From positions 2,852,001 to 2,916,000 of the forward strand of contig NZ_JBBPCL010000001.1 in assembly GCF_038039215.1 (NCBI RefSeq): a DNA stretch of 64,000 nucleotides. Direction: 5' to 3'. This DNA is from Pseudonocardia sp. T1-2H. Lineage in GTDB: Bacteria; Actinomycetota; Actinomycetes; Mycobacteriales; Pseudonocardiaceae. The position numbers and the translations under genes are program-made. Of this stretch, positions 1-64,000 are shown one piece after another (within the stretch, counting starts at the first letter, position 1; every line of letters begins with the position of its first letter). A model generated the notes under the pieces. It searched no databases and had not been told where the DNA came from. It saw nothing but the letters and a program-made list of their open reading frames with translations.

Positions 1-80
1 GCGCGTAACTAAAACTTCTGCTCGGGTTGCTCCGTGCAGTTATGCCGGTTGTACCACTCGTCATCTACCGCGGGTGGTCA

Positions 81-117
81 GAATCCGGTGACGGCTTAAG
101 CCACCGTCACCGGATTC
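81..117. repeat. 14-bp perfect inverted repeat containing the iteron core
   Basis: Arms 81-94 and 104-117 pair perfectly over 14 bp around a 9-nt loop. Each arm contains GGTGACGG or its complement, the core of the iteron cluster at 2454-2755. It precedes the prim-pol gene, so it may be an autoregulatory operator, an outlying replication-protein site or a terminator of a gene to the left. Confidence 0.6.
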
Positions 118-130
118 CCGGTTGTATTGG

Positions 131-186
131 TTAGGTAGATACTGCAATTATAACTGAATAGAGTTAGGTAGATAATTGGATACTGC
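131..186. repeat. Paired direct repeats before prim-pol
   Basis: TTAGGTAGATA occurs at 131-141 and 164-174, and GATACTGC at 138-145 and 179-186, giving a duplicated block about 33-41 bp apart in AT-rich DNA. The second block overlaps the putative TTG start at 176. This is compatible with a promoter/operator region; I recognise no known binding site. Confidence 0.5.
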
Positions 187-1933
187 GATTGAAGCTCCCC
201 GAACTACGTACTCTCAAGTCGTGGACATGTACGTGTCCGCGGGGTGGAAGGTGTTCCCCACCAACTCGCGCCGCTACAGCGGAGGGGGTCTCCCATCAGG
301 TCATCAGGAGGCATCCAACTACGCGCCCGCAGCTCCGCAGAGCTGGTCGATCGACCCTGCGGGAAACCCACGCAACGATTGCGCGGTGTGGGCGGCTCCC
401 GGGCTGATCGGGATTGACGTTGACCATTACGGGGACAAGCGCGGTCAGGACACGATTGACGAACTGGAACGCAAGTACGGTCAACTTCCAGCAACCGTCT
501 CGTCAACCTCGCGCGGTGCAAGACAGCCGGCGCGGATCTATTGGTTCCGGGTTCCTGAAGGTGACTCGCACGAGCGCAACCAGTTCGTCACGAAGCTGCG
601 CGACGTGGAGATCATTCAATCACACCACCGTTTCGGAGCGGTCTACCCCTCTGTGTCGCACAAGACCGGAGAGACGTACCGGTGGTTCTCGAAGACTGAC
701 GAGATGCTTCCTGAGACGGTGATTCCGTCGGTGGAGGATTGCGCGGAACTCACTGCTGCATGGGTTGAGTTCCTGCGAGAAGGAAGTAACTCGGTAGCGA
801 AGCGGCAATCTGATCTGACGTGGCAACAAAAGATTGACGTCACGCTTGACTATGCGACCGGTGGGGATCCCTGCAACGTCGTGCTGGATGCACTTGAGAG
901 GTACAGCAAGGAAGACGGCAGCCACTATGACCGGATGGTCAAGACGACCCTGGATCTCCTCCGTCGGGGAGAGCAGGGGCACGCTGGTGTCCGTACCGCG
1001 CTGAGCAAGCTCCAAGAGATGTACGTGCCGTACGCGGATGAGCAGGGGCGTGAAGGTCTCGGGGAGTTCGAGCGGCAGCTAGCCGGCGCCGGGGATGTCA
1101 TTTTCAACGGTGAACCGTCCGCTGACCGGAACGGGTGTCGCGGGATGCTCGGATGCGGCGTGTCAGATGCGCTCGTTATCACGGGTTCTGACTTCTCCGT
1201 GGAGGAGGAGCGTCGGTGCTGGAACCGGGATAAGCTTCTCCCCTCAACGGCTGCCGCTGTCATCACTGACCGGCTGCCGGTGCGGGTTTCACCGAGTGGT
1301 GAACTCACCGCGTGGGTTAATGGATATTGGAACGAGGAGCGTTCCAAGAACACAATTCACCGTCACGTGGTTGCGCTTCTCGGGGACCGGTACACGCAGA
1401 CTGCGGATGGGAACATTTGCGCTGTGCTGCAAGCATCCGATGACAGCCCGGAGGAACGTGACACCGAGTGGCTGAACGTCGCTAACGGACTCTTGAATTG
1501 GAAGACAGGAGTGCTGTGGGAGCACACCCCCGACCACGATAGCGACTACCAGTTTCCTGTTGAGTTTGACCCCGCAGCTACAGCACCCCGATTCGAACGG
1601 TTCCTAGCGGAGGTGCTGCACAAGGACGACGTTGAAACCGTACTCCGGATGTTTGGGTACTGCTTGTTCCGCGGGTACCCGATCCACAAGGCATTTATGC
1701 TGACCGGCTCCGGGTCGAACGGTAAGAGTCTCCTGCTCAAGACCCTCGTTCAGATGCTCGGTAAAAGGAACACTTCCGGTAACTCGCCGCAGTCTTTCGG
1801 TGCTGAGCGCTTCTCTGTTGGTGACCTTCACGGGAAGTTCGCGAACATTGCGTTCGATGTATCGTCGGAGCGGTTCGTTGACACCGCAGCGTGGAAGCAA
1901 CTGACGTCAGGTGACGAAGTCCGCTTTGAGTAG
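176..1933 (+). CDS. Prim-pol/SF3 helicase replication protein, N-terminal part before an in-frame TAG
   Basis: This is a bifunctional DNA primase/polymerase fused to a P4/D5-type SF3 helicase, as in RepPP-type AICEs and phage satellites. An N-terminal prim-pol domain has the metal-binding motif GIDVD (Asp81, Asp83). The C-terminal helicase has a Walker A motif GSGSNGKS at about residues 511-518. The frame is closed by TAG at 1931-1933, yet exactly the same frame continues to 2458 with the rest of the helicase. The full gene would give about 760 residues. The start (TTG 176) is uncertain; the fold begins near MYVSAGWKVFP at about residue 18. Either a nonsense mutation or an amber-suppressed gene. 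Confidence 0.85.
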   Translation: MDTAIEAPRTTYSQVVDMYVSAGWKVFPTNSRRYSGGGLPSGHQEASNYAPAAPQSWSIDPAGNPRNDCAVWAAPGLIGIDVDHYGDKRGQDTIDELERKYGQLPATVSSTSRGARQPARIYWFRVPEGDSHERNQFVTKLRDVEIIQSHHRFGAVYPSVSHKTGETYRWFSKTDEMLPETVIPSVEDCAELTAAWVEFLREGSNSVAKRQSDLTWQQKIDVTLDYATGGDPCNVVLDALERYSKEDGSHYDRMVKTTLDLLRRGEQGHAGVRTALSKLQEMYVPYADEQGREGLGEFERQLAGAGDVIFNGEPSADRNGCRGMLGCGVSDALVITGSDFSVEEERRCWNRDKLLPSTAAAVITDRLPVRVSPSGELTAWVNGYWNEERSKNTIHRHVVALLGDRYTQTADGNICAVLQASDDSPEERDTEWLNVANGLLNWKTGVLWEHTPDHDSDYQFPVEFDPAATAPRFERFLAEVLHKDDVETVLRMFGYCLFRGYPIHKAFMLTGSGSNGKSLLLKTLVQMLGKRNTSGNSPQSFGAERFSVGDLHGKFANIAFDVSSERFVDTAAWKQLTSGDEVRFE

Positions 1934-2458
1934 AAGTTCCGGGATTCGTTCTACGGGGTGAGCTACGCGACGCAGATTGCTTCGTTCAACGAGATCCCTG
2001 CTACGAACGACCTGTCACGCGGGTTCCTGCGACGATGGGTCATCGTGGAGTTCCCGAACAACTTTGAAGGTCGCGAGGATCCTGAGCTTGAGGAAGTCCT
2101 CCGGGGGGAGCTTCCGGGAATTTTCAATCTCGCGGTTGCAGCACTCCGCCGCCTGATGGATGACGGCAACTTTAAGGAGTCGAGCCGGACGAAGGATCTT
2201 CTCAAGCAGTACCGCGAGGATTCTGACCCGGTGGAGCAGTTCCTTAACGAGCGGACCCGTGTCGAACAAGGGTCCGAGACCCCTGCGAAGGATCTTTATA
2301 CCGCGTACAAGTTTTGGTCTGAGAAAAACGGTCACGCGGTCATGTCGAACACGAGGTTTGGCAGCCGCGTCAAGCTCGCACTTGGTACGAAGGTCGATTA
2401 CAAGCACACGAATTCCGGGAAGGTGTACGTGGGTGTGAAGCTACTTCCTGCTGGGTGA
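1934..2458 (+). pseudogene. C-terminal part of the prim-pol/helicase after the TAG
   Basis: This is in the same reading frame as 176-1933, directly after the TAG. It begins KFRDSFYGV and continues with TQIASFNEIPATND and a C-terminal domain, as expected downstream of the Walker motifs of D5-type helicases. If translated alone it could start at GTG 1958, but that would lack the Walker A motif. I therefore treat it as the severed 3' part of one gene. No indel is needed to explain the break; a single substitution such as CAG to TAG suffices. Confidence 0.8.
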
Positions 2459-2755
2459 CGGGTTGACCACTTTGGTGACGGGTTGGTGACGGGTTAAGAG
2501 GCAACCCGTCACCACCCTTTTACCACCTCTGACCTGCACTTATACCTTCTTTCTAGATCAAAAGTGACGGGGTGACGCGTTAAAAGCTAAAACCGGTTCT
2601 ACTGGCTTCCTCAGAGGAGAGGCTTCTAGAGAGCGGTTGAAACAACCCGTCACCCCGTCACCAACCGCCCCGTCACGCTATTTCCGCAGGTCAACGCGGT
2701 GTAGCCGGTGACGGGTTCGTTGTCGGGCGACTCAACCCGTCACCGACCCGACAAC
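2454..2755. repeat. Iteron array, candidate replication origin
   Basis: GGTGACGGGTT occurs perfectly at 2454, 2474, 2485 and 2707, and its complement AACCCGTCACC at 2503, 2644 and 2734. Degenerate copies lie at 2563-2581 and 2654-2675. Copies at 2485 and 2503 form an 11-bp stem with a 7-nt loop; those at 2707 and 2734 form another, interleaved with the 9-bp pair GTTGTCGGG/CCCGACAAC (2719-2727, 2747-2755). The AT-rich core 2514-2560 lies inside. An iteron cluster just downstream of a replication protein gene is typical of an origin. Confidence 0.75.
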
Positions 2756-2949
2756 TGAATAGATGGCTCCTAGCTTCTCCCCGTCGCAGCGGCGGGTTCA
2801 CCCTGCGCGCGGTGGTGCGGGGGGCAAGGCAGTAGTTCCGCCTTGACCCCCGTGCCGCCGGGTGCTGCCGTTAGGCGTCGCTGTGGCGGGGAGAGCGACC
2901 CGCTCCCCGGAGCTGAGGTCGCACGCCGCGCAGGCGCCCCCGGAGGGAG
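2756..2949. other. GC-rich spacer, no gene recognised
   Basis: This spacer separates the iterons from the 3' end of the minus-strand HTH gene. Short overlapping ORFs on both strands have no family resemblance and were not called. I see no clear terminator. Confidence 0.4.
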
Positions 2950-3150
2950 TCAGTCGGAGTCGGTGAGCTGCGCGACTTGCTCCCGGAGAGCATCCAGGTC
3001 CCACCGCATGTGTCCCCCGATGGTCTTCTGAGCGGGTTTCACATAGCCGGCTTTGACCCACCTGCTAAGCGTCGTTTGATGCACACCGATGGCGCGGGCT
3101 GCCTGGCTCGTGCTTAGCAGGTTCCCGCCGTCCGCTGTCTCGGGTGGCAC
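2950..3150 (-). CDS. MerR/excisionase-like helix-turn-helix protein
   Basis: The 66-residue product is almost entirely one winged HTH: STSQAARAIGVHQTTLSRWVK forms the two DNA-contact helices, followed by a KTIGGHMRW wing. This is the layout of Xis/BldC/MerR-type small DNA-binding proteins of actinomycete integrative elements. The GTG at 3150 is the most sensible start; the longer open frame upstream lacks a fold and is Cys/His-rich noise. No strong Shine-Dalgarno is visible. It is divergent from the 3275 gene across a region with two 12-bp repeats, so it may control that promoter or act as recombination directionality factor. Confidence 0.6.
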   Translation of the reverse strand: MPPETADGGNLLSTSQAARAIGVHQTTLSRWVKAGYVKPAQKTIGGHMRWDLDALREQVAQLTDSD

Positions 3151-3208
3151 TGCGTCATGTTCGCACAGGTCGCAGCGGTTGCAGGTATGACCCGCGCTCG
3201 CATGGCTT

Positions 3209-3258
3209 GCATAGATTGCAGTCCTCCCGTACCGTCTGCCTCGTCCGCATAGATTGCA
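3209..3258. promoter_or_regulatory. Two 12-bp direct repeats in the divergent promoter region
   Basis: GCATAGATTGCA occurs exactly at 3209-3220 and 3247-3258, start to start 38 bp, between the HTH gene (minus) and the 3275 gene (plus). Each copy is flanked by TGCA-like half sites. This fits an operator pair for the adjacent HTH protein; that link is inference. Confidence 0.55.
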
Positions 3259-3274
3259 TGGATCGGGAGTCGCG

Positions 3275-3535
3275 ATGGACCAGCTTTCGCTCTTCGTCGT
3301 CGCCCTGGTGGTCGACGTGGTTCGTCCGGGTCTCGGGTTGGTGACCTGCGGGGAGGCTGACTTCTCCGGGTCGATCGTCCGGCAGGACGGCAGATACCTG
3401 GTGGAGTCGGAAGCCGGCGACGTCATCGCTCGCGTCGGTTCCTACCGCGAAGGTGCGGTGAAGCTCGCGCGGCACCACGGCGTGGATAGCACGGTGCTCG
3501 ACGTGACTGTCGAGTTTGAGCGGATCGAGCTGTGA
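3275..3535 (+). CDS. Small element protein of unknown function
   Basis: About 86 residues beginning MDQLSLFVVALVVDVVRPG, with a GGGAG Shine-Dalgarno before ATG 3275. An in-frame TTG upstream (3254) lies in the operator repeat and is less likely. The sequence alternates hydrophobic and charged residues without a clear membrane segment. The end overlaps the next start by 4 nt (GTGA), so the two are translationally coupled. I do not recognise the family. Confidence 0.55.
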   Translation: MDQLSLFVVALVVDVVRPGLGLVTCGEADFSGSIVRQDGRYLVESEAGDVIARVGSYREGAVKLARHHGVDSTVLDVTVEFERIEL

Positions 3536-3765
3536 CCGCGACGCGGGTGACGGTCGCTGAGGTTGCTCAAGGCGACGCGGTGCGGGGTGCCGTGGTTGCT
3601 GTGCTCCGGGCGGAACTGCGCAACGTGGAGCGGGAGCGCGACGGGTTCTCTCTGGATCTTCCGGAGAGCGGGTCCTGTCGGGTGGTCCTGAACCGGGTGG
3701 CGCACCGCATCCAGTCTGAAATTGAATTGATTGAGGAATACGGGTTTCACCCTAATCTGTATTAG
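3532..3765 (+). CDS. Small element protein of unknown function
   Basis: 77 residues, GTG start overlapping the preceding stop. Composition is charged, with an Arg/Glu-rich centre (RNVERERDGF) and an acidic C-terminus ending HPNLY. It is coupled to the upstream gene and followed 52 nt later by the Pra-like gene. No known domain is recognised. Confidence 0.55.
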   Translation: MTATRVTVAEVAQGDAVRGAVVAVLRAELRNVERERDGFSLDLPESGSCRVVLNRVAHRIQSEIELIEEYGFHPNLY

Positions 3766-3817
3766 CGGATAGACCGCGCTGCGAATCAAACAACGATGAC
3801 ACACCTGGGAGAAAACT

Positions 3818-4189
3818 GTGCGCACGATTCCTGTCGACATGTCACGAGTGAGTTTCATCGGTACCGGGAAGGCGGTGGAGCGTGCGGAGTACGTGGAGCT
3901 TTCGGACGGTTCCCGGAAGCGTTCCGGCAATCAGGCGAAGGATGAGTCCGGTGTCCCGCTGTGGACGGTGGACGTGATTGTTGACGACGACGACGCGATG
4001 CGCGCGGAGGCGGTCGGGGTGACCATCGCATCTCACGACGAGCCGCGTTGCGAGAAGTGGAAGCCGGTGAAGTTCCGCGATCTCGTCGCGACCATCTACG
4101 TGGAGCAGGGTACGAACCGCGCGAAGGTTTCGCTCAAGGCGTCGGGGATCGACGGTGCACACCCGAACCCGAAGCCGCAGGCAGCGTGA
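3818..4189 (+). CDS. Pra-like replication/excision activator
   Basis: 123 residues, GTG start preceded by GGGAGAAAA. The segment VPLWTVDVIVDDDD followed by VKFRDL, IYVEQGTNRAKVSLKASGI and a Pro-rich tail resembles the 'plasmid replication, integration and excision activator' proteins encoded near traSA in pSAM2-type AICEs. In pSAM2 that protein turns on replication and excision genes. The placement just before the FtsK/TraSA and RepSA genes supports the assignment. Similarity is judged by eye only. Confidence 0.55.
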   Translation: MRTIPVDMSRVSFIGTGKAVERAEYVELSDGSRKRSGNQAKDESGVPLWTVDVIVDDDDAMRAEAVGVTIASHDEPRCEKWKPVKFRDLVATIYVEQGTNRAKVSLKASGIDGAHPNPKPQAA

Positions 4190-4230
4190 CGTTAGCGCGC
4201 TGACCCTCTGACCCGTCCGCTCCCTTCAAT

Positions 4231-4267
4231 GCGACCCCTGCTCCCACTTCCCCGGAGCAGGGGTCGC
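4231..4267. terminator. 14-bp perfect hairpin after the Pra-like gene
   Basis: Arms 4231-4244 and 4254-4267 pair perfectly over 14 bp (GCGACCCCTGCTCC and complement) with a 9-nt loop and no U tract. It lies 42 nt after the Pra-like stop and before the Shine-Dalgarno of the 4286 gene. Likely terminator or attenuator. Confidence 0.65.
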
Positions 4268-4285
4268 CTCATTCCGGAGGCTTTC

Positions 4286-4597
4286 GTGTTCGAGTTCATC
4301 GCATGGTGCTTTGTCGCTCTGTGGGCGGTTTACGTGTGGTGCTGGAATCTCGCACCGGTTCCTGTCTCGCTGCTGACCGCGTCTGTAGTGATGGAGATCC
4401 TCGCGATGTTCATGTATCCGCGTGACCGTGGCGGAATGGTGATGGTTCGGGTTCTGGTACCTCGTCACCGCCCACCGGATCGCCGACCCGCTTATGACAT
4501 TTCGGTGGAGGGGACGGAAGCGCGCTCTGCGGCTCTCCTGCGTGAGAAGCCTGTTGCTCCGGTCGCTCCGGTCATCCAGTTCCGGCGGGCGGCATGA
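4286..4597 (+). CDS. Small two-segment membrane protein before TraSA
   Basis: 103 residues from GTG 4286, chosen because of the CGGAGG Shine-Dalgarno at 4274-4279; an upstream frame start would lie inside the hairpin. Two hydrophobic stretches fill the first 45 residues (FEFIAWCFVALWAVYVWCW and VPVSLLTASVVMEILAMFMY), then a basic cytoplasmic tail. It overlaps the translocase start by 4 nt (ATGA). Small membrane proteins beside tra genes in AICEs often act in plasmid spread; that role is inferred from position only. Confidence 0.6.
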   Translation: MFEFIAWCFVALWAVYVWCWNLAPVPVSLLTASVVMEILAMFMYPRDRGGMVMVRVLVPRHRPPDRRPAYDISVEGTEARSAALLREKPVAPVAPVIQFRRAA

Positions 4598-5712
4598 GCT
4601 GGTTGAACCGGTCACGCGAGCAGGACGACCGGCTTGAAGCAGAACGGCTCTCGTGGGCGTGGCGTGAGGCGTGTGTGGGAGCCGGTGTCGGACGTCAGGT
4701 GTCCACCCCGTCCGGTCCGACGGACACCGCTCCGCACGTGGTGTCGGTGTCGCTGGATCCGACGGTGCTGGTGGTGCGTCTGCTGCCCGGTCAGGTCGTC
4801 GGTGACCTGCGTGCGGTCTCACACCTTCTCGCTCCGCACATGGGAGCGGTGGCACTGCGCATCGAGTCCCGCGGGGTTGGTGAGTACGCGGTGGTGACGC
4901 TGCTGGACTCGGACCCGCTGGACGTCGGGTTCCCGCTTCCGGTGGGTCCGGTCACCGGCGTCGTGGTGCTCGCTCGTGACGAGCAGGGCAGCGAGGTGTG
5001 CATTGACCCGGAGCACCTGGGTCATGTCGCGGTACAGGGCGCTACCCGGTCCGGGAAATCCGCGTGGTTGTACTCGGTGCTCGCGCAGCTCAGCGAACGT
5101 CAGCGCGCCGGCTACCCCCTCACCATCGGTGGGATTGACCCGTCAGGGATCCTGCTGCGTCCGTTCTCCGCTGGGAACGTTGTGCTGGGTCTCAGCTCTC
5201 CCGCAGCAGTTGAGTCGCACCTTGTCGCCCTGGTCGCGGACATGGACGCGCGTATCGGGAGAATCCCCGTCACCAGCGACGTCCTGCCGATCAACGACGA
5301 CGACCCGCTGCGGTTCGTAGTGCTCGAAGAATATCCGGGGCTGCTGCGGTGGCTGGATGCTCTGGACCCGAAGACGGGGAAGCGGGTCCGCGCTCTGGTC
5401 GCCCGTCTCATGGCGGAGGGTCACAAAGCTGGGATCCGCGTGGTCATGGTCGCCCAGCGGGCAGAGGCGAACGTCATCGGCTCCACGGAGCGCGGGCAGG
5501 CGAGCATCCGGGTCTCGTTCCGGGTCGACTCTCATGACGCGGTCAAGCTTCTCCACCCGGACGCGGATCCAGGAACCGCGGGCATCCACGCGGGGGCGCT
5601 CCCGGGTGTCGCTCTGCTGTCGGCTCCGGGTGTCCCGCTGGCACGCGTTCGAGCACCCTGGATCGGCTCCTATGCGGAGTACGTCCGTCGAGTGACCGGC
5701 AGCCACCGGTGA
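4594..5712 (+). CDS. FtsK/SpoIIIE-type DNA translocase, TraSA-like
   Basis: 372 residues. Walker A GATRSGKS lies at 149-156 and a Walker B-type FVVLEEYP at 241-248, followed by the FtsK-like block LMAEGHKAGIRVVMVAQRAEA and a basic end. Such proteins pump double-stranded plasmid DNA between mycelial cells during AICE transfer. There is no obvious N-terminal membrane anchor; the preceding small membrane protein may supply membrane contact (inference). It starts with ATG overlapping the upstream stop and its own stop overlaps the RepSA-like GTG, so the genes are coupled. Confidence 0.8.
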   Translation: MSWLNRSREQDDRLEAERLSWAWREACVGAGVGRQVSTPSGPTDTAPHVVSVSLDPTVLVVRLLPGQVVGDLRAVSHLLAPHMGAVALRIESRGVGEYAVVTLLDSDPLDVGFPLPVGPVTGVVVLARDEQGSEVCIDPEHLGHVAVQGATRSGKSAWLYSVLAQLSERQRAGYPLTIGGIDPSGILLRPFSAGNVVLGLSSPAAVESHLVALVADMDARIGRIPVTSDVLPINDDDPLRFVVLEEYPGLLRWLDALDPKTGKRVRALVARLMAEGHKAGIRVVMVAQRAEANVIGSTERGQASIRVSFRVDSHDAVKLLHPDADPGTAGIHAGALPGVALLSAPGVPLARVRAPWIGSYAEYVRRVTGSHR

Positions 5713-6908
5713 TCGGCTCGCATGGCGCCACGCGCCCCGCGACGCCGGAGGCGGGAGCGGGTGCGCGGGAGCGAGCGCAGCGAGCGACCTCCTCGGTAAC
5801 AACTGCGGGTAAGTCTTCCGAGGACCGTGAACGGCGTCAGGGACGACGGAGAGAGACGTTCGAGTGGCGTCGTCGGTTGTGGGCGTTCACATCGCTGCCG
5901 AGACTGCGGAACTGCGGTCGCGTGTCGCACACGTCGGTGGGTGGCGCAGTGCTTCGGGTGTCGGAGTCTGACGGGGTCCGGCGTGCAGGTGTGGCGGGGT
6001 TGCAGTCGTGCGGCTCCCCGTGGGCGTGTCCCGTGTGTGCCCGGAAGATCGGTGCTCAGCGGTCGGAGGACGTCGCAACGGTGCTGAGGGCTGTCGCTGC
6101 CGCACGCGGGTCCGCCGCGTTGGTGACCCTGACGATGCGGCATAACCGGGGTCACCGGCTGGATGCGCTGTGGGACGCGTTGACGGCTGCTTGGGCGGCT
6201 GTGACGTCGGGTCGCGGCTGGACTGCTGATCAACGCGCGTTTGGGGTGCTCGGGTGGGTCCGCACGGTGGAGGTGACGCACGGGGAAGCCGGCTGGCACG
6301 TACACGTTCACGCCGTGGTGGCGTTGGACGGACCGACGTCTCCGGATCTCATGGACGAGCTGGGCGGTCGCATGTTCGTCCGATGGGAACGGAAGCTCAG
6401 CAAGCTCGGCTTCTCCGCAGTCGCCGACAAAGGTGGGTTAGACGTGCGTCCAGTACGAATGACCGGCGAGTCAATCGAGTCCATCGCGGACTACATCTCC
6501 AAGATCACGAGTGAGATCACCTCCCCGACGACGAAAGAAGCACGTTCGGGGAACCGGTCGCCTTTCGCGATCCTGCGGGACGCGCTCTCCACGGGGTTGG
6601 AATCTGACGTCCTGCTGTGGCTCGTTTGGGAGAAGGTCTCCCACAACCGCAGGCAGCTCACCTGGTCACGCGCTCTTCGTGACTGGGCTGGACTGCACCG
6701 AGAGAAGTCGGACGACGAGATCGTCTCAGAGGACCGCCACGGGGACGACGTGTTGGTGATCCCGCGGGAGTCTTGGGACCGAGTTCGTGACGAGCTTCCT
6801 GACCTCTTGGACGCGGTGGAGATCGGCGGGCTAGACGCAGCTATCTCTTGGATGAGAAGTCGAAGTTTGGAATTCATACTACCATCACAGAAAAGGGGCG
6901 AACCCTAA
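5709..6908 (+). CDS. RepSA-like rolling-circle replication initiator (HUH)
   Basis: About 399 residues. A Cys-rich segment CGSPWACPVCARK (101-113) is followed by the HUH metal site WHVHVHAVV (His 197, 199, 201) and the candidate catalytic tyrosine in SIADYISKIT (about Tyr262). These are the hallmarks of actinomycete pSAM2/pIJ101-type replication initiators, which nick the double-strand origin. GTG 5709 overlaps the traSA-like stop; the first 50 residues are low-complexity, so the true start could be later. Having both a HUH initiator and a prim-pol helicase in one element is unusual. Confidence 0.8.
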   Translation: MIGSHGATRPATPEAGAGARERAQRATSSVTTAGKSSEDRERRQGRRRETFEWRRRLWAFTSLPRLRNCGRVSHTSVGGAVLRVSESDGVRRAGVAGLQSCGSPWACPVCARKIGAQRSEDVATVLRAVAAARGSAALVTLTMRHNRGHRLDALWDALTAAWAAVTSGRGWTADQRAFGVLGWVRTVEVTHGEAGWHVHVHAVVALDGPTSPDLMDELGGRMFVRWERKLSKLGFSAVADKGGLDVRPVRMTGESIESIADYISKITSEITSPTTKEARSGNRSPFAILRDALSTGLESDVLLWLVWEKVSHNRRQLTWSRALRDWAGLHREKSDDEIVSEDRHGDDVLVIPRESWDRVRDELPDLLDAVEIGGLDAAISWMRSRSLEFILPSQKRGEP

Positions 6909-6911
6909 ACA

Positions 6912-7088
6912 TTGTCTACTACTAACAACCGCTTTAAGATCCGTTTTGAGGGAACTGAGTGGGAGGACCTTTCCCGGGTTTCCACTGAGCTGCAGGTTCC
7001 TAAGCATCTCTTCGCACGAGCCGCTATCGCTGCCGCGGTAAAAGCGGTAGAAGACGAGTTTGAGTTTAATGCCACGCCGCAACCGTGA
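6912..7088 (+). CDS. Small element protein (TTG start)
   Basis: 58 residues from TTG 6912, preceded by AAAAGGGGCG. The product begins with a Thr/Asn-rich stretch, then FKIRFEGTEWEDLSRVS and a helix-rich LFARAAIAAAVKAVEDEF, ending at TGA 7086-7088. Base use is AT-richer than the chromosome. It overlaps the next gene by 20 nt. It could be a small ribbon-helix-helix-like or phage regulatory protein, but I do not recognise it. Confidence 0.4.
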   Translation: MSTTNNRFKIRFEGTEWEDLSRVSTELQVPKHLFARAAIAAAVKAVEDEFEFNATPQP

Positions 7089-7263
7089 TCCCCGGCGACA
7101 CAAGTTGTCCCGGGAATTCAACTTGAAGCAAATTAGCGCGCAGGTCGCACGGCAGAATGCATCTATGCGGCAGGCAAATGAGCGCCGGATGGACGAGCAT
7201 CTTGAGATCATCGAACGCTCACAACAACTAAATAGTGGAACCGAGGAAACGACTAATGAGTGA
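7069..7263 (+). CDS. Small basic element protein
   Basis: 64 residues from ATG 7069, very basic at the N-terminus (PRRNRDPRRHKLSRE), then a polar helical region rich in Gln, Asn and Glu. It overlaps the gene before by 20 nt and the gene after by 8 nt, so it belongs to the phage-like block. Possible DNA- or RNA-binding protein; function unknown. Confidence 0.45.
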   Translation: MPRRNRDPRRHKLSREFNLKQISAQVARQNASMRQANERRMDEHLEIIERSQQLNSGTEETTNE

Positions 7264-8179
7264 CATTCTTGCTCGTGCTAAGCGGGCTATCCCTGGCATC
7301 ACCGAAATTGACGAAGCGATTGCACGAGCGGAGAAGCTCAAGCGAGCAGTCGCGGATGCCGCAATTCCGGTGATCGACCTGACCGCTGAGATTTGTGACG
7401 GTGACGTTGAGCCGGCTGACCTTCTGCGCCGTGTTGCAGAGATCGAAGCTGCAAAGTCCAACGCTGTGCGAGCTGCGTGGATGTCAAATGAGGCGATTAA
7501 GGCGCTGACGAACCAGCGTGAAAACGTGGTGCGCGAAGGAACCAACGACGCGCTCGCGGTGGTGCGGGACGAAGTGGAGCGGATCCACCGCGAAGCGGGT
7601 GACGTGTTCGCGACACTGGGACTGGTGGATTCCCCGGCGGCAGCGATCAATCGTGGTGTGGTGGAGGAATGGAAGCGCGCGGGGGAACTGGTCAGCGAAC
7701 TGCGGGCGGCTCGAACCGCGCAGATGAAGCTGACGGCGGGACCCGCACAGGCTGCAAACGTAGAAATGTACGGATGGGTTCGGGGCTTGGATGTCCTGGA
7801 CGCGGTTCACCGTCAGGTTAATACGTCTCCCGATGGGCGACCGATTCCACCACTGTTCCCCCTGCGTGACTTTCGTCCAGAGGTCAATCTGGATTATCTG
7901 CGGTGGTTCGCGAGTCTTCCGCTTGCGGGTGAGTTCGGGGTGTGGGTCCCGACGGTTGAAGAGTTCGCTCAGGAGCAAGAGGATCGTGCGACTCGGGTAA
8001 ATGTTCGCAATGACCTCCGCTACAGTCCCCCAATTAACGCTGACGCGCTTGAGGCTCTTAAGCGTCGCGCGGGTGGTGAGTGGGTGTTTGACGGTATCCG
8101 CTCGGACGGTACGCAGACGATGAAGTTCGTCGTCAACGAAGAGACTGTGTCGCATGTACTGAGCGGAATGAACAAGTGA
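7256..8179 (+). CDS. Phage-like structural or scaffold-type protein of unknown function
   Basis: 307 residues from ATG 7256 with GAGGAAAC before it. Residues 1-120 are strongly helical and probably coiled coil (many Ala, Glu, Arg, Lys, e.g. LLRRVAEIEAAKSNAVRAA); the C-terminal half is mixed and ends NEETVSHVLSGMNK. It overlaps the genes on both sides by 4-8 nt. The position two genes before a connector-like protein suggests a head or scaffold role, which is inference. Confidence 0.5.
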   Translation: MSDILARAKRAIPGITEIDEAIARAEKLKRAVADAAIPVIDLTAEICDGDVEPADLLRRVAEIEAAKSNAVRAAWMSNEAIKALTNQRENVVREGTNDALAVVRDEVERIHREAGDVFATLGLVDSPAAAINRGVVEEWKRAGELVSELRAARTAQMKLTAGPAQAANVEMYGWVRGLDVLDAVHRQVNTSPDGRPIPPLFPLRDFRPEVNLDYLRWFASLPLAGEFGVWVPTVEEFAQEQEDRATRVNVRNDLRYSPPINADALEALKRRAGGEWVFDGIRSDGTQTMKFVVNEETVSHVLSGMNK

Positions 8180-8676
8180 TTATCGGAGCAGATCCCTACG
8201 CGAGCACAGACCCGTCCAGCGTGGAAGCCGGCCACGTCCGCTATCTCGCGCGGAAGCCGGGGGCAGACCCGCATCTCCGCGCGCTCGTGCGGCAGTGGGA
8301 TATTGAGGCAGCGGACCGGCGAACGCGGGTTGCGGATAATCGGTCGCCACTCCCGCAGGTGGACCGGCTCCCTGGTGAGGGTTTCCGGGTTGACGGTGCA
8401 ACACCAATGAACCCGTCCGCTGACGGAGACGCGCTCAGGGACGCGATCGCAAAAGAGTACGAAATTCCTGACGAGCAACGTGGACTTCTGAACGGTGCAA
8501 CGGAGGAAGTTCTCCGCGAGCAAGCGGGGAAGCTGCGTGCGCTCGCAGCTCCCGCACCTGCGGTTCCTGTTTTCGCGGTGAACCCGGGTCAGGGGACTCC
8601 GGTCGGTGAACCGCAGCGGACGGACACACTGCAAGCCGGTCGGGACCTTTACCACCAGAATCACCCGCGACGGTGA
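8176..8676 (+). CDS. Phage-like protein of unknown function
   Basis: 166 residues, GTG start overlapping the preceding TGA. The N-terminal half is charged; residues 75-115 (GDALRDAIAKEYEIP and following) are helical; the end is Pro/Gly-rich. The next gene overlaps by 4 nt. No family recognised; context suggests a morphogenesis operon. Confidence 0.5.
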   Translation: MIIGADPYASTDPSSVEAGHVRYLARKPGADPHLRALVRQWDIEAADRRTRVADNRSPLPQVDRLPGEGFRVDGATPMNPSADGDALRDAIAKEYEIPDEQRGLLNGATEEVLREQAGKLRALAAPAPAVPVFAVNPGQGTPVGEPQRTDTLQAGRDLYHQNHPRR

Positions 8677-9062
8677 CGCCGCTGGTCACTGCTGAGGATG
8701 TCGCTAAGCGGCTCGCAACCGAGTATGTGGGTGTGCAGCTCATGCAGGTTGATTCGCTCTGTGAGGACGTGTCAGCGCTGATCCGCTCCCGTCTCCCGAA
8801 GGTGGACGAGTGGATTGCTGACGGGTCACTCGCGGTTGACGCGGTGGTTGCGGTTGCGGTTCAGGTGGTTGCTCGTGCGCTCACGTCGGTCACTACTGGT
8901 GGTGTCGGCATTCGGAGCGAGCAGCATCCTGAATATTCGTACGAACTCACCGCTTCCACGGCAGCCGGCTTGAACCTCTCGAACCGAGAGCTTGTGACGC
9001 TGACACCAACTGACGCGGTCAAGCGTCCGTTTTCTATTCAACCTGGTGGGGTGGCAGCATGA
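8673..9062 (+). CDS. Probable phage Gp19/Gp15/Gp42-type head-tail connector
   Basis: 129 residues. The pattern PLVTAEDVAKRLATE, then a helical SLCEDVSALIRSRL, then VDAVVAVAVQVVARAL and a C-terminal SEQHPEYSYELTAS matches the small head-completion/connector proteins of actinophages as I know them. It is GTG-started and overlaps the preceding gene by 4 nt and the following one by 4 nt. The assignment rests on pattern similarity by eye and on context. Confidence 0.55.
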   Translation: MTPLVTAEDVAKRLATEYVGVQLMQVDSLCEDVSALIRSRLPKVDEWIADGSLAVDAVVAVAVQVVARALTSVTTGGVGIRSEQHPEYSYELTASTAAGLNLSNRELVTLTPTDAVKRPFSIQPGGVAA

Positions 9063-9205
9063 TTCTCAGTGTCATCCTCGCGTATCTATGCGCTCCACTT
9101 CTCGGTGTTCTTACCGGTCACGCAGCAGCGGGGTATAGATATCGGGAGCTTATTGAGACCGGGGGATACCTCGAACCGGGTGACGATCACCCGGCATCGG
9201 GCTAA
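9059..9205 (+). CDS. 48-residue membrane protein coupled to the connector gene
   Basis: ATG 9059 overlaps the connector stop (ATGA). The first 20 residues form one hydrophobic segment (MILSVILAYLCAPLLGVLTG), then a polar tail ending GDDHPASG. Too short for standard ORF lists, but the overlap and composition support it. Confidence 0.5.
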   Translation: MILSVILAYLCAPLLGVLTGHAAAGYRYRELIETGGYLEPGDDHPASG

Positions 9206-9936
9206 CCCGCTCACGCGTGACGGTGGAGCGGGTTACGCAGCGTACGTGTCACCCTCTCCACCATTCGCGCAGGTCAGCGACTCATGTTCCAACCGTATCG
9301 GTTCATAATCTTGCTGAGCTGCGTTATCCCGAATCCCGCGTAACATAGTTGCACCTGCGACAGGAATGCAGCTCGCACGCGGGGGACATTAAAGCGGGTA
9401 ACACGCGCACGGTTAACGGGTATCCGGGGTACCGGTGACCGGTGCGATGGATGTACCCACGCACGGTGTCGCGGTGAGTGAGGCAACGGGCGACCCGTTA
9501 ACTGACTCACGTCACACCCTGTCGTTAGTGTCAAACAACCTGAGTCTGATTGGATAGCAGCATGGCTACCGCGTGGCTGCGCTGCTATTCCACTCGTTAC
9601 ACCCATACGTATCATCACTCGTCCGCGCGAAGCGAACACACGATGCGAGCGTGAGTCGAGTCAGGTTGCTCTCTCATTCTAGTTAGACAATGACAATGGA
9701 ACAATGAACAGTGAACAGTGAACCAAACATGATGCAATCATTGGCTCTCTTGTGTCATTGATCCATTGTCGTTGTGTGATTCAGAAATTGAAATGACTTT
9801 GTCTCTCGTCGCACATGATCGACACCCACCCCCGGGGGACCCCTTCCGGCACCCTTTTTTGCCCCACGCCGCGCGCAAGGTCGTCTCGATGTCTGACGCT
9901 ATAAACCTCGCGCCGCTCTCAACCTCTGAAAGGTAG
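9206..9936. other. 730-bp noncoding stretch in the element
   Basis: No frame here looks like a gene on either strand. The region becomes AT-rich from about 9660 and holds a large imperfect inverted repeat (9688-9774). GC-rich runs near 9830-9880 (CCCCCGGGGGACCCC) precede the small-terminase-like gene. Being next to that gene, it could hold its promoter, a packaging (cos/pac) site or a transfer origin; none can be proved from sequence. Confidence 0.5.
9688..9774. repeat. Large imperfect inverted repeat with nested hairpin
   Basis: The 19-nt arms CAATGACAATGGAACAATG (9688-9706) and CATTGATCCATTGTCGTTG (9756-9774) are complementary at 17 of 19 positions. Between them lie the tandem GTGAACAGTGAAC and a smaller hairpin with arms ATGAT/ATCAT around 9729-9741. 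This is the most AT-rich segment of the element. Confidence 0.6.
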
Positions 9937-10332
9937 GTGTTCCCCACGATGGGACGCACAATCAATCCACCTGCGGTATTCCCCGGCAACGGGAAGTCGC
10001 TCCGCATCCTGACTGCGGACCCCAACCGCGAGCCTCCGTGTGACTTCCCGTTACCGAACCCTCGTCCCGAAGAGGTCGAAATGTGGGTGTCGCTATGGAA
10101 GTCCGCTCCCGCTGAGTTGTGGCTTGAGCGGGACATTGTGCGTGAGGTAGCGGATTACTGCCGCGCGTGCGTCCTGGTCGCGGAGAAGCCCGCTGCCGCG
10201 ATGTACACGGTGGTCCGTCAGCAACGCGCGGATCTCGCACTCTCGATCCCGGGTGCGCAGGCGAACGGTGTCACGTATGCCGGTGCTGCGGACAAGGGTG
10301 ACGACTGGAACGCGTATTTGGACTCGCTGTGA
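9937..10332 (+). CDS. Probable phage small terminase-like protein
   Basis: 131 residues from GTG 9937 (GAAAGG close upstream; ATG 9949 is an alternative). The segment EVEMWVSLWKSAPAELWLERDIVREVADYCRAC followed by a second helix bundle resembles the small terminase subunits of actinophages, which recognise packaging sites. No large terminase is visible. In phage satellites a lone small terminase can redirect helper-phage packaging. The match is by eye and moderate. Stop overlaps the next GTG. Confidence 0.45.
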   Translation: MFPTMGRTINPPAVFPGNGKSLRILTADPNREPPCDFPLPNPRPEEVEMWVSLWKSAPAELWLERDIVREVADYCRACVLVAEKPAAAMYTVVRQQRADLALSIPGAQANGVTYAGAADKGDDWNAYLDSL

Positions 10333-10532
10333 GCTACGTGCAGCCTCCCAGGCGCCGTCCGTGCGTGGAGTTCCCCGCACACCGGTACTGCGACTTCCCG
10401 AGTCCACGGGAGGCGTGTACGGGGATCCCGGATGACTGGGTGTCGCGAGCGCGAGCGTGGGAGGATCCGTCTCCGGAGGATCGTCAGATGCTCGTGGAGA
10501 ACATCCAACACCAGCGTGCCGCTCAGACCTGA
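10329..10532 (+). CDS. Small element protein of unknown function
   Basis: 67 residues, GTG start overlapping the terminase-like stop. Cys/Pro/Arg-rich first half (RRRPCVEFPAHRYCDFPSPREAC), then a helical C-terminus with SPEDRQMLVENIQHQRA. The spaced Cys/His residues might bind zinc, which is speculation. Confidence 0.45.
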   Translation: MSYVQPPRRRPCVEFPAHRYCDFPSPREACTGIPDDWVSRARAWEDPSPEDRQMLVENIQHQRAAQT

Positions 10533-10557
10533 TCCATGCGGCGGGTAACGTGATCAC

Positions 10558-11139
10558 GTGCTCCCCGCCACTTCACAAGTCCTGTCGCTGGGTCCGATCG
10601 ATTGGGGAACGTTTCCCGACTGGGTCGCCGGCTTCTCCGGATTCGGTGCGCTCATTGCTGCCGGTGTTGCGGTATTTTTCTCAAGTAGGACTTTCTCCTT
10701 ACAAGCGAAGCAGATTGCGGAGCTTGAGCAGGAGAAGCGAGCGGAGCAAGCGTCCCAAGTTGGCGCGTGGTTTGAACCCGCGCAACTTGAGGGACCGAGA
10801 CTTTTTCACATCGTAAATGCCTCACGTCTGCCGCTGGCGTTTCTAGTTATTTGGGTAATCAACGGTGAAACGCGCGCGGGTGGACTGAGGAAGTTGGTTA
10901 ACGTGCCGCCCGGAGACGTTACGATTGCGATCCCTGATGGCATTGAGTCGAATGGTTATTCTGCTGTTGGTCTCGCGTTTGCTGATAACTACGGGCATGC
11001 GTGGTTTCACTGGGGTGCAGGAGTAGCCCGGATTCAGATCAAAATGGAGGGAATGGCGCATCTTGAGCGGACAATCCCGGTCAAAGATTCGACTACATAT
11101 GATCTTCGTTCATTTGTAAATCAGTTTAGTTTGGAATAG
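10558..11139 (+). CDS. Single-pass membrane protein, accessory gene near the right end
   Basis: 193 residues from GTG 10558. A hydrophobic segment at about 22-41 (WVAGFSGFGALIAAGVAVFF) is followed by a short coiled coil (QAKQIAELEQEKRAEQ) and a soluble domain of about 130 residues. Codon use is the most AT-rich in the window (TTT, AGT, GAT). The position at the element edge, next to a strong terminator, is typical of moron or cargo genes such as exclusion or defence functions; its actual function is unknown. Confidence 0.55.
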   Translation: MLPATSQVLSLGPIDWGTFPDWVAGFSGFGALIAAGVAVFFSSRTFSLQAKQIAELEQEKRAEQASQVGAWFEPAQLEGPRLFHIVNASRLPLAFLVIWVINGETRAGGLRKLVNVPPGDVTIAIPDGIESNGYSAVGLAFADNYGHAWFHWGAGVARIQIKMEGMAHLERTIPVKDSTTYDLRSFVNQFSLE

Positions 11140-11283
11140 CGACCGCTGATGTCCGCTCGCGGATCGTGCGACGCGGGGTACTGACTCGCACGTACGTTCG
11201 AACCGCTGTATCCTCACACCTGGTCGCAGTGGTCAGGGTTGGGGAAGACTCGGGACCGCTGCGACCCCCTAGCCTGAACGACG
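11140..11283. other. Spacer with an 11-bp hairpin
   Basis: The arms TCGCAGTGGTC (11224-11234) and GACCGCTGCGA (about 11256-11266) pair over 11 bp with one G-U. No ORF is called. This could be a small RNA or part of a compound terminator with the hairpin that follows. Confidence 0.35.
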
Positions 11284-11327
11284 AAGAGCCCCATCCGCCT
11301 GGTGGTCGCTGGCGGGTGGGGCTCTTT
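11284..11327 (+). terminator. Strong intrinsic terminator at the right end of the element
   Basis: A stem of about 16 bp with one G-U (11284-11299 and 11311-11326) closes an 11-nt loop and is followed by TTTTGC. This is the only terminator in the element with a U tract. It would stop transcription from the element before the host gene fragment. Confidence 0.8.
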
Positions 11328-11444
11328 TGCTGCGTGCTGGGTGCTGCTACGCGCTCACGAGATGCGACTCCGTGCCTGTTGAGAAGGACGACCGTTCCAG
11401 GATAAACGGGGCACAGACGCTCATCTCGGGATCATGTCTGACGT

Positions 11445-11738
11445 GTGTTTCCGCAGGTCATGCACTGCGTTCGAGCCTGTATAGACCCGCACTACCTCGA
11501 CCCGGATCCCGGCTCGCGACACATGGGGGAGACCCGGGAGGCCCGCATCGCGGAGTTCCACGAGGAGAACGACGTCCCGGTGCTCGGCCTACGCGAGGGC
11601 GCCTGGCTGCTGCGGGACGCGTCCCTGAGCCTGCACGGGCAGACCGCGCGGCTGTTCCGGCGCGGGGAGGAGCCGGTCGAGCTGGCCCCGGGCGCCGACC
11701 TCGGCGATCTCCTGACCAGCACGTCCGGCGGATCCTGA
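11445..11738 (+). pseudogene. 3' fragment of a peptidase-S51-like (class I glutamine amidotransferase-like) gene
   Basis: The C-terminal 80 or so residues, starting near IDPHYLDPDPGSRHMGETR and continuing REARIAEFHEEND and VLGLREGAWLL, match the end of dipeptidase E-like/S51-family proteins, whose PHY and REGAW segments are recognisable. The N-terminal two thirds, including the serine nucleophile, are missing. Base composition switches to high GC within this piece. The simplest reading is that the element integrated inside this gene and that the 5' part lies beyond the other end. The apparent start (GTG 11445) is not a real start. Confidence 0.65.
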
Positions 11739-11848
11739 TCGGTCCCCGCGCCGTCGACGGGTCCACGGCCGATCGCCCGCTCCAGGTCACGATCGACCGC
11801 GCTCACGGCGCGCCGAATCTCCTCCTCCATCGTCGCCCCGGGCCGGGT

Positions 11849-12691
11849 TCACCGCCTGGCGAGGACCGCCGAGTCCAGTGCGGCCCGCATCGCCTCGACC
11901 GGTCCCGGCCGCCCGGTCATCAGCTCCACCTGCGCGACCGCCTGGTGCAGCAGCATGTCCAGCCCGCTGACGATCCGGCACCCGGCCGTCGCGGCGCCCG
12001 CGGCGAACGCGGTGGGCCAGGGCGCGTAGACGACGTCCAGCACGGTGGTCCGGGAGCGCCAGCGCGCGCCGCCGAGCTCGTCCGCCGCGCTCCCCGGCAG
12101 CGTGGAGATGACGACGTCCGCGCCGGTCAGGAAGCCCGCCGCACGGGCGGGGTCGGTCAGCACGGCCTCGACGACGGGGGAGACGTCGAGCCGCTCGGCC
12201 GCGTCCCGCAGCTCCCCGGCACGCGACGCGCTGCGCACCAGCACCGTCGGCGCGGTCGCCCCCAGGTCACGGAGGGCGGCGAGCGCGGCCTGCGCGGTCC
12301 CGCCCGCGCCCAGCACCACGGCGTTCTCGACCCTGTCCACACCGGCTGCGCGCAGCGACTCGACGATGCCGATGACGTCGGTGTTCTCCACGAGTCGGCC
12401 CTGCGGCGTGAAGATCATCGTGTTGGCGGCTCCCGTCGCCCCGGCCAGCGGGGAGACCCGGTCCGCGATCTCGATCGCCACCCGCTTGAGCGGCATCGTC
12501 AGTGACAGTCCCGCCCACTCGGTGCCCAGCGCGTCGACGAACCCGGGCAGGCCCGCCTCGTCCACCTCGTGCGCGTCGTAGGACCAGTCGCCGAGGCCGA
12601 GCGCGGCGTACGCGGCACCGTGCAGGACGGGGGAGAGCGAGTGCGTGATGGGGGAGCCGAGGACCGCGGCCCGGCGGGAGGTGCCGTTCAC
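11849..12691 (-). CDS. aroE: Shikimate 5-dehydrogenase
   Basis: About 280 residues. This cytoplasmic enzyme reduces 3-dehydroshikimate with NADPH in aromatic amino acid synthesis. Visible motifs are LGSPITHSLSPVLHGAAY (shikimate-binding Ser residues), SLTMPLK (the catalytic Lys), ENTDVIG, and the Rossmann VLGAGGTAQAALAAL. The GTG at 12691 starts just before the conserved strand; an in-frame TTG at 12718 is possible. It stands alone on this strand beside the disrupted peptidase gene. Confidence 0.9.
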   Translation of the reverse strand: MNGTSRRAAVLGSPITHSLSPVLHGAAYAALGLGDWSYDAHEVDEAGLPGFVDALGTEWAGLSLTMPLKRVAIEIADRVSPLAGATGAANTMIFTPQGRLVENTDVIGIVESLRAAGVDRVENAVVLGAGGTAQAALAALRDLGATAPTVLVRSASRAGELRDAAERLDVSPVVEAVLTDPARAAGFLTGADVVISTLPGSAADELGGARWRSRTTVLDVVYAPWPTAFAAGAATAGCRIVSGLDMLLHQAVAQVELMTGRPGPVEAMRAALDSAVLARR

Positions 12692-12808
12692 CCCCGCAGT
12701 ATGGCCGGGCGTACCCAATTCGGGGTAAAGCCGGTCGGTGGCGCTAATGGCGCAGCAGGACCTGCGACATACGGGTGTACGTCATCGGCATCGTCCAGGG
12801 AGAGCGTC

Positions 12809-13027
12809 ATGAACCGGCCCGCCAGCAGCACCGCCCCCACCGAGACCGGCGCTCCGTTGATCCCGGCGCCGCGCGGCCCGGTCGACCTCACCGTCGACGA
12901 GATGCTGGGCCTGCGCCCGGCGCCCGGCTCCTCGCGCGTGGACGTCCCCGCGGACGGCTTCCTGTTCGCCCCGCGGCTGCGCGTCCCCGCCGCCACGGGC
13001 GGCGTGGTGTTCCGCATCGGCTCCTGA
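12809..13027 (+). CDS. Small protein of unknown function
   Basis: 72 residues from ATG 12809, with GGGAGAG upstream. A Pro/Thr-rich N-terminus is followed by VDLTVDEMLGLRP and PADGFLFAPRLRVPAATGGVVFRIGS. It converges with the MSMEG_0570-type gene, whose stop lies just after. High third-position GC supports coding. I do not recognise the family. Confidence 0.5.
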   Translation: MNRPASSTAPTETGAPLIPAPRGPVDLTVDEMLGLRPAPGSSRVDVPADGFLFAPRLRVPAATGGVVFRIGS

Positions 13028-13366
13028 TCAGCGGCGGAACGCCGCCAGGGTGACGCTGTCGCCGGTCGCCAACCGGGCTGCGGCGCGTTCGATCCCCGCC
13101 ATCGTCATGACGGACTGGGCGCAGCCGACGCCGTACTTCGCGCGCACCCGCTGGTCCGCGATCCGCATGCACTCACGGCTGCGCTCCACGAAGTCCTCGA
13201 GCGGGTACGCCGAGCCCGCGTCGAAGTACTCCTCGACGATCAGCGACGGCGAGTAGAACGACTGGGTGGACCCGTCCGGCCAGCGGACGTCGAAGAGCAC
13301 CTCGGGCACCGCCCGACCGTAGATCGGCCCTGTTTCCGGGGCATTGCCTCCGAACCTCCGTCGCAT
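13028..13366 (-). CDS. MSMEG_0570-family nitrogen-starvation response protein
   Basis: About 112 residues. The core VLFDVRWPDGSTQSFYSPSL, then DFVERSRECMRIADQRVRAKYG and a C-terminal AGIERAAARL, matches the small MSMEG_0570 family found in nitrogen-starvation nit1-type clusters of actinobacteria and cyanobacteria. The usual cluster partners (radical SAM protein, nitrilase, flavoprotein) are absent. Start chosen at ATG 13366; a longer Pro/Gly-rich open frame upstream overlaps the divergent gene and is unlikely. Confidence 0.75.
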   Translation of the reverse strand: MRRRFGGNAPETGPIYGRAVPEVLFDVRWPDGSTQSFYSPSLIVEEYFDAGSAYPLEDFVERSRECMRIADQRVRAKYGVGCAQSVMTMAGIERAAARLATGDSVTLAAFRR

Positions 13367-13391
13367 GTCCACAGCTTGAAGGGCTCCCGCC

Positions 13392-14045
13392 ATGACCACG
13401 CACGACGCGACCATGCCGGTCCCGGACGTCGCCGCACCGCCACCGTCGTTCCCGGGCGAGGTGTTCCGCGGGCCCGCGTTCCAGGGGCCGCCCGCCGCTC
13501 CGTTCCAGGGGCCGCCCACCTCGTTCCCGTCCGACCCCTATGCCCCGCCCGCCGGACTGGGTGCGCCGTTCGGGCCGCCCCCGCGGTGGACTCCGGCTCC
13601 GCGCTCGCGGCTCGTGACCTTCCTCGCGGGGACGGCCGTCGGCGCCGCGGTGCTCGGCCTGGTGTGGGGCGGGACCGCCGCGCTCTCCGCCGCGTCGACG
13701 TTCGACGTCGGCGGCACCTTCCAGCTGACCCAGACCAGCTCCTACCTCAACTCCAGCTACGGCTCGTTCACCACCGGCTCGTCCTGCTCGGGCAGCGGCG
13801 GCTACTCGGACATCGACACGGGCAGTTCGGTGACGGTCTACGACGGCTCAGGCGCGGTCGTCGCCACCGGGATGCTCGGCTCCGGCCGGGCCACCAGCTC
13901 GTCGACCTGCGAGTTCGTCGTCACCGTGCCGGACGTCCCGGCCGGGTCGGACTTCTACCAGGTCGAGGTGTCGCACCGCGGGAAGGTGACCTTCGAGGGC
14001 CGGCGGCTGCAGACCGACGGGGTCTCGCTCACCCTGGGCAGCTGA
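13392..14045 (+). CDS. Membrane-anchored secreted protein with Pro-rich N-terminus
   Basis: 217 residues. A cytoplasmic Pro/Phe/Gly-rich head of about 70 residues (GPPAAPFQGPP repeats) precedes one membrane segment (LVTFLAGTAVGAAVLGLVWGG). An extracytoplasmic Ser/Gly/Thr-rich domain follows, with two Cys (SSCSGSGG and SSSTCEFVV) that could form a disulfide. The domain looks like a small beta-sandwich. ATG 13392 fits. Function unknown. Confidence 0.6.
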   Translation: MTTHDATMPVPDVAAPPPSFPGEVFRGPAFQGPPAAPFQGPPTSFPSDPYAPPAGLGAPFGPPPRWTPAPRSRLVTFLAGTAVGAAVLGLVWGGTAALSAASTFDVGGTFQLTQTSSYLNSSYGSFTTGSSCSGSGGYSDIDTGSSVTVYDGSGAVVATGMLGSGRATSSSTCEFVVTVPDVPAGSDFYQVEVSHRGKVTFEGRRLQTDGVSLTLGS

Positions 14046-14074
14046 TCGCCCCACCGCCTTGCCAGACTCGCCCC

Positions 14075-14818
14075 ATGGGCGGAACGGTGCTGGTACTCGG
14101 CGGGCGCAGCGAGATCGGGATCGCGGTGGCGGAGCGGCTCGCGGGCCGGGAGGCGGAGACCGTGGTGCTCGCCGCGCGGCGCAGCGCGGACCTGGACGCG
14201 GAGGAGAAGCTCGTCCGCGAGGCGGGTGCCCGCGTCGTCGAGCGGGTGGAGTTCGACGCCGACGATCTCGCCTCGCACCGCCCCCTGATCGACGACGTCG
14301 TCGCGCGGCACGGGCGGCTCGACGTCGTCGTGGTCGCGTTCGGCCTGCTCGGTGAGCAGGCCCGGGCCGAGGCGGACGCGGGGCACGCGGTGCGGATCGT
14401 GCACACGGACTACGTCGCGCACGTCCAGGTCCTGACCGAGCTCGCGCAGGTCCTGCGAGCGCAGGGGAGCGGCACGCTCGTCGTGTTCTCCTCCGTCGCC
14501 GGCGTCCGCGTGCGCCGGGCCAACTACGTCTACGGCAGCGCGAAGGCCGGTCTCGACGGTTTCGCCTCCGGCCTCGCGGACGCCCTGCACGGCTCCGGCG
14601 TCCGGTTGCTGCTGGTCAGGCCGGGGTTCGTGATCGGACGGATGACCGAGGGCATGTCCCCGGCCCCGTTCTCGAGCACCCCGGACCAGGTCGCGGACGC
14701 CACCGTGAAGGCGCTGCGCACCGGCCGCGGCGAGGTCTGGGTCCCGGGCCTGCTCCGCCCCGTCTTCGCCGTCATGCGCCACCTCCCGCGCGCGATCTGG
14801 CGCCGCCTCCCCCGCTGA
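14075..14818 (+). CDS. SDR reductase of the DprE2 type
   Basis: 247 residues. DprE2 reduces the 2-keto intermediate of decaprenylphosphoryl-ribose to the arabinose donor used for cell-wall arabinan. Visible are the cofactor loop VLGGRSEIGIAVAERL, VVAFGLLG, the catalytic Ser in VFSSVAGVRVRRANYVYGSAKAG (YxxxK: Tyr-Gly-Ser-Ala-Lys) and a C-terminal HLPRAIWRRLPR, the DprE2-like ending. DprE1 is not adjacent, so this could be a paralog with a related substrate. Confidence 0.75.
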   Translation: MGGTVLVLGGRSEIGIAVAERLAGREAETVVLAARRSADLDAEEKLVREAGARVVERVEFDADDLASHRPLIDDVVARHGRLDVVVVAFGLLGEQARAEADAGHAVRIVHTDYVAHVQVLTELAQVLRAQGSGTLVVFSSVAGVRVRRANYVYGSAKAGLDGFASGLADALHGSGVRLLLVRPGFVIGRMTEGMSPAPFSSTPDQVADATVKALRTGRGEVWVPGLLRPVFAVMRHLPRAIWRRLPR

Positions 14819-14844
14819 GGCCACGGCCGGTCCCGCCCGGGCGC

Positions 14845-15780
14845 TCACGCCCCGTCGTCGGCCGCCGTGTCGAAGCGTTTCCGCAGGTCCGGCGGCAGCA
14901 GCTCGCGGAGCTGCTCCGGGAGCAGCGGCAGGTCCAGTAGGCTGAGCTTCACCCGGCTCCGCTGGTGGTGCACGGCCGGGTTCAGCCGGATGACCTGGCC
15001 CGCGTCCGGCTGCACGGTCAGGTCCAGCACGGTCCCGGGCCCGACGTCACCGCTCCCGACGCCGTCCGCCTCCAGGGCGAGCGTCCCGCACCGCGGGTTC
15101 AGCTCCAGGCGCAGCACGTCGGACTCGCCGAGGACGAGCGCCCGGGAGATCCCGGACATCGGCGCGGACGGCGTCACCACGACCCCGCCCACGGACGGCG
15201 AGACGAGCGGGCCGCCCGCCGCGTAGCTGTAGGCCGACGAGCCCGCCGCCGTCGCGACGACCAGCGCGTCGCACCGGTAGTAGCCGTGGCGCAGGCCGTT
15301 GACCGCGAGCGTGGCGTCCACGCTCCCGTGGCCCGGGTGGCGCACCAGCGCGAGGTCGTTGAACGCGACGAGGTGCTGCGTGCCGGTCTCGATCCGCAAC
15401 GCACTGTGCGGTTCGACGACGAAGTCCCCGGCGAGGACCCGGTCGAGCGCGGTGTCCAGCTCGTTCGGCTGCACCTCCGCGAGGAAACCCAGGTGCCCGA
15501 GCTGCACGCCGAGCACCGGGACGGGTGTGTCCGCGACGAGCCGCAGCGCGCCCAGCAGGGTGCCGTCGCCCCCGAGGCTCACGACCGCGGTGGCGCCGTC
15601 GGCGAGCTCGTCCGCCGGGACCGGGAGCACCCCGCCGTCGACGCGCAGGGCGTCCTGCGCCCCGACGACCAGCTCGACGCCGTGCGCCTCCGCCCAGCGC
15701 ACGAGGTGGGCGACGACCTCCCGGAGGTCGCGGTGCGGATGCAGGACCAGGGCCAGGCGGGGGCCGGCGGGATCGTCCAT
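14845..15780 (-). CDS. nadK: NAD kinase
   Basis: 311 residues. It phosphorylates NAD to NADP. The signature [12 protein letters not shown], the LGHLGFLAE loop, [11 protein letters not shown] (NDxxx substrate motif) and the Gly-rich [14 protein letters not shown] block are all present. ATG 15780 is 52 nt from the divergent dipeptidase start, so the two genes share an upstream region. The C-terminus after residue 280 is a charged tail. Confidence 0.92.
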
Positions 15781-15831
15781 GATCCCGAGTCTGCCCGACG
15801 CGCCCCGCGGCGTGGGGGCGATACTCGAACG

Positions 15832-16938
15832 GTGACGATCACCGGCTCCGAACTCCTCCGCGCCACCCCGCTCGTCGACGGGCACAACGACCTTCCGTGG
15901 GCCCTGCGCGAGCTCGACGGTCCGGCGCCGGACCTGGCCGCGGGGGACCCGCGGCTGCACACCGACCTGCCCCGGCTGCGGGCCGGCGGGGTCGGCGCGC
16001 AGTTCTGGTCGGTGTACGTGCCGCCGTCGTTCGCCGGGGACCGCGCGGTGACGGCCGTGGTCGAGCAGGTGGAGCGGGTCTACGAGCTGGCCGAGCGCTA
16101 CCCCGCGGACCTGCGGGTCGTCACCACCGCGACCGAGGCCGAGGCCGCGTTCACCGACGGCTGGATCGGCTCGCTGCTCGGCGCCGAGGGCGGGCACAGC
16201 ATCAACGGGTCGCTCGGGGTCCTCCGGGCGCTGCGCCGGCTCGGGGTCCGGTACATGACGCTGACGCACAACCTCAACACCGAGTGGGCGGACTCCGCGA
16301 CGGACGAGCCCGTCCACGGCGGGCTGAGCGACTTCGGCCGCGAGGTCGTCGCCGAGATGAACCGGATCGGCATGATCGTCGACCTCTCGCACGTCGCCGA
16401 CACGACCATGCGGGACGCGCTCGAGACGACGTCCGCGCCGGTGCTCTTCACGCACTCCTCGGCCCGCGCGGTCACGGACAACCCGCGCAACGTGCCGGAC
16501 GACGTCCTCGCCGCCCTGCCCGGCAACGGCGGGGTCTGCATGGTGACGTTCGTGCCGCGCTTCGTCTCCCGTCGTGTCGCGGAGTGGGACGACCGGCTGG
16601 CCGAGGCGATGGCCGCGGCCGGGGAGGACCACCGCAACCTGCGGGCCCGGGACGCCTTCGCCGCGCGCTGGACCGGGCCGGTGATGCCGGGAGCGACGAT
16701 CGACGACGTCGTCGCGCACCTCGAGCACGTCCGCGAGGTCGCGGGGATCGACCACGTCGGGATCGGCGGGGACTACGACGGCGTGCCCGAGCTGCCCGCC
16801 GGGCTCGAGGACGTCAGCGGCTACCCGCGGCTGTTCGACGCGCTGCTGGACAGGGGCTGGAGCGCCGAGGACTGCGGGAAGCTCGCGGGCCGCAACGCCC
16901 TGCGGGTCCTGCACGCGGCTGACGCCGCCCGTGCGTGA
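15832..16938 (+). CDS. Membrane dipeptidase-type (M19) hydrolase
   Basis: 368 residues. Zinc-dependent renal-dipeptidase family. [10 protein letters not shown] carries the first metal ligands; the Glu in GAEGGHSI bridges the metals; [10 protein letters not shown] and [10 protein letters not shown] supply further ligands, and THSSARAV and GGDYDGV complete the site. No signal peptide is seen, so a cytoplasmic enzyme is likely. GTG 15832. The stop lies inside the palindromic repeat at 16931-16974. Confidence 0.9.
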
Positions 16939-16974
16939 ACAACGTTGTTCCGGCGACGACTACCGCGCACGAGC
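16931..16974. repeat. Dispersed palindromic repeat, copy 1
   Basis: GTGCGT...ACGCAC-type outer arms enclose the 12-bp palindrome AACAACGTTGTT and the conserved right arm GGCGACGACTACCGCGCAC followed by GAGC. It spans the dipeptidase stop codon and the 3' end of the convergent DUF309 gene. Related copies are at 31144 and 51948. Confidence 0.7.
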
Positions 16975-17469
16975 GCGGAGCGCGGGTGCCAGGTCCGCGG
17001 CCGTGAGAGACCCGGTGCCGGAACGCTCGATCCGCTCGGCCAGCGCGAAGCCGTGCCGCTGGAGGCCGGGGAGGTCGAGGCCCGCAGGGGCGTCACCGAC
17101 CCAGCGGGCGATGCCGTCCGCACCCCGTTCCAGCAGGGACACCGCGCCCCTGCTGTTGCCGCGCTGGGCGTGCGTGAGGCCGACGGCGAGCTGCGCGAGA
17201 GCGCGCCACAGCTGCCGGGTGGCCGGGTCGGACGCCTTCCACGCGGCCTCCAGGACCTCGTGGGCCTGGAACGGGAGGCCCTCGTCGAGCAGCCGCTGGG
17301 CCTCGGTGACCGCGTCGCCCGGGCTGAGCACCAGGTCCTCGGGGACACGTTCGACACCGGACTCGCCGTAGGGCAGCGGCCGCCCGCTGGCGTCCCGCGG
17401 TCGGGCGTTGCGGGCGCGACCCTCGGGGTCCCGATCGCGCCTTTGGTCGCGTACGGGATCGGCGGACAT
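16960..17469 (-). CDS. DUF309 family protein
   Basis: About 169 residues from ATG 17469. The family signature EAQRLLDEGLPFQAHEVLEAAWKA is clear, followed by LWRALAQLAVGLTHAQRGN and two more helices. DUF309 proteins are small helical proteins of unknown function. The N-terminal 45 residues are charged and disordered. The 3' end overlaps the palindromic repeat, which supplies part of the C-terminus (ALRARAR). Confidence 0.8.
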   Translation of the reverse strand: MSADPVRDQRRDRDPEGRARNARPRDASGRPLPYGESGVERVPEDLVLSPGDAVTEAQRLLDEGLPFQAHEVLEAAWKASDPATRQLWRALAQLAVGLTHAQRGNSRGAVSLLERGADGIARWVGDAPAGLDLPGLQRHGFALAERIERSGTGSLTAADLAPALRARAR

Positions 17470-17573
17470 GACGTCGACCTTAGCGTCCGGCGACGCCACA
17501 GTTCCGCCCCTCGTGGCCCGCGGGGCTGGAGCGGGCCACCGGGGACGACGGCGGCGGGTGCAGGCCTGAGCGC

Positions 17574-18485
17574 TCAGTTCTCGAGGACCTGAAGCTCCTC
17601 GACGAACTGGTCCAGGAACCCGCGCCAGGACGCGACCGGCGTCGCCGGGCGGACCACGAACTTCGACAACCCCGCGTCGACGTACTGCCCGATCCGTTTC
17701 CGCGCCTGCTCCCAGCCGCGGACGACGAGCTGCTCCGGGTCCATGTCCGGCCGCCGGTCCAGCGACCCGGCGAGCGCCGCGGCGACCTGCTCCTCCGTCG
17801 CCTCCGGCGGGACGACGGCCAGGTTGGTGCCGTAGTGGTCCTCCTCGATCTCCCGGCCCGCCGTCGCGGCGGCCCGCTCGATCCGGCTGCGGCAGTCCGC
17901 CGCCTCGTCGGGTGTCACGAAGCTGCCGAGCCAGCCGTCGGCGAGCCGGCCGATGCGGTCCAGGCCGACCGGGGCGCGTCCGCCGAGCCAGAGGTCGAGC
18001 CGGCCGGGGGGACGCGGGCCGACCGAGGCGTCGTCGAGGTGGAAGAAGGTGCCGTGGTGGGTGACCCGCGGCTCGTCGAGCAGCCGCCGGACGACGACCA
18101 GGGCCTCCTCGAACACCGCGGCGCGCTGCCCGTCCGGCACGGGGTAGAGCTGCCGCTCCCGGCCGCGGGCCGGCCGGACGCCGAACGCCGGGAGGATCCG
18201 CTTCGGGGCGAGCGCGGCGAGCGAGGCGAGCTGGGACGCGACGAGCACCGGGTTGCGGCCCGGCAGCACCAGGACGCCGGTACCGATCTTGAGCGTGCGC
18301 GTACGGCCGGCGGCGTAGGCCAGCCCGACCAGGGCGTCGACCGCGTCGGTGGAGACGAGGTCGGGGAGCCAGAGCGAGTCGACGTCCCGTTCCTCGAGGG
18401 CGTCGACGAGCTCGTCGAACCCCGGGCCGACGGCCGCCCGGCCGGATTCCGTGGGGAGCGACCCGATACCGATCCGGACCTTCAC
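17574..18485 (-). CDS. LLM-class F420-dependent oxidoreductase (TIGR03854-like)
   Basis: 303 residues. Luciferase-like TIM barrel, with DSLWLPDLVSTDAVD, LKIGTGVLVLPGRNPVLVA, ILPAFGVR and LWLGGRAPVGLDRIGRLADGWL at the expected positions. The fold binds F420 or FMN; substrate unknown. ATG 18485 agrees with the first beta strand (MKVRIGIGSL). The gene precedes tatA's 3' end on the same strand but 60 nt separates them. Confidence 0.85.
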   Translation of the reverse strand: MKVRIGIGSLPTESGRAAVGPGFDELVDALEERDVDSLWLPDLVSTDAVDALVGLAYAAGRTRTLKIGTGVLVLPGRNPVLVASQLASLAALAPKRILPAFGVRPARGRERQLYPVPDGQRAAVFEEALVVVRRLLDEPRVTHHGTFFHLDDASVGPRPPGRLDLWLGGRAPVGLDRIGRLADGWLGSFVTPDEAADCRSRIERAAATAGREIEEDHYGTNLAVVPPEATEEQVAAALAGSLDRRPDMDPEQLVVRGWEQARKRIGQYVDAGLSKFVVRPATPVASWRGFLDQFVEELQVLEN

Positions 18486-18545
18486 GGCCTCGACGCTAGC
18501 CGCGCGTGTCCGCGGACGCCACCACCACCCGGCGATGCTCCTCGA

Positions 18546-18821
18546 TCACTCCGGGTGAGGAGTCACCGTCCTGGTCTCCTGCTGACCAGGGGCGGGCCGG
18601 TGCTCGGGATGGTCGCCGGCCCCGGCCTGCTCCCGGTCGGCGGGAGCGGAGGCGGGCGGGGTCACCGGTGCGGGTTCCGGCGCATCCGCGCGCAGCTCCG
18701 CCTTCAGAATGCGGGTGGAGCGGCCGAGGCTGCGCGCGGCGTCGGGCAGTCGTTTCGCCCCGAACAGCAGCACGAACACCCCGATCACGATCAGCCAGTG
18801 CCACGCGCTCAGCTCACCCAT
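18546..18821 (-). CDS. tatA: Sec-independent translocase subunit TatA
   Basis: 91 residues. One N-terminal membrane helix ([20 protein letters not shown]) with the conserved FG-K-LP hinge, an amphipathic helix ([17 protein letters not shown]) and an acidic/Pro-rich tail. TatA oligomers form the passage for folded Tat substrates. No tatC neighbour, as is common for actinobacterial tatA. ATG 18821. Confidence 0.9.
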
Positions 18822-19052
18822 CGTCCTCGTCCTTCCGGGTCGTGTCGGGTCGAGTGTGCCCCTCGACACCGCGGGTGGAAATTCCGGGGCGCAATTCCCG
18901 GAAATGTGTGAATGAGAGGGTCTGTCGCATTGCTGGTCATCCGTACGACTCGTCCCGCCTCGGGTGCGACGTGCCCCACCCGCGCCTGCGGACCGTGGCG
19001 CTCGTCGCGCGGATCTCACGTCCGCGCTGGTAGAGATAGGCGCGTGGGTGTG

Positions 19053-21340
19053 ATGCGTGGGGCGCGGCAGCTCGTCGTGTTCGGACTGGTCGCGGGTGTG
19101 CTCGTGGCCGGGGCACTGTTCCCGGTCGTCGGGGGAATCGGGTTGCTCGCCGGTGCGGTGAGTGATTCCGCGACCGGCTCGAATGCGGATCTTAAGACCG
19201 GGAACCTGCCGGCGGCGTCGACCGTGACCGATTCGTCCGGCGCCCCGATCGCCTACCTGTTCAACCAGTACCGGGTCCCCGTGACCAGCGACAGGATCTC
19301 GACCGCGATGAAGGCGTCGATCGTCTCGATCGAGGACCGCCGCTTCTACGAACACGGCGGCTTCGACCCGATCGGTGCCGCCCGCGCCCTGGTCAACAAC
19401 AGCAACGGCGGCGCCCGGCAGGGCGGCTCGACGCTCACCGAGCAGTACGTGAAGAACTACGACCTGTACGTGGCGGCGCAGACGGACGCCCAACGGCGGG
19501 CCGCCGTCGCCCCGAGCTACGCCCGCAAGCTCAAGGAGGCCGAGCTCGCCGTCAGCCTGGACCACGAGCTGACCAAGGACCAGATCCTCACCGGCTACCT
19601 CGACCTCGTGTACTTCGGGCACGGCGCGTACGGGGTGCAGGCCGCGGCGCAGACCTACTTCGGCGTGGACGCGTCGCAGCTCGACGTCCCGCAGTCCGCG
19701 CTGCTCGCGGGAATGGTGCAGAGCCCGAGCCAGTACGACCCGACCGCGCACCCGGACGCCGCGCTCTCCCGACGCAACGTCGTGATCGACCAGCTGAAGC
19801 AGCAGGGCTCGATCTCCGCGCAGCAGGCGGCCGACGCGACCGCGGCACCCCTGGGCGTCAAGGGGACTCCCGGCGTCCCGGCCGAGGGGTGCATCGGCGC
19901 CGGCGATGCCGGCTACTTCTGCGACTACGTGCTGTCCTACCTGCGCCGGGCCGGGTTCCCGACGGACCGGCTCGCCGGTGGCGGCTACACGATCCGCACC
20001 ACGCTGGACCGGAACGCGCTCGCGTCGGTGAAGAAGGCGGTCGACGGGCAGGTGCCGCCCACACAGCCCCACGTCGCGGACGTCATGGCGACGATCGTGC
20101 CGGGCGCGGACTCGCACAAGGTGACCGCGATGGCCGCCAACCGGACCTTCGGCAACGGACCGGGGCAGTCCAGCTACGGGCTGCCCTACCAGCCGGAGAA
20201 CATGGGCGCCGGCTCCATCTACAAGATCTTCACCGCGGCGTCGGCGATGGAGCAGGGCCTGATCGGGATCGACACGGTGCTGGACGTCCCGGCCGGTGGG
20301 TACACCTCGCCGATCTACCGCAACGTCGACGGGCGGCCGATCCCCGTCGGCAACGCCGGGACCTACCCCGCCCAGCTCTCGCTGACCGACGCCCTCGCCC
20401 AGTCGCCGAACACGGCGTTCATCAAGCTGGAGGAGAGCACCGGCATCCCCCCGGTCGTCGACATGGCGGTGCGGCTCGGCCTCACCTCGCTCGCGGACAC
20501 GCCTTTCAGCGGCAAGCCCGGCACGCCCTCGATCGCGGACGTGGTCAAGCAGCAGAAGCTGGCGTCGTTCACCCTGGGCGTCGCCCCGACCAGCGCCCTG
20601 GAACTGGCGAACGTCCAGGCCACCCTGGCCAGTCACGGCACCTGGTGCCCCCCCACGCCGATCGAGTCGATCACGGACCGGGCCGGCAAGCCGGTCGCCA
20701 TCACCCAGCCGCCCTGCCGCCAGGCGCTGGACCCGGCGATCGCGGACAGTTTGATGAACGGGCTGAGCAAGGACGATCAGGCGGGGGCACGTCGGCCGCC
20801 GCCGCGGCCGCGGCGGGCTGGAACCGGCCCATCGCGGCGAAGACGGGGACGACGAACGAGTACAAGTCCGCCGCGTTCGTCGGCGCGACGCCGCAGGTGG
20901 CCGGGGCGGCGATCGTCTTCGACGACTCGAACTCGCCGCGGCCGATCTGCGACGGCACCCCGCCCTACACCTGCGGCGACGGCAACATCTACGGCGGCAA
21001 GGCGCCTGCGCGCACGGCCTACCAGGCCTTCGGCGAGATCCTGGCGAGCCAGCCGCCCGCGCCGCTGCCGGCGCCTGATCCGCGCTACCTCAAGGGGAGC
21101 CTGCGGGACGTGGTGCGCGTCGCCCCGCCGCCCCCGGCGCCCGGCGGGCCGCCGCCGGACAACCAGAACCAGGGCAACCAGAACCAGGGCAACCAGAACC
21201 AGGGCAACCAGAACCAGGGCAGCCAGAACCAGGGCAGCCAGAACCAGGGCAGCCAGAACCAGGGCAACCAGAACCAGGGCAACCAGAACCAGGGCAACCA
21301 GAACCGGGGCAACCAGCCGGGTGGCGGCGGGAACGGTTGA
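19053..21340 (+). CDS. Bifunctional class A penicillin-binding protein (apparent frameshift)
   Basis: A cytoplasmic start and membrane anchor precede a glycosyltransferase domain ([46 protein letters not shown]). The transpeptidase has GAGSIYKIF (SxxK serine), SPNTAF (SxN) and [10 protein letters not shown] (KTG). The frame breaks after LSKDDQAG: one G is missing from the run at 20783-20787; restoring it joins smoothly to [15 protein letters not shown]. The C-terminus ends in about ten NQNQG repeats. A sequencing error is likelier than a real mutation. GTG 19044 is an alternative start. Confidence 0.85.
21159..21318 (+). repeat. 15-bp minisatellite encoding [10 protein letters not shown] repeats
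   Basis: AACCAGAACCAGGGC recurs about ten times with variants (AGC for AAC at three units, CGG for CAG in the last). It encodes the extracytoplasmic tail of the PBP. Copy number is expected to vary between strains through slippage. Confidence 0.85.
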
Positions 21341-21353
21341 CCTCGCCCGCGGA

Positions 21354-22547
21354 TCACCCCACCTGGTCGAGCGCCTGGCGCAGGTCCGCGACGAGATCGC
21401 GCGGGTCCTCGAGCCCGGCGGAGAACCGCAAGTGCCCCCACTTGCGGAACTCCTCGGGGTAGAAGCGGTCCCGCTCGCCGCCCGGGGCGACGTGCACGAC
21501 GAGGGACTCGTCGTGCCCGAGCGACACGGCGGACGTGACGATCCGCAGCGCCGCGACGAACCTGTTCTGCATGGCAGCGTCGCCCCGCACGGCGAAGGCG
21601 AGCATCCCGCCGAACCCGCCGTCCAGGGTGCGGGCGGCCAGCGCGTGCTGCGGGTGCGACGGCAGCCCCGGGTAGGCGACGTAGGCGACGCGCGGGTCGC
21701 CGGCCAGGAACTCCGCGACGGCCATCGCGTTCGCGCAGTGCTGCCGCATCCGCAGAGGCAGGGTGACCGAGCCCCGCATGATCAACCAGGCGTTGAACGG
21801 GCTGATCGCGCCGCCGACGTTGACCATCGCCTCCGCGCGGATCCGCTCCACCAGCTCGCCGCGGGCGATCACCGCGCCGCCCATCGCGTCCCCGTGGCCG
21901 TTGATGTACTTGGTCAGCGAGTGCACGACGAGGTCCGCCCCCTCGGCCAGCGGGCGCTGCAGGACCGGGGTGGCGAACGTGGCATCGACGGACAGCAGCG
22001 CGCCGGCGGCGTGCGCGATCTCGGCGACGGCGGCGACGTCGGTGACCCTCGTCGTCGGGTTGGCGGGCGTCTCGACGTGGACCAGCCGGGTCTCCGGTCG
22101 GATCGCGGCGCGCACGGCGTCGAGGTCGCTCGAGTCGACGAGCGTCGCGGTGATCCCGTACTTCTCCGGCAGGAGCTCGGTGAGCAGCCGGAACACCGCG
22201 ACGTAGGTGACGTCGGAGGACACGACGTGGTCCCCGGCGCCCAGGAACGTGAAGAACACCGCGTGCAGCGCCGCGACGCCCGTGGCCAACGCGACGGCCT
22301 CGACGTCACCGGGGTCCCCGCCCGTCTCGAGCGCGGCGAGCTTCTGCTCCAGCCAACCCTGGTTCGCCCCGCCGTTGCGGGTGTAGAGCGGGGTCCCGGT
22401 GCCGGACCAGCTCAGTTCGGACGGGTCGTCCGGCAGGGCGTAGGAGTTCGCCATGACGAGCGGGCGGCGGATGGCACCCGTGCCGGGGTCGACGTCGTTC
22501 CCGGCGTGGACGGAGAGAGTCTCGAGGTGAAGGGGTTCATCGGGCAC
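21354..22547 (-). CDS. Cys/Met metabolism PLP enzyme (cystathionine gamma-synthase/lyase type)
   Basis: 397 residues. HLETLSVHAGNDVDPGTGAI is the family N-terminus; VHVETPANPTTRVTD and DLVVHSLTKYINGHGD contain the PLP site, with Lys in SLTKY. The C-terminal LVVHVAPGGERD and FRKWGHLRFSAGLEDP are typical. Substrate (O-acetylhomoserine, cystathionine or methionine) cannot be told from motifs. It follows the TIGR03086 gene in the same direction, 4 nt apart, so they are likely co-transcribed. Confidence 0.85.
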   Translation of the reverse strand: MPDEPLHLETLSVHAGNDVDPGTGAIRRPLVMANSYALPDDPSELSWSGTGTPLYTRNGGANQGWLEQKLAALETGGDPGDVEAVALATGVAALHAVFFTFLGAGDHVVSSDVTYVAVFRLLTELLPEKYGITATLVDSSDLDAVRAAIRPETRLVHVETPANPTTRVTDVAAVAEIAHAAGALLSVDATFATPVLQRPLAEGADLVVHSLTKYINGHGDAMGGAVIARGELVERIRAEAMVNVGGAISPFNAWLIMRGSVTLPLRMRQHCANAMAVAEFLAGDPRVAYVAYPGLPSHPQHALAARTLDGGFGGMLAFAVRGDAAMQNRFVAALRIVTSAVSLGHDESLVVHVAPGGERDRFYPEEFRKWGHLRFSAGLEDPRDLVADLRQALDQVG

Positions 22548-22551
22548 CTGC

Positions 22552-23151
22552 TCATTCTTCAGTCCGGGCCGCCCACGCCGGGTCCCGGCCCGCGAGACCG
22601 AGCAACCGGTGGAACGGCGGCGCGTCGTCCGACACCGCGACGGGCGGGCCGAACAGCCCGTCCCGCCCCTGCCCGGGCTGGGCCATTGCCTCGACGAACC
22701 GCAGGCACGCGGCGATGCTGACCGCGTCGACCGCGTAGGGCCGGCGGGTGGCGCGGGCGAGGTCCCAGCCGTGCAGCACCAGCTCGTCGAGGGCGACGAC
22801 CCCCATCATCTCCGCCGGCATCCTCACCCCGCCCGCGTCGGCCAGGCCCTGCCAGGCCGCCGGGTCCCGCCAGGCCTCGGCCAGCTCGGCGAGCCGGGCG
22901 GGCAGGATCGTGCGCCAGCCCGGGTCGAGGTTCGCGCCGGACGCCTGCGGCGCCGCGTTCTCGGTGACGGTCTTGTGCGCGGTCTCGACGAAGGCCCGGG
23001 TGAGACCCATGAGGTGGTCCAGCACCGTGGCGACGTCGCAGTCCGACGGCGTCGGGTCATCGAGCTGCTCGTCGGTGATGTGCCTCACCACCGCCGTCAC
23101 GCGGCGCGCAGCCGGGGTGAGGTCCAGCATCGAACTCCGTGTGGTGGTCAT
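22552..23151 (-). CDS. TIGR03086-type DinB/maleylpyruvate-isomerase-fold protein
   Basis: 199 residues. The four-helix DinB-like metal-binding fold is recognised from DVATVLDHLMGLTRAFV (metal His) and ALDELVLHGWDLARAT (HGWDLA, second ligand region), as in TIGR03086 actinobacterial proteins related to mycothiol-dependent isomerases. Function unproven. The downstream PLP enzyme is 4 nt away. Confidence 0.8.
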   Translation of the reverse strand: MTTTRSSMLDLTPAARRVTAVVRHITDEQLDDPTPSDCDVATVLDHLMGLTRAFVETAHKTVTENAAPQASGANLDPGWRTILPARLAELAEAWRDPAAWQGLADAGGVRMPAEMMGVVALDELVLHGWDLARATRRPYAVDAVSIAACLRFVEAMAQPGQGRDGLFGPPVAVSDDAPPFHRLLGLAGRDPAWAARTEE

Positions 23152-23246
23152 GGCCGGTAGGACCGCGGCGGGCCCGGGAACTCATCGGTGCGTGGCCTTC
23201 GACACCCGGTAGAAGTTGAGACCCCCGCGTGCGGCACAGTGGAAGC

Positions 23247-23579
23247 ATGACCTCCACCCCTGCGCTCTCCGGTCCGGGGAAGCTGTTCCGGATCGTCGCG
23301 ATCGCCGAGGCCTGCTCGTGGACGGGGCTGCTCATCGGGATGTTCTTCAAGTACGTCGTGGTGCGGAACGAGATCGGCGTGCAGGTCTTCGGACCGATCC
23401 ACGGCGCGCTGTTCGTGCTCTACGTGATCGCGGCGATCGTGCTCGCCCGGCTGCACCGCTGGGACGCGAAGACGCTCGTGGTCGCGCTGATCGCGAGCAT
23501 CCCGCCGCTGGCCACGATCTGGTTCGAGCGGAAGGCGGCGCGCGAGGGCAAGCTCTCCACGCCGGTCGCCGCGGCCTGA
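23247..23579 (+). CDS. DUF3817 membrane protein
   Basis: 110 residues, three membrane segments (IVAIAEACSWTGLLIGMFFKY, HGALFVLYVIAAIVLARL, TLVVALIASIPPLATIW). The opening LFRIVAIAEACSWTGLL is the DUF3817 signature. Such proteins are commonly tail-end membrane proteins of unknown function. ATG 23247 is chosen over the upstream GTG 23229. Confidence 0.85.
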   Translation: MTSTPALSGPGKLFRIVAIAEACSWTGLLIGMFFKYVVVRNEIGVQVFGPIHGALFVLYVIAAIVLARLHRWDAKTLVVALIASIPPLATIWFERKAAREGKLSTPVAAA

Positions 23580-23598
23580 AGCGCCGCGCGTCCGGGGA

Positions 23599-24446
23599 TC
23601 AGTCCTCCGGGTAGCCGTGCAGCTCGTGGTAGGCGACCCGCAGCAGGTCCGTCACCCGGTGCCCCCGCACCTCGATCGGCAGCTCCGGGACCTGGTCCAG
23701 CAGCGCGCCGGGTGAGGTGAGCGCGGGGGCCAGGCGCCCGGCGTCCGCGAGGGCTGGACCTGCGGCGAAGAACCGGTCCAGGGTTTGCGCCAGCGGGGGA
23801 GTGCCCTCGCCGGGGGCGGCGAGCTCCGCGGCGGCCGAGGGGACCCCGCGCCGGGTGCGCAGGTTCGCGAGCAGGGCCTCGCGGTCCCGGCCGCGCAGGG
23901 CCAGGACCTCGAACGGGTCTGCGTCGAACCGCTCCGCGAGCACGTAGAACACCGCGGCGAGGTGCTTGCAGGGGACCGCGAAGTCCGGGCAGGTGCAGTC
24001 CATGGACAGGTCCCGCGGCTCGGCCGGGAACAGGGCCAGCCCGAGCCCGGCGAACAGCTCCTCGATCTCCGGCGGCATCCCGCCGGCGAGCAGCGTGGCC
24101 GCGTACCAGGCGTCGTCTGCGAGGGCCTGTTCCGCGCGCCCCCACTCCTCCTTGCCCCAGGTGGGCACGCCGATCCGGACCTTGTACGGGGTGGGGCGCG
24201 AACCCTGGACCAGGGCGACGACGGCGCCGGCGTCGAGGGAGAGGGACACGATCTGCCCGGCGCGGGCGTAGCTCTTCCCCGCGCGAGGCGCCCGCCGACC
24301 CCGAGGCCCTCCAGCACCGCGATGAACCGGGCCGACCACCAGGTGCGCGCGACGGACCCGCGGGTGCTGTTGATCTGGATGCCTCCGGTGACCCGGAGGG
24401 GCCTGCCGGAGAACCCCTCGTCGGCCCAGAACGGCTGGTCGCTCAT
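23599..24446 (-). CDS. SWIM zinc-finger protein (apparent frameshift)
   Basis: About 282 residues if joined. The N-terminus MSDQPFWADEGFSGRPLRV...WWSARFIAVLEGLGVGGRLARG is in one frame; KSYARAGQIVSLSLDAG and the rest in the next. One missing G in the run at 24277-24280 (C on plus) explains it. The SWIM motif CTCPDFAVPCKHLAAVFYVL (CxC...CxH) is intact. The partner SNF2 helicase lies directly upstream with 9 nt between stop and start; such pairs occur widely in actinobacteria. Confidence 0.85.
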
Positions 24447-24455
24447 CGGCTGCCC

Positions 24456-27400
24456 TCACTCGTCATTGTCGACCGCCTCCGCACCCAGGGCGAACACCTC
24501 GCGGAGCTCGCCGGTGCTCAGGTCCCCGAGCCAGCCCTCGCCGTCGCTGATCACCATCTCGGACAGCGCCTTCTTGGACTCGATCAACGTGTCGATCCGC
24601 TCCTCGACCGTGCCGGGACAGCAGAACTTCCGCACCTGGACGTTGCGGTGCTGGCCGATCCGGAACGCCCGGTCCGTCGCCTGGTTCTCCACCGCGGGGT
24701 TCCACCAGCGGTCCAGGTGGACGACGTGGTTCGCGGCGGTGAGCGTGAGCCCGGTGCCGCCGGCCTTGAGCGAGAGCAGGAAGATCGACGGCCCGTCCGC
24801 CGACTGGAAGCGCTCGACCATCTCGTCCCGCTTCTTCTTCGGCGTCCCGCCGTGCAGGTAGAGGACGTCCTGGTCGAACCGGGCGGACAGGTGCGGGACG
24901 AGCATCGCCGCGAACTCGGTGAACTGGGTGAAGCAGAGGACCTTGTCCCCCTCGGCGAGGATCTCGGCCAGGATCTCCTCGAGCCGCGCGACCTTCCCGG
25001 AGCGCCTGCCGATGGGCGAACCGTCGTGCAGGAGCTGGGCCGGGTGGTTGCAGACCTGCTTGAGCTTCGCCATCGCGGCGAGGACATTGCCGCGGCGCTG
25101 GATGCCCTGGCTGTCCTCGATCTTCTCCATCATGTCGTCCACGACGGTCCGGTACAGCGACGCCTGCTCCCGGGTGAGCCGGTACTCCTGCCGGATCTCG
25201 ATCTTCTCCGGGAGGTCGTCGATCACCGTCGGGTCCGTCTTGACCCGGCGCAGCAGGTAGGGGCGGGTGATCCGGCGGAGCTCCTCGGCGGCGTCGTCGC
25301 TGCGGTGGCGCTCGATCGGGACGGCGAAGCGCTGCCGGAACCGTTCCGGCCGGCCGAGCATGCCGGGGTTGAGGAAGTCCATCACGGACCAGAGCTCGGC
25401 GAGCCGGTTCTCCATCGGCGTGCCGGTGAGCGCGACGCGGTGCCCGGCGTTGATCCGGCGCGCGGCCTTGGAAGGCGCCGCGTGGGCGTTCTTGATCGCC
25501 TGGGCCTCGTCGAGGACGAGCCGGTGCCAGGCGAGGCCCTCGAGCTCCTCGATGTCCCGCGCCGCGGTGCCGTAGGTGGTGACGACGACGTCCGTCCCGG
25601 TCAGGAGCTCGCGCAGGGCCTCGCCGTGCGGACGGGCGACGCCGTGGTGGGCGTGCACCCGCAGGCTCGGGGCGAACTTCGCGGCCTCCCGCTGCCAGGT
25701 GCCGACGAGGGACATCGGGCAGAGGATCAGCGTGGGTCCCGGCCCTGGTCGACCCAGCTGGCCGGCCGCCCGCTCGTGGGCCTCCAGGGCCAGCATCTGG
25801 ACCGTCTTGCCGAGGCCCATGTCGTCCGCCAGGCAGGCGCCGAGGCCGAGCGAGGAGAGGAAGGCGAGCCAGGACAGGCCGCGCTGCTGGTAGGGCCGCA
25901 GCGTCGCGAGGAACCCGGGCGGCGCGTCGAGCGGGGTGAGCGTACGGTCCGCCGTGCCCTCGAGGAGGTCGCCGACCCAGCCGTCGGCGACGACGGACGT
26001 GATCGGCAGCGGGGTCGCCGGACCGGCGCCCTGGGCGAACGCGAGCAGGTCCGCGGCGGTGGGCGGGACCTTCCGTCTCCGCTCGCGCTTGAGGAACTCC
26101 AGACCCTTGGCCAGCGCCTCGGCGTCGACGCTGACCCACTGCCCGCGCACCCGGACGAGCGGTGCCTTCGCCGCGACCAGCTCGGCGATCTCCTCCTCGC
26201 CCAGCTCCTCGTCCCCGACGGCGATCGACCAGCGGAACTGCGACAGCTCCTCGCGGCCGAGCCCGCCGCGCAGGATGACGCCCGGGGCAGGGGTGGAGCT
26301 GGTGGACAGCCGCAGCCCGATCGGCCGCGTGCCGTTCCAGCCGGCCGGGAGCTGCACCCCGAAACCGGCCGCGACCAGTGCGGCGGCGTCCTCGGTGAGG
26401 AACGAGTGCGCGGAGGCGACGTCCAGGTCGACGTGGGCGGGCCGGGCCTGCCGCAGCGCCGGGCCGATCATCGGGTAGACCAGCGCCGCCCGGCCGAGCT
26501 CGGCGAGCAGCAGCTCCTGCGCGGACACGATCAGCCGGTCCGCCCGGCCCGCCCAGACGGCGTCCGCCGAGACGATCAGGCTGGGGTCCTCCGTGGACTG
26601 GAGCTGGAACTCCAGCACCCAGCGGGAGCCCTCCCCGGTCTGGTCGTCCTCGTCGTCCCCGGGGTCTGCCGGGTCGTGCAGCGTGCGGATCTCGGCGAGG
26701 CGGAAGGTGGCCCGCCCCGGGCCGGTCTCCTCGGTGCCGACCTCGTCCCAGGCCTGCAGGGCCGCGGACAGCTCCGCGACCTCCCGCTCCGGCGCCTCGA
26801 ACCGCGCGTCCGCACCGGTCAGGGCGGTGAGCCAGGCCTCGGTGGCGGGCAGCGTCCGCGGCGCCCGGCCTCGGCGGCGGGGGACGAGCGCGAGCGGGAC
26901 GTCCGCCCGGCCCAGCTGCTCGCGGACCGCCGCGTCCGTGAGGGCGGCCAGCGCGTCGTCGACGAGGGTGGCGGGATCCCGGCCCGCGACGTCCCCTCCC
27001 CGGCGCTGCTCGGCCCGCGCGACCGGGGGCAGCCCCTCGATCAGGGCGCGCCGGGTGACGGCGTCCAGGCCCTGGACGACCGGCCGCCAGCGGGCCTCCG
27101 GCCGCCCGCCCTCCTGCACGACGGTCGGCAGGATGCGGCCGCGGGAGGCGAGCTCCGCGGCGAAGCGCGCGACGGCCCGGAGATGGGTGACCGAGGCCCC
27201 GTAGCGGACGTCCTCGGCCGGGTCCTCGAGCTCGGCGGGATCGACGACGACGCCCGGCACGCTCCACGGGCTCAGCGACGTCTCGCTCGTCCGGCGCGCC
27301 GGCGGCGCGGCCCGGACGAGCTCCCGGGGAGTCCACCGGGCCGCTGCTGCGCGAGGGCAAGAGCATCGTGAGCATCGTCTGCTTGCCCGGGTGGATCCCG

Positions 27401-27543
27401 GCGAGCGTGGACGCGGGCAGCGCGAACGGATGCGGCCGGGCGCTGCGCAGCGACCGCCGCGACGTCGTCGCAGGCCGTTGCCCGTCCTCGGCCCACAGCA
27501 CGGCACCACGACCGGGGGACCAGAGCGCGTGGACGACCAACAC
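24456..27543 (-). CDS. SNF2-family helicase (apparent frameshift near the N-terminus)
   Basis: About 1,028 residues if joined. The N-terminus MLVVHALWSPGRGAVLWAEDG runs in one frame to PVDSP, and ELVRAAPPARRTSE continues in another; one extra G in the CCCGGGG run at 27323-27329 explains the break. Walker A is in DDMGLGKTVQML, the DEAQ box in VLDEAQAIKN, with LTGTPMENRLAELWS and a C-terminal helicase domain (GGTGLTLTAANHVV, DRAFRIGQHRNVQV). It is an ATP-driven DNA translocase paired with the SWIM protein. Confidence 0.9.
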
Positions 27544-27596
27544 GACGTCAGGCTACGGGCGCCCCCCGACAGTTCCGGAACCCCCGCGAGTCCGGG

Positions 27597-27920
27597 TCAG
27601 GCGAGCTGGTAGCGGTCCCGGGCGGCCTCGGGGACGAGGTCGAGGTAGTCCGGGTGCTTGCCGATCCAGGAGCGGATGAAGGGGCAGTCCGGGTAGACGT
27701 CCAGGCCGCGCCTGCGGGCGGCGTCCAGGGCGGCCCGGGCGAGCGTCCCGCCCAGGCCCTGGCCGCCGAACTCGTCGTGGATCACGGTGTGGGTGAAGGT
27801 GATCCGGCCGGGCTCCAGGGCGTAGTTCGCGTAGCCGGCGAGCTTCCCGCCGACGTGGATCTCGAAGCGGGACCACTCGGCGACGTCGAGTACCTGGGGT
27901 TCGGTCGCTGCGTCGGTCAT
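27597..27920 (-). CDS. Small GNAT-family N-acetyltransferase (COG2388/YjdJ type)
   Basis: 107 residues. Short GNAT proteins of this kind have GRITFTHTVIHDEFGGQGLGGTLARAALDAARRRG, whose GGQGLGG binds the CoA pyrophosphate, and a closing CPFIRSWIGKHPDYLDLV. The start ATG 27920 overlaps the pirin stop by 4 nt, so it is coupled to pirin. Substrate unknown. Confidence 0.88.
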   Translation of the reverse strand: MTDAATEPQVLDVAEWSRFEIHVGGKLAGYANYALEPGRITFTHTVIHDEFGGQGLGGTLARAALDAARRRGLDVYPDCPFIRSWIGKHPDYLDLVPEAARDRYQLA

Positions 27921-28902
27921 GAGGAGGATCCTCCCAGCTGCCCGTGCGGGACGTAGGTCGCGGGGACCACGCCGAGCTTGCCCTTCTGGTAGTCCTCGAA
28001 CGCCTGCAGCACCTCGGCCCTGGTGTTCATCACGAACGGGCCGCCCCACGCGACGGGCTCGCGGATCGGCTGCCCGCCGAGCACCACGACGTCGAGCGCG
28101 GGGGTCCGGGACTCCTGCGCCACGTTGCCCGCCACCGTGATTACGTCGCCCGGGCCGAACAGCGCGAGCTGTCCGCCGCGGATCGGCCGGTCGTCCTTGC
28201 CGACGGTCCCGGCGCCGGAGAGCACGTAGACCAGCGCGTTGAAGTCCCGGCGCCACGGCAGCCGCATCCGCGCCCCGGGGAGATCGTCGCGTGCATCATC
28301 GCCATCGGCGTGTAGGTCGACCCGGGACCGCGCAATCCGGCGAGGTCACCGGCGATGACGCGGATCAGTGCGCCGCCGTCGGGCGTCGTGAGCAGCGCGG
28401 ACTCGCCCGCGCGCAGGTCCTGGTACTTCGGCTCGAGCCACTTGTCCGCCTTGGGCAGGTTCACCCACAGTTGCAGGCCGTGGAACAGCCCGCCGCTGGC
28501 GACCAGCGCCTCCGGTGGCCGCTCGATGTGCAGGAGCCCGCCACCCGCGGTCATCCACTGGGTGTCGCCGTTGGTGATGCTGCCGCCGCCGCCGTGGCTG
28601 TCCTGGTGCTCGAACTCGCCGTCCATGATGTAGGTGACGGTCTCGAAGCCGCGGTGCGGGTGCCAGGACGTGCCCTTGGGCTCGCCGGGCGCGTACTCCA
28701 CCTCGCCCATCTGGTCCATGTGCAGGAACGGGTCGAGGTCGCGGAGGTCGACGCCCTGGAACGCGCGGCGGACCGGGAAGCCCTCGCCCTCGAAGCCGCG
28801 GGGCGCGGTGGTGATCGAGCGGACGCCGCGGTCGAGCTCGGTGGGACCGGGCTCGGGCACGCGCGGCAGGGTGGTCACGTCGGAGACGGTCACGGCTGGC
28901 AT
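27917..28902 (-). CDS. Pirin family protein (apparent frameshift)
   Basis: About 328 residues if joined. The N-terminal cupin has the metal triad (HMDQMG, SWHPHRGFETVTYIMDGEFEHQDS, and GGLLHIERPP). The frame breaks after MMHATISPG; one G restored at 28273-28280 continues as ARMRLPWRRDFNALVYVLSG and the pirin C-terminal cupin. Pirins are iron cupins with quercetinase-like or redox roles. It starts the pirin-GNAT pair. An 8-bp inverted repeat lies 17 nt upstream. Confidence 0.85.
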
Positions 28903-28918
28903 CGGAACCCCCGTAGAT

Positions 28919-28948
28919 GGTTGAGCATGCAACTGCTCGGGCTCAACC
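28919..28948. promoter_or_regulatory. Inverted repeat upstream of pirin
   Basis: GGTTGAGC (28919-28926) and GCTCAACC (28941-28948) pair perfectly, with TGCAACTGCTCGG between. It lies just upstream of the pirin start and may be its operator or overlap its promoter; a MarR- or TetR-type binding site would look like this. Confidence 0.5.
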
Positions 28949-28976
28949 GTACCGCTCCTCAGGTTGTTCCGGAGGC

Positions 28977-29708
28977 TCAGTCCGGCGTCGCCCGGCCGAC
29001 CGTCTTCCGCAGGTAGCCGCGCAGGGCCTCGCGCGGGTTCTCGGTGATCTCCGGGCCGTGGGTGAACGCGGCGACGGCGTACTCCAGCTCGCCGAGGCGC
29101 TGCGCCGTCCGCTGCGTCATCCGGAAGTCCGAGCACAGCGGTTTCGGGGAGAGCCGCACGCCCAGCACGTTGAAGATCGCGTCCCCGGTGACCAGTACCC
29201 GGCCCGGCTCGTGCAGCAGCGAGATGTGGCCGGGGGAGTGCCCGGGCGTCGCGACGACCCGCAGGCCGCCGCCGACCGGGAGGACCTGCCCGTCCGTCAG
29301 ATGGTCGGTGACGGTGAACGGCGTCCAGGAACCGCCGGGGGCGAACCGCTCGAACAGGCGTCCGGCCGGCGAGGACCGGTCCGGGGACGGGGAGGTGCCG
29401 GACTCGGCGTACCGCACGTCGTCGGTGTGCACGGCGATCGGGGCTCCGGTCCGCCGCTCCATCTCGGCCGCACCGCCCGCATGGTCCGGGTGCGCGTGGG
29501 TCAGCACGATCCGGGTGACGTCCGCCGGCCGCTTCCCCATCGCGGCGAGGCCGGCCACGAGTTTCGGCGGGGCGGACCTCAGTCCGGTGTCGACGAGGGT
29601 GACCGAGCCGTCGTCGTCGACGAACGCGTAGGAGTTGACCTGCCAGGACCCCACGGTCGGGATGCGGAAGACCCCGGGGACGAGCTCGATCGCGGGAGGA
29701 TTCGCCAC
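28977..29708 (-). CDS. MBL-fold metallo-hydrolase
   Basis: 243 residues from GTG 29708. The metallo-beta-lactamase fold has the HAHPDHAGG zinc motif, PGHSPGHISL, VTGDAIFN (bridging Asp) and AAFTHGPEI (last His). The substrate is unknown; lactonase, glyoxalase II-like or quinone-type roles are all possible. It is divergent from the SMP-30 gene. Confidence 0.85.
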   Translation of the reverse strand: MANPPAIELVPGVFRIPTVGSWQVNSYAFVDDDGSVTLVDTGLRSAPPKLVAGLAAMGKRPADVTRIVLTHAHPDHAGGAAEMERRTGAPIAVHTDDVRYAESGTSPSPDRSSPAGRLFERFAPGGSWTPFTVTDHLTDGQVLPVGGGLRVVATPGHSPGHISLLHEPGRVLVTGDAIFNVLGVRLSPKPLCSDFRMTQRTAQRLGELEYAVAAFTHGPEITENPREALRGYLRKTVGRATPD

Positions 29709-29826
29709 CGGCGGAACCCTAGCCCGGTCGGCCGATCTCCTCGCCCAGCTGTGGTCATCGGCGGTTCGCCGGGGCCACACTCCACACCGTGTCCCGCCGC
29801 CGTGGCCGGGACCGGAGGAGGTGCTC

Positions 29827-30714
29827 GTGAGCGAGCTGTCCGTCGTGCTGGAGAAGCAGTCGTTCCTGGAGGGGCCGCGGTGGTTCGGCGGCCGCGTCTT
29901 CGTCAGCGACTTCTACACCCATCGCGTGCTCAGCCTCCTTCCCGACGGCTCGGACGTGCGGGTCGAGGCCTCGGTCCCGGCCCAGCCGTCCGGCACCGGG
30001 CTGCTGCCCGACGGGCGGCTGCTCATCGCATCGATGCGGGACCAGCGGATCCTGCGCCGCGAGGAGGACGGGACGCTGGCCGTGCACGCCGAGCTCGCCG
30101 GGCTGACCACGAGCGTCCTCAACGACATGGCCGTCGACCCGCAGGGCCGGGCCTGGGTCGGGTGCTTCGGCTTCGACCTCATGGGCGGTGCCTCGATGCA
30201 GCCGGCGGTGCTGATGCGGGTGGACCCGGACGGCACGGCGGAGGTCGTCGCCGAGGACGTGCTCTTCCCGAACGGGACGGTCGCGGACGGCGAGACCGTG
30301 ATCGTGGCGGAGAGCTTCGGCAACCGCATGACCGCGTTCGACGTCGCCGCCGACGGCAGCCTGACGAACCGCCGGGAGTGGGCGACGTTCGGTCCCGCGC
30401 CGCAGACCACGGACGTCGGCGAGGCGCTCGGCTCCCTGGCCGTGGTGCCCGACGGGATCGCCGAGCCGGACCGGGACGGCGCGATCTGGGTGGCGGACGC
30501 CGGCAACAAGCGGGCGGTGCGGGTCCTGGAGGGCGGCGAGATCACCGACGAGATCTCCACCGGGGACGACGAGTGCTTCGCCGTCGCGCTCGGCGGGGAG
30601 GACGGCCGGACCCTCTTCCTGGCCTGTGCACCGAGCTTCCTCGAGCACGAGCGGCGGCACACCCGCGACGCGCGCCTGCTGTCCACGCGGGTGGGCGTCC
30701 CCCTGGCGCTGTAG
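29827..30714 (+). CDS. SMP-30/gluconolactonase family protein
   Basis: 295 residues from GTG 29827 with GGAGGA upstream. The six-bladed propeller shows FLEGPRWFGGRVFVSDFYTHR (metal Glu), SVLNDMAVDPQGRAWVG (Asn-Asp) and DGIAEPDRDGAIWVAD, whose Asp residues complete the calcium/zinc site. Family members hydrolyse lactones of sugars or xenobiotics. The next gene starts 2 nt after its stop. Confidence 0.85.
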   Translation: MSELSVVLEKQSFLEGPRWFGGRVFVSDFYTHRVLSLLPDGSDVRVEASVPAQPSGTGLLPDGRLLIASMRDQRILRREEDGTLAVHAELAGLTTSVLNDMAVDPQGRAWVGCFGFDLMGGASMQPAVLMRVDPDGTAEVVAEDVLFPNGTVADGETVIVAESFGNRMTAFDVAADGSLTNRREWATFGPAPQTTDVGEALGSLAVVPDGIAEPDRDGAIWVADAGNKRAVRVLEGGEITDEISTGDDECFAVALGGEDGRTLFLACAPSFLEHERRHTRDARLLSTRVGVPLAL

Positions 30715-30716
30715 CC

Positions 30717-31154
30717 GTGCCGGCCCTCGACGACGGCGCGTGCCGCAGCCTCGTCGCTGCCGCACCCGTCGGTCGGCTCGCGACCCTGCGCCCGGACGGC
30801 ACCCCGCGGCTCGTCCCGATCACGTACGCGCTGGTGGGCGGCCTGGTGTGCTCGGTCGTGGACGAGGTCAAGCCGAAGGCGAGCACCAGGCTGGCCCGCC
30901 TCGCCGACGTCGCGCGGGACCCGCGGGCGGCGCTGCTCGTCGACCACTACGCCGACGACTGGTCGCAGCTGTGGTGGGTCCGGATCGACGCCACCGCGGC
31001 CGTCCACGAGTCCGGCGGCGTCAGGGACCGCGCCCTGGACGCGCTGTGCGCGAAGTACCCGCAGTACGCGGCGGCCCGCCCGTCCGGCGTCGTCCTGGTG
31101 CTCACGCCCACCGCGTGGAAGGGCTGGTCCGCCGACGGCGGTCGTGCGCGGTAG
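30717..31154 (+). CDS. F420-dependent PPOX-class oxidoreductase (TIGR03668 type)
   Basis: 145 residues. Split beta-barrel flavin/F420 fold, with VGRLATLRPDGTPRLVPITYALVGGLV at the N-terminus, VKPKAST and LLVDHYADDWSQLWWVRIDATAAV in the middle, and a C-terminal PTAWKGW. It starts with GTG 2 nt after the SMP-30 stop, so they are co-transcribed. Its TAG stop is provided by the dispersed palindromic repeat at 31144-31183. Confidence 0.85.
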   Translation: MPALDDGACRSLVAAAPVGRLATLRPDGTPRLVPITYALVGGLVCSVVDEVKPKASTRLARLADVARDPRAALLVDHYADDWSQLWWVRIDATAAVHESGGVRDRALDALCAKYPQYAAARPSGVVLVLTPTAWKGWSADGGRAR

Positions 31155-31183
31155 TCGTCGCCCTGGCAACGAGATCCGCGCAC
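31144..31183. repeat. Dispersed palindromic repeat, copy 2
   Basis: GTGCGCGG (31144-31151) pairs with CCGCGCAC (31176-31183), with TAGTCGTCGCC and GGCAACGAGAT forming an imperfect inner stem. It lies between converging genes and contains the stop of the upstream gene. Likely a bidirectional terminator-type repeat. Confidence 0.7.
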
Positions 31184-31190
31184 GGGCGCG

Positions 31191-31952
31191 TCAGCGCAGG
31201 CCGGAGACGAACGCCGCGGTGGTCGCGTCGACGATCGCCGGGCGTTCGAGGTGGGGGGAGTGGCCGGACCTCAGCATGAGCAGGTCCACAGGCCCGGTGG
31301 CGGCGTCCCGGACGGCCTCGACGTGCACCGCGCTGCCGTAGGGGTCCCGGTCGCCCTGGATGCCGAGCACCGGGCAGGAGATCGCGGTGAGCTCCGGGCG
31401 CAGGTCCCAGTCCGTGAAGGCCGGGTCCAGCCAGACGTCGGTCCAGTTCCGGAAGGTCACCTCGGCGTCGCGATGGTGCCGGGCCATCCGGGCGGCGAGG
31501 TCGCCGTCGTCGTAGGCCTTCTTGGCGGCGGCGATCCCCTGGAGCCCGAGGTCCTCCACCAGTACGTGCGGTGCGAGCACGACCAGCCCGCGGACCGGCA
31601 GTGCCGCCGCCGCGAGCAGGGCGATCGAGGCGCCGTCGCTGTGCCCGACGAGCACCGGCTCACCCAGGTCGAGCGCGTCGATCAGGGCGGGGACGACGGT
31701 TGCGGCCTCGTCGTGCATGAACGACGTGCTGCGCTTGTGGGCGGGCAGGTCCGAGAAGCCGTGGCCCAGCCGGGAGTAGGCGACGGCGCGGCGGCCGGTG
31801 GCGGCGGCGAGCCGCTGGTGGAAGCCGCGCCACAGCCCGACCGACCCGAGGCCCTCGTGCAGGAACAGCAGCGGCGCCGCCCCGGGGTCCCCCGGGACGT
31901 CCTCGTACTCGTAGCCCGCACCGGCGAGCATCACGTGCGGTAGTGCGGTCAC
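31191..31952 (-). CDS. Alpha/beta hydrolase
   Basis: 253 residues. LLFLHEGLGSVGLWRGF carries the oxyanion-hole region, VLVGHSDGASIALLAAA the nucleophile Ser in GHSDG, CPVLGIQGDRDPYGS the Asp and RSGHSPHLERP the catalytic His. Substrate not predictable. ATG 31952 is 10 nt after the stop of the YjbR gene, so the two may be co-transcribed. Confidence 0.88.
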   Translation of the reverse strand: MTALPHVMLAGAGYEYEDVPGDPGAAPLLFLHEGLGSVGLWRGFHQRLAAATGRRAVAYSRLGHGFSDLPAHKRSTSFMHDEAATVVPALIDALDLGEPVLVGHSDGASIALLAAAALPVRGLVVLAPHVLVEDLGLQGIAAAKKAYDDGDLAARMARHHRDAEVTFRNWTDVWLDPAFTDWDLRPELTAISCPVLGIQGDRDPYGSAVHVEAVRDAATGPVDLLMLRSGHSPHLERPAIVDATTAAFVSGLR

Positions 31953-31961
31953 TCCGCGATG

Positions 31962-32309
31962 CTAACCATCGAGCTCGGCGACGAGTTTGCGCGGCGCGAC
32001 CTCCCGGTACGCGTCGGTGACGATCTCCCCGACCTCCGCCCAGTCCACGTCGACGTCGAGGTAGACGCCCAGCCAGCCGCGCCCGCCCACGTACGGCGGC
32101 CGGAAGAACCGCTGCGGATCGGCCGCCACCAGCTCCTCCTGGGCCCCGGCCGGGGCGGCGCACCAGAACGCGAGCCGGTCGTCGTGGTGGTGGTCCGCGA
32201 ACATCACGAACGTCCTGCGGACGAACCAGGTGGGCTCGCCGTGGCTGACCTTCTCGGTGACCCCGGGGAGGGCGAGGCAGAGCTCCCGGAGCCGTTCCAG
32301 CGGGCTCAC
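31962..32309 (-). CDS. MmcQ/YjbR family protein
   Basis: 115 residues. YjbR-fold small DNA-binding-like protein: LALPGVTEKVSHGEPTWFVRRTFVMFADHHHDD, then QEELVAADPQRFFRPPYVGGRGWLGVYLDVDVDW. The family is widespread and its cellular role undefined. ATG 32309. Upstream of the hydrolase in the same direction. Confidence 0.85.
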   Translation of the reverse strand: MSPLERLRELCLALPGVTEKVSHGEPTWFVRRTFVMFADHHHDDRLAFWCAAPAGAQEELVAADPQRFFRPPYVGGRGWLGVYLDVDVDWAEVGEIVTDAYREVAPRKLVAELDG

Positions 32310-32572
32310 ACCGGCACCGCCCGCGGCTCCCGGTTCCCGGTCGGCGTGCTCCTCGGCGTCGTCCGCATCCCGTCGAACCCCTTCCCGTCCGGCCCGCGCC
32401 GCGGCCCCGGTCCGTACCCACGATAATCTTGCAGCGCCAGATCGACGTCGGACCGTGATCAGGATGGCCCGGACGGGTGGTGGCGCGCCAGCGCCGGTGC
32501 TGTTCAGGGGTTCCGGCGCGCCCCTACGATGTCGCCGACGGGCCGGGGGACTCCGTCGAACGGGAGGCTGTC

Positions 32573-34984
32573 GTGGGATCGGACGACGGGCTGTCCGCGC
32601 GCGTCGTCGACGACGCCCCGGTGGGTCTGTTCGCGCTGGACGCCGACGGCGCCGTCCTCCTGTGGAACGCCGAGGCCGAGCGGCTCTCCGGCTGGTCGGC
32701 CGCGGACGTGCTGGGCCGCAACGGTTTCGCCGACGATCGGTGGCCCGTGGACACCGTCGGCGCCCGCCGCATGCTCGACGAGCTGGAGGCCGGCCGCCGG
32801 TTCAGCGCACCCCTGCCGGCGGCGGTGCCGAGCGGACGCACGCTCTACGTGCACGCGGCCCCCGGTGGTCCGGGCGGGGCGCCCGTCGTCGGGGTCCTGC
32901 AGGACGTCGGGGACGCCCTCGTCGGGCCGGACGCGTTCTCCCTGCTCGACGCGCTGTGGCAGAACGCCCCGGTCGGGCTCGCCTACTTCGACTCCGAGCT
33001 GCGCTACCGCCGGGTCAACGGCGCCGTGCTGACGATCGACGGCGGCACGTCGGACCAGCGCATCGGCCGCACCCTCGAGGAGCTGCACGGGGAGACCGGC
33101 CGGCGCATCGCGGACCTGCTCCGCGAGGTGATGCGGAGCGGCCGGCCGCAGCTGGACGTCGCGCTGTCCGGCCGGCTGTGGGGCGGCTCCGGACCGCTGC
33201 AGTCCTGGCTGTTCAACGTCTATCCGGTGCACGGCCGCAACGGTTCGGTGACCGGGGCCGGGCTCGTGGTCTCCGACGTCACCGAGTCCGAGCGCACCCG
33301 CGCCGAGCTCGCCGAGCTCGCCCTGGGCCGGGAACGGGCGCTGCGCCGCTACCAGAGCCTGGTGGACGCGACCACGGCCGCGGTCTGGATCCGGCTCGCC
33401 GACGGGAGCGCCGGCGAGGACGCCCCGGAGCTGCGGGCGATCACCGGTCAGCGCCCCGAGGAGTACCTCGGCTGGGGTTTCCTCGACGCGATGCACCCGG
33501 AGGACCGCGCGGCCGTCCGGCAGGCGTGGCTGCACGCCGTCGAACACGCCCTGGCCGAGCCCGGGAGCCACGCGGTCTTCGAGCACGTGTACCGGCTGCG
33601 GACCGTGTCCGGGACCTACCGCTGGTTCCGCAAGCGCGCGGTGCCCGTCCTGCTCGACGGTGGCCTCTCCGAGTGGGTCGGCACGGAGAACGACATCGAC
33701 GACGAGGTACGGGCCCGGCGCCGGATGGAGATCCTCGCCGGGGCGACCCTGGCGGTGAACCAGGCCCTGGACCCGGAGACCGAGCTGGAGGCCCTGGCCG
33801 AGGCGGTCGTCCCCGAGTTCGCGGACATGTGCCGGGTCTACCTGCTCGACGACGACCACCTGCACGCCAACCGGGTCACCGGGCGCCGTTCGGTGACCCG
33901 GGTCGCGGTCGGCCTGCCGCACGTGCCGGGCGACGAGCCGCGCTTCGTGTTCGGGCCGGGGCACCCCGTCGCGCGTTCGGTGGTGACGACGGAACCGGTG
34001 CTCGACCCCGGGCCACCGAGCGCGGACTCCTGGCCGGGCACCGACGCGATGCTGGAGTGGTGCGTCGCCGTGCGGATGAACTCGCGGCTGGTGGCGCCGG
34101 TGTTCTCCGGCGGGCACGTCGTCGCCGCGCTGGTGTTCGTCAGCTGCGGGGACCGGGCCGCCTACACCGCGGACGACCTGGCGCTGGTCAAGGAACTGGC
34201 CGCCCGGGTGTCGGCGGCCGTGGAGCAGGGCCGCCGCTTCCAGCAGACCCGCGAGGTGTCCGTCGCACTGCAGGACTCGATGCTGACCGCGCCGCCGACC
34301 GCCGCGGAGATCGGGATCGGCGGCATCGAGCTGGACGCCCGGTACCTGCCGGCCGCGGCCGAGCTCGAGGTCGGCGGGGACTGGTACGACGCGTTCCGGC
34401 TCCCGTTCGGGGACCTCGCGCTCGCCGTCGGGGACGTCGCCGGGCACGACCTGGCCGCCGCCGCGACCATGGGCCAGCTCCGCAGCATGCTGCGCGCGCT
34501 GGCCTACGACAGCGACGGCGACCCGTCGGACGTGCTGCGCCGGCTGGACCGGGTCTCGACCCGGCTCGCCGTGACCCGCTTCACGACCCTCGTCCACGGC
34601 CGGGTGCTCGCCCGGCCCGGGCCCGGCGGGCTGACCAGGGTGTTCCGCTGGTCCAACGCCGGACACCCGCGGCCCGTGCTCGTCACCCCGGACGGGACGG
34701 CACGGTTCGTCGAGGGCGTCGTCGACGTCGTGCTCGGCGTCGAGCCGGACCGGCTGCGGCACGACCAGGAGGTCGAGCTGCCGCCCGGGTCCACGCTGCT
34801 GCTCTACACCGACGGCCTGCTCGAACGGCGCGACGACCCGGACGACCGGGCCGGCCAGGACCTGCTGGACCTGGCCGGTCAGGCCGCCGGGATGGCCGTC
34901 GCGGAGCTGTGTGACCACGTGGTGCAGGGCAGCAAGGCGGACACCGGCGACGACGTCGTGGTGCTCGCGCTGCGGGCCCTGTGA
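32573..34984 (+). CDS. SpoIIE-type serine phosphatase with PAS and GAF sensor domains
   Basis: 803 residues from GTG 32573 (CGGGAGG upstream). Two or three PAS domains fill the first 400 residues (APVGLFALDADGAVLLWN, NAPVGLAYFDSELRYRRVN, and a third around FLDAMHPEDRAAV with a PAC end). A GAF domain follows, then an RsbU/SpoIIE PP2C domain with EVGGDWYDAF, GDVAGHDLAAA and YTDGLLERRDD metal-binding Asp residues. Such proteins release anti-anti-sigma factors in response to a sensed signal. No partner anti-sigma gene is adjacent. Confidence 0.9.
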   Translation: MGSDDGLSARVVDDAPVGLFALDADGAVLLWNAEAERLSGWSAADVLGRNGFADDRWPVDTVGARRMLDELEAGRRFSAPLPAAVPSGRTLYVHAAPGGPGGAPVVGVLQDVGDALVGPDAFSLLDALWQNAPVGLAYFDSELRYRRVNGAVLTIDGGTSDQRIGRTLEELHGETGRRIADLLREVMRSGRPQLDVALSGRLWGGSGPLQSWLFNVYPVHGRNGSVTGAGLVVSDVTESERTRAELAELALGRERALRRYQSLVDATTAAVWIRLADGSAGEDAPELRAITGQRPEEYLGWGFLDAMHPEDRAAVRQAWLHAVEHALAEPGSHAVFEHVYRLRTVSGTYRWFRKRAVPVLLDGGLSEWVGTENDIDDEVRARRRMEILAGATLAVNQALDPETELEALAEAVVPEFADMCRVYLLDDDHLHANRVTGRRSVTRVAVGLPHVPGDEPRFVFGPGHPVARSVVTTEPVLDPGPPSADSWPGTDAMLEWCVAVRMNSRLVAPVFSGGHVVAALVFVSCGDRAAYTADDLALVKELAARVSAAVEQGRRFQQTREVSVALQDSMLTAPPTAAEIGIGGIELDARYLPAAAELEVGGDWYDAFRLPFGDLALAVGDVAGHDLAAAATMGQLRSMLRALAYDSDGDPSDVLRRLDRVSTRLAVTRFTTLVHGRVLARPGPGGLTRVFRWSNAGHPRPVLVTPDGTARFVEGVVDVVLGVEPDRLRHDQEVELPPGSTLLLYTDGLLERRDDPDDRAGQDLLDLAGQAAGMAVAELCDHVVQGSKADTGDDVVVLALRAL

Positions 34985-34991
34985 CCGGGCC

Positions 34992-35732
34992 TCAGCGCAG
35001 GGACGTCTCCGCGTACACGGCCATCGCGTCGCGCAGGTACGCGGCGAGGCCGGGCTCGTGCGCGTCGATCGTCGCGGTGAACCGCTCGTCGTCGACGTAC
35101 ATCCGCCCCAGGGCGGCGTAGGCCTCGCCGTCCGGCGTCCAGAACCGGCTGACCCACGCGTGGTGGGCCGCGACCGCCTCCTGGACCTCGGCCCCGTCGA
35201 CGGGCGCGCCGGCCCGCTTCGCCGTGGCCAGACGGGCGTGGACCGCGTCGCTCTCCTGCTTGATCGCCGACTGCTCCTGCGGGCTCCGGCCCGCCGCCCG
35301 CCGCTGCGCCTCGACCGCCGTGTCCCCCCAGCGCTCCCGCGCCTCCTCGGCGTACGGGTCGTGGGCGAATCCGTCGAACATGTCCTCGGTCGCCATGATC
35401 GTTCCCCCTTCCTTCTCCTCGATGGTCTTGGCGACGGTGTCCGCCAGCCGGCGGAGCCGGTCGGCGTCGGAGAGCAGGCGCTCGCGGTGCCGGCGCAGCG
35501 CCTCGACCTCGTCGGTGGTCCCGTCGAGGACGCCGGCGATGTCCGGCAGGCCGAGCCCGAGCTCGCGCAGCAGCAGGATGTGCTGCAGCCGCAGCAGGCG
35601 CGGGCGGTCGTAGAACCGCAGGCCCCCGGGCCCGTGCCCGGCCGGCGTCAGCAGCCCGACGTGGTCGTAGTGCCGCAACGTCCGCGAGCTGACGCCCGCG
35701 AGCCGGGCCAGCTCGGCCGTCGACCAGCGCAT
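34992..35732 (-). CDS. MerR-family regulator with TipAS domain
   Basis: 246 residues. N-terminal MerR HTH (MRWSTAELARLAGVSSRTLRHYDHVGLL), dimerisation helix (EALRRHRERLLSDADRLRRL) and a C-terminal TipAS ligand-binding domain (EARERWGDTAVEAQRR to FWTPDGEAYAALGRMYVDDERF). TipA-type proteins bind thiopeptide-like drugs covalently or non-covalently and activate their own promoter. The palindrome at 35770-35786 just upstream is a natural operator candidate. Confidence 0.88.
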   Translation of the reverse strand: MRWSTAELARLAGVSSRTLRHYDHVGLLTPAGHGPGGLRFYDRPRLLRLQHILLLRELGLGLPDIAGVLDGTTDEVEALRRHRERLLSDADRLRRLADTVAKTIEEKEGGTIMATEDMFDGFAHDPYAEEARERWGDTAVEAQRRAAGRSPQEQSAIKQESDAVHARLATAKRAGAPVDGAEVQEAVAAHHAWVSRFWTPDGEAYAALGRMYVDDERFTATIDAHEPGLAAYLRDAMAVYAETSLR

Positions 35733-35769
35733 CCGCCCCGCCTCCCTTCCGTCGAGGGGAACGGTAGGA

Positions 35770-35786
35770 GTTGACGCTAGGTCAAC
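35770..35786. promoter_or_regulatory. MerR-type operator upstream of the TipA-like gene
   Basis: GTTGAC and GTCAAC (35770-35775, 35781-35786) form a dyad with a 5-bp spacer, 38 bp upstream of the regulator's ATG and directly before the divergent kinase gene. MerR proteins bind such dyads within a stretched promoter spacer. Autoregulation is inferred. Confidence 0.6.
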
Positions 35787-35817
35787 CGCAACCCTGCAGG
35801 CCCGTAGGGTCGAGACC

Positions 35818-36510
35818 GTGCTCTCGTTCGACGGACTGGTGGCCCGGGTGCGGGAGCGTGCCGGGGACGGGACGACCCGCGTGATCCTCGGCATCGCCGG
35901 CCCGCCGGGCGCGGGGAAGTCCACCCTCGCCGAGGAGCTCGCCGCCGCGCTGCGGCCGGTCCCGCCCGCCGGGCACCCGCCGGGCGAGTGGGTCGCGCAC
36001 GTGCCGATGGACGGCTTCCACCTGGCCGATGCCGAGCTGGTCCGGCTGGGCCGCCGGGACCGGAAGGGCGCTCCGGACACCTTCGACGGCGCGGGCTACC
36101 TCGCGCTGCTGCGCCGGCTCCGCGCGGACGACGAGCCGATGATCTACGCGCCGGCGTTCGAGCGGGAGCTGGAGCAGCCGCTGGCCGGCGCGATCGGGGT
36201 CCCCGCTGCGGCCCGGGTGATCCTGACCGAGGGCAACTACCTGCTGCTCGACGAGCCCCCGTGGCCGGACGTGGCCGGCGCGCTGGACGAGGTCTGGTTC
36301 TGCGGGCTGGCCGAGGACGTCCGCGAGGAACGCCTGGTGGCGCGGCACGTCCGGTTCGGCAAGGAGCCGGGGTTCGCGCGGCGGTGGGTGCACGACGTGG
36401 ACGGGCCGAACGCGGAGCGGGTCGTGGCCACGCGCGGGAGGGCGGACCTCGTCGTGCCGTCGGAGGTGCTCGAGGGCCTCGGCACCCCGCCTCGGGACAC
36501 CGTGCCCTAA
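35818..36510 (+). CDS. P-loop nucleoside/sugar kinase-like protein
   Basis: 230 residues. Walker A GPPGAGKSTL, then HVPMDGFHLAD, the KGAPDTFDGAGYLALL block and TEGNYLLLDEPPW are characteristic of the uridine kinase/PRK-like family often called nucleoside kinase or fructokinase FrcK. It would phosphorylate a nucleoside or sugar using ATP. GTG 35818. Its 3' end overlaps the convergent 36507 gene by 4 nt. Confidence 0.85.
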   Translation: MLSFDGLVARVRERAGDGTTRVILGIAGPPGAGKSTLAEELAAALRPVPPAGHPPGEWVAHVPMDGFHLADAELVRLGRRDRKGAPDTFDGAGYLALLRRLRADDEPMIYAPAFERELEQPLAGAIGVPAAARVILTEGNYLLLDEPPWPDVAGALDEVWFCGLAEDVREERLVARHVRFGKEPGFARRWVHDVDGPNAERVVATRGRADLVVPSEVLEGLGTPPRDTVP

Positions 36511-36719
36511 GGCACCGGCCGCCCCGGCCGGCCGAGCTGGATGTCGCACTCGATCACGGTGGCGTCGATGCCGGTGAGCTCGGCGATGAGCTCGCGGGCG
36601 GCGTCGTCGGCGTCGCGGAGGTCCAACACGCTCGTCGCGGCCTCGATCGCGGGGACGTACAGCACGAGCCTGCGTTCCGAGGCCCAGGCGACGACCTCGA
36701 AGCGCCGTGGTCCGGTCAC
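36507..36719 (-). CDS. Small protein of unknown function
   Basis: 70 residues, ATG 36719. RRFEVVAWASERRLVLYVPAIEAATSVLDLRDADDAARELIAELTG suggests a small alpha/beta fold like actinobacterial antitoxin-like or DUF1902/HicB-type proteins, but I cannot place it. Third-position GC is high. It ends inside the kinase stop. Confidence 0.5.
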   Translation of the reverse strand: MTGPRRFEVVAWASERRLVLYVPAIEAATSVLDLRDADDAARELIAELTGIDATVIECDIQLGRPGRPVP

Positions 36720-36758
36720 GCGGCAACGGTAACCCGCGCGCCGGAGCAGGGCGACAAC

Positions 36759-39224
36759 TCAGCCGCAGGGGGTGGTGGAGCAGTCCTGCGGCCCCGGCCC
36801 GGCGTCGGGGGCGGGCGGCGTCGTGGTCGTCGGCTCGGGGTCCCCGCCGAACAGCGTGCGCCCCTCGGCCGGGTCGCCCTGCTGGTCGGGTGCCGGTGCC
36901 GTCGACTCGTCCGCGGGCGGGGCGGCGGGATCCGACGGCGGAGGCGGCGGGACCTCACTGCCCGACGGAGGTACCGAGGGTTGCGCGGAGGGGATCGGCG
37001 TCGGGGTGGCCGAGGGCGTCGGCGCGTTCGGCGGCAGGTCCGAGGGGGCCTCACCGATGGGCGTGAACGTCCCGAAGCCCTCCGTCGGTTCGTCCTCCAC
37101 GGCGTCGGACATGAACCGCTGCCACACCTTGCCCGGCACCGTCGCGCCCTCGATGGGCCGGCCGGACGCCGTGCGGATCGGGGAGTTCATGTCCGTGCCG
37201 ATCCAGACCGTCGTGGACAGGGTCGGGGTGAAACCGCTCATCCACGCGTCGTTGTTCTCGCCGTCGAAGCGGGACTGGACGGTGCCGGTCTTGGCTGCGA
37301 CGGGCTGGTCCCCCGGCAGCTCGAGGCCGTCGTTCGGGGCGACGCCGAGCATCGCCTCGGTGACGTTGCGGGCCACCTGCTCGGAGAAGCGACGCTCGCC
37401 CGAGGACTCCGGCGCCTGGTAGAGCACCCGGTTGTCCGAGGTGACGATGCTGGAGATGACGTGCGGGGAGTGCCAGACCCCGCCGTCGGCGATCGTGGCG
37501 TAGGCCGAGGCCAGCTCGAGCGGGGTGATCTCCTTGTTGCCGAGCGCGAGGCGGGCGTCCGGGTCGTCGAGCGGGGACGTGATGCCCGCGGCCTTGGCGG
37601 CCGCCGCCACGCTGCCCGGACCGACCTTCGCGGCCAGCGTCGTGAACACGACGTTGTTGGAGATCGTCATGGCCTGCTTGACGTCGCAGCGGGCGCAGTC
37701 CGCGCCGTCGGCGTTGCGCAGGCCCTTCTGCTCCTTGCCGTTGAAGGTCGTGCCGAGCCCGATCGGCGGATCGTGCATCAGGGCGGCCAGGGCGACGAAC
37801 GGCTTGAACGTCGAGCCCGGCTGCTTGCGGACCTTCGCGTAGTCCAGCCCGACGCCGTTGTCCCCGCCGTAGTAGGCCTTGATCCCGCCGGTCCGCGGGT
37901 CGACCGCGACGACGGCGGACCGCAGGTTCCCGGGCTGCCCGGCGAGGGTCTGGTGCGCGGCATCCACGGCCTTCTGCTGCTGGTCCGGGTCGATCGTCGT
38001 GGTGATCCGCAGGCCGTCCTGGGAGAACTCCTGGTCGGAGATGCCGAGCGAGTCCAGCTCGGCCTTCACCGCGTTGACGAGGTGGCCGCGGCTGTCCGAG
38101 TACGAGCCGGAGGACCCGATGCGGCGCTGGGCGGTGGCGGGGAAGGTCGCGGCGGCGCGCTCGGCCGGGGAGAGCCAGCCCTGCGACACCATCCCGTCCA
38201 TCACGAAGTCCCAGCGCTGCACGGCCTTGTCCGGGTCCAGCGCCGGGTCCCAGCGCGACGGGGACTGGATGACGCCGGCGAGCAGGGCGCCCTCGGCCGC
38301 GGTGAGCTGGGAGACGTTCTTGCCGAAGTAGGCCTGGCTCGCGGACTGGATGCCGTAGGCACCGCGACCGAAGTAGATCGTGTTCAGGTAGTCGGTGAGG
38401 ATCTCGTCCTTGGACTTCTCCTGGGAGACCTTCAGCGAGATGATCAGTTCCTTGTACTTGCGCCAGATCGACACCTGGTCCCCGACCAGGGCGTTCTTCA
38501 CGTACTGCTGGGTGATCGTCGACCCGCCGCCGACGCCGCCGCGCAGCTGGTTCCACGCGGCCCGGGCGATACCCGAGAAGTCGAAGCCGGGGTTGGAGTA
38601 GAAGCTGCGGTCCTCGGCGGACAGCACGGCGTTGCGCACCGGGACGGGGATCTGCTCGGTGGCGACCTTGGTCCGGTTGCCCTGCTCCGGAACGAGGCGG
38701 GTGAGCTGGCTGCCGTCGGCGTAGGAGATCAGGGCGACCTGGTTGTTGACGGCCTCGTCCGGGGTCGGGACGGCGAAGAAGAGCCAGCCGAACCCGAGCA
38801 TCGCCAGCGGCAGCAGGACGACCGACGCGATCCCGCCGAGGACACCGAACCTGATCCGCCTGCGCCGGCGCGCGGTGCGCTGCTCGGGCGTGAGCGGGCG
38901 GCGGTGCTGCGAGGTCGCGCGGTCCCCGAGGGCCCGGCGCAGCAGGTCGAGCGGGCCCCGAAGACCGCGCCGGGACGTGGCCGGTGCCGGGGTGACCGCC
39001 GCGGTGGCGACCGTCGGCTCCTCGCCGGTGTGGGTCTGCCCGCCGCTCGTCGACGGTGGGCGGAGCGCCGGGATGGTGGACGCAGAGTGACGCTTCGCAG
39101 CGGCCGGCTTCGGGGTCTGCCACCAGCCGACTCCGGTGGGACGGGTCGCGCCGCGGCGCCCGGAGTGCGACGACGGGGCCTGGCGCGGAGCCCGGGGAGG
39201 CACGGGACCGCGGTTCTGTGGCAC
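36759..39224 (-). CDS. Bifunctional class A penicillin-binding protein (PonA-type)
   Basis: About 821 residues. A basic Pro-rich cytoplasmic head is followed by a membrane anchor (FGVLGGIASVVLLPLAMLGFGWLFFAV), glycosyltransferase (VLSAEDRSFYSNPGFDFSGI, GGGSTITQQYVKN, LLAGVIQSPSRWDP) and transpeptidase with GSTFKP (SxxK), SNN and AAKTGT. The C-terminus is Pro/Ser/Ala-rich. GTG 39224 has GGGGG eight nt upstream; GTG 39242 is in frame. This is the second class A PBP here. Confidence 0.9.
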   Translation of the reverse strand: MPQNRGPVPPRAPRQAPSSHSGRRGATRPTGVGWWQTPKPAAAKRHSASTIPALRPPSTSGGQTHTGEEPTVATAAVTPAPATSRRGLRGPLDLLRRALGDRATSQHRRPLTPEQRTARRRRRIRFGVLGGIASVVLLPLAMLGFGWLFFAVPTPDEAVNNQVALISYADGSQLTRLVPEQGNRTKVATEQIPVPVRNAVLSAEDRSFYSNPGFDFSGIARAAWNQLRGGVGGGSTITQQYVKNALVGDQVSIWRKYKELIISLKVSQEKSKDEILTDYLNTIYFGRGAYGIQSASQAYFGKNVSQLTAAEGALLAGVIQSPSRWDPALDPDKAVQRWDFVMDGMVSQGWLSPAERAAATFPATAQRRIGSSGSYSDSRGHLVNAVKAELDSLGISDQEFSQDGLRITTTIDPDQQQKAVDAAHQTLAGQPGNLRSAVVAVDPRTGGIKAYYGGDNGVGLDYAKVRKQPGSTFKPFVALAALMHDPPIGLGTTFNGKEQKGLRNADGADCARCDVKQAMTISNNVVFTTLAAKVGPGSVAAAAKAAGITSPLDDPDARLALGNKEITPLELASAYATIADGGVWHSPHVISSIVTSDNRVLYQAPESSGERRFSEQVARNVTEAMLGVAPNDGLELPGDQPVAAKTGTVQSRFDGENNDAWMSGFTPTLSTTVWIGTDMNSPIRTASGRPIEGATVPGKVWQRFMSDAVEDEPTEGFGTFTPIGEAPSDLPPNAPTPSATPTPIPSAQPSVPPSGSEVPPPPPSDPAAPPADESTAPAPDQQGDPAEGRTLFGGDPEPTTTTPPAPDAGPGPQDCSTTPCG

Positions 39225-39525
39225 CGAGTCGCCCCCTTTCACGTTCCGGTGTCGACCGTACGGCGGACGTCGTCACGCCGTTCGGCCCTTCTCACCGCCT
39301 GACACGAGGTCAACGGCCCGGCGAGGCAGTGCGGTGCGGGGGTGCCGCTCAGATCACCCGAACGTCGGTATCGAGCCCGGGCGGACCGCCCCGGCGTGCG
39401 GGAGCATGATCACATCGGGTGACGACGGGCGGGGCCGGGTCCGGGCCCTCCGGAGGTGATCGGCTCCGCGTAGGGTCGGCCCGGTTTCGCGCGGCCGGGA
39501 GCGCGGACGACAGGAGGGTGCGCAC

Positions 39526-40770
39526 GTGGGTCGGATCGCAGGAGTGCTGGGCGGGGCCGCCGCGGCGGTGGGCGCGCTCGGGGTCGCGGCGGCGGTCGGC
39601 GCGCGCAGGCCGGTGATCACCCGCTGGCCCCTCTCGATCGGCCAGGTCGCCCCGTGCCTGCCGGCGTCGGAGGCGCCCGGTCCCACCGGCGCGATGTTCG
39701 GGACCGTGGGCCTCGCGGCGCTCGCCACCCGGACGCCGCTCGGCTGTGCGGCGGCGGCCCTGAACGCGGTGGCCGCGGCCGGCATCGCCGGGATGCGCGG
39801 TGACGCGGAACGGTCGGCCGCCGTCCTCGACGACGCCCTGCTGCAGCTCGGTGGAGACCCGGACGAGCTTCCGCCCGCCGAGCCCGTGCCCCCGCTCGCG
39901 CGCCGGCTGCGGGAGTGGCGCACCGCACCGGGGCGCTATCGCGTCGCCGTCGACGTGCCGTACGGCGACCTCCCCGTCCAGCTGCTCGACATCTGGGCCG
40001 ACCCGTCGATCCGGCGGTCCGGCGGCCGCGGGGCGCCGGTGCTGCTGCAGGTGCACGGCGGCGGCTGGACCTTCGGGGACAAGGCCGGCGACGCGCGCCC
40101 GCTGATGGCGTACCTCGCGGAGCGCGGCTGGGTGTGCGTCTCGATCGACTACCGGCTCGGGCCGGGTGAGCGATGGCCGTCGATGATCGTCGACGTGAAG
40201 CGGGCGATCGCCTGGGTCCACGACCACATCGCCGAGTACGGCGGGGACCCGGAGTTCGTGGCGATCAGCGGGGGCTCGGCCGGCGGGCACCTCTGCGCTC
40301 TGGCGGCGACGACCCCGAACGACCCGGAGTTCCAGCCCGGCTTCACCGACGCGGACACCACGCTCGCGGCCGCGGTCCCGTTCTACGGCGTGCACGACTT
40401 CACGGCGGACGAGAACGGGCTGTTCGCGCTGCTGGAGGGCAAGGTCTTCACGACCACCCCGATGGACGACGAGCACGGCTACCGGCAGGCCTCCCCGGTG
40501 CACCGGGTCACCCCGGACGCGCCGCCCTTCCTCGTGATCCACGGGGACACGGACACGGTGGCGTCGGTCGGGCAGTCCCGGCGGTTCGTCGCCGCGCTGC
40601 GCCGGATCAGCCGGTCGCCGGTCTGCTACGCCGAACTGCCGAACGCCCAGCACGCCTTCGACGCGTGGCCGACCCGGCGGACGTCGCACACGGCGACGGC
40701 GGTCCACCGGTTCCTGACCGTGGTCCACCGCCGCCACCTGGCGTCGGCCGGGGCGCGGGCACGTGCCTGA
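39526..40770 (+). CDS. Alpha/beta hydrolase, HSL-like esterase
   Basis: 414 residues. A membrane-hugging hydrophobic N-terminus (about 100 residues of Ala/Gly-rich helices) precedes an esterase domain with the HGGGW oxyanion motif, GGSAGGHLCAL (catalytic Ser), the Asp of IHGDTDTV and His of AQHAFD. This is the hormone-sensitive lipase-like layout. GTG 39526. A strong bidirectional hairpin follows its stop. Confidence 0.85.
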   Translation: MGRIAGVLGGAAAAVGALGVAAAVGARRPVITRWPLSIGQVAPCLPASEAPGPTGAMFGTVGLAALATRTPLGCAAAALNAVAAAGIAGMRGDAERSAAVLDDALLQLGGDPDELPPAEPVPPLARRLREWRTAPGRYRVAVDVPYGDLPVQLLDIWADPSIRRSGGRGAPVLLQVHGGGWTFGDKAGDARPLMAYLAERGWVCVSIDYRLGPGERWPSMIVDVKRAIAWVHDHIAEYGGDPEFVAISGGSAGGHLCALAATTPNDPEFQPGFTDADTTLAAAVPFYGVHDFTADENGLFALLEGKVFTTTPMDDEHGYRQASPVHRVTPDAPPFLVIHGDTDTVASVGQSRRFVAALRRISRSPVCYAELPNAQHAFDAWPTRRTSHTATAVHRFLTVVHRRHLASAGARARA

Positions 40771-40780
40771 CCGTCCTTGC

Positions 40781-40827
40781 CCGGCCGTTCCGCTCGCGTC
40801 AGGGAGCCACGCGAGCGGAACGGCCGG
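40781..40827. terminator. Bidirectional terminator, 19-bp perfect stem
   Basis: Arms 40781-40799 and 40809-40827 pair over 19 bp (CCGGCCGTTCCGCTCGCGT and complement) around a 9-nt loop, between the converging esterase and SnoaL-like genes. There is no U tract, as is common in high-GC actinobacteria. Confidence 0.85.
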
Positions 40828-40858
40828 AAATCTCTGCCGCGAGCTGCGGAGCCGGGCC

Positions 40859-41248
40859 TCAGCCCGACAGGAGCGCCGCCATCCGCTCCCGGAGCAGGGT
40901 GGCGGCCGAGTACGGACGGACCATGACGGTCAGCTCGGTCGGCGTGCCCTCGTCGTCGGTGCGCAGGATGTCCACGCCCTCGAGCTCGCGGTCCCCGATC
41001 CGGGCCCGGAAGACCAGGACGTGCCCGAGCGTGCCCGGGACGCCGTCGAACTCGTCGGTGTAGCGGAAGTCCTCGAACACCTGCACCACCGCCCGCAGGA
41101 TCGCGCGCAGCGCCTCCCGGCCCTCGTACGGCTTGTGCACGATCGGGGAGTGGAAGACGGCGTCGGGCGCGAAGAGGTCCGCCGCGGCGTCCGGCTGCCC
41201 GGCCTCGACGGCCAGCCGGAAGCGGGCAACAGCGTTGTCGGTGCTCAC
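40859..41248 (-). CDS. SnoaL/NTF2-like protein
   Basis: 129 residues. Cone-shaped NTF2-like fold: AVARFRLAVEAGQPDAAADLFAPDAVFHSPIV is the typical opening, followed by a beta sheet with VLVFRARIGDRELEGVDILRTDDEG. Such proteins act as isomerases, dehydratases or ligand binders. GTG 41248. It follows the LLM gene on the same strand. Confidence 0.82.
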   Translation of the reverse strand: MSTDNAVARFRLAVEAGQPDAAADLFAPDAVFHSPIVHKPYEGREALRAILRAVVQVFEDFRYTDEFDGVPGTLGHVLVFRARIGDRELEGVDILRTDDEGTPTELTVMVRPYSAATLLRERMAALLSG

Positions 41249-41271
41249 GCGAGCATCACAGCACAGCTTGC

Positions 41272-42278
41272 TCACCGGGACGGCGGCGCAACTCCCATCG
41301 CGTCCGCGACCAGTTCGTAGGAACGGATCCGGTCGTCCGGCGAGTGCGTCTGGGTGGTGATCATCAGCTCGTCCACCCCGGTGCGGTCCACCAGCTCCTC
41401 GATGCCCTTCCGGGTGGTCTCCGGCGAGCCGATGATCTGCTGGGACAGGCGGTCGTCGACGAAGGCCCGCTCGGCCTCGGTCCACTGGTGCGCCTCGGTC
41501 TCGGCGAGGCTGGGCATGAGGCCCGGACGGCCGAGCCGCAGGTTGAGGAAGGACAGCGCGCCCGGCATGGAAAGCCGCATCGCCTCCTCGTCGGTCTCCG
41601 CGCACAGGACGTTCGCGGCGATCATGGAGTAGGGCTCGTCGAGCGTGGGCGACGGGCGGAACGTGCGCCGGTAGAGGTCCAGCGCGGGCAGCGTGTTCTC
41701 GGAGCTGAAGTGGTGCGCGAAGGCGAACGGGATGCCGAGCGTGCCGGCGACCTGCGCGCTGTAGCCGCTCGAGCCGAGCAGCCACATCGCGGGCGCGTTC
41801 CCCGTGGCGGGGACGGCGAGGACCGGCGCGTCGCCGCGGAAGTAGGCCGAGAGCTCCGTGAGCTGCTCGGGGAAGTCGTCGACGCCCTGGTCGGGAGCCT
41901 GACCACGGCGCAGGGCGCGCGCGGTGCGCTGGTCCGTTCCGGGGGCGCGACCGATGCCGAGGTCGATCCGGCCGGGGTGCAGCGCCTCCAGCGTGCCGAA
42001 CTGCTCGGCGATCACCAGCGGCTGGTGGTTGGGCAGCATGACGCCGCCGGATCCGAGCCGGATGCTGGAGCTGTGGGCCGCGAGGTGCGCGATCAGCACC
42101 GCGGGGAGGAGCTGGCGATGCCGGGCATCGCGTGGTGCTCGGCCACCCAGTAGCGGTGGAAGCCGAGTTCCTCGGCGCGGCGGACGAGCCGCGTGCTGCC
42201 GGCGAGTGCGTCGGTCGCCGACGAGCCGGAGCCGACGGGCACGAGGTCGAGGACGGAGAGAGGTACCACGCGTTGCAC
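41272..42278 (-). CDS. LLM-class flavin oxidoreductase (apparent frameshift)
   Basis: About 335 residues if joined. N-terminus [21 protein letters not shown] to [16 protein letters not shown] is in one frame; [24 protein letters not shown] and the rest in the next. One missing base in the G run at 42103-42106 (plus strand) restores [25 protein letters not shown]-like and [15 protein letters not shown] are standard motifs of this group. Electron donor FMNH2 or F420H2 not determinable. Confidence 0.87.
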
Positions 42279-42312
42279 AACGGTCCGTACCGATCGTTTC
42301 TTCCCGGAACGG

Positions 42313-43608
42313 TCAGCGGTCCTCGGCGGAGCGCTCGGGCTCCAGGGCCGGGGTGTCGATCCGCGGCCCGGCGACCGGGTGCCCGGCGATCCGGACGGCG
42401 TTGCGGCCCGCCTCCTTGGCCGCGTAGAGCGCGCGGTCCGCCAGGCTCAGGACCTGCTCGATCGTCGTCGACGCCTCGGGCGTCACGATCGCCCCGCCGG
42501 CGCTGATGCTGAGGTCGGCGATGGAGAGCGGGCCGTCGGGCGTCTCGATCGGGACATCGAGGTGCTCGACCCGGATCCGGATCCGCTCCGCGACCATCCG
42601 CAGGCCGCCGACGGGGTGGTCCTCGGGCAGGCCGGGCAGCAGGACGACGAACTCCTCGCCGCCGAACCGGCCGACCAGGTCGTTCCCGCGCACCTCGTCC
42701 CGCACGGCGTCCGCGACGGCGGCCAGGACGCGGTCCCCGGCGAGGTGGCCGTGGGTGTCGTTGACGTTCTTGAAGTGGTCCAGGTCCAGGACGAGCAGCG
42801 CGAACGGGGTGCTGCCGCGGCGCGCCCGGCGCAGCTCCTGGCCGGCGCGGACGTTCCAGGCCGCCGCGGTGAGCAGCCCGGTCTTGCCGTCCGTCGAGGC
42901 GGCCGCGGCCAGCTCGCGGACCAGGACGGCCCGCTGCAGCACGAGGATCGGCGGGAACGCGAGGAGGACGAACCACCACGAGAAGGTCAGCGTCAGGGCG
43001 AGCATCGCGCCCAGGCAGAGCGTCGCGACCTCGACCATGATGTCGTCGAGGTGGCCGAACAGGTCCGTCGGCCGGGCCTGCGGGTCGTTCGCGGCCACCG
43101 CGGCGGCGATCAGGGCGCTGTTGACCGTGGCGTAGGCCGCCGCGGCGAGCAGCAGCACGGCGAGCCCGGCCAGCCCGTGCAGCGACAGCCCGGGGGCCGC
43201 GGCGCGCAGCACGATCTCGTGCGCGGCCTGGACGGCGAGCAGGACCGTCGAGGTGGTGAAGACGTGCCGGTAGAGGGGGAAGCGCGCCGGCTTCCACACC
43301 CGGAACCAGAGATGCGTGTAGATGACGACCACGGCGGCCGTCGCCATGGCCGGGGGAAGCAGGACGGCGGCGGCGAAGGTCCAGATGGTGCTGAGGTCGG
43401 TGTAGGACTTCTCGCCCACCCGGCGGCGGGCGCGCTCCACACCCGTCGCGATCTCGGTGTGGGCGATGCCGGTGACCGCGAGCAGCAGACCCAGGAGGAC
43501 AGCGGACACCGAGGGGTCGGAGGCGATCGCCGTGGCGACCACCAGACCCGCGGCGCACGACTCGACAACCGCGAGGGCCGCGATCACTCGGGTGGACTGA
43601 GTCCATAC
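42313..43608 (-). CDS. Membrane diguanylate cyclase (GGDEF) with I-site
   Basis: About 431 residues from GTG 43608 (an in-frame ATG at 43677 is possible). Five or six N-terminal membrane segments form a MASE-like sensor, followed by a GGDEF domain: DLDHFKNVNDTHGHLAGDRVL, RGNDLVGRFGGEEFVVLLPG. The catalytic motif is GGEEF, and RGND (RxxD) five residues before it is the allosteric c-di-GMP inhibition site. Makes c-di-GMP from GTP. It is divergent from the micro-ORF array, 292 bp away. Confidence 0.9.
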   Translation of the reverse strand, partial: VWTQSTRVIAALAVVESCAAGLVVATAIASDPSVSAVLLGLLLAVTGIAHTEIATGVERARRRVGEKSYTDLSTIWTFAAAVLLPPAMATAAVVVIYTHLWFRVWKPARFPLYRHVFTTSTVLLAVQAAHEIVLRAAAPGLSLHGLAGLAVLLLAAAAYATVNSALIAAAVAANDPQARPTDLFGHLDDIMVEVATLCLGAMLALTLTFSWWFVLLAFPPILVLQRAVLVRELAAAASTDGKTGLLTAAAWNVRAGQELRRARRGSTPFALLVLDLDHFKNVNDTHGHLAGDRVLAAVADAVRDEVRGNDLVGRFGGEEFVVLLPGLPEDHPVGGLRMVAERIRIRVEHLDVPIETPDGPLSIADLSISAGGAIVTPEASTTIEQVLSLADRALYAAKEAGRNAVRIAGHPVAGPRIDTPALEPERSAEDR

Positions 43609-43899
43609 CGCCCACCGGGTGATGCCACACCTCCGTCGAGGTGACTGTCTCAAGGGAGCGACTCCTGTCCAGCACACTGACGTAGCAGGGACCCGAGAGT
43701 AGTCACATGATCACCGAAACCTGATACCCCGAAGAGGTAGAGGATCGGCGACCGCTGACTACGCAGGGTCACGATCCTGGGGAGTGATTCGTCGTGTCAT
43801 GGGCGGCCTGAAGCTCGCCGGCCACCGCGGCACGACTGCGTTCGGAGGTCATCGTGCCGTCTCGCGACCGCCTCGTCGAGCCGGGAAGGGGGATTCGTT
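43609..43899. other. Divergent upstream region of GGDEF gene and micro-ORF array
   Basis: No gene is called. It should hold promoters for both directions. A relic-like element GTGCCGTCTCGCGAC with its own GGAGG lies at 43854 and resembles a decayed array unit (encoding MPSRDRL). I see no confident sigma-factor hexamers. Confidence 0.4.
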
Positions 43900-43989
43900 G
43901 TGCCCGACCGTGCCTGGTGGTGGCCGTCCGTCGATACACGGAACGTTTTCGGGTCGAAGGAGGCCGTCATGCGCAACCGCGCCTGGTGA
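43900..43989 (+). CDS. Array unit 0: read-through variant, 29 codons
   Basis: GTG 43900 is preceded by GGGAAGGGGGA. It starts MPDRAW like the other units, but the TGA is TGG, so translation continues through WW, a linker and GSKEAV in frame into all of unit 1, ending at unit 1's TGA. It encodes a 29-residue peptide whose last six residues are MRNRAW. It may be a functional longer precursor or a decayed first copy. Confidence 0.5.
   Translation: MPDRAWWWPSVDTRNVFGSKEAVMRNRAW
43969..43989 (+). CDS. Array unit 1: micro-ORF MRNRAW
   Basis: ATG CGC AAC CGC GCC TGG then TGA. AAGGAGG at 43957-43963 with a 5-nt spacer is an excellent ribosome-binding site. Confidence 0.65.
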   Translation: MRNRAW

Positions 43990-44038
43990 GTGTGAGGGCG
44001 AGGGCCGTGTCGCAATCACCACCCGGAAGGAGTAGGCC

Positions 44039-44059
44039 GTGCAGAACAGAGCCTGGTGA
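44039..44059 (+). CDS. Array unit 2: micro-ORF MQNRAW
   Basis: GTG CAG AAC AGA GCC TGG then TGA; AAGGAG at 44027-44032. This is the only copy with a residue change (Arg2 to Gln), and the only AGA at Arg4. A decayed remnant TCGCGCCTGGTTGA lies just after it (about 44071-44084). Confidence 0.6.
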   Translation: MQNRAW

Positions 44060-44124
44060 CCCGAGTCACCTCGCGCCTGGTTGATCGTTGAAACACATGG
44101 AGTCGTCCGGAGGGAGGGCAGGAC

Positions 44125-44145
44125 ATGCGCAATCGCGCCTGGTGA
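44125..44145 (+). CDS. Array unit 3: micro-ORF MRNRAW
   Basis: ATG CGC AAT CGC GCC TGG then TGA; GGAGGGAGGG at 44109-44118 with a 6-nt spacer. Confidence 0.65.
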   Translation: MRNRAW

Positions 44146-44184
44146 GAGGACCGAGAACGCCATGACCAAGGGGAGGTGAGCGAC

Positions 44185-44205
44185 GTGCGCAATCGTGCCT
44201 GGTGA
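44185..44205 (+). CDS. Array unit 4: micro-ORF MRNRAW
   Basis: GTG CGC AAT CGT GCC TGG then TGA; GGGGAGGTGAG at 44170-44180, a near-perfect Shine-Dalgarno. Confidence 0.65.
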   Translation: MRNRAW

Positions 44206-44263
44206 CGCAGATCAGAAGATCGAGGTTCCGCAGGGGGCCGTTTCCGCCGGAGGAGGAGAGCAG

Positions 44264-44284
44264 ATGCGCAACCGCGCCTGGTGA
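44264..44284 (+). CDS. Array unit 5: micro-ORF MRNRAW
   Basis: ATG CGC AAC CGC GCC TGG then TGA; GGAGGAGGAG at 44249-44258. Confidence 0.65.
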   Translation: MRNRAW

Positions 44285-44333
44285 GAACCGCAGTGAACCG
44301 CCGTCGATCCGTACCACCGACGAGGAGCCCGTC

Positions 44334-44354
44334 GTGCGCAATCGCGCCTGGTGA
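44334..44354 (+). CDS. Array unit 6: micro-ORF MRNRAW
   Basis: GTG CGC AAT CGC GCC TGG then TGA; GAGGAG at 44322-44327 with a 6-nt spacer. The linker before it shares CCGTCGA with those of units 1 and 7. Confidence 0.65.
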   Translation: MRNRAW

Positions 44355-44412
44355 CACCGCAGAACCCGGCTTCGACCGGGAAAGGTCCGTCGACCGAGAA
44401 AGGAAGGCCTTC

Positions 44413-44433
44413 GTGCGAAACCGTGCCTGGTGA
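44413..44433 (+). CDS. Array unit 7: micro-ORF MRNRAW
   Basis: GTG CGA AAC CGT GCC TGG then TGA; GAAAGGAAGG at 44398-44407. It is the last unit; the MFS gene starts 180 nt later on the same strand. Confidence 0.65.
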   Translation: MRNRAW

Positions 44434-44528
44434 GCCCCGAACCGCCGACCGTACCCGTCCCTCCCGTTCCCCTGGTGCCCGTACCGTCGCCGTGCACCGC
44501 GTTCCCCGACCGCTCTCCCGATCTCCCG

Positions 44529-44550
44529 GAACTCGGGACGCACCGAGTTC
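44529..44550. promoter_or_regulatory. 8-bp inverted repeat between the array and the MFS gene
   Basis: GAACTCGG and CCGAGTTC flank a 6-nt loop, followed by GAATGATTACGCT, which contains a weak -10-like TACGCT. It could be a transcription terminator after the array or an operator for the MFS promoter. Confidence 0.5.
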
Positions 44551-44613
44551 GAATGATTACGCTGGGGCGCGGGCCGTGAGGCCCCGGATCGAGCGTGCCC
44601 GGGCGGGGGGATC

Positions 44614-45882
44614 GTGCGACACGGACGTGGCCACACGGCGAGCGTCTTCCGCAACCCCGAGTTCCGCGCCCTCTGGGCCGCCGAGCTCGTGTCGGTGGCC
44701 GGGGACCAGCTCGCCCGGGTCGCCTTCTCCGTGCTGGTCTACGGACGGACCGGCTCCGCGGCGTGGGTCGCGGCCGTCTATGCGCTGACCTTCCTGCCCG
44801 CCCTGCTCGGCGGCGTGCTCCTCGGCTGGGTCGCGGACCGCCTCCCGCGCCGGCGGGTCATGGTCGTCGCCGACGCGGCGCGCGCGCTGCTCGTCCTCCC
44901 CCTGGCCTGGCCCGGGCTCCCGTTCGCCCTGCTCTGCCCGCTGCTGGTGCTCGTCGTGGTGCTGGCCTCCCCGCACAGCGCGGCCCAGGGCGCCCTCCTC
45001 CCGGACGTGCTGTCCCACGGCGACGAGCTCGAACGGGGCTTCGCAGTCCGGCAGATCACCAACCAGACCGCGCAGATCGCCGGGTTCGCGGTCGGCGGCG
45101 TCCTCGTCACCCTGATCGGCCCCGAGATCGCGATCCTGATCAACGCCGGCACGTTCCTGCTCTCGGCCCTGGTCGTGCGGCTGGGTGTACGCCGCCGCCC
45201 CGCCCCGCCCCGCGGCCCCGGCCTCGACGCCGCCTCCGGGTTCCGGATTTTCACCACGGACATCCGCGAGGGCGCCGCAGCCGTGTTCACCCATCCCGGC
45301 CTGCGGACGCTGGCGGCCGCCGTGTGGCTCGTCGGCTGTTACGTCGCGCCGGAGGCGCTGGCCGTGCCCTTCGTCGACGACCTCGGCGCCGACCCCGCCG
45401 CCGTGGGGCTCCTGATGGCGGCGGACCCGGCCGGCAGCGTGATCGGCGCCGTGATCGTGAGCCGCTGGGTGCCCGACGCCTGGCGGGAGCGGGTGATCAT
45501 CCCCGCGGCCGCGCTCGCGGGGCTGCCGCTCGTGGCCTCGCTGTTCGCGCCGAACGTCGCGGTCGTCGTCGTCCTGTGGGGCCTTACCGGGGCGCTGTGC
45601 ACGATCAGCCTCGTCCCGGCGCAGGCAGTCTTCGTCCGGACGACGCCCGGTGCGGTGCGCGGGCGCGCGACGGGGCTGGCCGCGTCCGGCCTGATCGCCG
45701 CGCAGGGCCTCGCCATGCTGGTCTGCGGGGGAGTGGCCCAGATCTGGTCCGCGGGTGTCGCGGTCGCGGTGTGCGGCGCGGGCGGGCTCGCCGCGGCGCT
45801 GGCCCTGGGGGCGACGCGCGGCGGGCGTGAGGTCTCCGCGGCGCACCGGGTCGACGGCGACGCGAGCTGCGCGACGCCCTGA
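44614..45882 (+). CDS. MFS transporter downstream of the array
   Basis: 422 residues with about 12 membrane segments. Family features: NPEFRALWAAELVSVAGDQLARVAFSVLVYGRTGSA at the N-terminus and the loop GWVADRLPRRRVMVVAD (motif A) between helices 2 and 3. This is the EntS/drug-exporter type of MFS that often exports small molecules or peptides. GTG 44614 with GGGGGGA upstream. It lies on the same strand as the array, 180 nt downstream, and could be its exporter; that is inference. Confidence 0.85.
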   Translation: MRHGRGHTASVFRNPEFRALWAAELVSVAGDQLARVAFSVLVYGRTGSAAWVAAVYALTFLPALLGGVLLGWVADRLPRRRVMVVADAARALLVLPLAWPGLPFALLCPLLVLVVVLASPHSAAQGALLPDVLSHGDELERGFAVRQITNQTAQIAGFAVGGVLVTLIGPEIAILINAGTFLLSALVVRLGVRRRPAPPRGPGLDAASGFRIFTTDIREGAAAVFTHPGLRTLAAAVWLVGCYVAPEALAVPFVDDLGADPAAVGLLMAADPAGSVIGAVIVSRWVPDAWRERVIIPAAALAGLPLVASLFAPNVAVVVVLWGLTGALCTISLVPAQAVFVRTTPGAVRGRATGLAASGLIAAQGLAMLVCGGVAQIWSAGVAVAVCGAGGLAAALALGATRGGREVSAAHRVDGDASCATP

Positions 45883-46354
45883 CGCCCGCGGAGGAGACCC
45901 GCCCGGCGGTGCAGGGACGGTGCGAGGATGCGGTCCGGACGGACCGACGGTCACCAGGAGCGGTTGGCCGGTCCCGTGCGGTTTGCCCGCCGCGGTGTGG
46001 CGAGCGGCGTGCGGCTGGACGTTCCAGTCTCCGACACCTGCGGGGCCACCCACGGGTGGACTTCGGGCCTTCGGTCTCGCACTCCCTGGCCGGCGCTCCG
46101 GCTCTGGGACCGGTTCCGCGCGGTGCGTCACTGAGCCGGACGGACGAACGCGACACGGCGTCTGCGCGGAGGCCCAGGACGATCACGCGCGGCGTCGCCC
46201 CGAGACGCGCGAACCTGAGAACGGGGAGGCACGGTGCGCCTCCGCACGGCCGCGGAGACGATCTTCTTCTTGGCCCAGCGGGATGCGCCGAAAAGGTCGC
46301 CGGGCGGTACACCTGCGCCGTGTGCAAGGGTATGTCGTGGCCGGTCTCGGGGAC
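45883..46354. other. 470-bp region without a convincing gene
   Basis: GC-rich, with overlapping short frames on both strands but none with a family match. A small hairpin CGGTCC/GGACCG sits near 45930. Probably the upstream regulatory region of the Roadblock genes. Confidence 0.4.
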
Positions 46355-47380
46355 GTGGTGACGAGACTTCTCGACATATCGGGGACGTCGTACTCCTGCA
46401 TTGTCGACGGCGCATCGGCCCGCATTCTGGCGGAATCCGGAGAACGGTCGGACGACACCGTCGATCCGCTCGTTCTCGTGCCGTTGGCCCGCGTGCACGG
46501 TTCGGACGGCGCGGCGGTCGAGGACGTCATGATCACGTCCCAGCGGTGGCTGCACGTGCTGCGCCCGGCCGTGGACCCGGACGGCGCCGAGCTGCTCCTC
46601 TACATCCTGCTGCGCCGGGGCCCGGCGAACCTGGCGCTCGCACGCCGCGAGCTCGGCGCCGCCAGGGCGGCGCTCGCGAGCGGGCGGCCCTTCTCCCCGA
46701 GGGTCGGACCCGGGGTGACCGGCCGCACCGACGGCTCCACGGGTGCGCCCCCGCAGGGCAGGGACGGGCCCCGCGTCGGGACCGGCGGCAGCGGGACCCC
46801 GGCGCCGGTGCGGGGGACGCCGACGCCCACCGGCTCGCTCGCCGGGTCCCTGTACCGCGTCGCGGGGCCGCGGCCGAACGGCGGCGCAAGCTCGGTCGAC
46901 CCGGTGAATACCCAGGTCAGCCGGGATGTCGACGCCAGGGTGCCGGCCCCGCGTCGCGGCGGCGCCCCGCTGGTCCGGCCCGCCGAGAGGCCCCCGCCCG
47001 CGCCCACCCGGGCGGCGGGCGCCGAGGTCGGGGGGCGCGCCGTGCCGTCGGGGGCCCGTGCCGCCGGTCCCGCACGCCCCACGGCTCCCGCGTCGGACCG
47101 CGCGCGGGCGCCGGCGCAGCGGCGCGACGGCCCGGCGAGGAGTCGGCCCGCCGGGGCCGTCGAGCGAGGACCGATCGCCGCGCTGCCCCGGAGGCCGGGG
47201 ACGACGGTCCTGCCCCGCCTCGAAGAGCAGGACGGCTCGGGCGCGCCGGTCCCCGAACGGCTCGGCCACGAGCCCGTCCCGGCCCCCCGCGGCGTCCCCG
47301 CACCGGAGGCTACGCAGTCCTGGGCGACCGACGCGCCGGCGCTGCGACGCCTGCTCGTCGCCTTACGCAGACTGGTGTGA
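46355..47380 (+). CDS. Roadblock/LC7-like protein with long Pro/Arg-rich tail
   Basis: About 341 residues. The first 110 residues match the neighbour at 47526: SYSCIVDGASARILAES, a helix, DVMITSQRWLHVLRP, LLLYILLRRGPANLALARRELGAA. This is the Roadblock/MglB-type fold, often a regulator of small GTPases. The remainder is low-complexity Pro, Arg, Gly and Ala, with a final helix LRRLLVALRRLV. The start is uncertain among GTG 46322, 46337, 46355 and 46358; the homology favours 46355 or 46358. Confidence 0.65.
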   Translation: MVTRLLDISGTSYSCIVDGASARILAESGERSDDTVDPLVLVPLARVHGSDGAAVEDVMITSQRWLHVLRPAVDPDGAELLLYILLRRGPANLALARRELGAARAALASGRPFSPRVGPGVTGRTDGSTGAPPQGRDGPRVGTGGSGTPAPVRGTPTPTGSLAGSLYRVAGPRPNGGASSVDPVNTQVSRDVDARVPAPRRGGAPLVRPAERPPPAPTRAAGAEVGGRAVPSGARAAGPARPTAPASDRARAPAQRRDGPARSRPAGAVERGPIAALPRRPGTTVLPRLEEQDGSGAPVPERLGHEPVPAPRGVPAPEATQSWATDAPALRRLLVALRRLV

Positions 47381-47525
47381 AGAAACTCCGGCGATAACGC
47401 TCACCTTCCACTACTCGACCCCCGGCTTGATTCGGCAGCGAAGTCAGCTAATGTTCGGGTTCCCCGAACCGCCCCCCGTGAATGTGAAGATCGCGCCTCC
47501 TTCGGGGCCGCGATCGGAGGTAGAC

Positions 47526-47972
47526 ATGAGCAATATCGACCATTCCCTCGACATGGCCGCCAACATCAAGGGCGCGTTCGCCGTCGCCCTGGTGGACTAC
47601 GACAGCGGCATGACGCTGGGCTCGCGCGGTGGCAGCGCAGAGTTCGACCTGGACGTCGCGGCGCCCGGCAACAGCGACGTCATCCGCACCAAGATCGAGG
47701 TCGTCGAGAAGCTCGGCCTGCGGGAGTCCGTCGAGGACATCCTGATCACCCTGGACACCCAGTACCACCTGCTGCGCCTCATCCGCGGCCTGCCCGACGA
47801 GAAGCTGTTCTTCTACGTGGCGCTCAACCGGGCGCAGGCCAACCTGGCCATGGCGCGACGGGACCTGAAGGTCATCGAGCAGGAGTTCTACATGTCCCAC
47901 CCGGCGTCGAACCAGCCCCGGCAGGGCGGGCAGAACGCCGACCAGTACTTCCAGCCCACCGCCCAGCGCTGA
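47526..47972 (+). CDS. Roadblock/LC7-like protein
   Basis: 148 residues, ATG 47526 with GGAGGTAGAC. FAVALVDYDSGMTLGS opens the fold; VEDILITLDTQYHLLRLI and LFFYVALNRAQANLAMARRDLKVIEQE close it. A short Gln-rich tail follows. This is the cleanest member of the three paralogs and resembles the ungrouped actinobacterial Roadblock proteins outside the conservons. Confidence 0.75.
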   Translation: MSNIDHSLDMAANIKGAFAVALVDYDSGMTLGSRGGSAEFDLDVAAPGNSDVIRTKIEVVEKLGLRESVEDILITLDTQYHLLRLIRGLPDEKLFFYVALNRAQANLAMARRDLKVIEQEFYMSHPASNQPRQGGQNADQYFQPTAQR

Positions 47973-48000
47973 CCCGGCGCGCGTCAGGCATCCCCGGAGC

Positions 48001-48591
48001 GTGAACCCGCTCGTGCCGCCGTCACCGAACGGCGAGTCCGTCCCCGGCAGTCCCGGTGTGCTCCGTGGAGCAGGGCGGGAACTCGTCCGCCTTCCCGCGG
48101 TGCTCGCCTGCGCGTTGGTGGACGCGGGGAGCGGGATGGTGCTCGACGCGCATGTGACGGGCCGGACACCGGGCGGCGTCGACGGCCTGGCCGACGTCGC
48201 CGCGGCGCAGCTCGAGCTCGTCCGTACCGCCGAGGACCTGCGGGCGGGGGCTCCCTGGGCCGGGCACCCGGCGGAGATCGTGGTTGCCCACGGCCCGGGG
48301 CTGTTCCATCTGGTCCGGCCCGTCGCGGACCCCTACGGTGACGGGCTGGTCCTCGCCGTCCTGGTCGCCGCGCCGGAACGGAACCTGCGCCGGGTCCGGC
48401 GGAAGCTCGACAAGATCGAGCCCGCGTCCCTGGTACCGGGCAGGCCGGTCGCCGCGCCCCGGGAGACTCCGCCCGCTCCGGCTCCCCCCGGGAATCCGTG
48501 GCGACGGCGGCCCGCAGGCCGGTGGTCCGCGGCGCGGGACCCTTCGGCGGGGAAGCTTCGGTCGTTCGGATCGCGGGGCCGGGCCCCGTAG
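48001..48591 (+). CDS. Third Roadblock/LC7-like protein, possibly frame-damaged
   Basis: 196 residues from GTG 48001. CALVDAGSGMVLDAHV, AAQLELVRTAEDLR, EIVVAHGPGLFHLVRPV and LVLAVLVAAPERNLRRVRRKLDKIE align with the two preceding paralogs. After residue 150 the sequence is Pro/Arg-rich. In a different frame downstream, IDPRTAAGLAGAARGHFGWFNDD (to 49033) looks like a natural continuation, so one or more indels may have shortened this ORF. Confidence 0.65.
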   Translation: MNPLVPPSPNGESVPGSPGVLRGAGRELVRLPAVLACALVDAGSGMVLDAHVTGRTPGGVDGLADVAAAQLELVRTAEDLRAGAPWAGHPAEIVVAHGPGLFHLVRPVADPYGDGLVLAVLVAAPERNLRRVRRKLDKIEPASLVPGRPVAAPRETPPAPAPPGNPWRRRPAGRWSAARDPSAGKLRSFGSRGRAP

Positions 48592-49154
48592 CTGGTTCCG
48601 GGGCCGCGTTCCGGCCCTCCGCGACCGGGCCGGAACGGGGGACCCCGGGACCGCCGGACCGGCCTGCCCCGGATCGGCCTGCCCGGACCCGATTGCCCGC
48701 TACCGGCCTGCCCCGGGCCGCCGCCCGGACACCCCTCGTCCGGGCGTCTCCGAGCCGGCCCCGGCCGTGCCCGGTCTCGGGCAGATCGATCCCCGCACCG
48801 CCGCCGGGCTCGCGGGAGCGGCCCGCGGGCACTTCGGCTGGTTCAACGACGACCGCCTCGATCCCGCCCCGGTGCCCCCCGGACGTCCGCGGCCCGCCTC
48901 CTCCCTGTCCGCGATTGCGGCGGGACGGCCGCGGCGGTCACCCGGGGAGCGAGCGCTCCCCGAGCGCCCGGTCGCCCGGGCCCTCCGCTCGACGGGCACC
49001 GGCCCCGCCGACGGTCCGCCGCCGCGCTCCTGATCCGGTCAGGGGTGCATCCGCAGCCCCCTTCAGGATCTTGTCGATGGCGGGCTTCACCGCGTCCGCG
49101 TAGGGCTCGCCGACGTCCCGCGCACCGGCCTCGTACGTTCCTGACGTGCGCACA
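48592..49154. other. Probable out-of-frame 3' part of the third Roadblock gene, then a remnant
   Basis: A Pro-rich frame to 49033 with high third-position GC probably belongs to the gene at 48001. From 49040 to 49150 the minus strand encodes TYEAGARDVGEPYADAVKPAIDKILKG, which looks like a piece of a real protein but has no start or clear stop. Confidence 0.35.
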
Positions 49155-49838
49155 CCGCGCAGGTCAGGGCGTGGCGTCCGGCGTCGCCCGGCATCACCGA
49201 GGTCTTCCACGCCCGGATCACCGACACGCCTACCCGTCCACCCCCACGACGCCTGGACCCTGCTGATCGTCGACGACGGCGCCGTCCGCTTCGACAACGA
49301 CCGCACGGAGCACGGCGCCCTGACCTTCCTGGCCACCCTGCTGCCGCCGCACGTCCCGCACGACGGGCGCGCCGCCACCCCGCTCGGCTTCCGCGAACGC
49401 GTTCTCCACCTCGACGCCCGCGTGCTGGGCGAGGACCTCGTGGGGGCGTCCGTCGACAGCCCCGGCTCGCGGACCCGCTCCGGCGCGAGCGGATCCACCA
49501 GTTGCACCGGGCATTCGACGGCTCGGGGGAGGAGCTCGAGGCGCAGAGCCGCCTCTCCCTCATCCGGGCGCGGCCGGTACGCCGTCGAGGCGGGACCGGC
49601 CGCTGGCCCGCCGGCTGCGGGAGCTGCTGGACGCCCGTGTCGTCGACGGGCTGACCCTCGACGCCGCCGCCGGCGCGCCGCACGCGACCCCGGCACACCT
49701 GGTCCGTGCCTTCAGCCGGGAGTCGGGTTCTCCGACCAGCCGCACCTGACCAGGCACTTCATCCGGATGCTCGGGGCCACCCCGGCGCGGTACGCCGCAT
49801 CCGGATCCGCGGGGAACCCGGTGGATGCGCCCCTCTAG
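49155..49838 (+). pseudogene. Decayed AraC-family regulator
   Basis: HPHDAWTLLIVDDGAVRFDND and LLPPHVPHDGRAATPLGFRERVLHLDA form the AraC cupin domain. The frame is then lost (IHQLHRAFDGSGEELEAQSRLSLIR is readable in another frame). The C-terminus resumes [24 protein letters not shown], the second HTH end. About 90 bp encoding the first DNA-binding helices are missing between RAFSRE and GFSDQ. Several lesions, including a deletion, mean this is a true pseudogene and not sequencing error. Confidence 0.8.
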
Positions 49839-49878
49839 CATCGGGAGGGTCAGTTCCGACACTCCCTGGAGGCCTCTC

Positions 49879-51939
49879 GTGTCCGCACCACCCGCCCCGC
49901 CCGCGTCCGCCCCCATCCGGGTGCCGGCCGGGACGACGGCCGGGGCCCGCGTGCGCGAGGGTGGCCTGCCCACCAGCGGACCCGGCGCGATCGTCGTCGT
50001 CAAGGACTCCGACGGGACGCTGCGGGACCTCGCCTGGGCCCCGGACGTCGACGCCGAGGTCACCCCGGTCACCGCGGACTCCGACGAGGGCCGCAGCGTG
50101 ATCCGGCACTCCGCCGCGCACGTCCTCGCCCAGGCCGTGCAGCAGCTGTACCCGGAGGCGAAGCTCGGCATCGGCCCGCCGATCACCGACGGCTTCTACT
50201 ACGACTTCGACGTCCCGGTGCCGTTCACCCCCGAGGACCTCACGAAGCTCGAGTCGGCGATGAAGAAGATCGTCAAGGCCGGGCAGCGGTTCTCCCGCCG
50301 CCGGTTCGACTCGCTCGACGAGGCCCGCAAGGAGCTCGCGGACGAGCCGTACAAGCTCGAGCTGATCGACCTGAAGGGTGCCGGTACCGAGGCCGACGAC
50401 GAGGTCATGGAGGTCGACGCGTCCGGCGAGCTGACCGCCTACGACAACGTCCACGCCCACACCGGCGCGGTCGTCTGGTCGGACCTCTGCCGCGGCCCGC
50501 ACCTCCCCACCACGAAGTTCATCCCGGCGTTCAAGCTCCTCCGCAGCGCCGCCGCGTACTGGCGGGGGAGCGAGAAGAACCCGCAGCTGCAGCGCATCTA
50601 CGGCACCGCCTGGGAGAGCCAGGAAGCCCTCGACGCGTACCTGGAGCGGGTCGCCGAGGCCGAGCGGCGGGACCACCGCCGGCTGGGCGCCGAGCTGGAC
50701 CTCTTCTCGTTCCCGGACGAGATCGGCTCCGGCCTGCCCGTCTTCCACCCCAAGGGTGGGATCATCCGCCGGGAGATGGAGGACTACTCGCGCCGCCGGC
50801 ACGAGCAGGCGGGCTACCAGTTCGTCAACACCCCGCACATCACCAAGGGGCAGCTGTTCCGCACCTCGGGCCACCTCGAGTGGTACGAGGAGGGCATGTA
50901 CCCGGCCATGATCCTCGACGAGGAGCGCAGCGCCGACGGGACCGTCCGCAAGCCCGGCCAGGACTACTACCTGAAGCCGATGAACTGCCCGATGCACAAC
51001 CTGATCTTCGACGCGCGCGGGCGCAGCTACCGCGAGCTGCCGCTGCGGCTGTTCGAGTTCGGGACGGTGTACCGGTACGAGAAGTCCGGCGTGCTGCACG
51101 GGCTCACCCGCGCCCGCGGCTTCACCCAGGACGACGCGCACATCTACTGCACCGAGGAGCAGATGCAGGGGGAGATCCGCTCCCTGTTGGACTTCGTGCT
51201 CGGCCTGCTGCGGGACTACGGCCTGGACGACTTCTACCTCGAGCTCTCGACCCGCAACCCGGAGAAGTCCATCGGCAGCGACGAGGACTGGGAGCGCGCC
51301 ACGGACGCGCTGCGCGAGGCCGCCGAGGCGTCGGGTCTGGACCTGGTGCTGGACCCGGGCGGGGCGGCGTTCTACGCGCCCAAGATCAGCGTGCAGGTGA
51401 AGGACGCGATCGGCCGCAGCTGGCAGATGTCCACCATCCAGGTCGACCTGATGCTGCCGGACCGCTTCGACCTCGAGTACACGGCGTCGGACGGCAGCCG
51501 CAAGCGCCCCGTCATGATCCACCGTGCGCTGTTCGGTTCGATCGAGCGCTTCTTCGGCGTGCTGCTGGAGCACTACGCCGGGGCGTTCCCGGCGTGGCTG
51601 GCGCCCACCCAGGTCGTCGCGATCCCGGTGACGGACGAGCAGGTCCCCGCCGCCGACAAGATCGCCGCGGCGCTGCGGGAGCGTGGCGTCCGCGTCGAGG
51701 TCGACGCCGGGGACGACCGGATGCAGAAGAAGATCCGCACGCACACTCTGCAGAAGGTGCCGTTCATGCTGCTCGCGGGCGCCCGGGACGTCGAGGCGGG
51801 CGCGGTGAGCTTCCGCTTCCGGGACGGCACCCAGACCAACGGCGTGCCGGTGGACCGGGCCGTCGAGGCCATCGCCGCCTGGGTCGCGAGCCGGAACAAC
51901 TCGTCCCCGACCGCCGACACGTTCCCCCTCGGCAGCTGA
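49879..51939 (+). CDS. thrS: Threonyl-tRNA synthetase
   Basis: 686 residues. TGS domain with [16 protein letters not shown], editing domain with [25 protein letters not shown], class II core with [40 protein letters not shown] and [21 protein letters not shown], and an anticodon-binding end. GTG 49879 with GGAGG. It heads the conserved PIM operon as in mycobacteria. A palindromic repeat follows its stop. Confidence 0.97.
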
Positions 51940-51947
51940 CGCGGCCC

Positions 51948-51987
51948 GTGCACGGTAATCGTCGCCGGGGCGACGATTACCGCGCAC
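51948..51987. repeat. Dispersed palindromic repeat, copy 3
   Basis: The arms GTGCACGGTAATCGTCGCC (51948-51966) and GGCGACGATTACCGCGCAC (51969-51987) pair with one mismatch over 19 bp, leaving a 2-nt loop. The most complete copy. It lies 9 nt after the thrS stop and before the HIT gene. Confidence 0.8.
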
Positions 51988-52022
51988 GAGCACCGCGGGT
52001 GTCGTCCCCTAGGATCGTGCGG

Positions 52023-52574
52023 GTGAGTGATCAGGCCCGGGAGCCGGAGCTGGAACCCCGGGACGGTGTCGGTACCCCGGACGGGTTCCGCCGGCTCTGG
52101 ACCCCGCACCGGCTGGCCTACATCAAGGAGGCCGGTGAGGGCGGGTGCCCGTTCTGCCGGATCCCGATGTTGCCGGACGAGGAGGGCCTGGTCGTCGCGC
52201 GCGGGGAGACGGTGTTCGCGCTGCTCAACCTGCACCCGTACAACCCGGGGCACCTGATGATCCTCCCGTACCGGCACGTCGCCGAGCTCGAGGACCTGAC
52301 GGACGCCGAGGCCGGCGAGCTGATGGCGTTCACCCAGCGGGCGATCCGGGCGATGAAGAAGGTCGCCGCGCCGCACGCGTTCAACGTCGGGCTCAACCTC
52401 GGCACGGTCGCGGGCGGCTCGCTCGCGGACCATCTCCATCAGCACGTCGTGCCTCGGTGGGGCGGGGATGCGAACTTCATCGCCGTCGTCGGGCAGACCA
52501 AGGTGATCCCGCAGCTGCTCACCGAGACCCGCGAGCTCCTCGCCGAGGCCTGGGAACCGGCCGCGGACGGCTGA
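52023..52574 (+). CDS. HIT-domain protein (AP4A phosphorylase type)
   Basis: 183 residues. CPFCRIP (zinc or structural Cys pair), LLNLHPYNPGHLMILPYRHVAELEDL, and the HIT motif HLHQHVVPRW are all present. The ortholog in mycobacteria between thrS and pgsA is an AP4A phosphorylase-type enzyme. GTG 52023. Confidence 0.9.
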   Translation: MSDQAREPELEPRDGVGTPDGFRRLWTPHRLAYIKEAGEGGCPFCRIPMLPDEEGLVVARGETVFALLNLHPYNPGHLMILPYRHVAELEDLTDAEAGELMAFTQRAIRAMKKVAAPHAFNVGLNLGTVAGGSLADHLHQHVVPRWGGDANFIAVVGQTKVIPQLLTETRELLAEAWEPAADG

Positions 52575-52666
52575 AGGTGCGCCGGGGAGCCTGCGGCGGC
52601 CCGGAGGTGCGGTCCTACTAGGCTGATGTTCCGCACACCCGTCCGGCAGGAGTCGGCCCCCTCACG

Positions 52667-53287
52667 ATGCTGAACGTCTTCGCGCGTGCCTCCGTCAACC
52701 GCGTGACCGACCCGATCGGCCGCTGGCTGGTCGAACGCGGGGTGACGCCGGACGCGGTCACCGTGTTCGGCACCGTCGGGGCCGCGGCGTCGGCGCTGTG
52801 GTTCCTCCCGCGCGGCCAGCTCGCGCTCGCCCCCTGGTTCATCACCTTCTTCGTGCTCCTGGACCTGGTCGACGGCGCGATGGCGCGCGCCCGCGGGCAC
52901 GGCACCCCGTTCGGCGCGGTCCTGGACTCCACGTGCGACCGGCTCGCGGACGGTGCGCTGTTCGTCGGCCTCACCTGGTGGTGCCTCGGCGTCGGGGAGC
53001 ACCGCACCCTCGGCATCGCCGCGCTGATCTGCCTGGTCGCGGGCCAGCTGGTCTCCTACGTGAAGGCCCGCGCCGAGGGCATGGGTCTCAACGCGGACGG
53101 CGGGCTGGTCGAGCGGGCGGAACGGCTGATCGTCGCCCTGCTGGGCACGTTCCTGCAGGGCGTCGGGGTGCCGTACGCGCTGGACGTCGCACTGTGGGGG
53201 CTGGCGGCGGCGTCGGTCTGGACGGTCGGGCAGCGGATCGTCGCGACCTACCGGAGCGCGCAGGAGCAGGCCCGGGAGGTGCCGTGA
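52667..53287 (+). CDS. pgsA: Phosphatidylinositol phosphate synthase
   Basis: 206 residues. The CDP-alcohol phosphotransferase motif DLVDGAMARARGHGTPFGAVLD has all four Asp residues; four to six membrane segments follow. It transfers phosphoinositol to CDP-diacylglycerol, starting PI and PIM synthesis in the membrane. ATG 52667. Its stop overlaps the next gene. Confidence 0.9.
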   Translation: MLNVFARASVNRVTDPIGRWLVERGVTPDAVTVFGTVGAAASALWFLPRGQLALAPWFITFFVLLDLVDGAMARARGHGTPFGAVLDSTCDRLADGALFVGLTWWCLGVGEHRTLGIAALICLVAGQLVSYVKARAEGMGLNADGGLVERAERLIVALLGTFLQGVGVPYALDVALWGLAAASVWTVGQRIVATYRSAQEQAREVP

Positions 53288-54195
53288 CCACGCCCGCGGC
53301 GACCCGCGCGGAACGGGCCGCGGACCTCGGGTTCGCGGCGGCGTGGCGGTTCGTGCGGCTCCTGCCCGAACCGCTGGCGCGGGCGGCGTTCCAGGTCGGC
53401 GCGGATCTCGCGGTCCGGCGGGACGGCGCGGGCGTCCGCCGCCTGCGCGGTCACCTCGCGCGGGTCGTGCCCGGGGCGGACCCGGACGCGCTGGTCCGGG
53501 ACGGGATGCGCAGCTACGCCCGCTACTGGTGCGAGGCCTTCCGGCTGCCCGCGATGGACCCGTTCGACGTGCAGCGCCGGATGGACCCGCACATGGAGGG
53601 CGCGGACGCGCTCCGGGCGTCGATCGCCGAGGGGCGCGGGGTCGTCGTCGCGCTGCCGCATTCCGGGAACTGGGACGTCGCCGGGCTCTGGATGGTCGAG
53701 GAGATGCGCCGGCAGGGGCGTCCCGCGGCGATCACCACCGTCGTGGAGCGGCTGCGGCCGGAGCCGCTGTTCCGCCGGTTCGTGGAGTACCGGGAGCGGC
53801 TGGGCTTCGAGGTCGTCGCCGCGGACGACGGCCGGGCCGCCCACCGCGCGCTGACGAACCGGCTGCGGTCCGGGGGAGTCGTGTGCCTGGTCGCGGACCG
53901 GGACCTGACCGGCGCCGGTGTCGACGTCACGTTCTTCGGCGAGCGCGTCCGGATGCCCGCCGGCCCCGCGCAGCTGGCCGCGCTGACCGGTGCCGCGCTG
54001 CATCCCGCCTTCTGCACCTTCACCCCGGACGCCTGGGGCGCGCGCGTGCTGCCGGCCGTCCCGGTCCCGGACCGCGCGGCCGTGCCGAAGGCCACCCAGC
54101 AGGTTGCGGAGGCGTTCGAGCAGCTCATCCGCCGGGCGCCGGCGGACTGGCACATGCTCCAGGAGCTGACCCCGGCCCGGCGGCGGCCGTCATGA
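53284..54195 (+). CDS. Phosphatidylinositol mannoside acyltransferase
   Basis: 303 residues. The LpxL-type acyltransferase motif HSGNWD is the catalytic HxxxxD, with VADRDLTGAGVDVTFFGE and WHMLQELTP. It acylates a mannose of PIM1/PIM2 at the inner membrane face. GTG overlaps the pgsA stop and its own stop overlaps pimA (ATGA). The ortholog is the PatA-type gene of mycobacteria. Confidence 0.9.
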   Translation: MTTPAATRAERAADLGFAAAWRFVRLLPEPLARAAFQVGADLAVRRDGAGVRRLRGHLARVVPGADPDALVRDGMRSYARYWCEAFRLPAMDPFDVQRRMDPHMEGADALRASIAEGRGVVVALPHSGNWDVAGLWMVEEMRRQGRPAAITTVVERLRPEPLFRRFVEYRERLGFEVVAADDGRAAHRALTNRLRSGGVVCLVADRDLTGAGVDVTFFGERVRMPAGPAQLAALTGAALHPAFCTFTPDAWGARVLPAVPVPDRAAVPKATQQVAEAFEQLIRRAPADWHMLQELTPARRRPS

Positions 54196-55331
54196 GGATC
54201 GGGATCGTCTGCCCGTACTCCCTCGACGTCCCCGGCGGGGTGCAGGCGCACGTCGTCGACCTGGCGAAGGCGCTGCTGGCCCTCGGCCACCAGGTGGACG
54301 TGCTGGCCCCGGCGGACGACGACACGGTCCTCCCGGACTTCGTGACCGGCGCGGGCAAGGCGCTCGGCGTCCCCTACAACGGCTCCGTCGCGCGCGTGAC
54401 GTTCGGCCCGCTCACCTACGCGCGGGCGAAGCGCTGGCTCGCCGAGCACGATTTCGACGTCCTCCACCTGCACGAACCCACCACGTTCAGCATCTCCGTC
54501 CTGGCCCTGCTGGCCGCGGAGGGGCCGATCGTCGCGACCTTCCACACCGCCACCGAGCGCTCCCGCGCCCTGCACGCGTTCGGCGGGATGCTGCGGCCGC
54601 TGATGGAGAAGGTGACGGCCCGGATCGCGGTCTCGACGCTCGCCCGGCGGGTGCAGGTACAGCACCTCGGGGGAGACGCCGTCGAGATCCCGAACGGCGT
54701 CGACGTCCCGTTCTTCCGGGACGGGCCCACGCTGCCGGGGTATCCGCGCCGCGGAACCGTCGGCTTCCTGGGCCGCTTCGACGAGCCCCGCAAGGGCATG
54801 CCGGTCCTGCTCGACGCGCTGCGGGAGATCGCCCCGCGACGTCCCGACCTGCGGCTCCTCGTCGTCGGGCGGGGGGACGCGGACGCGCTGCGTAAGCACG
54901 CGGGACCGGCGCTCGCCCCGCGGCTGGACGTCCTCGGCCCGGTCGACGACGCGACGAAGGCCGCCGCACTGCGCTCGATGGACGTCTACTGCGCCCCCAA
55001 CCTGGGCGGCGAGAGCTTCGGCATGGTGCTCACGGAGGCGATGGCGGCCGGCGCGCCGGTCGTCGCCAGCGATCTGGAGTCGTTCCGCCGGGTGCTCGGC
55101 GTGCCGGTGCCCGCGGGGGTCCTGGTGTCCACAGGGGACGCGCAGGCGCTCGCCCACGGCCTCGACGCCCTGCTGGACGACCCGTCCAGGCGGGCCGCGT
55201 TCCGCGCCGCCGGCCGGGAGAGGGTCGCCGCGTTCGACTGGCCCGTCGTCGCGTCCGCGGTGCTGCGGGTCTACCAGGCCGCCATCGCCGCGGACCCGCG
55301 CCGCGTGCACCCCGCCGGCGGTGCCGCGTGA
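54192..55331 (+). CDS. pimA: Phosphatidylinositol alpha-mannosyltransferase
   Basis: 379 residues. GT4 glycosyltransferase: MRIGIVCPYSLDVPGGVQAHV (GGVQ loop), HLHEPTTFSIS, FHTATERS, GFLGRFDEPRKGM, and ESFGMVLTEAMAAGAPVVAS (EX7E nucleotide-sugar motif). It adds the first mannose from GDP-mannose to phosphatidylinositol. Coupled to the acyltransferase before it and the membrane protein after it. Confidence 0.95.
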   Translation: MRIGIVCPYSLDVPGGVQAHVVDLAKALLALGHQVDVLAPADDDTVLPDFVTGAGKALGVPYNGSVARVTFGPLTYARAKRWLAEHDFDVLHLHEPTTFSISVLALLAAEGPIVATFHTATERSRALHAFGGMLRPLMEKVTARIAVSTLARRVQVQHLGGDAVEIPNGVDVPFFRDGPTLPGYPRRGTVGFLGRFDEPRKGMPVLLDALREIAPRRPDLRLLVVGRGDADALRKHAGPALAPRLDVLGPVDDATKAAALRSMDVYCAPNLGGESFGMVLTEAMAAGAPVVASDLESFRRVLGVPVPAGVLVSTGDAQALAHGLDALLDDPSRRAAFRAAGRERVAAFDWPVVASAVLRVYQAAIAADPRRVHPAGGAA

Positions 55332-55858
55332 GCGCGCTCGCCTGGGTGCTGATCGCCCTCGCCGTGGTCGTCGTGGTGATCGTCACCGTGCTCTGCGTGG
55401 CCCGCTCCTGGCGGCTGGACCGGCTGCACATCCGGGTCGACGGCGCGAGTGCCGGGCTCGACGACGCGCTCGCCCGGCGCGCCGCCGTCGCCCTGGACGT
55501 CGCGGCGCTGCGGGGACGCCCCGCAGAACCGCTGCGGGCCGCCGCGGAACGGGCCGGGCGCCTCGGCTCGGGTGCCGCGGCGGGGGAGCGGGAGGGTGCG
55601 GAGAACGCACTGACCAGGCAACTCGCCGCTGTCGACCGGACCGCGCTGCCCACCGCGCTGCACGCCGAGCTGATCGACGCCGAGCAGCTCGTGATCCTGG
55701 CCCGCAGGGTGCACAGTGACGCGGTCCGGGACACCCTCGACCTGCGGTCGCGACGGCTGGTGCGGTGGCTGCGGCTCCACGGGACCGCGCCGTTGCCGCA
55801 GTACTTCGAGATCGCGGACCCGGAGCCCGTCGCGACGAGGCGCAGCGCTCCCGCCTGA
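55328..55858 (+). CDS. Membrane-anchored helical protein in the PIM operon
   Basis: 176 residues. One N-terminal membrane helix (LAWVLIALAVVVVVIVTVLCV) precedes a cytoplasmic or periplasmic alpha-helical domain rich in Ala, Arg and Leu. It starts within the pimA stop, so it is coupled. In mycobacteria a NUDIX gene occupies the nearby position; this protein is not NUDIX and its role is unknown. Confidence 0.7.
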   Translation: MSALAWVLIALAVVVVVIVTVLCVARSWRLDRLHIRVDGASAGLDDALARRAAVALDVAALRGRPAEPLRAAAERAGRLGSGAAAGEREGAENALTRQLAAVDRTALPTALHAELIDAEQLVILARRVHSDAVRDTLDLRSRRLVRWLRLHGTAPLPQYFEIADPEPVATRRSAPA

Positions 55859-55952
55859 CCACGGGACCGCCGCGAGTACTGACGTACCATCGGGTGTCGT
55901 CCGCCGACGTGCGGGAACACCAGAGAAGTCGTGAAGTGAGAGAGGTACCCCA

Positions 55953-56869
55953 GTGTCGTCCGATGAGGTCGCTCCCGACACCGCCGGCCCCCAGCTCGGT
56001 ACGGCCCGCGTCAAGCGCGGGATGGCCGAGATGCTCAAGGGGGAGTGATCATGGACGTGGTCACCCCCGAGCAGGCGAAGATCGCCGAGGACGCGGGTGC
56101 CGTGGCCGTCATGGCGCTCGAGCGGGTCCCGGCGGACATCCGCGCCCAGGGCGGCGTCGCGCGCATGAGCGACCCGGACATGGTCCAGGGGATCATCGAC
56201 GCCGTCAGCATCCCGGTCATGGCGAAGGCCCGGATCGGGCACTTCGTCGAGGCGCAGGTGCTGCAGTCCCTCGGCGTGGACTACATCGACGAGTCCGAGG
56301 TGCTGACCCCGGCGGACGAGGCGCACCACATCGACAAGTGGGCCTTCACCGCCCCCTTCGTCTGCGGCGCGACCAACCTGGGCGAGGCCCTGCGGCGCAT
56401 CTCCGAGGGTGCGGCCATGATCCGCTCGAAGGGCGAGGCCGGCACCGGCAACGTCGTCGAGGCCACCCGGCACATGCGCTCGATCCGCTCCGAGATCCGC
56501 AAGCTCGCCGCGCTGGACGAGGCGGAGCTGTTCGTGGCGGCCAAGGAGCTGCGCGCGCCGGTCGAGCTCGTCGCCGAGGTCGCCAAGGCGGGCAAGCTGC
56601 CGGTCACGCTGTTCACCGCGGGCGGCATCGCCACGCCGGCGGACGCCGCGATGATGATGCAGCTCGGCGCCGAGGGCGTCTTCGTGGGCTCGGGCATCTT
56701 CAAGTCCGGGGACCCCGCGCAGCGCGCCGAGGCCATCGTCAAGGCCACGACGTTCTTCGACGACCCGGACGTCATCGCCAAGGTTTCCCGTGGCCTGGGT
56801 GAGGCGATGGTCGGCCTGAACATCGCGGACCTGCCCGCCGAGCAGCGTTACGCGAGCCGCGGCTGGTAA
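55953..56869 (+). CDS. pdxS: Pyridoxal 5'-phosphate synthase lyase subunit (apparent frameshift)
   Basis: About 305 residues if joined. GTG 55953 begins [13 protein letters not shown], then [15 protein letters not shown] in one frame; the next frame continues [37 protein letters not shown]. One missing G in the run at 56039-56043 joins them as LKGGVIMD, exactly the conserved sequence. The Schiff-base lysine region and [12 protein letters not shown] are intact. It makes PLP from ribose-5-phosphate, glyceraldehyde-3-phosphate and ammonia; pdxT is not visible in the window. Confidence 0.93.
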
Positions 56870-56886
56870 GCCCGCTCCACCCGCTC

Positions 56887-56923
56887 AGAACGCCCCGTCC
56901 GGCACCGCCGGGCGGGGCGTTCT
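56887..56923 (+). terminator. Intrinsic terminator after pdxS
   Basis: AGAACGCCCCG...CGGGGCGTTCT pairs over 11 bp with an inner CCGG/CCGG, closing the operon. 17 nt after the pdxS stop. Confidence 0.8.
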
Positions 56924-57229
56924 GCTGTGCCGGTCCGCCCGTGATCACGTCCCGGGCGGCGCGTCGATCTTCCTGCCATGATCGCGATCATGAAGATCGA
57001 TCACCCGTCCGGGAGGCAACCCCGCCGTTCGTCGCGTTCGACCAGGCGTTCGAGACCGTTCGGCGCGCCCGAACGGCTGATCGGCGCTATCCGGACATAT
57101 CTCCGAACACCCTCCGTGTCACCCGAGGGAGTTGATCTGTACCCGGTGTGGTGAACAGGGGACGCGTGGTGACGCAGTGGCGCTTAGTCTCCGCCGTGAC
57201 GGATGTGATTCGAGGGGAAGAGGAGACGG
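56924..57229. other. Regulatory region before the GH16 gene
   Basis: No gene is called. It contains the 16-bp perfect palindrome CATGATCGCGATCATG (56977-56992), flanked by the pair GATCTTC and AAGATCG. A weak short ORF at 56941 is not convincing. Confidence 0.45.
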
Positions 57230-58686
57230 ATGAGGCGCTACCTGGCCATCGGCGGCATCGTCGTCGGGACGATGCTCGCGGGTTCGATGGCGGCGAGCGC
57301 ACAGCCCGCTCCCGCCCCCTCGGAGTGCCCTACGGCGTCGGCCCCGGCCGCCCCGGGTGACGCTACGGCGGCCGCCGGCCCCGCGTCCTCCTCGGACGCT
57401 CCTGCCGACCCGGGCTCCTCCGCGTCCGGGCAGTCGGGTCCGGGCGAGCCGGCGGGTTCGACGTCGGCGGAGCCCGGGACGTCGGACGAGCAGCCGCCGG
57501 GCGAGACCCCGGCCGGCAGCGGCGACCCCGCGACCGGTGAGACTCCGAAGGTGGCCGAGACACAGCGGGACGACTCGTCCGGGGCTGCGGGCGGCGACTC
57601 CGGTGCCGAGGGGTCGGGGGGCCACGGCGGCCCGTCCGGCGGGAAGCCCGCTGACGACCGGCCGAGCGAGGAGAAGCCCGCCGCCGATCCGGCCGCGGCG
57701 GCCGATCCCGGGCCGACCCCGGCGGACCCGTGCGCCCCGGGGAGACCGTCCCCGGCGAGAGCACCAGCGCCGGCAAGCTCCTGAACTGGGGCGAGCCGAA
57801 CCGCGTCGACACGTTCGACGGGACCGCGCTGAAGAGCGACTGGAACGTCTACGACGGGGTGGGCCACGCCGGCAACGGCCGCCGCACGCCGGACGCCTTC
57901 TCGGTCAAGGACGGCATCATGACGATCACCGGCGACTCCGCGGGCAGCACCGGCGGCATGGCCTGGAACCCCGGCCAGAAGTACGGCCGCTGGGAGGGCC
58001 GGGTGAAGGCGCCCGCCAGCGACGAGAGCTACAACGCGCTGCTCCTGCTCTGGCCCGACGCCGAGAACTTCCCGGTCGGCGGCGAGATCGACTTCATGGA
58101 GATGACCGACCACACCCGACAGTCCACGAACATGTTCCTGCACTACGGCAGGGACAACAAGCAGGTCCAGGGCGACGTGAAGATCGACGCGACCGAGTGG
58201 CACAACTGGGCCGTCGAGTGGACGCCCACGCACGTCGCGGCGTTCGTCGACGGCAAGGAGTGGTGGCGCACCACGGAACGCAGCATCCTCCCGCCCGGCC
58301 CGATGCACCTCTGCATCCAGCTCGACTGGTTCCCCAAGGGCGGCGACGTCCAGGAGTCACACATGTACGTCGACTGGGTCAAGCAGTACGCGCTGAGCCC
58401 CGGTGACATCGCCGAGGGCGCCGTGGACGACGCGGCGCAGCTCGCCGACGACGCGATCGCCGAGGCCGGCTCCCTGCCGCGCGCCGCGGCAGGCGCCGCG
58501 AGCGGGGTGGCCGGAGCCGCAGCGGGCCGCGCCACCGAGGGGGTGCCCGCCGCCGGTGCGGTGGCCGGGGTCACGGGCCGCGTCGTCGAGGGCGGCCCGG
58601 ATCCCGTCCCCGGGCCTGTGCCGGACCCGTCGGGAGCGCTACGGGGCGCGGGCCTCGTGCCGAACCCGGTCCGCAGCGACGGCTGA
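57230..58686 (+). CDS. Secreted GH16 family glycoside hydrolase (apparent frameshift)
   Basis: About 485 residues if joined. Signal peptide MRRYLAIGGIVVGTMLAGSMAASA, then about 150 residues of Pro/Ser/Gly/Ala-rich linker, then a GH16 lectin-like fold: GKLLNWGEPNRVDTFDG, GGEIDFMEM (catalytic ExDxxE) and HNWAVEWTPTHVAAFVDGKE. The frame breaks at the G run 57739-57742; one G restored joins CAPG to ETVPGESTSAGKLL. GH16 enzymes cut beta-glucans. The C-terminal Ala-rich part follows. Confidence 0.82.
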
Positions 58687-58690
58687 CCTG

Positions 58691-58737
58691 CGCACGCCCG
58701 AGGGCGTCCCCGAACCGGGGGCGCCCTCGGGCGTGCG
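58691..58737. terminator. Terminator after the GH16 gene
   Basis: CGCACGCCCGAGGGCG (58691-58706) pairs perfectly with 58722-58737 over 16 bp, with the loop itself partly self-complementary (CCCCG/CGGGG). No U tract. Confidence 0.8.
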
Positions 58738-58903
58738 TGAGGCGGTGCCCCGGCCACCGCTCGTGACCGCGCAGGCGTGATCACGATCCTGGGATCAGGA
58801 CCGACTCCTGTCGTCGCTCCCGCTCCCGAAATCGCGATCATCCCTCGCCCGTCCCGGGTACGGGCCGGGCGGTGTGCGCCTCCGAGTCCAGCGACCACGA
58901 TCC

Positions 58904-58991
58904 CGACTCGCGCGGCCTCCGGCCCCGACTCGCGGGGTCTCAGACCGCGACTCGCCGGGTCTCAGACCGCGACTCGCGGGGTCTTCGACGG
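58904..58991. repeat. 22-bp tandem repeat, four copies
   Basis: A 22-bp unit starting CGACTCGCGGGGTCTCAG recurs exactly four times in a row from 58904; the first and last copies are degenerate. It sits where the SDR remnant loses similarity to known proteins. Confidence 0.8.
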
Positions 58992-59112
58992 CGAGCCGGT
59001 CCAGCACCGCGACCTTCGCGCCCTCCGCGGCGAACCGGCGGGCGATCTCCGCGCCGATCCCGCGGGCGGCGCCGGTGACGGCGACCCGCCGGCCGGCGAA
59101 CCGGGCGCTCAT
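58985..59112 (-). pseudogene. Truncated SDR, N-terminal fragment
   Basis: MSARFAGRRVAVTGAARGIGAEIARRFAAEGAKVAVLDRL is the complete first half of a Rossmann fold (TGAARGIG). The rest of the protein is missing: the sequence runs into the 22-bp repeats. Its ATG overlaps the stop of the upstream fragment (ATGA), as in an intact operon. Confidence 0.7.
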
Positions 59113-59315
59113 GCCGGCGGCGCCAGGTCGAACCGGGCGACCTCGGCGAACGCCCCGCCCAGGTACTCCCCGCTGCGTTCCTTCCCGCGCTCCGCCGTCG
59201 CCGCCGTCTGGTCGCCGAGGACGCGGCTCGGGCCGAAGTCGTCCGAGAGCCGGCCGAAGGACACCGACCCGCCGAACCGGCCGGGGGCGGAGAGGTCGGT
59301 CGACAGGCGGGTCAC
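59109..59315 (-). pseudogene. Truncated creatininase-like C-terminal fragment
   Basis: GPSRVLGDQTAATAERGKERSGEYLGGAFAEVARFDL resembles the C-terminal helix and loop of creatininase-family amidohydrolases, where (G)DxxxATAExGE is conserved. Everything upstream, including the metal ligands, is missing. Together with the SDR fragment this is the stump of an operon. Confidence 0.5.
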
Positions 59316-59427
59316 GCCCGAGACGCTACGTCGGATGCGTTGCGATGACGGCACATCCGGTTGGTCGGTATGCCGGTTCCGTCGGGCGCGGGGCCGGCCG
59401 CGCGACCGCAACACCCGCCGGTGGCCC

Positions 59428-59997
59428 CTACCGGTACTCCATCAGCAGGACCGCCGTCGTGCCCGGCTCGAGCGCGCGGTAGCTGTGCGCCCGGTCGCCC
59501 GGGAAGTAGGCGTAGTCGCCCGGGCCGAGCTCGACCTCCTCGCCGGCCGGTCCGCAGAGCCAGCGGCCCGCGGTGACGAGCAGGTGCTCGCCCGTCCCGG
59601 GGATGTGCGGGTCCGCGGTGCGCGCCGGCCCGGGCTCGGCGGTGATCACGTGCAGGTCCCGCCGGACGCCGGGCGGGCTCGCGGCCAGCAGCGTCCCGGT
59701 GAAGGGGGAGTGCTCGGACGGGATGACGACGTGCTCCTGCGCCCGCACGACCCGCACGCCCTCGCCCGGCGGGTCGACGAGGCGGCTGAACGGGACGTCC
59801 AACACGACCGCGATCGCCCACAGCGTCTCGACGCTCGGGTTCCCCGACCCGGCCTCGAGCTGGGACAGCGTGGACTTGGCGATGCCCGCGCGCCGCGCGA
59901 GCTCGCCGAGCGAGAGACCCATCCGGTCCCGCTCGCGGCGTACGGCGGCGGCGATGGTCGCGAGGGGCTTCGCCCGGTCCATCGGGGTTCGATCCAT
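59428..59997 (-). CDS. XRE-family regulator with C-terminal cupin
   Basis: 189 residues. HTH_3 domain (DRMGLSLGELARRAGIAKSTLSQLEAGSGNPSVETLWAIA) and a cupin sensor (GTGEHLLVTAGRWLCGPAGEEVELGPGDYAYFPGDRAHSY). Such proteins control amino-acid or polyamine genes. It is divergent from azlCD, with three GTTC-N8-GAAC sites between, the first 11 bp before its start, so autoregulation and control of azlCD are likely. Confidence 0.88.
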   Translation of the reverse strand: MDRTPMDRAKPLATIAAAVRRERDRMGLSLGELARRAGIAKSTLSQLEAGSGNPSVETLWAIAVVLDVPFSRLVDPPGEGVRVVRAQEHVVIPSEHSPFTGTLLAASPPGVRRDLHVITAEPGPARTADPHIPGTGEHLLVTAGRWLCGPAGEEVELGPGDYAYFPGDRAHSYRALEPGTTAVLLMEYR

Positions 59998-60007
59998 CGG
60001 TCCTCGT

Positions 60008-60071
60008 GTTCGGCTTGACGAACGCTGGCGCGGTGTTCAGTGTAGGGAACAATGTGTTCGGTACGGAGAAC
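60008..60071. promoter_or_regulatory. Three GTTC-N8-GAAC operators
   Basis: The dyad GTTC-N8-GAAC occurs at 60008-60023, 60035-60050 and 60056-60071, spaced 27 and 21 bp. All three lie in the 55-bp gap between the divergent XRE regulator and azlC; the third overlaps the azlC start. This is the expected operator arrangement for the XRE-cupin protein. Confidence 0.75.
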
Positions 60072-60768
60072 GATACGGTCCCTCGACCGCGATGACCTGC
60101 GCGACGCGCTGGCCCTCGCGGCCGCGATCATGGTCGTCGGGATGTCGTTCGGGGCTCTCGCCGCCGCGGCGGGCGTGCCGTTCGTGCTCGCGGTGGGGAT
60201 GTCCGTGCTGGTCTTCGCCGGCGGCTCGCAGTTCCTGGCCGTCGCCGTGGTGGCCGCCGGCGGTGCGCCGGTCGCGGCGGTGGTGGCCGGGTTGCTGCTC
60301 AACCTGCGGCTGCTCCCGTTCGGGCTTGCGGTCGGCAACGTCGTCGGGACGGGATGGGTGGCCCGGGTGCTCGGCGCCCACATCGTGGTCGACGAGGTGG
60401 TCGCGTTCTCCCGGGCCCGGCCGCCGGAGCGGGCGCGCAGCGCTTACCGGCTGTCCGGCGCGCTGCTGTTCCTCGGGTGGAACGCCGGCACGGTCGTCGG
60501 GCTGGTCGCGGGTGCGGCGGTTCCGGACCCGAACGCGTTCGGTGTCGACGCCGCGTTCCCGGCCGCCCTGCTCGCGCTCCTGCTGCCCGCCCTGCGCGGC
60601 GCCGACGCGCGGCGCGTGGGGATCGTGGCCGCGGTCCTCGCGCTCGCCGCCACCCCGTTCCTGCCGCCCGGCCTCCCGGTCCTCGTCGCCCTCGGCGGCC
60701 TGCTCGTCGCCGGCCGCACCCCCGCGAGCCGAGGTCGATCCGTCGCCGGATCGGGCTGCCCCTCATGA
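60052..60768 (+). CDS. azlC: AzlC-type branched-chain amino acid exporter, large subunit
   Basis: 238 residues with seven or eight membrane segments; the AzlC signature MVVGMSFGALAAAAGV and GGSQFLAVAVVAAGGAP are present. AzlCD exports branched-chain amino acids or analogs. ATG 60052 leaves no room for a Shine-Dalgarno and overlaps an operator, so the transcript may be leaderless or the start later. Its stop overlaps azlD. Confidence 0.88.
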   Translation: MCSVRRTIRSLDRDDLRDALALAAAIMVVGMSFGALAAAAGVPFVLAVGMSVLVFAGGSQFLAVAVVAAGGAPVAAVVAGLLLNLRLLPFGLAVGNVVGTGWVARVLGAHIVVDEVVAFSRARPPERARSAYRLSGALLFLGWNAGTVVGLVAGAAVPDPNAFGVDAAFPAALLALLLPALRGADARRVGIVAAVLALAATPFLPPGLPVLVALGGLLVAGRTPASRGRSVAGSGCPS

Positions 60769-61073
60769 CGTGGACCGCGGTGCTCGCCCTCGCCGCCGGC
60801 ACCTACCTGCTCCGCCTCGGCGGGATCCTGCTCCGGGACCGGGTGACGATGCCCGAACGCCTGGAGCGGCTCGTCGACCTCGGGGCGACCGCGCTGCTCG
60901 TCGGCCTGGTCGCGACCGCCGCGCTCACCGAGGGCGGCGGCTTCGCGGGCTGGGCCCGGCCGGCCGGGGTGCTGGTCGGGGGCCTCGCGGCGTGGTGGAA
61001 GGTGCCGTTCGTGCTGGTCGTGATCCTTGCTGCGGGGACGACGGCGGGGTTGCGGTTCGTCGGCGTCGAGTAG
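60765..61073 (+). CDS. azlD: AzlD-type exporter small subunit
   Basis: 102 residues, three to four membrane segments (AVLALAAGTYLLRLGGIL, DLGATALLVGLVATAAL, AGVLVGGLAAWWKVPFVLVVILAAG). ATGA overlap with azlC. AzlD partners AzlC. Confidence 0.88.
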   Translation: MTWTAVLALAAGTYLLRLGGILLRDRVTMPERLERLVDLGATALLVGLVATAALTEGGGFAGWARPAGVLVGGLAAWWKVPFVLVVILAAGTTAGLRFVGVE

Positions 61074-61138
61074 GCGTCCGGGCCGGCCCGGAGGTCGTTC
61101 GGCGCGCGGGTTCGGCGGCTCTGGGCGACGATCGGCGG

Positions 61139-62566
61139 GTGCGTGTCCTGGTGATCGGTGGGACCGGCTACGTCGGCGCCCGGCTCGTCCCGCGCCTGCT
61201 CACCGACGGGCACACCGTCCGCTGCCTGGTGCGCGATCCGGCGAAGCTGGCCCGCGAGGCGTGGGCGCAGCGGGTCGAGGCGCGGGTCGGGGACGTCGCG
61301 GAGCCCGGGGTGAGCGCGGCTGCGTGCCGGGACGTCCACGCCGTCGTCTACCTCGTGCACTCGATGGACGGGCCGGACTTCGCCGAGCGGGACCGGGCCG
61401 CCGCCGCCGTCCTGGCCGCCGCCGCGCGGGAGGCGGGCGTGCAGCGCATCGTCTACCTGGGCGGGCTGCAGCCCAGCGGCGGGAACGGGACGTCGGAGCA
61501 CCTCGAGTCCCGCGAGCAGGTGGGCCGGATCCTGCTCGGCTCCGGCGTCCCGACCGCGGTGCTGCGGGCCGGGATCGTCGTCGGCCGTGGGTCCGCGAGC
61601 TTCGAGATGGTCCGCCACCTCGCCGAGACGGTCATGGGCGGCCTGCCGCTGCTGGCCGTGCCGGACCGGGCCTGGAACCGCGTCCAGCCCGTCGCCGTCG
61701 ACGACGTGATCCACTGGCTGGCCGGCAGCCTCACGCTGCCCGCGGACGTCTCCCGTGCCTTCGACGTCGGCGGTCCGGACGTGCTCCGCTACCTCGACCT
61801 CATGAACGACTACGCCCGCGAGGCCGGGCTCGCCAGGCCGCTCGCGGTACCCGTCCCCGTCTCCGCGCCCCGGCTCGCCGCGCGCGCCGTCGGCCTGCTG
61901 ACGCCCGTGGACCGCCGGCTCGCGGGCCCGCTGCTCGAGTCCCTGGCCCACGAGCTCGTCGTGCACGAGGACGACCTGGCCGACCTGGTCGGCGAGCCCC
62001 CGGGCGGCCGGACGCCGTACCGCGCCGCCGTGCGCCGCGCCCTCGCGGAGGACGGCCCGGCCGGCGGATCGCCCAACGATCCGGCCGGATCCGGGCCCGC
62101 CGTGCTGTCCGGGGAGGACGTGGAGCACGTGGCCGCGCCGGTGGACGTCCTGTGGTCCGTGATCACCGGGCTCGGCGGCGACGAGGGCTGGTACACGGTC
62201 CCGGGGGTGTGGCGGCTGCGTGCGCTGCTCGACGGGCTGGTCGGGGGTGTCGGGGATCGACGGACCAGACCGGCGCGGCTCGTCGCCGGGGCGGCACTGG
62301 ACTGGTGGCGCGTCGAGGACGTCGACCCCGGGCGGTCCCTGCTGTTGCGCGCCGAGATGAAGCTGCCCGGCGTCGCGCGCCTCGAGCTGCGGGCGGAGCC
62401 GGCCGGGGAGGGGCGTAGCCGCTACGTCCAGCGCGTCACGTTCACCCCGCGCGGGCTGGCCGGGCGGGCCTACTGGTTCGCCCAGCGGCCCGCCCACGAC
62501 GTGGTCTTCGGGGTCACGGCGCGCACGGTGGCCGGGGTCGCGGCCGACCGCTTCCGCCGGGGCTGA
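61139..62566 (+). CDS. NAD(P)-binding protein with C-terminal DUF2867
   Basis: 475 residues. Atypical SDR/NmrA N-terminus: VLVIGGTGYVGARLVPRLL (Gly-rich), HAVVYLVHSMDGPDF, RIVYLGGLQPSG and VLRAGIVVGRGSASFEMVRHL. A C-terminal DUF2867 domain begins near VEHVAAPVDVLWSVITGLGGDEGWY. Substrate unknown; the pairing is common in actinobacteria. GTG 61139. Confidence 0.85.
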   Translation: MRVLVIGGTGYVGARLVPRLLTDGHTVRCLVRDPAKLAREAWAQRVEARVGDVAEPGVSAAACRDVHAVVYLVHSMDGPDFAERDRAAAAVLAAAAREAGVQRIVYLGGLQPSGGNGTSEHLESREQVGRILLGSGVPTAVLRAGIVVGRGSASFEMVRHLAETVMGGLPLLAVPDRAWNRVQPVAVDDVIHWLAGSLTLPADVSRAFDVGGPDVLRYLDLMNDYAREAGLARPLAVPVPVSAPRLAARAVGLLTPVDRRLAGPLLESLAHELVVHEDDLADLVGEPPGGRTPYRAAVRRALAEDGPAGGSPNDPAGSGPAVLSGEDVEHVAAPVDVLWSVITGLGGDEGWYTVPGVWRLRALLDGLVGGVGDRRTRPARLVAGAALDWWRVEDVDPGRSLLLRAEMKLPGVARLELRAEPAGEGRSRYVQRVTFTPRGLAGRAYWFAQRPAHDVVFGVTARTVAGVAADRFRRG

Positions 62567-64000
62567 TCAGGAGACCTCCGTCCAGCGGGAGGGCCGCCTG
62601 CTGAGCCCCGCCGTCCCGGAGGTCATGGCGCGGAGCTCGGTCGGGTAGCGGAGCAGCTCGGCGCAGGGCACCTCCGCCCGGACGACCGTGTGTCCCGGCG
62701 TGTCCACGTCGGTGCCGAGCACCCGCGCCCGCCGGGCCGAGAGGTCACCCAGCACGGCACCGAGGTGGGTGTCGAGGATCCGCACGGACACCTCGTCGAC
62801 CGGCTCCAGCAGCCGGACCCCGCAGCTCCCGGCCGCCTCCCGGAGTGCGAGCGCACCGGCCGTCTGGAACGCGGCGTCCGAGGAGTCCACGCTGTGCGCC
62901 TTGCCGTCGACGAGCGTCGCCCGCACGTCGACGACGGGGTGCGGGGGCTCGTCCGGCGCGGCCGGCAGCCCGCGTTCGAGCTGGGCGCGGATGCCCTTCT
63001 CCACGCTGGGCACGAACTGGGTGGGCACCGAGCCGCCGACCACCTTGGACACGAACTCGAAGCCGCCGCCGCGCGGGAGCGGTTCGAACTCGACATGGCA
63101 CACGGCGTACTGACCGTGCCCCCCGGACTGCTTCACGTGCCGGCCGGTGGCCCGGACGCCGCGGTCGAGGGTGACCCGCATCGGCACCCGGACGTCCTCG
63201 GTGTCGACCTCGGCCCCGGCGGCCCGCAGGCGTGAGAGCACGACGTCCGCGTGCGCCTCGCCCATGCACCACAGGACGGTCTGGTGGGTCTCGGCGTTGC
63301 GCTCCAGCCGCAACGCCGGATCGGCGGCGACGAGCTTCGCGAGGGTGCGGGCGAGGGTGTCCTCGTCCCCGCGCTTGCGGGCGACGACGCCGACCGGCAA
63401 CAGCGGTTCGGGCAGGTTCCACGGCCGGAGCAGGAGCGGGTCGTCCGCGGCGGACACGGTGTCCCCGGTCTCGGCGCCGGAGAGCTTGGTGAGGGCGCAG
63501 ATGTCGCCGGCGACGCAGGCTTCGATCTCCCGCAGGGTGGCGCCGAGCGGGGAGTAGACGTGGGTGAGGCGCTCGTCGGAGTCGTGCCGCTCGTTCTCCG
63601 GGCTCGTCCGGGGAGCGGGGACGTGCCCGCTGACGTGCACCGTGTTCTCCGGCCGCAGCGTCCCGGAGAACACCCGGACCACCGTGACGCGGCCGACGTA
63701 GGCGTCCGCCGAGGTCCGGACGACCTCGGCCGCGAGCGGCCCGTCCGGGTCCGCGGTGAGCGGTGCGTGCGCGGTGCCGTCGGTGCGGCTCACGAAGGGG
63801 AGCGGGTGCTCGAGCGGCGAGGGGAAGCCGCCGACGAGCACCTCGAGCAGGGCGTCCAGGCCCGTCCCGCTGCCCGCGCAGACCGGGATCACCGGGTGGA
63901 ACGACCCGCGCGCGACGGCGGTCTCGAGGTCGTCGATCAGCGCGGCCGTCTCGAGCTCGTCGCCGCCGAGATAGCGGTCCATGAGCGTCTCGTCCTCGGA
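62567..64000 (-). CDS. EF-G-like translational GTPase (EF-G2 type), N-terminus off the window
   Basis: The 3' 478 codons of an EF-G-like gene. Domain II (VGRVTVVRVFSGTLRPENTVHVSG), III, IV (GVRATGRHVKQSGGHGQYAVCHVEFEPL, GFEFVSKVVGGSVP) and V (RILDTHLGAVLGDLSARRARVLGTD) are visible. The G domain lies beyond 64,000. Actinobacterial EF-G2 proteins are EF-G paralogs of unclear role; a TetM-like protection role is also possible. Ends at TGA 62567-62569. Confidence 0.85.
   Translation of the reverse strand, partial: SEDETLMDRYLGGDELETAALIDDLETAVARGSFHPVIPVCAGSGTGLDALLEVLVGGFPSPLEHPLPFVSRTDGTAHAPLTADPDGPLAAEVVRTSADAYVGRVTVVRVFSGTLRPENTVHVSGHVPAPRTSPENERHDSDERLTHVYSPLGATLREIEACVAGDICALTKLSGAETGDTVSAADDPLLLRPWNLPEPLLPVGVVARKRGDEDTLARTLAKLVAADPALRLERNAETHQTVLWCMGEAHADVVLSRLRAAGAEVDTEDVRVPMRVTLDRGVRATGRHVKQSGGHGQYAVCHVEFEPLPRGGGFEFVSKVVGGSVPTQFVPSVEKGIRAQLERGLPAAPDEPPHPVVDVRATLVDGKAHSVDSSDAAFQTAGALALREAAGSCGVRLLEPVDEVSVRILDTHLGAVLGDLSARRARVLGTDVDTPGHTVVRAEVPCAELLRYPTELRAMTSGTAGLSRRPSRWTEVS

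What the first reader, a model, noticed from the sequence alone, without database searches (positions are those of the whole stretch)
43900..44433. Tandem array of seven independent hexapeptide micro-genes (MRNRAW)
Seven 21-nt micro-ORFs lie in a row on one strand. Each has a strong Shine-Dalgarno 5-9 nt upstream, its own start (three ATG, four GTG) and TGA stop; six encode MRNRAW and one MQNRAW. Codons for Arg2, Asn3 and Arg4 vary synonymously (CGC/CGA, AAC/AAT, CGC/CGT/AGA) and start codons swap, while linkers are unrelated apart from a shared CCGTCGA. This is the signature of selection on a translated peptide in high dosage. Very short precursors exist in biarylitide RiPPs (five residues), but those use Tyr/His/Trp crosslinks and a P450; no P450, radical SAM or other modifying enzyme is seen here. 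I know of no described family like this.
Basis: partly seen in the sequence, partly recalled or inferred. Interest (0 to 1): 0.97.

Follow-up and report, generated by a model that had tools for sequence, protein, structure and literature searches.

The report
Tandem micro-peptide genes with cyclase receptor
In Pseudonocardia and several other actinomycete groups, rows of tiny genes that each spell the same roughly six-residue peptide lie back to back with a gene for a membrane protein carrying an intact c-di-GMP-synthase motif, usually beside a transporter gene; together they likely form a so far undescribed peptide-signalling circuit that would feed directly into the second messenger c-di-GMP.

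Summary
The window holds seven MRNRAW/MQNRAW micro-ORFs plus a decayed eighth at 43900. The genus is Pseudonocardia. Other species carry 2-22 copies of their own version (MRNKSW, MRNHNW, MRNWGW, MRGKNW ...), nearly uniform within an array; other genera and families of the class carry further versions (MRSRDN, MSKDL, MNSNSW, MRDNTWT ...). The steady partner is a divergently transcribed gene for a multi-helix membrane protein with a GG(D/E)EF cyclase domain: 51 of 53 arrays at Pseudonocardia MFS loci, 32 of 33 at loci found by DNA pattern alone (largely the same species), 21 of 21 units in 20 larger non-Pseudonocardia loci. An MFS transporter is the second partner (18 of those 20). The next most widespread neighbour is in 6 of 20, so no conserved modifying enzyme was seen. 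Variant codons among copies are mostly synonymous, and copy spacing ignores reading frame. Peptide divergence tracks the sensor half of the cyclase, not its catalytic half or the MFS, even at matched variability. The modelled sensor resembles ECF S-components. Best reading: a leaderless peptide pheromone, exported by the MFS and sensed by a membrane diguanylate cyclase. Translation, export and sensing are inferred. My paper searches found no description.

The parts
42313..43677 (-). Membrane protein with C-terminal GGDEF (GGEEF, I-site RGND) diguanylate cyclase domain, divergent partner of the array; proposed peptide receptor
   Evidence: Pfam GGDEF 1.6e-37 at residues 260-426; model pLDDT 89.9, helices then GGDEF fold; array-linked homologues at nearly every Pseudonocardia array
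43759..43771 (+). BldD-like box CTACGCAGGGTCA in the region between the divergent genes (1 mismatch to the published TNAC(N)5GTNA)
   Evidence: 12 of 52 such regions have a site at up to 1 mismatch of the stricter recalled form, shuffles mean 1.75; 6 of the 12 are the MRNRAW clade. Box as printed in PMC4151990
43900..43920 (+). Decayed first copy (MPDRAWW..., stop lost, reads into copy 1)
   Evidence: intact in L040 and L041
43969..43989 (+). micro-ORF 1, MRNRAW
44039..44059 (+). micro-ORF 2, MQNRAW (GTG start)
44125..44145 (+). micro-ORF 3, MRNRAW
44185..44205 (+). micro-ORF 4, MRNRAW (GTG start)
44264..44284 (+). micro-ORF 5, MRNRAW
44334..44354 (+). micro-ORF 6, MRNRAW (GTG start)
44413..44433 (+). 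micro-ORF 7, MRNRAW (GTG start)
44614..45882 (+). MFS transporter, proposed exporter of the peptide
   Evidence: Pfam MFS_1 2.6e-27 and MFS_3 1.3e-15; homologue near the array in 18 of 20 non-Pseudonocardia loci

Best explanation
The array is a bank of tandem micro-genes that each spell one short peptide, which is likely an unmodified signal (core NRAW here) predicted to be exported by the adjacent MFS transporter and sensed by the divergently encoded membrane cyclase protein, which would convert peptide level into c-di-GMP. Shown by sequence: the ORFs and their Shine-Dalgarno sites, the mostly synonymous change, the array-GGDEF-MFS linkage across several families, and the co-divergence of peptide and sensor. 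Predicted: the sensor fold (ECF S-component-like) and cyclase activity (GG(D/E)EF in 99 of 99, I-site in 96 of 99 array-linked proteins). Inferred: translation, possible trimming of M1 and residue 2, export, binding, the sign of the effect, and feedback through a BldD-like box. Tandem copies would raise the dose of a product too short for leader-guided processing; lineage-specific versions are what a private signal would show.
Against: No expression, peptide or binding data. The MFS is missing next to some arrays (L369, L371; L144, L157, L163, L166, L172, L173; plasmid L303). Many cyclase paralogues have no array (35 of 58; 0 of 11 loci in families f31 and f21). The same peptide occurs with distinct cyclase clades (MRNKSW, MRNKNW, MRNHNW). 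The sensor half of the gene is also the half next to the array, so linkage could add to the correlation, and the permutation test ignores phylogeny. The S-component match is weak by Foldseek (E 0.77 or worse), and helical bundles often score this high.
Confidence: 0.6

Rival explanations
1. Intracellular modulator: the micro-peptides are never exported; they bind the membrane cyclase from inside, reporting translation or growth state, and the MFS does something else.
For: No signal sequence; some arrays lack an MFS neighbour; the near-invariant sensor residues H73, E75, E81, R84, W99, R126 may lie towards the cytosol (my topology guess, untested).
Against: MFS near the array in 18 of 20 loci outside the genus, in two or more orientations; species-specific wording suits communication.
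Confidence: 0.17
2. Peptide natural product: the array makes precursors of a modified peptide (RiPP or microcin-C-like), exported by the MFS, and the cyclase is a linked regulator or self-sensor.
For: Short precursors and MFS export are known for RiPPs and microcin C (partly recalled); biarylitide genes occur in up to six copies in Lysinibacillus (passage of PMC13417212).
Against: No third gene is conserved across lineages (next family 6 of 20 loci); the Pfam-scanned window neighbours include no P450 or radical SAM, only a clade-limited luciferase-like monooxygenase; peptides have no shared cross-linkable pair.
Confidence: 0.12
3. Cis element: the array is a leader or attenuator for the MFS gene, a ribosome-stalling switch, or an RNA or DNA motif with no free peptide.
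For: In the window's own clade the array precedes the MFS gene on the same strand; RxR resembles macrolide-arrest motifs (recalled).
Against: In the other Pseudonocardia MFS loci and most loci outside the genus the array runs against the MFS gene and away from the GGDEF gene; RxR is absent in RNHNW, RNWNW, SKDL and others; variant codons are mostly synonymous; spacing is not phased; no Rfam match up to E 1.
Confidence: 0.06

Closest known systems
Rgg/SHP and other RRNPP pheromone circuits of Firmicutes (recalled)
   Same: A very short signal-peptide gene divergent from its receptor gene; lineage-specific peptides.
   Different: Here the partner is a membrane diguanylate cyclase, not a cytoplasmic DNA-binding receptor; the peptide is 5-8 residues without leader, in tandem arrays of up to 22 genes.
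Microcin C (mccA heptapeptide gene, MFS exporter MccC; recalled)
   Same: A gene of about seven codons starting M-R, and an MFS exporter.
   Different: No conserved modifying enzyme; tandem copies; partner cyclase.
Biarylitide RiPPs (PMC13417212: abstract, outline and passages seen)
   Same: Minimal precursor genes (18 bp), up to six copies in Lysinibacillus.
   Different: Biarylitides have a P450 and aromatic core motifs such as YWH; here no P450 among scanned neighbours and no tyrosine in most cores.
Membrane sensor diguanylate cyclases and BldD/c-di-GMP control in Streptomyces (PMC4151990, PMC7026642: passages seen)
   Same: Membrane region plus GGDEF domain in actinomycetes; weak Pfam MASE9 match (20.4 bits, cut-off 24.3) of one sensor.
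   Different: No peptide ligand for such a cyclase in the listing of one search; none of 5 of 6 terms linking S-component and cyclase in one search.

Membership tests
Diguanylate cyclase (GGDEF) | GGDEF domain with intact GG(D/E)EF motif | tested here: met
   (Pfam 1.6e-37); 99 of 99 array-linked proteins, RxxD I-site in 96 of 99
Diguanylate cyclase (GGDEF) | Makes c-di-GMP | not testable with these tools
   needs an assay
ECF S-component | Six-helix S-component fold | tested here: inconclusive
Biarylitide RiPP | Core with the aromatic motif (YxH, YxW or YxY type) | tested here: not met
   Peptides
Biarylitide RiPP | Adjacent P450 | tested here: not met
   Eight proteins near the window array scanned, no P450; no third gene family conserved in 20 loci (those families were not all identified)
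Microcin C | MccB-type adenylating enzyme beside the peptide gene | tested here: inconclusive
   No third conserved gene; no MccB profile was run
RRNPP / Rgg-SHP | Cytoplasmic receptor with DNA-binding domain divergent from the peptide gene | tested here: not met
   The divergent partner is a membrane GGDEF protein
Peptide pheromone system | Secreted peptide that acts on the receptor | not testable with these tools
   co-divergence of peptide and sensor only
Leader peptide / attenuator | Lies upstream of, and on the strand of, the regulated gene | tested here: not met
   Array convergent to MFS in most species and divergent to GGDEF in nearly all

The most novel reading that the evidence does not exclude
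A hidden peptide language of actinomycetes: each lineage spells its own roughly four-residue word in a row of micro-genes too short for annotation, exports it through an MFS pump and reads it with a membrane diguanylate cyclase whose vitamin-receptor-like sensor changes with the word, so that a pheromone is turned into c-di-GMP, and perhaps BldD-controlled development, in one step.
Probability: 0.5. Interest if true: 0.97.

Novelty: categorically new. Interest (0 to 1): 0.95.

Why it matters
What most diguanylate cyclases sense is unknown, and actinomycetes have few defined peptide signals (recalled). If true, this is a direct pheromone-to-c-di-GMP receptor, with 59 different peptide spellings already paired with their receptors here that can be ordered and tested at once. 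It also points to a class of 5-9 codon genes that annotation skips: on plasmid NZ_CP080522.1 the array falls in a gap between listed genes (that table may be incomplete). Because BldD with c-di-GMP turns off sporulation genes in Streptomyces (PMC4151990 passages), the circuit may tie cell density to development and antibiotic production.

Tried and rejected
MFS leader or attenuator: first idea from the window alone, dropped when the array proved convergent to the MFS in other species. Trp sensing because a class-I W/Y tRNA synthetase (read as trpS) lies nearby in five relatives (L035-L038, L042): dropped, it is clade-specific. Macrolide-arrest RxR motif (recalled): dropped, the motif varies away. 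Ryptide export MFS (NCBIfam 16.2 bits, cut-off 575): not pursued. Rfam: nothing up to E 1. Promoter and terminator scan: none. The Foldseek search lists no solved relative of the sensor at a significant E-value; families not listed are not excluded. The first genus-wide pattern search suggested that only 9 of 62 species had arrays; it was too strict, as other species use other peptides. The genome-contig scan shows Pseudonocardia only (31 stretches, one Pseudonocardiales MAG and one lone Bacteroidales match taken as chance) because it asks for the MRNxxW spelling; likewise (15 of 297 genomes, all own genus). Literature: no paper; three papers, unrelated by title; one search swamped by nrDNA; nothing relevant in the listings.

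Full report
What is there. The window holds seven 21-nt ORFs in a row on the + strand (43969-44433), six MRNRAW and one MQNRAW, each with a Shine-Dalgarno, and a decayed eighth at 43900 that the close relatives L040 and L041 have intact. A detector that knows nothing of the motif (repeated ORFs of 4-15 residues with a ribosome site) finds only these seven in the 64 kb, both strands; in 869 kb of relatives' DNA it gave 364 hits, 13 of them off type. To the left, divergent, is a GGDEF gene (42313-43677); to the right, on the array's strand, an MFS gene (44614-45882).

The genus. A strict pattern found arrays of 6-16 copies in 9 of 62 same-genus genomes, own included, and a scan of the 84,980-species collection named the genus as Pseudonocardia: 33 stretches, 31 Pseudonocardia, one Pseudonocardiales MAG, one lone Bacteroidales match. 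The strict pattern hid the rest. With the MFS orthologue as the handle (50 of 62 genomes at E 1e-60 or better; I fetched 49 of the 50, leaving out G019 at a contig edge), 48 of 49 loci carry an array; the one without (L086) has its MFS gene near a contig end. The peptides differ by species but are nearly uniform inside an array: MRNRAW, MRNRSW, MRNRTWI, MRNKSW, MRNKNW, MRNHNW, MRNWNW, MRNWGW, MRNWGF, MRGKNW, MRGKEWH, MSKDWN, MGKDWN, MAKNWGW and others.

The steady partner. In the window's clade the array precedes the MFS gene, which invites a leader reading. In the other species it mostly runs against the MFS gene. What stays is that the array starts back to back with the GGDEF gene: 51 of 53 arrays at the MFS loci and 32 of 33 arrays at loci found by pattern alone, 70-619 nt apart; the two sets share many species. 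The exceptions are two contig ends of one species (L105, L168) and L075, where two transposase genes lie between. At one more place, counted as without a partner (L114), the larger stretch L176 shows an ISL3 transposase between the array and the sensor half of such a cyclase (50% identical to that of L173), which itself ends at another transposase. Genomes with several such cyclases have several arrays with different peptides (L077, L094, L099, L102). In a tree of 103 cyclases the peptide type follows the cyclase clade rather than the genome, though MRNKSW, MRNKNW and MRNHNW each occur in two separate clades. Not every paralogue has an array: among 58 further cyclase genes of the genus at 51 loci, 16 have one, 7 a single matching micro-ORF (one, MPKQW, doubtful) and 35 none.

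Beyond the genus. The cyclase family occurs in 146 of 249 genomes of the family, 26 of 46 genera (E 1e-60). Divergent arrays with other peptides appear in 1 of 14 non-genus loci first looked at and 9 of 20 fetched next, partly chosen because they were close to that one: MRSRDN, M(S/A/T)NRDN, MRTREH, M(x)SKDL. In the order, 15 of 26 new loci have them (one a repeat of an earlier locus; three with only two copies that differ at one residue), 12 of the 15 in another family, f2: MNSNSW, MNNVTWR, MNSWHI, MTVVNWS, MSNWGWGK; in the own family also MREKIW. In the class, 16 of 29 loci, all 16 in one family, f34 (16 of its 18 loci): MRDNTWT, MRDTTWS, MRGNSWD, MRANSWD, MRDNNWN; 0 of 11 loci in families f31 and f21. 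A tandem MRDNTWT-type pattern is in 6 of 22 genomes of f34. The tool does not name these families. In 20 larger loci the GGDEF gene is present in 20 and the MFS gene in 18; all 21 array-cyclase units (one locus has two) are divergent, the first copy 26-608 nt from the start of the cyclase match; the next most widespread gene family is in 6 of 20 loci, by crude gene calls of 80 residues or more. One Pseudonocardia module sits on a linear plasmid without an MFS gene in the 15 kb shown.

It is coding. Over 63 Pseudonocardia arrays and 400 copies, starts are 204 GTG, 194 ATG, 2 TTG; 397 stops are TGA; 399 have a Shine-Dalgarno, partly by construction since the detector asks for a ribosome-site-like word. 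Copy pairs with diverged linkers differ at 65% of linker bases and at 7.5, 4.8 and 7.8% of codon positions 1, 2 and 3; pairwise codon differences are 773 synonymous to 267 not. Distinct variant codons per column are 63 synonymous to 15 not, against 16% synonymous expected. Against a simple story, position 1 is almost as variable as position 3, from CGN/AGR switches and R-to-S changes at residue 2. Of 28 substitutions in 403 copies (27 variant copies; at most two differences allowed), 22 are at residue 2, and MSKDL lacks that residue. So the constrained part looks like a core of about four residues, with M1 and residue 2 perhaps removed (inference). Spacing (314 values, median 63.5 nt) is spread over all phases.

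Peptide and sensor. For 99 array-cyclase pairs (59 spellings; two candidates dropped, one for a short protein, one for no array call), peptide distance correlates with sensor distance given catalytic distance (0.40, p 0.0005) and not the reverse (-0.01, p 0.56). With one pair per locus where an MFS was available (66 of 71), the sensor keeps 0.38 given the other two; the catalytic domain (-0.08) and MFS (0.07, p 0.17) do not. With columns chosen so that all three have 39% mean identity the sensor keeps 0.39, and 0.58 within Pseudonocardia (45 loci); the others are near zero or negative. Two cautions: the permutations ignore phylogeny, and the sensor half is the part of the cyclase gene next to the array. 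The MFS gene, often equally near on the other side, shows no such signal.

Mechanism and limits. The simplest account is peptide made in bulk, exported by the MFS, bound by the sensor, cyclase output changed. A BldD-like box lies between the divergent genes in 12 of 52 regions at one mismatch against 1.75 by shuffle (30 against 17.6 at two), half of the 12 in one clade; the box used was a recalled, stricter form of the published TNAC(N)5GTNA. No step beyond sequence is shown. An intracellular ligand is the main rival. The own genome has six GGDEF domains; the one in the window is the only one next to an MRNRAW array.

Noticed in passing
window 46310-48591: Two or three small roadblock-like proteins (recognised by eye, no Pfam match at 1e-3) lie in a row between the MFS gene and a threonyl-tRNA-synthetase-like gene.
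   Followed up: no
L075 11818-13923 and L176 5879-8963: Transposase genes inserted between the array and its cyclase, and in L176 also at the end of the cyclase's sensor half.
   Followed up: partly
L331 / L363 (G711): Unit is a 15-residue ORF holding two cores, MRDTNWVLRDTNWSW, in four copies.
   Followed up: no
L303 (NZ_CP080522.1, linear plasmid of Pseudonocardia sp. DSM 110487): Array-cyclase module on a plasmid with no MFS gene listed in the 15 kb shown; the array lies in an annotation gap.
   Followed up: partly
L233-L239 and others: A cyclase paralogue group with an STEASLGVER-type motif showed no array in the loci examined.
   Followed up: no
L112 (G060): MRNHSWT array of 16 copies in which 6 also have an in-frame start one codon upstream (MMRNHSWT).
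   Followed up: no
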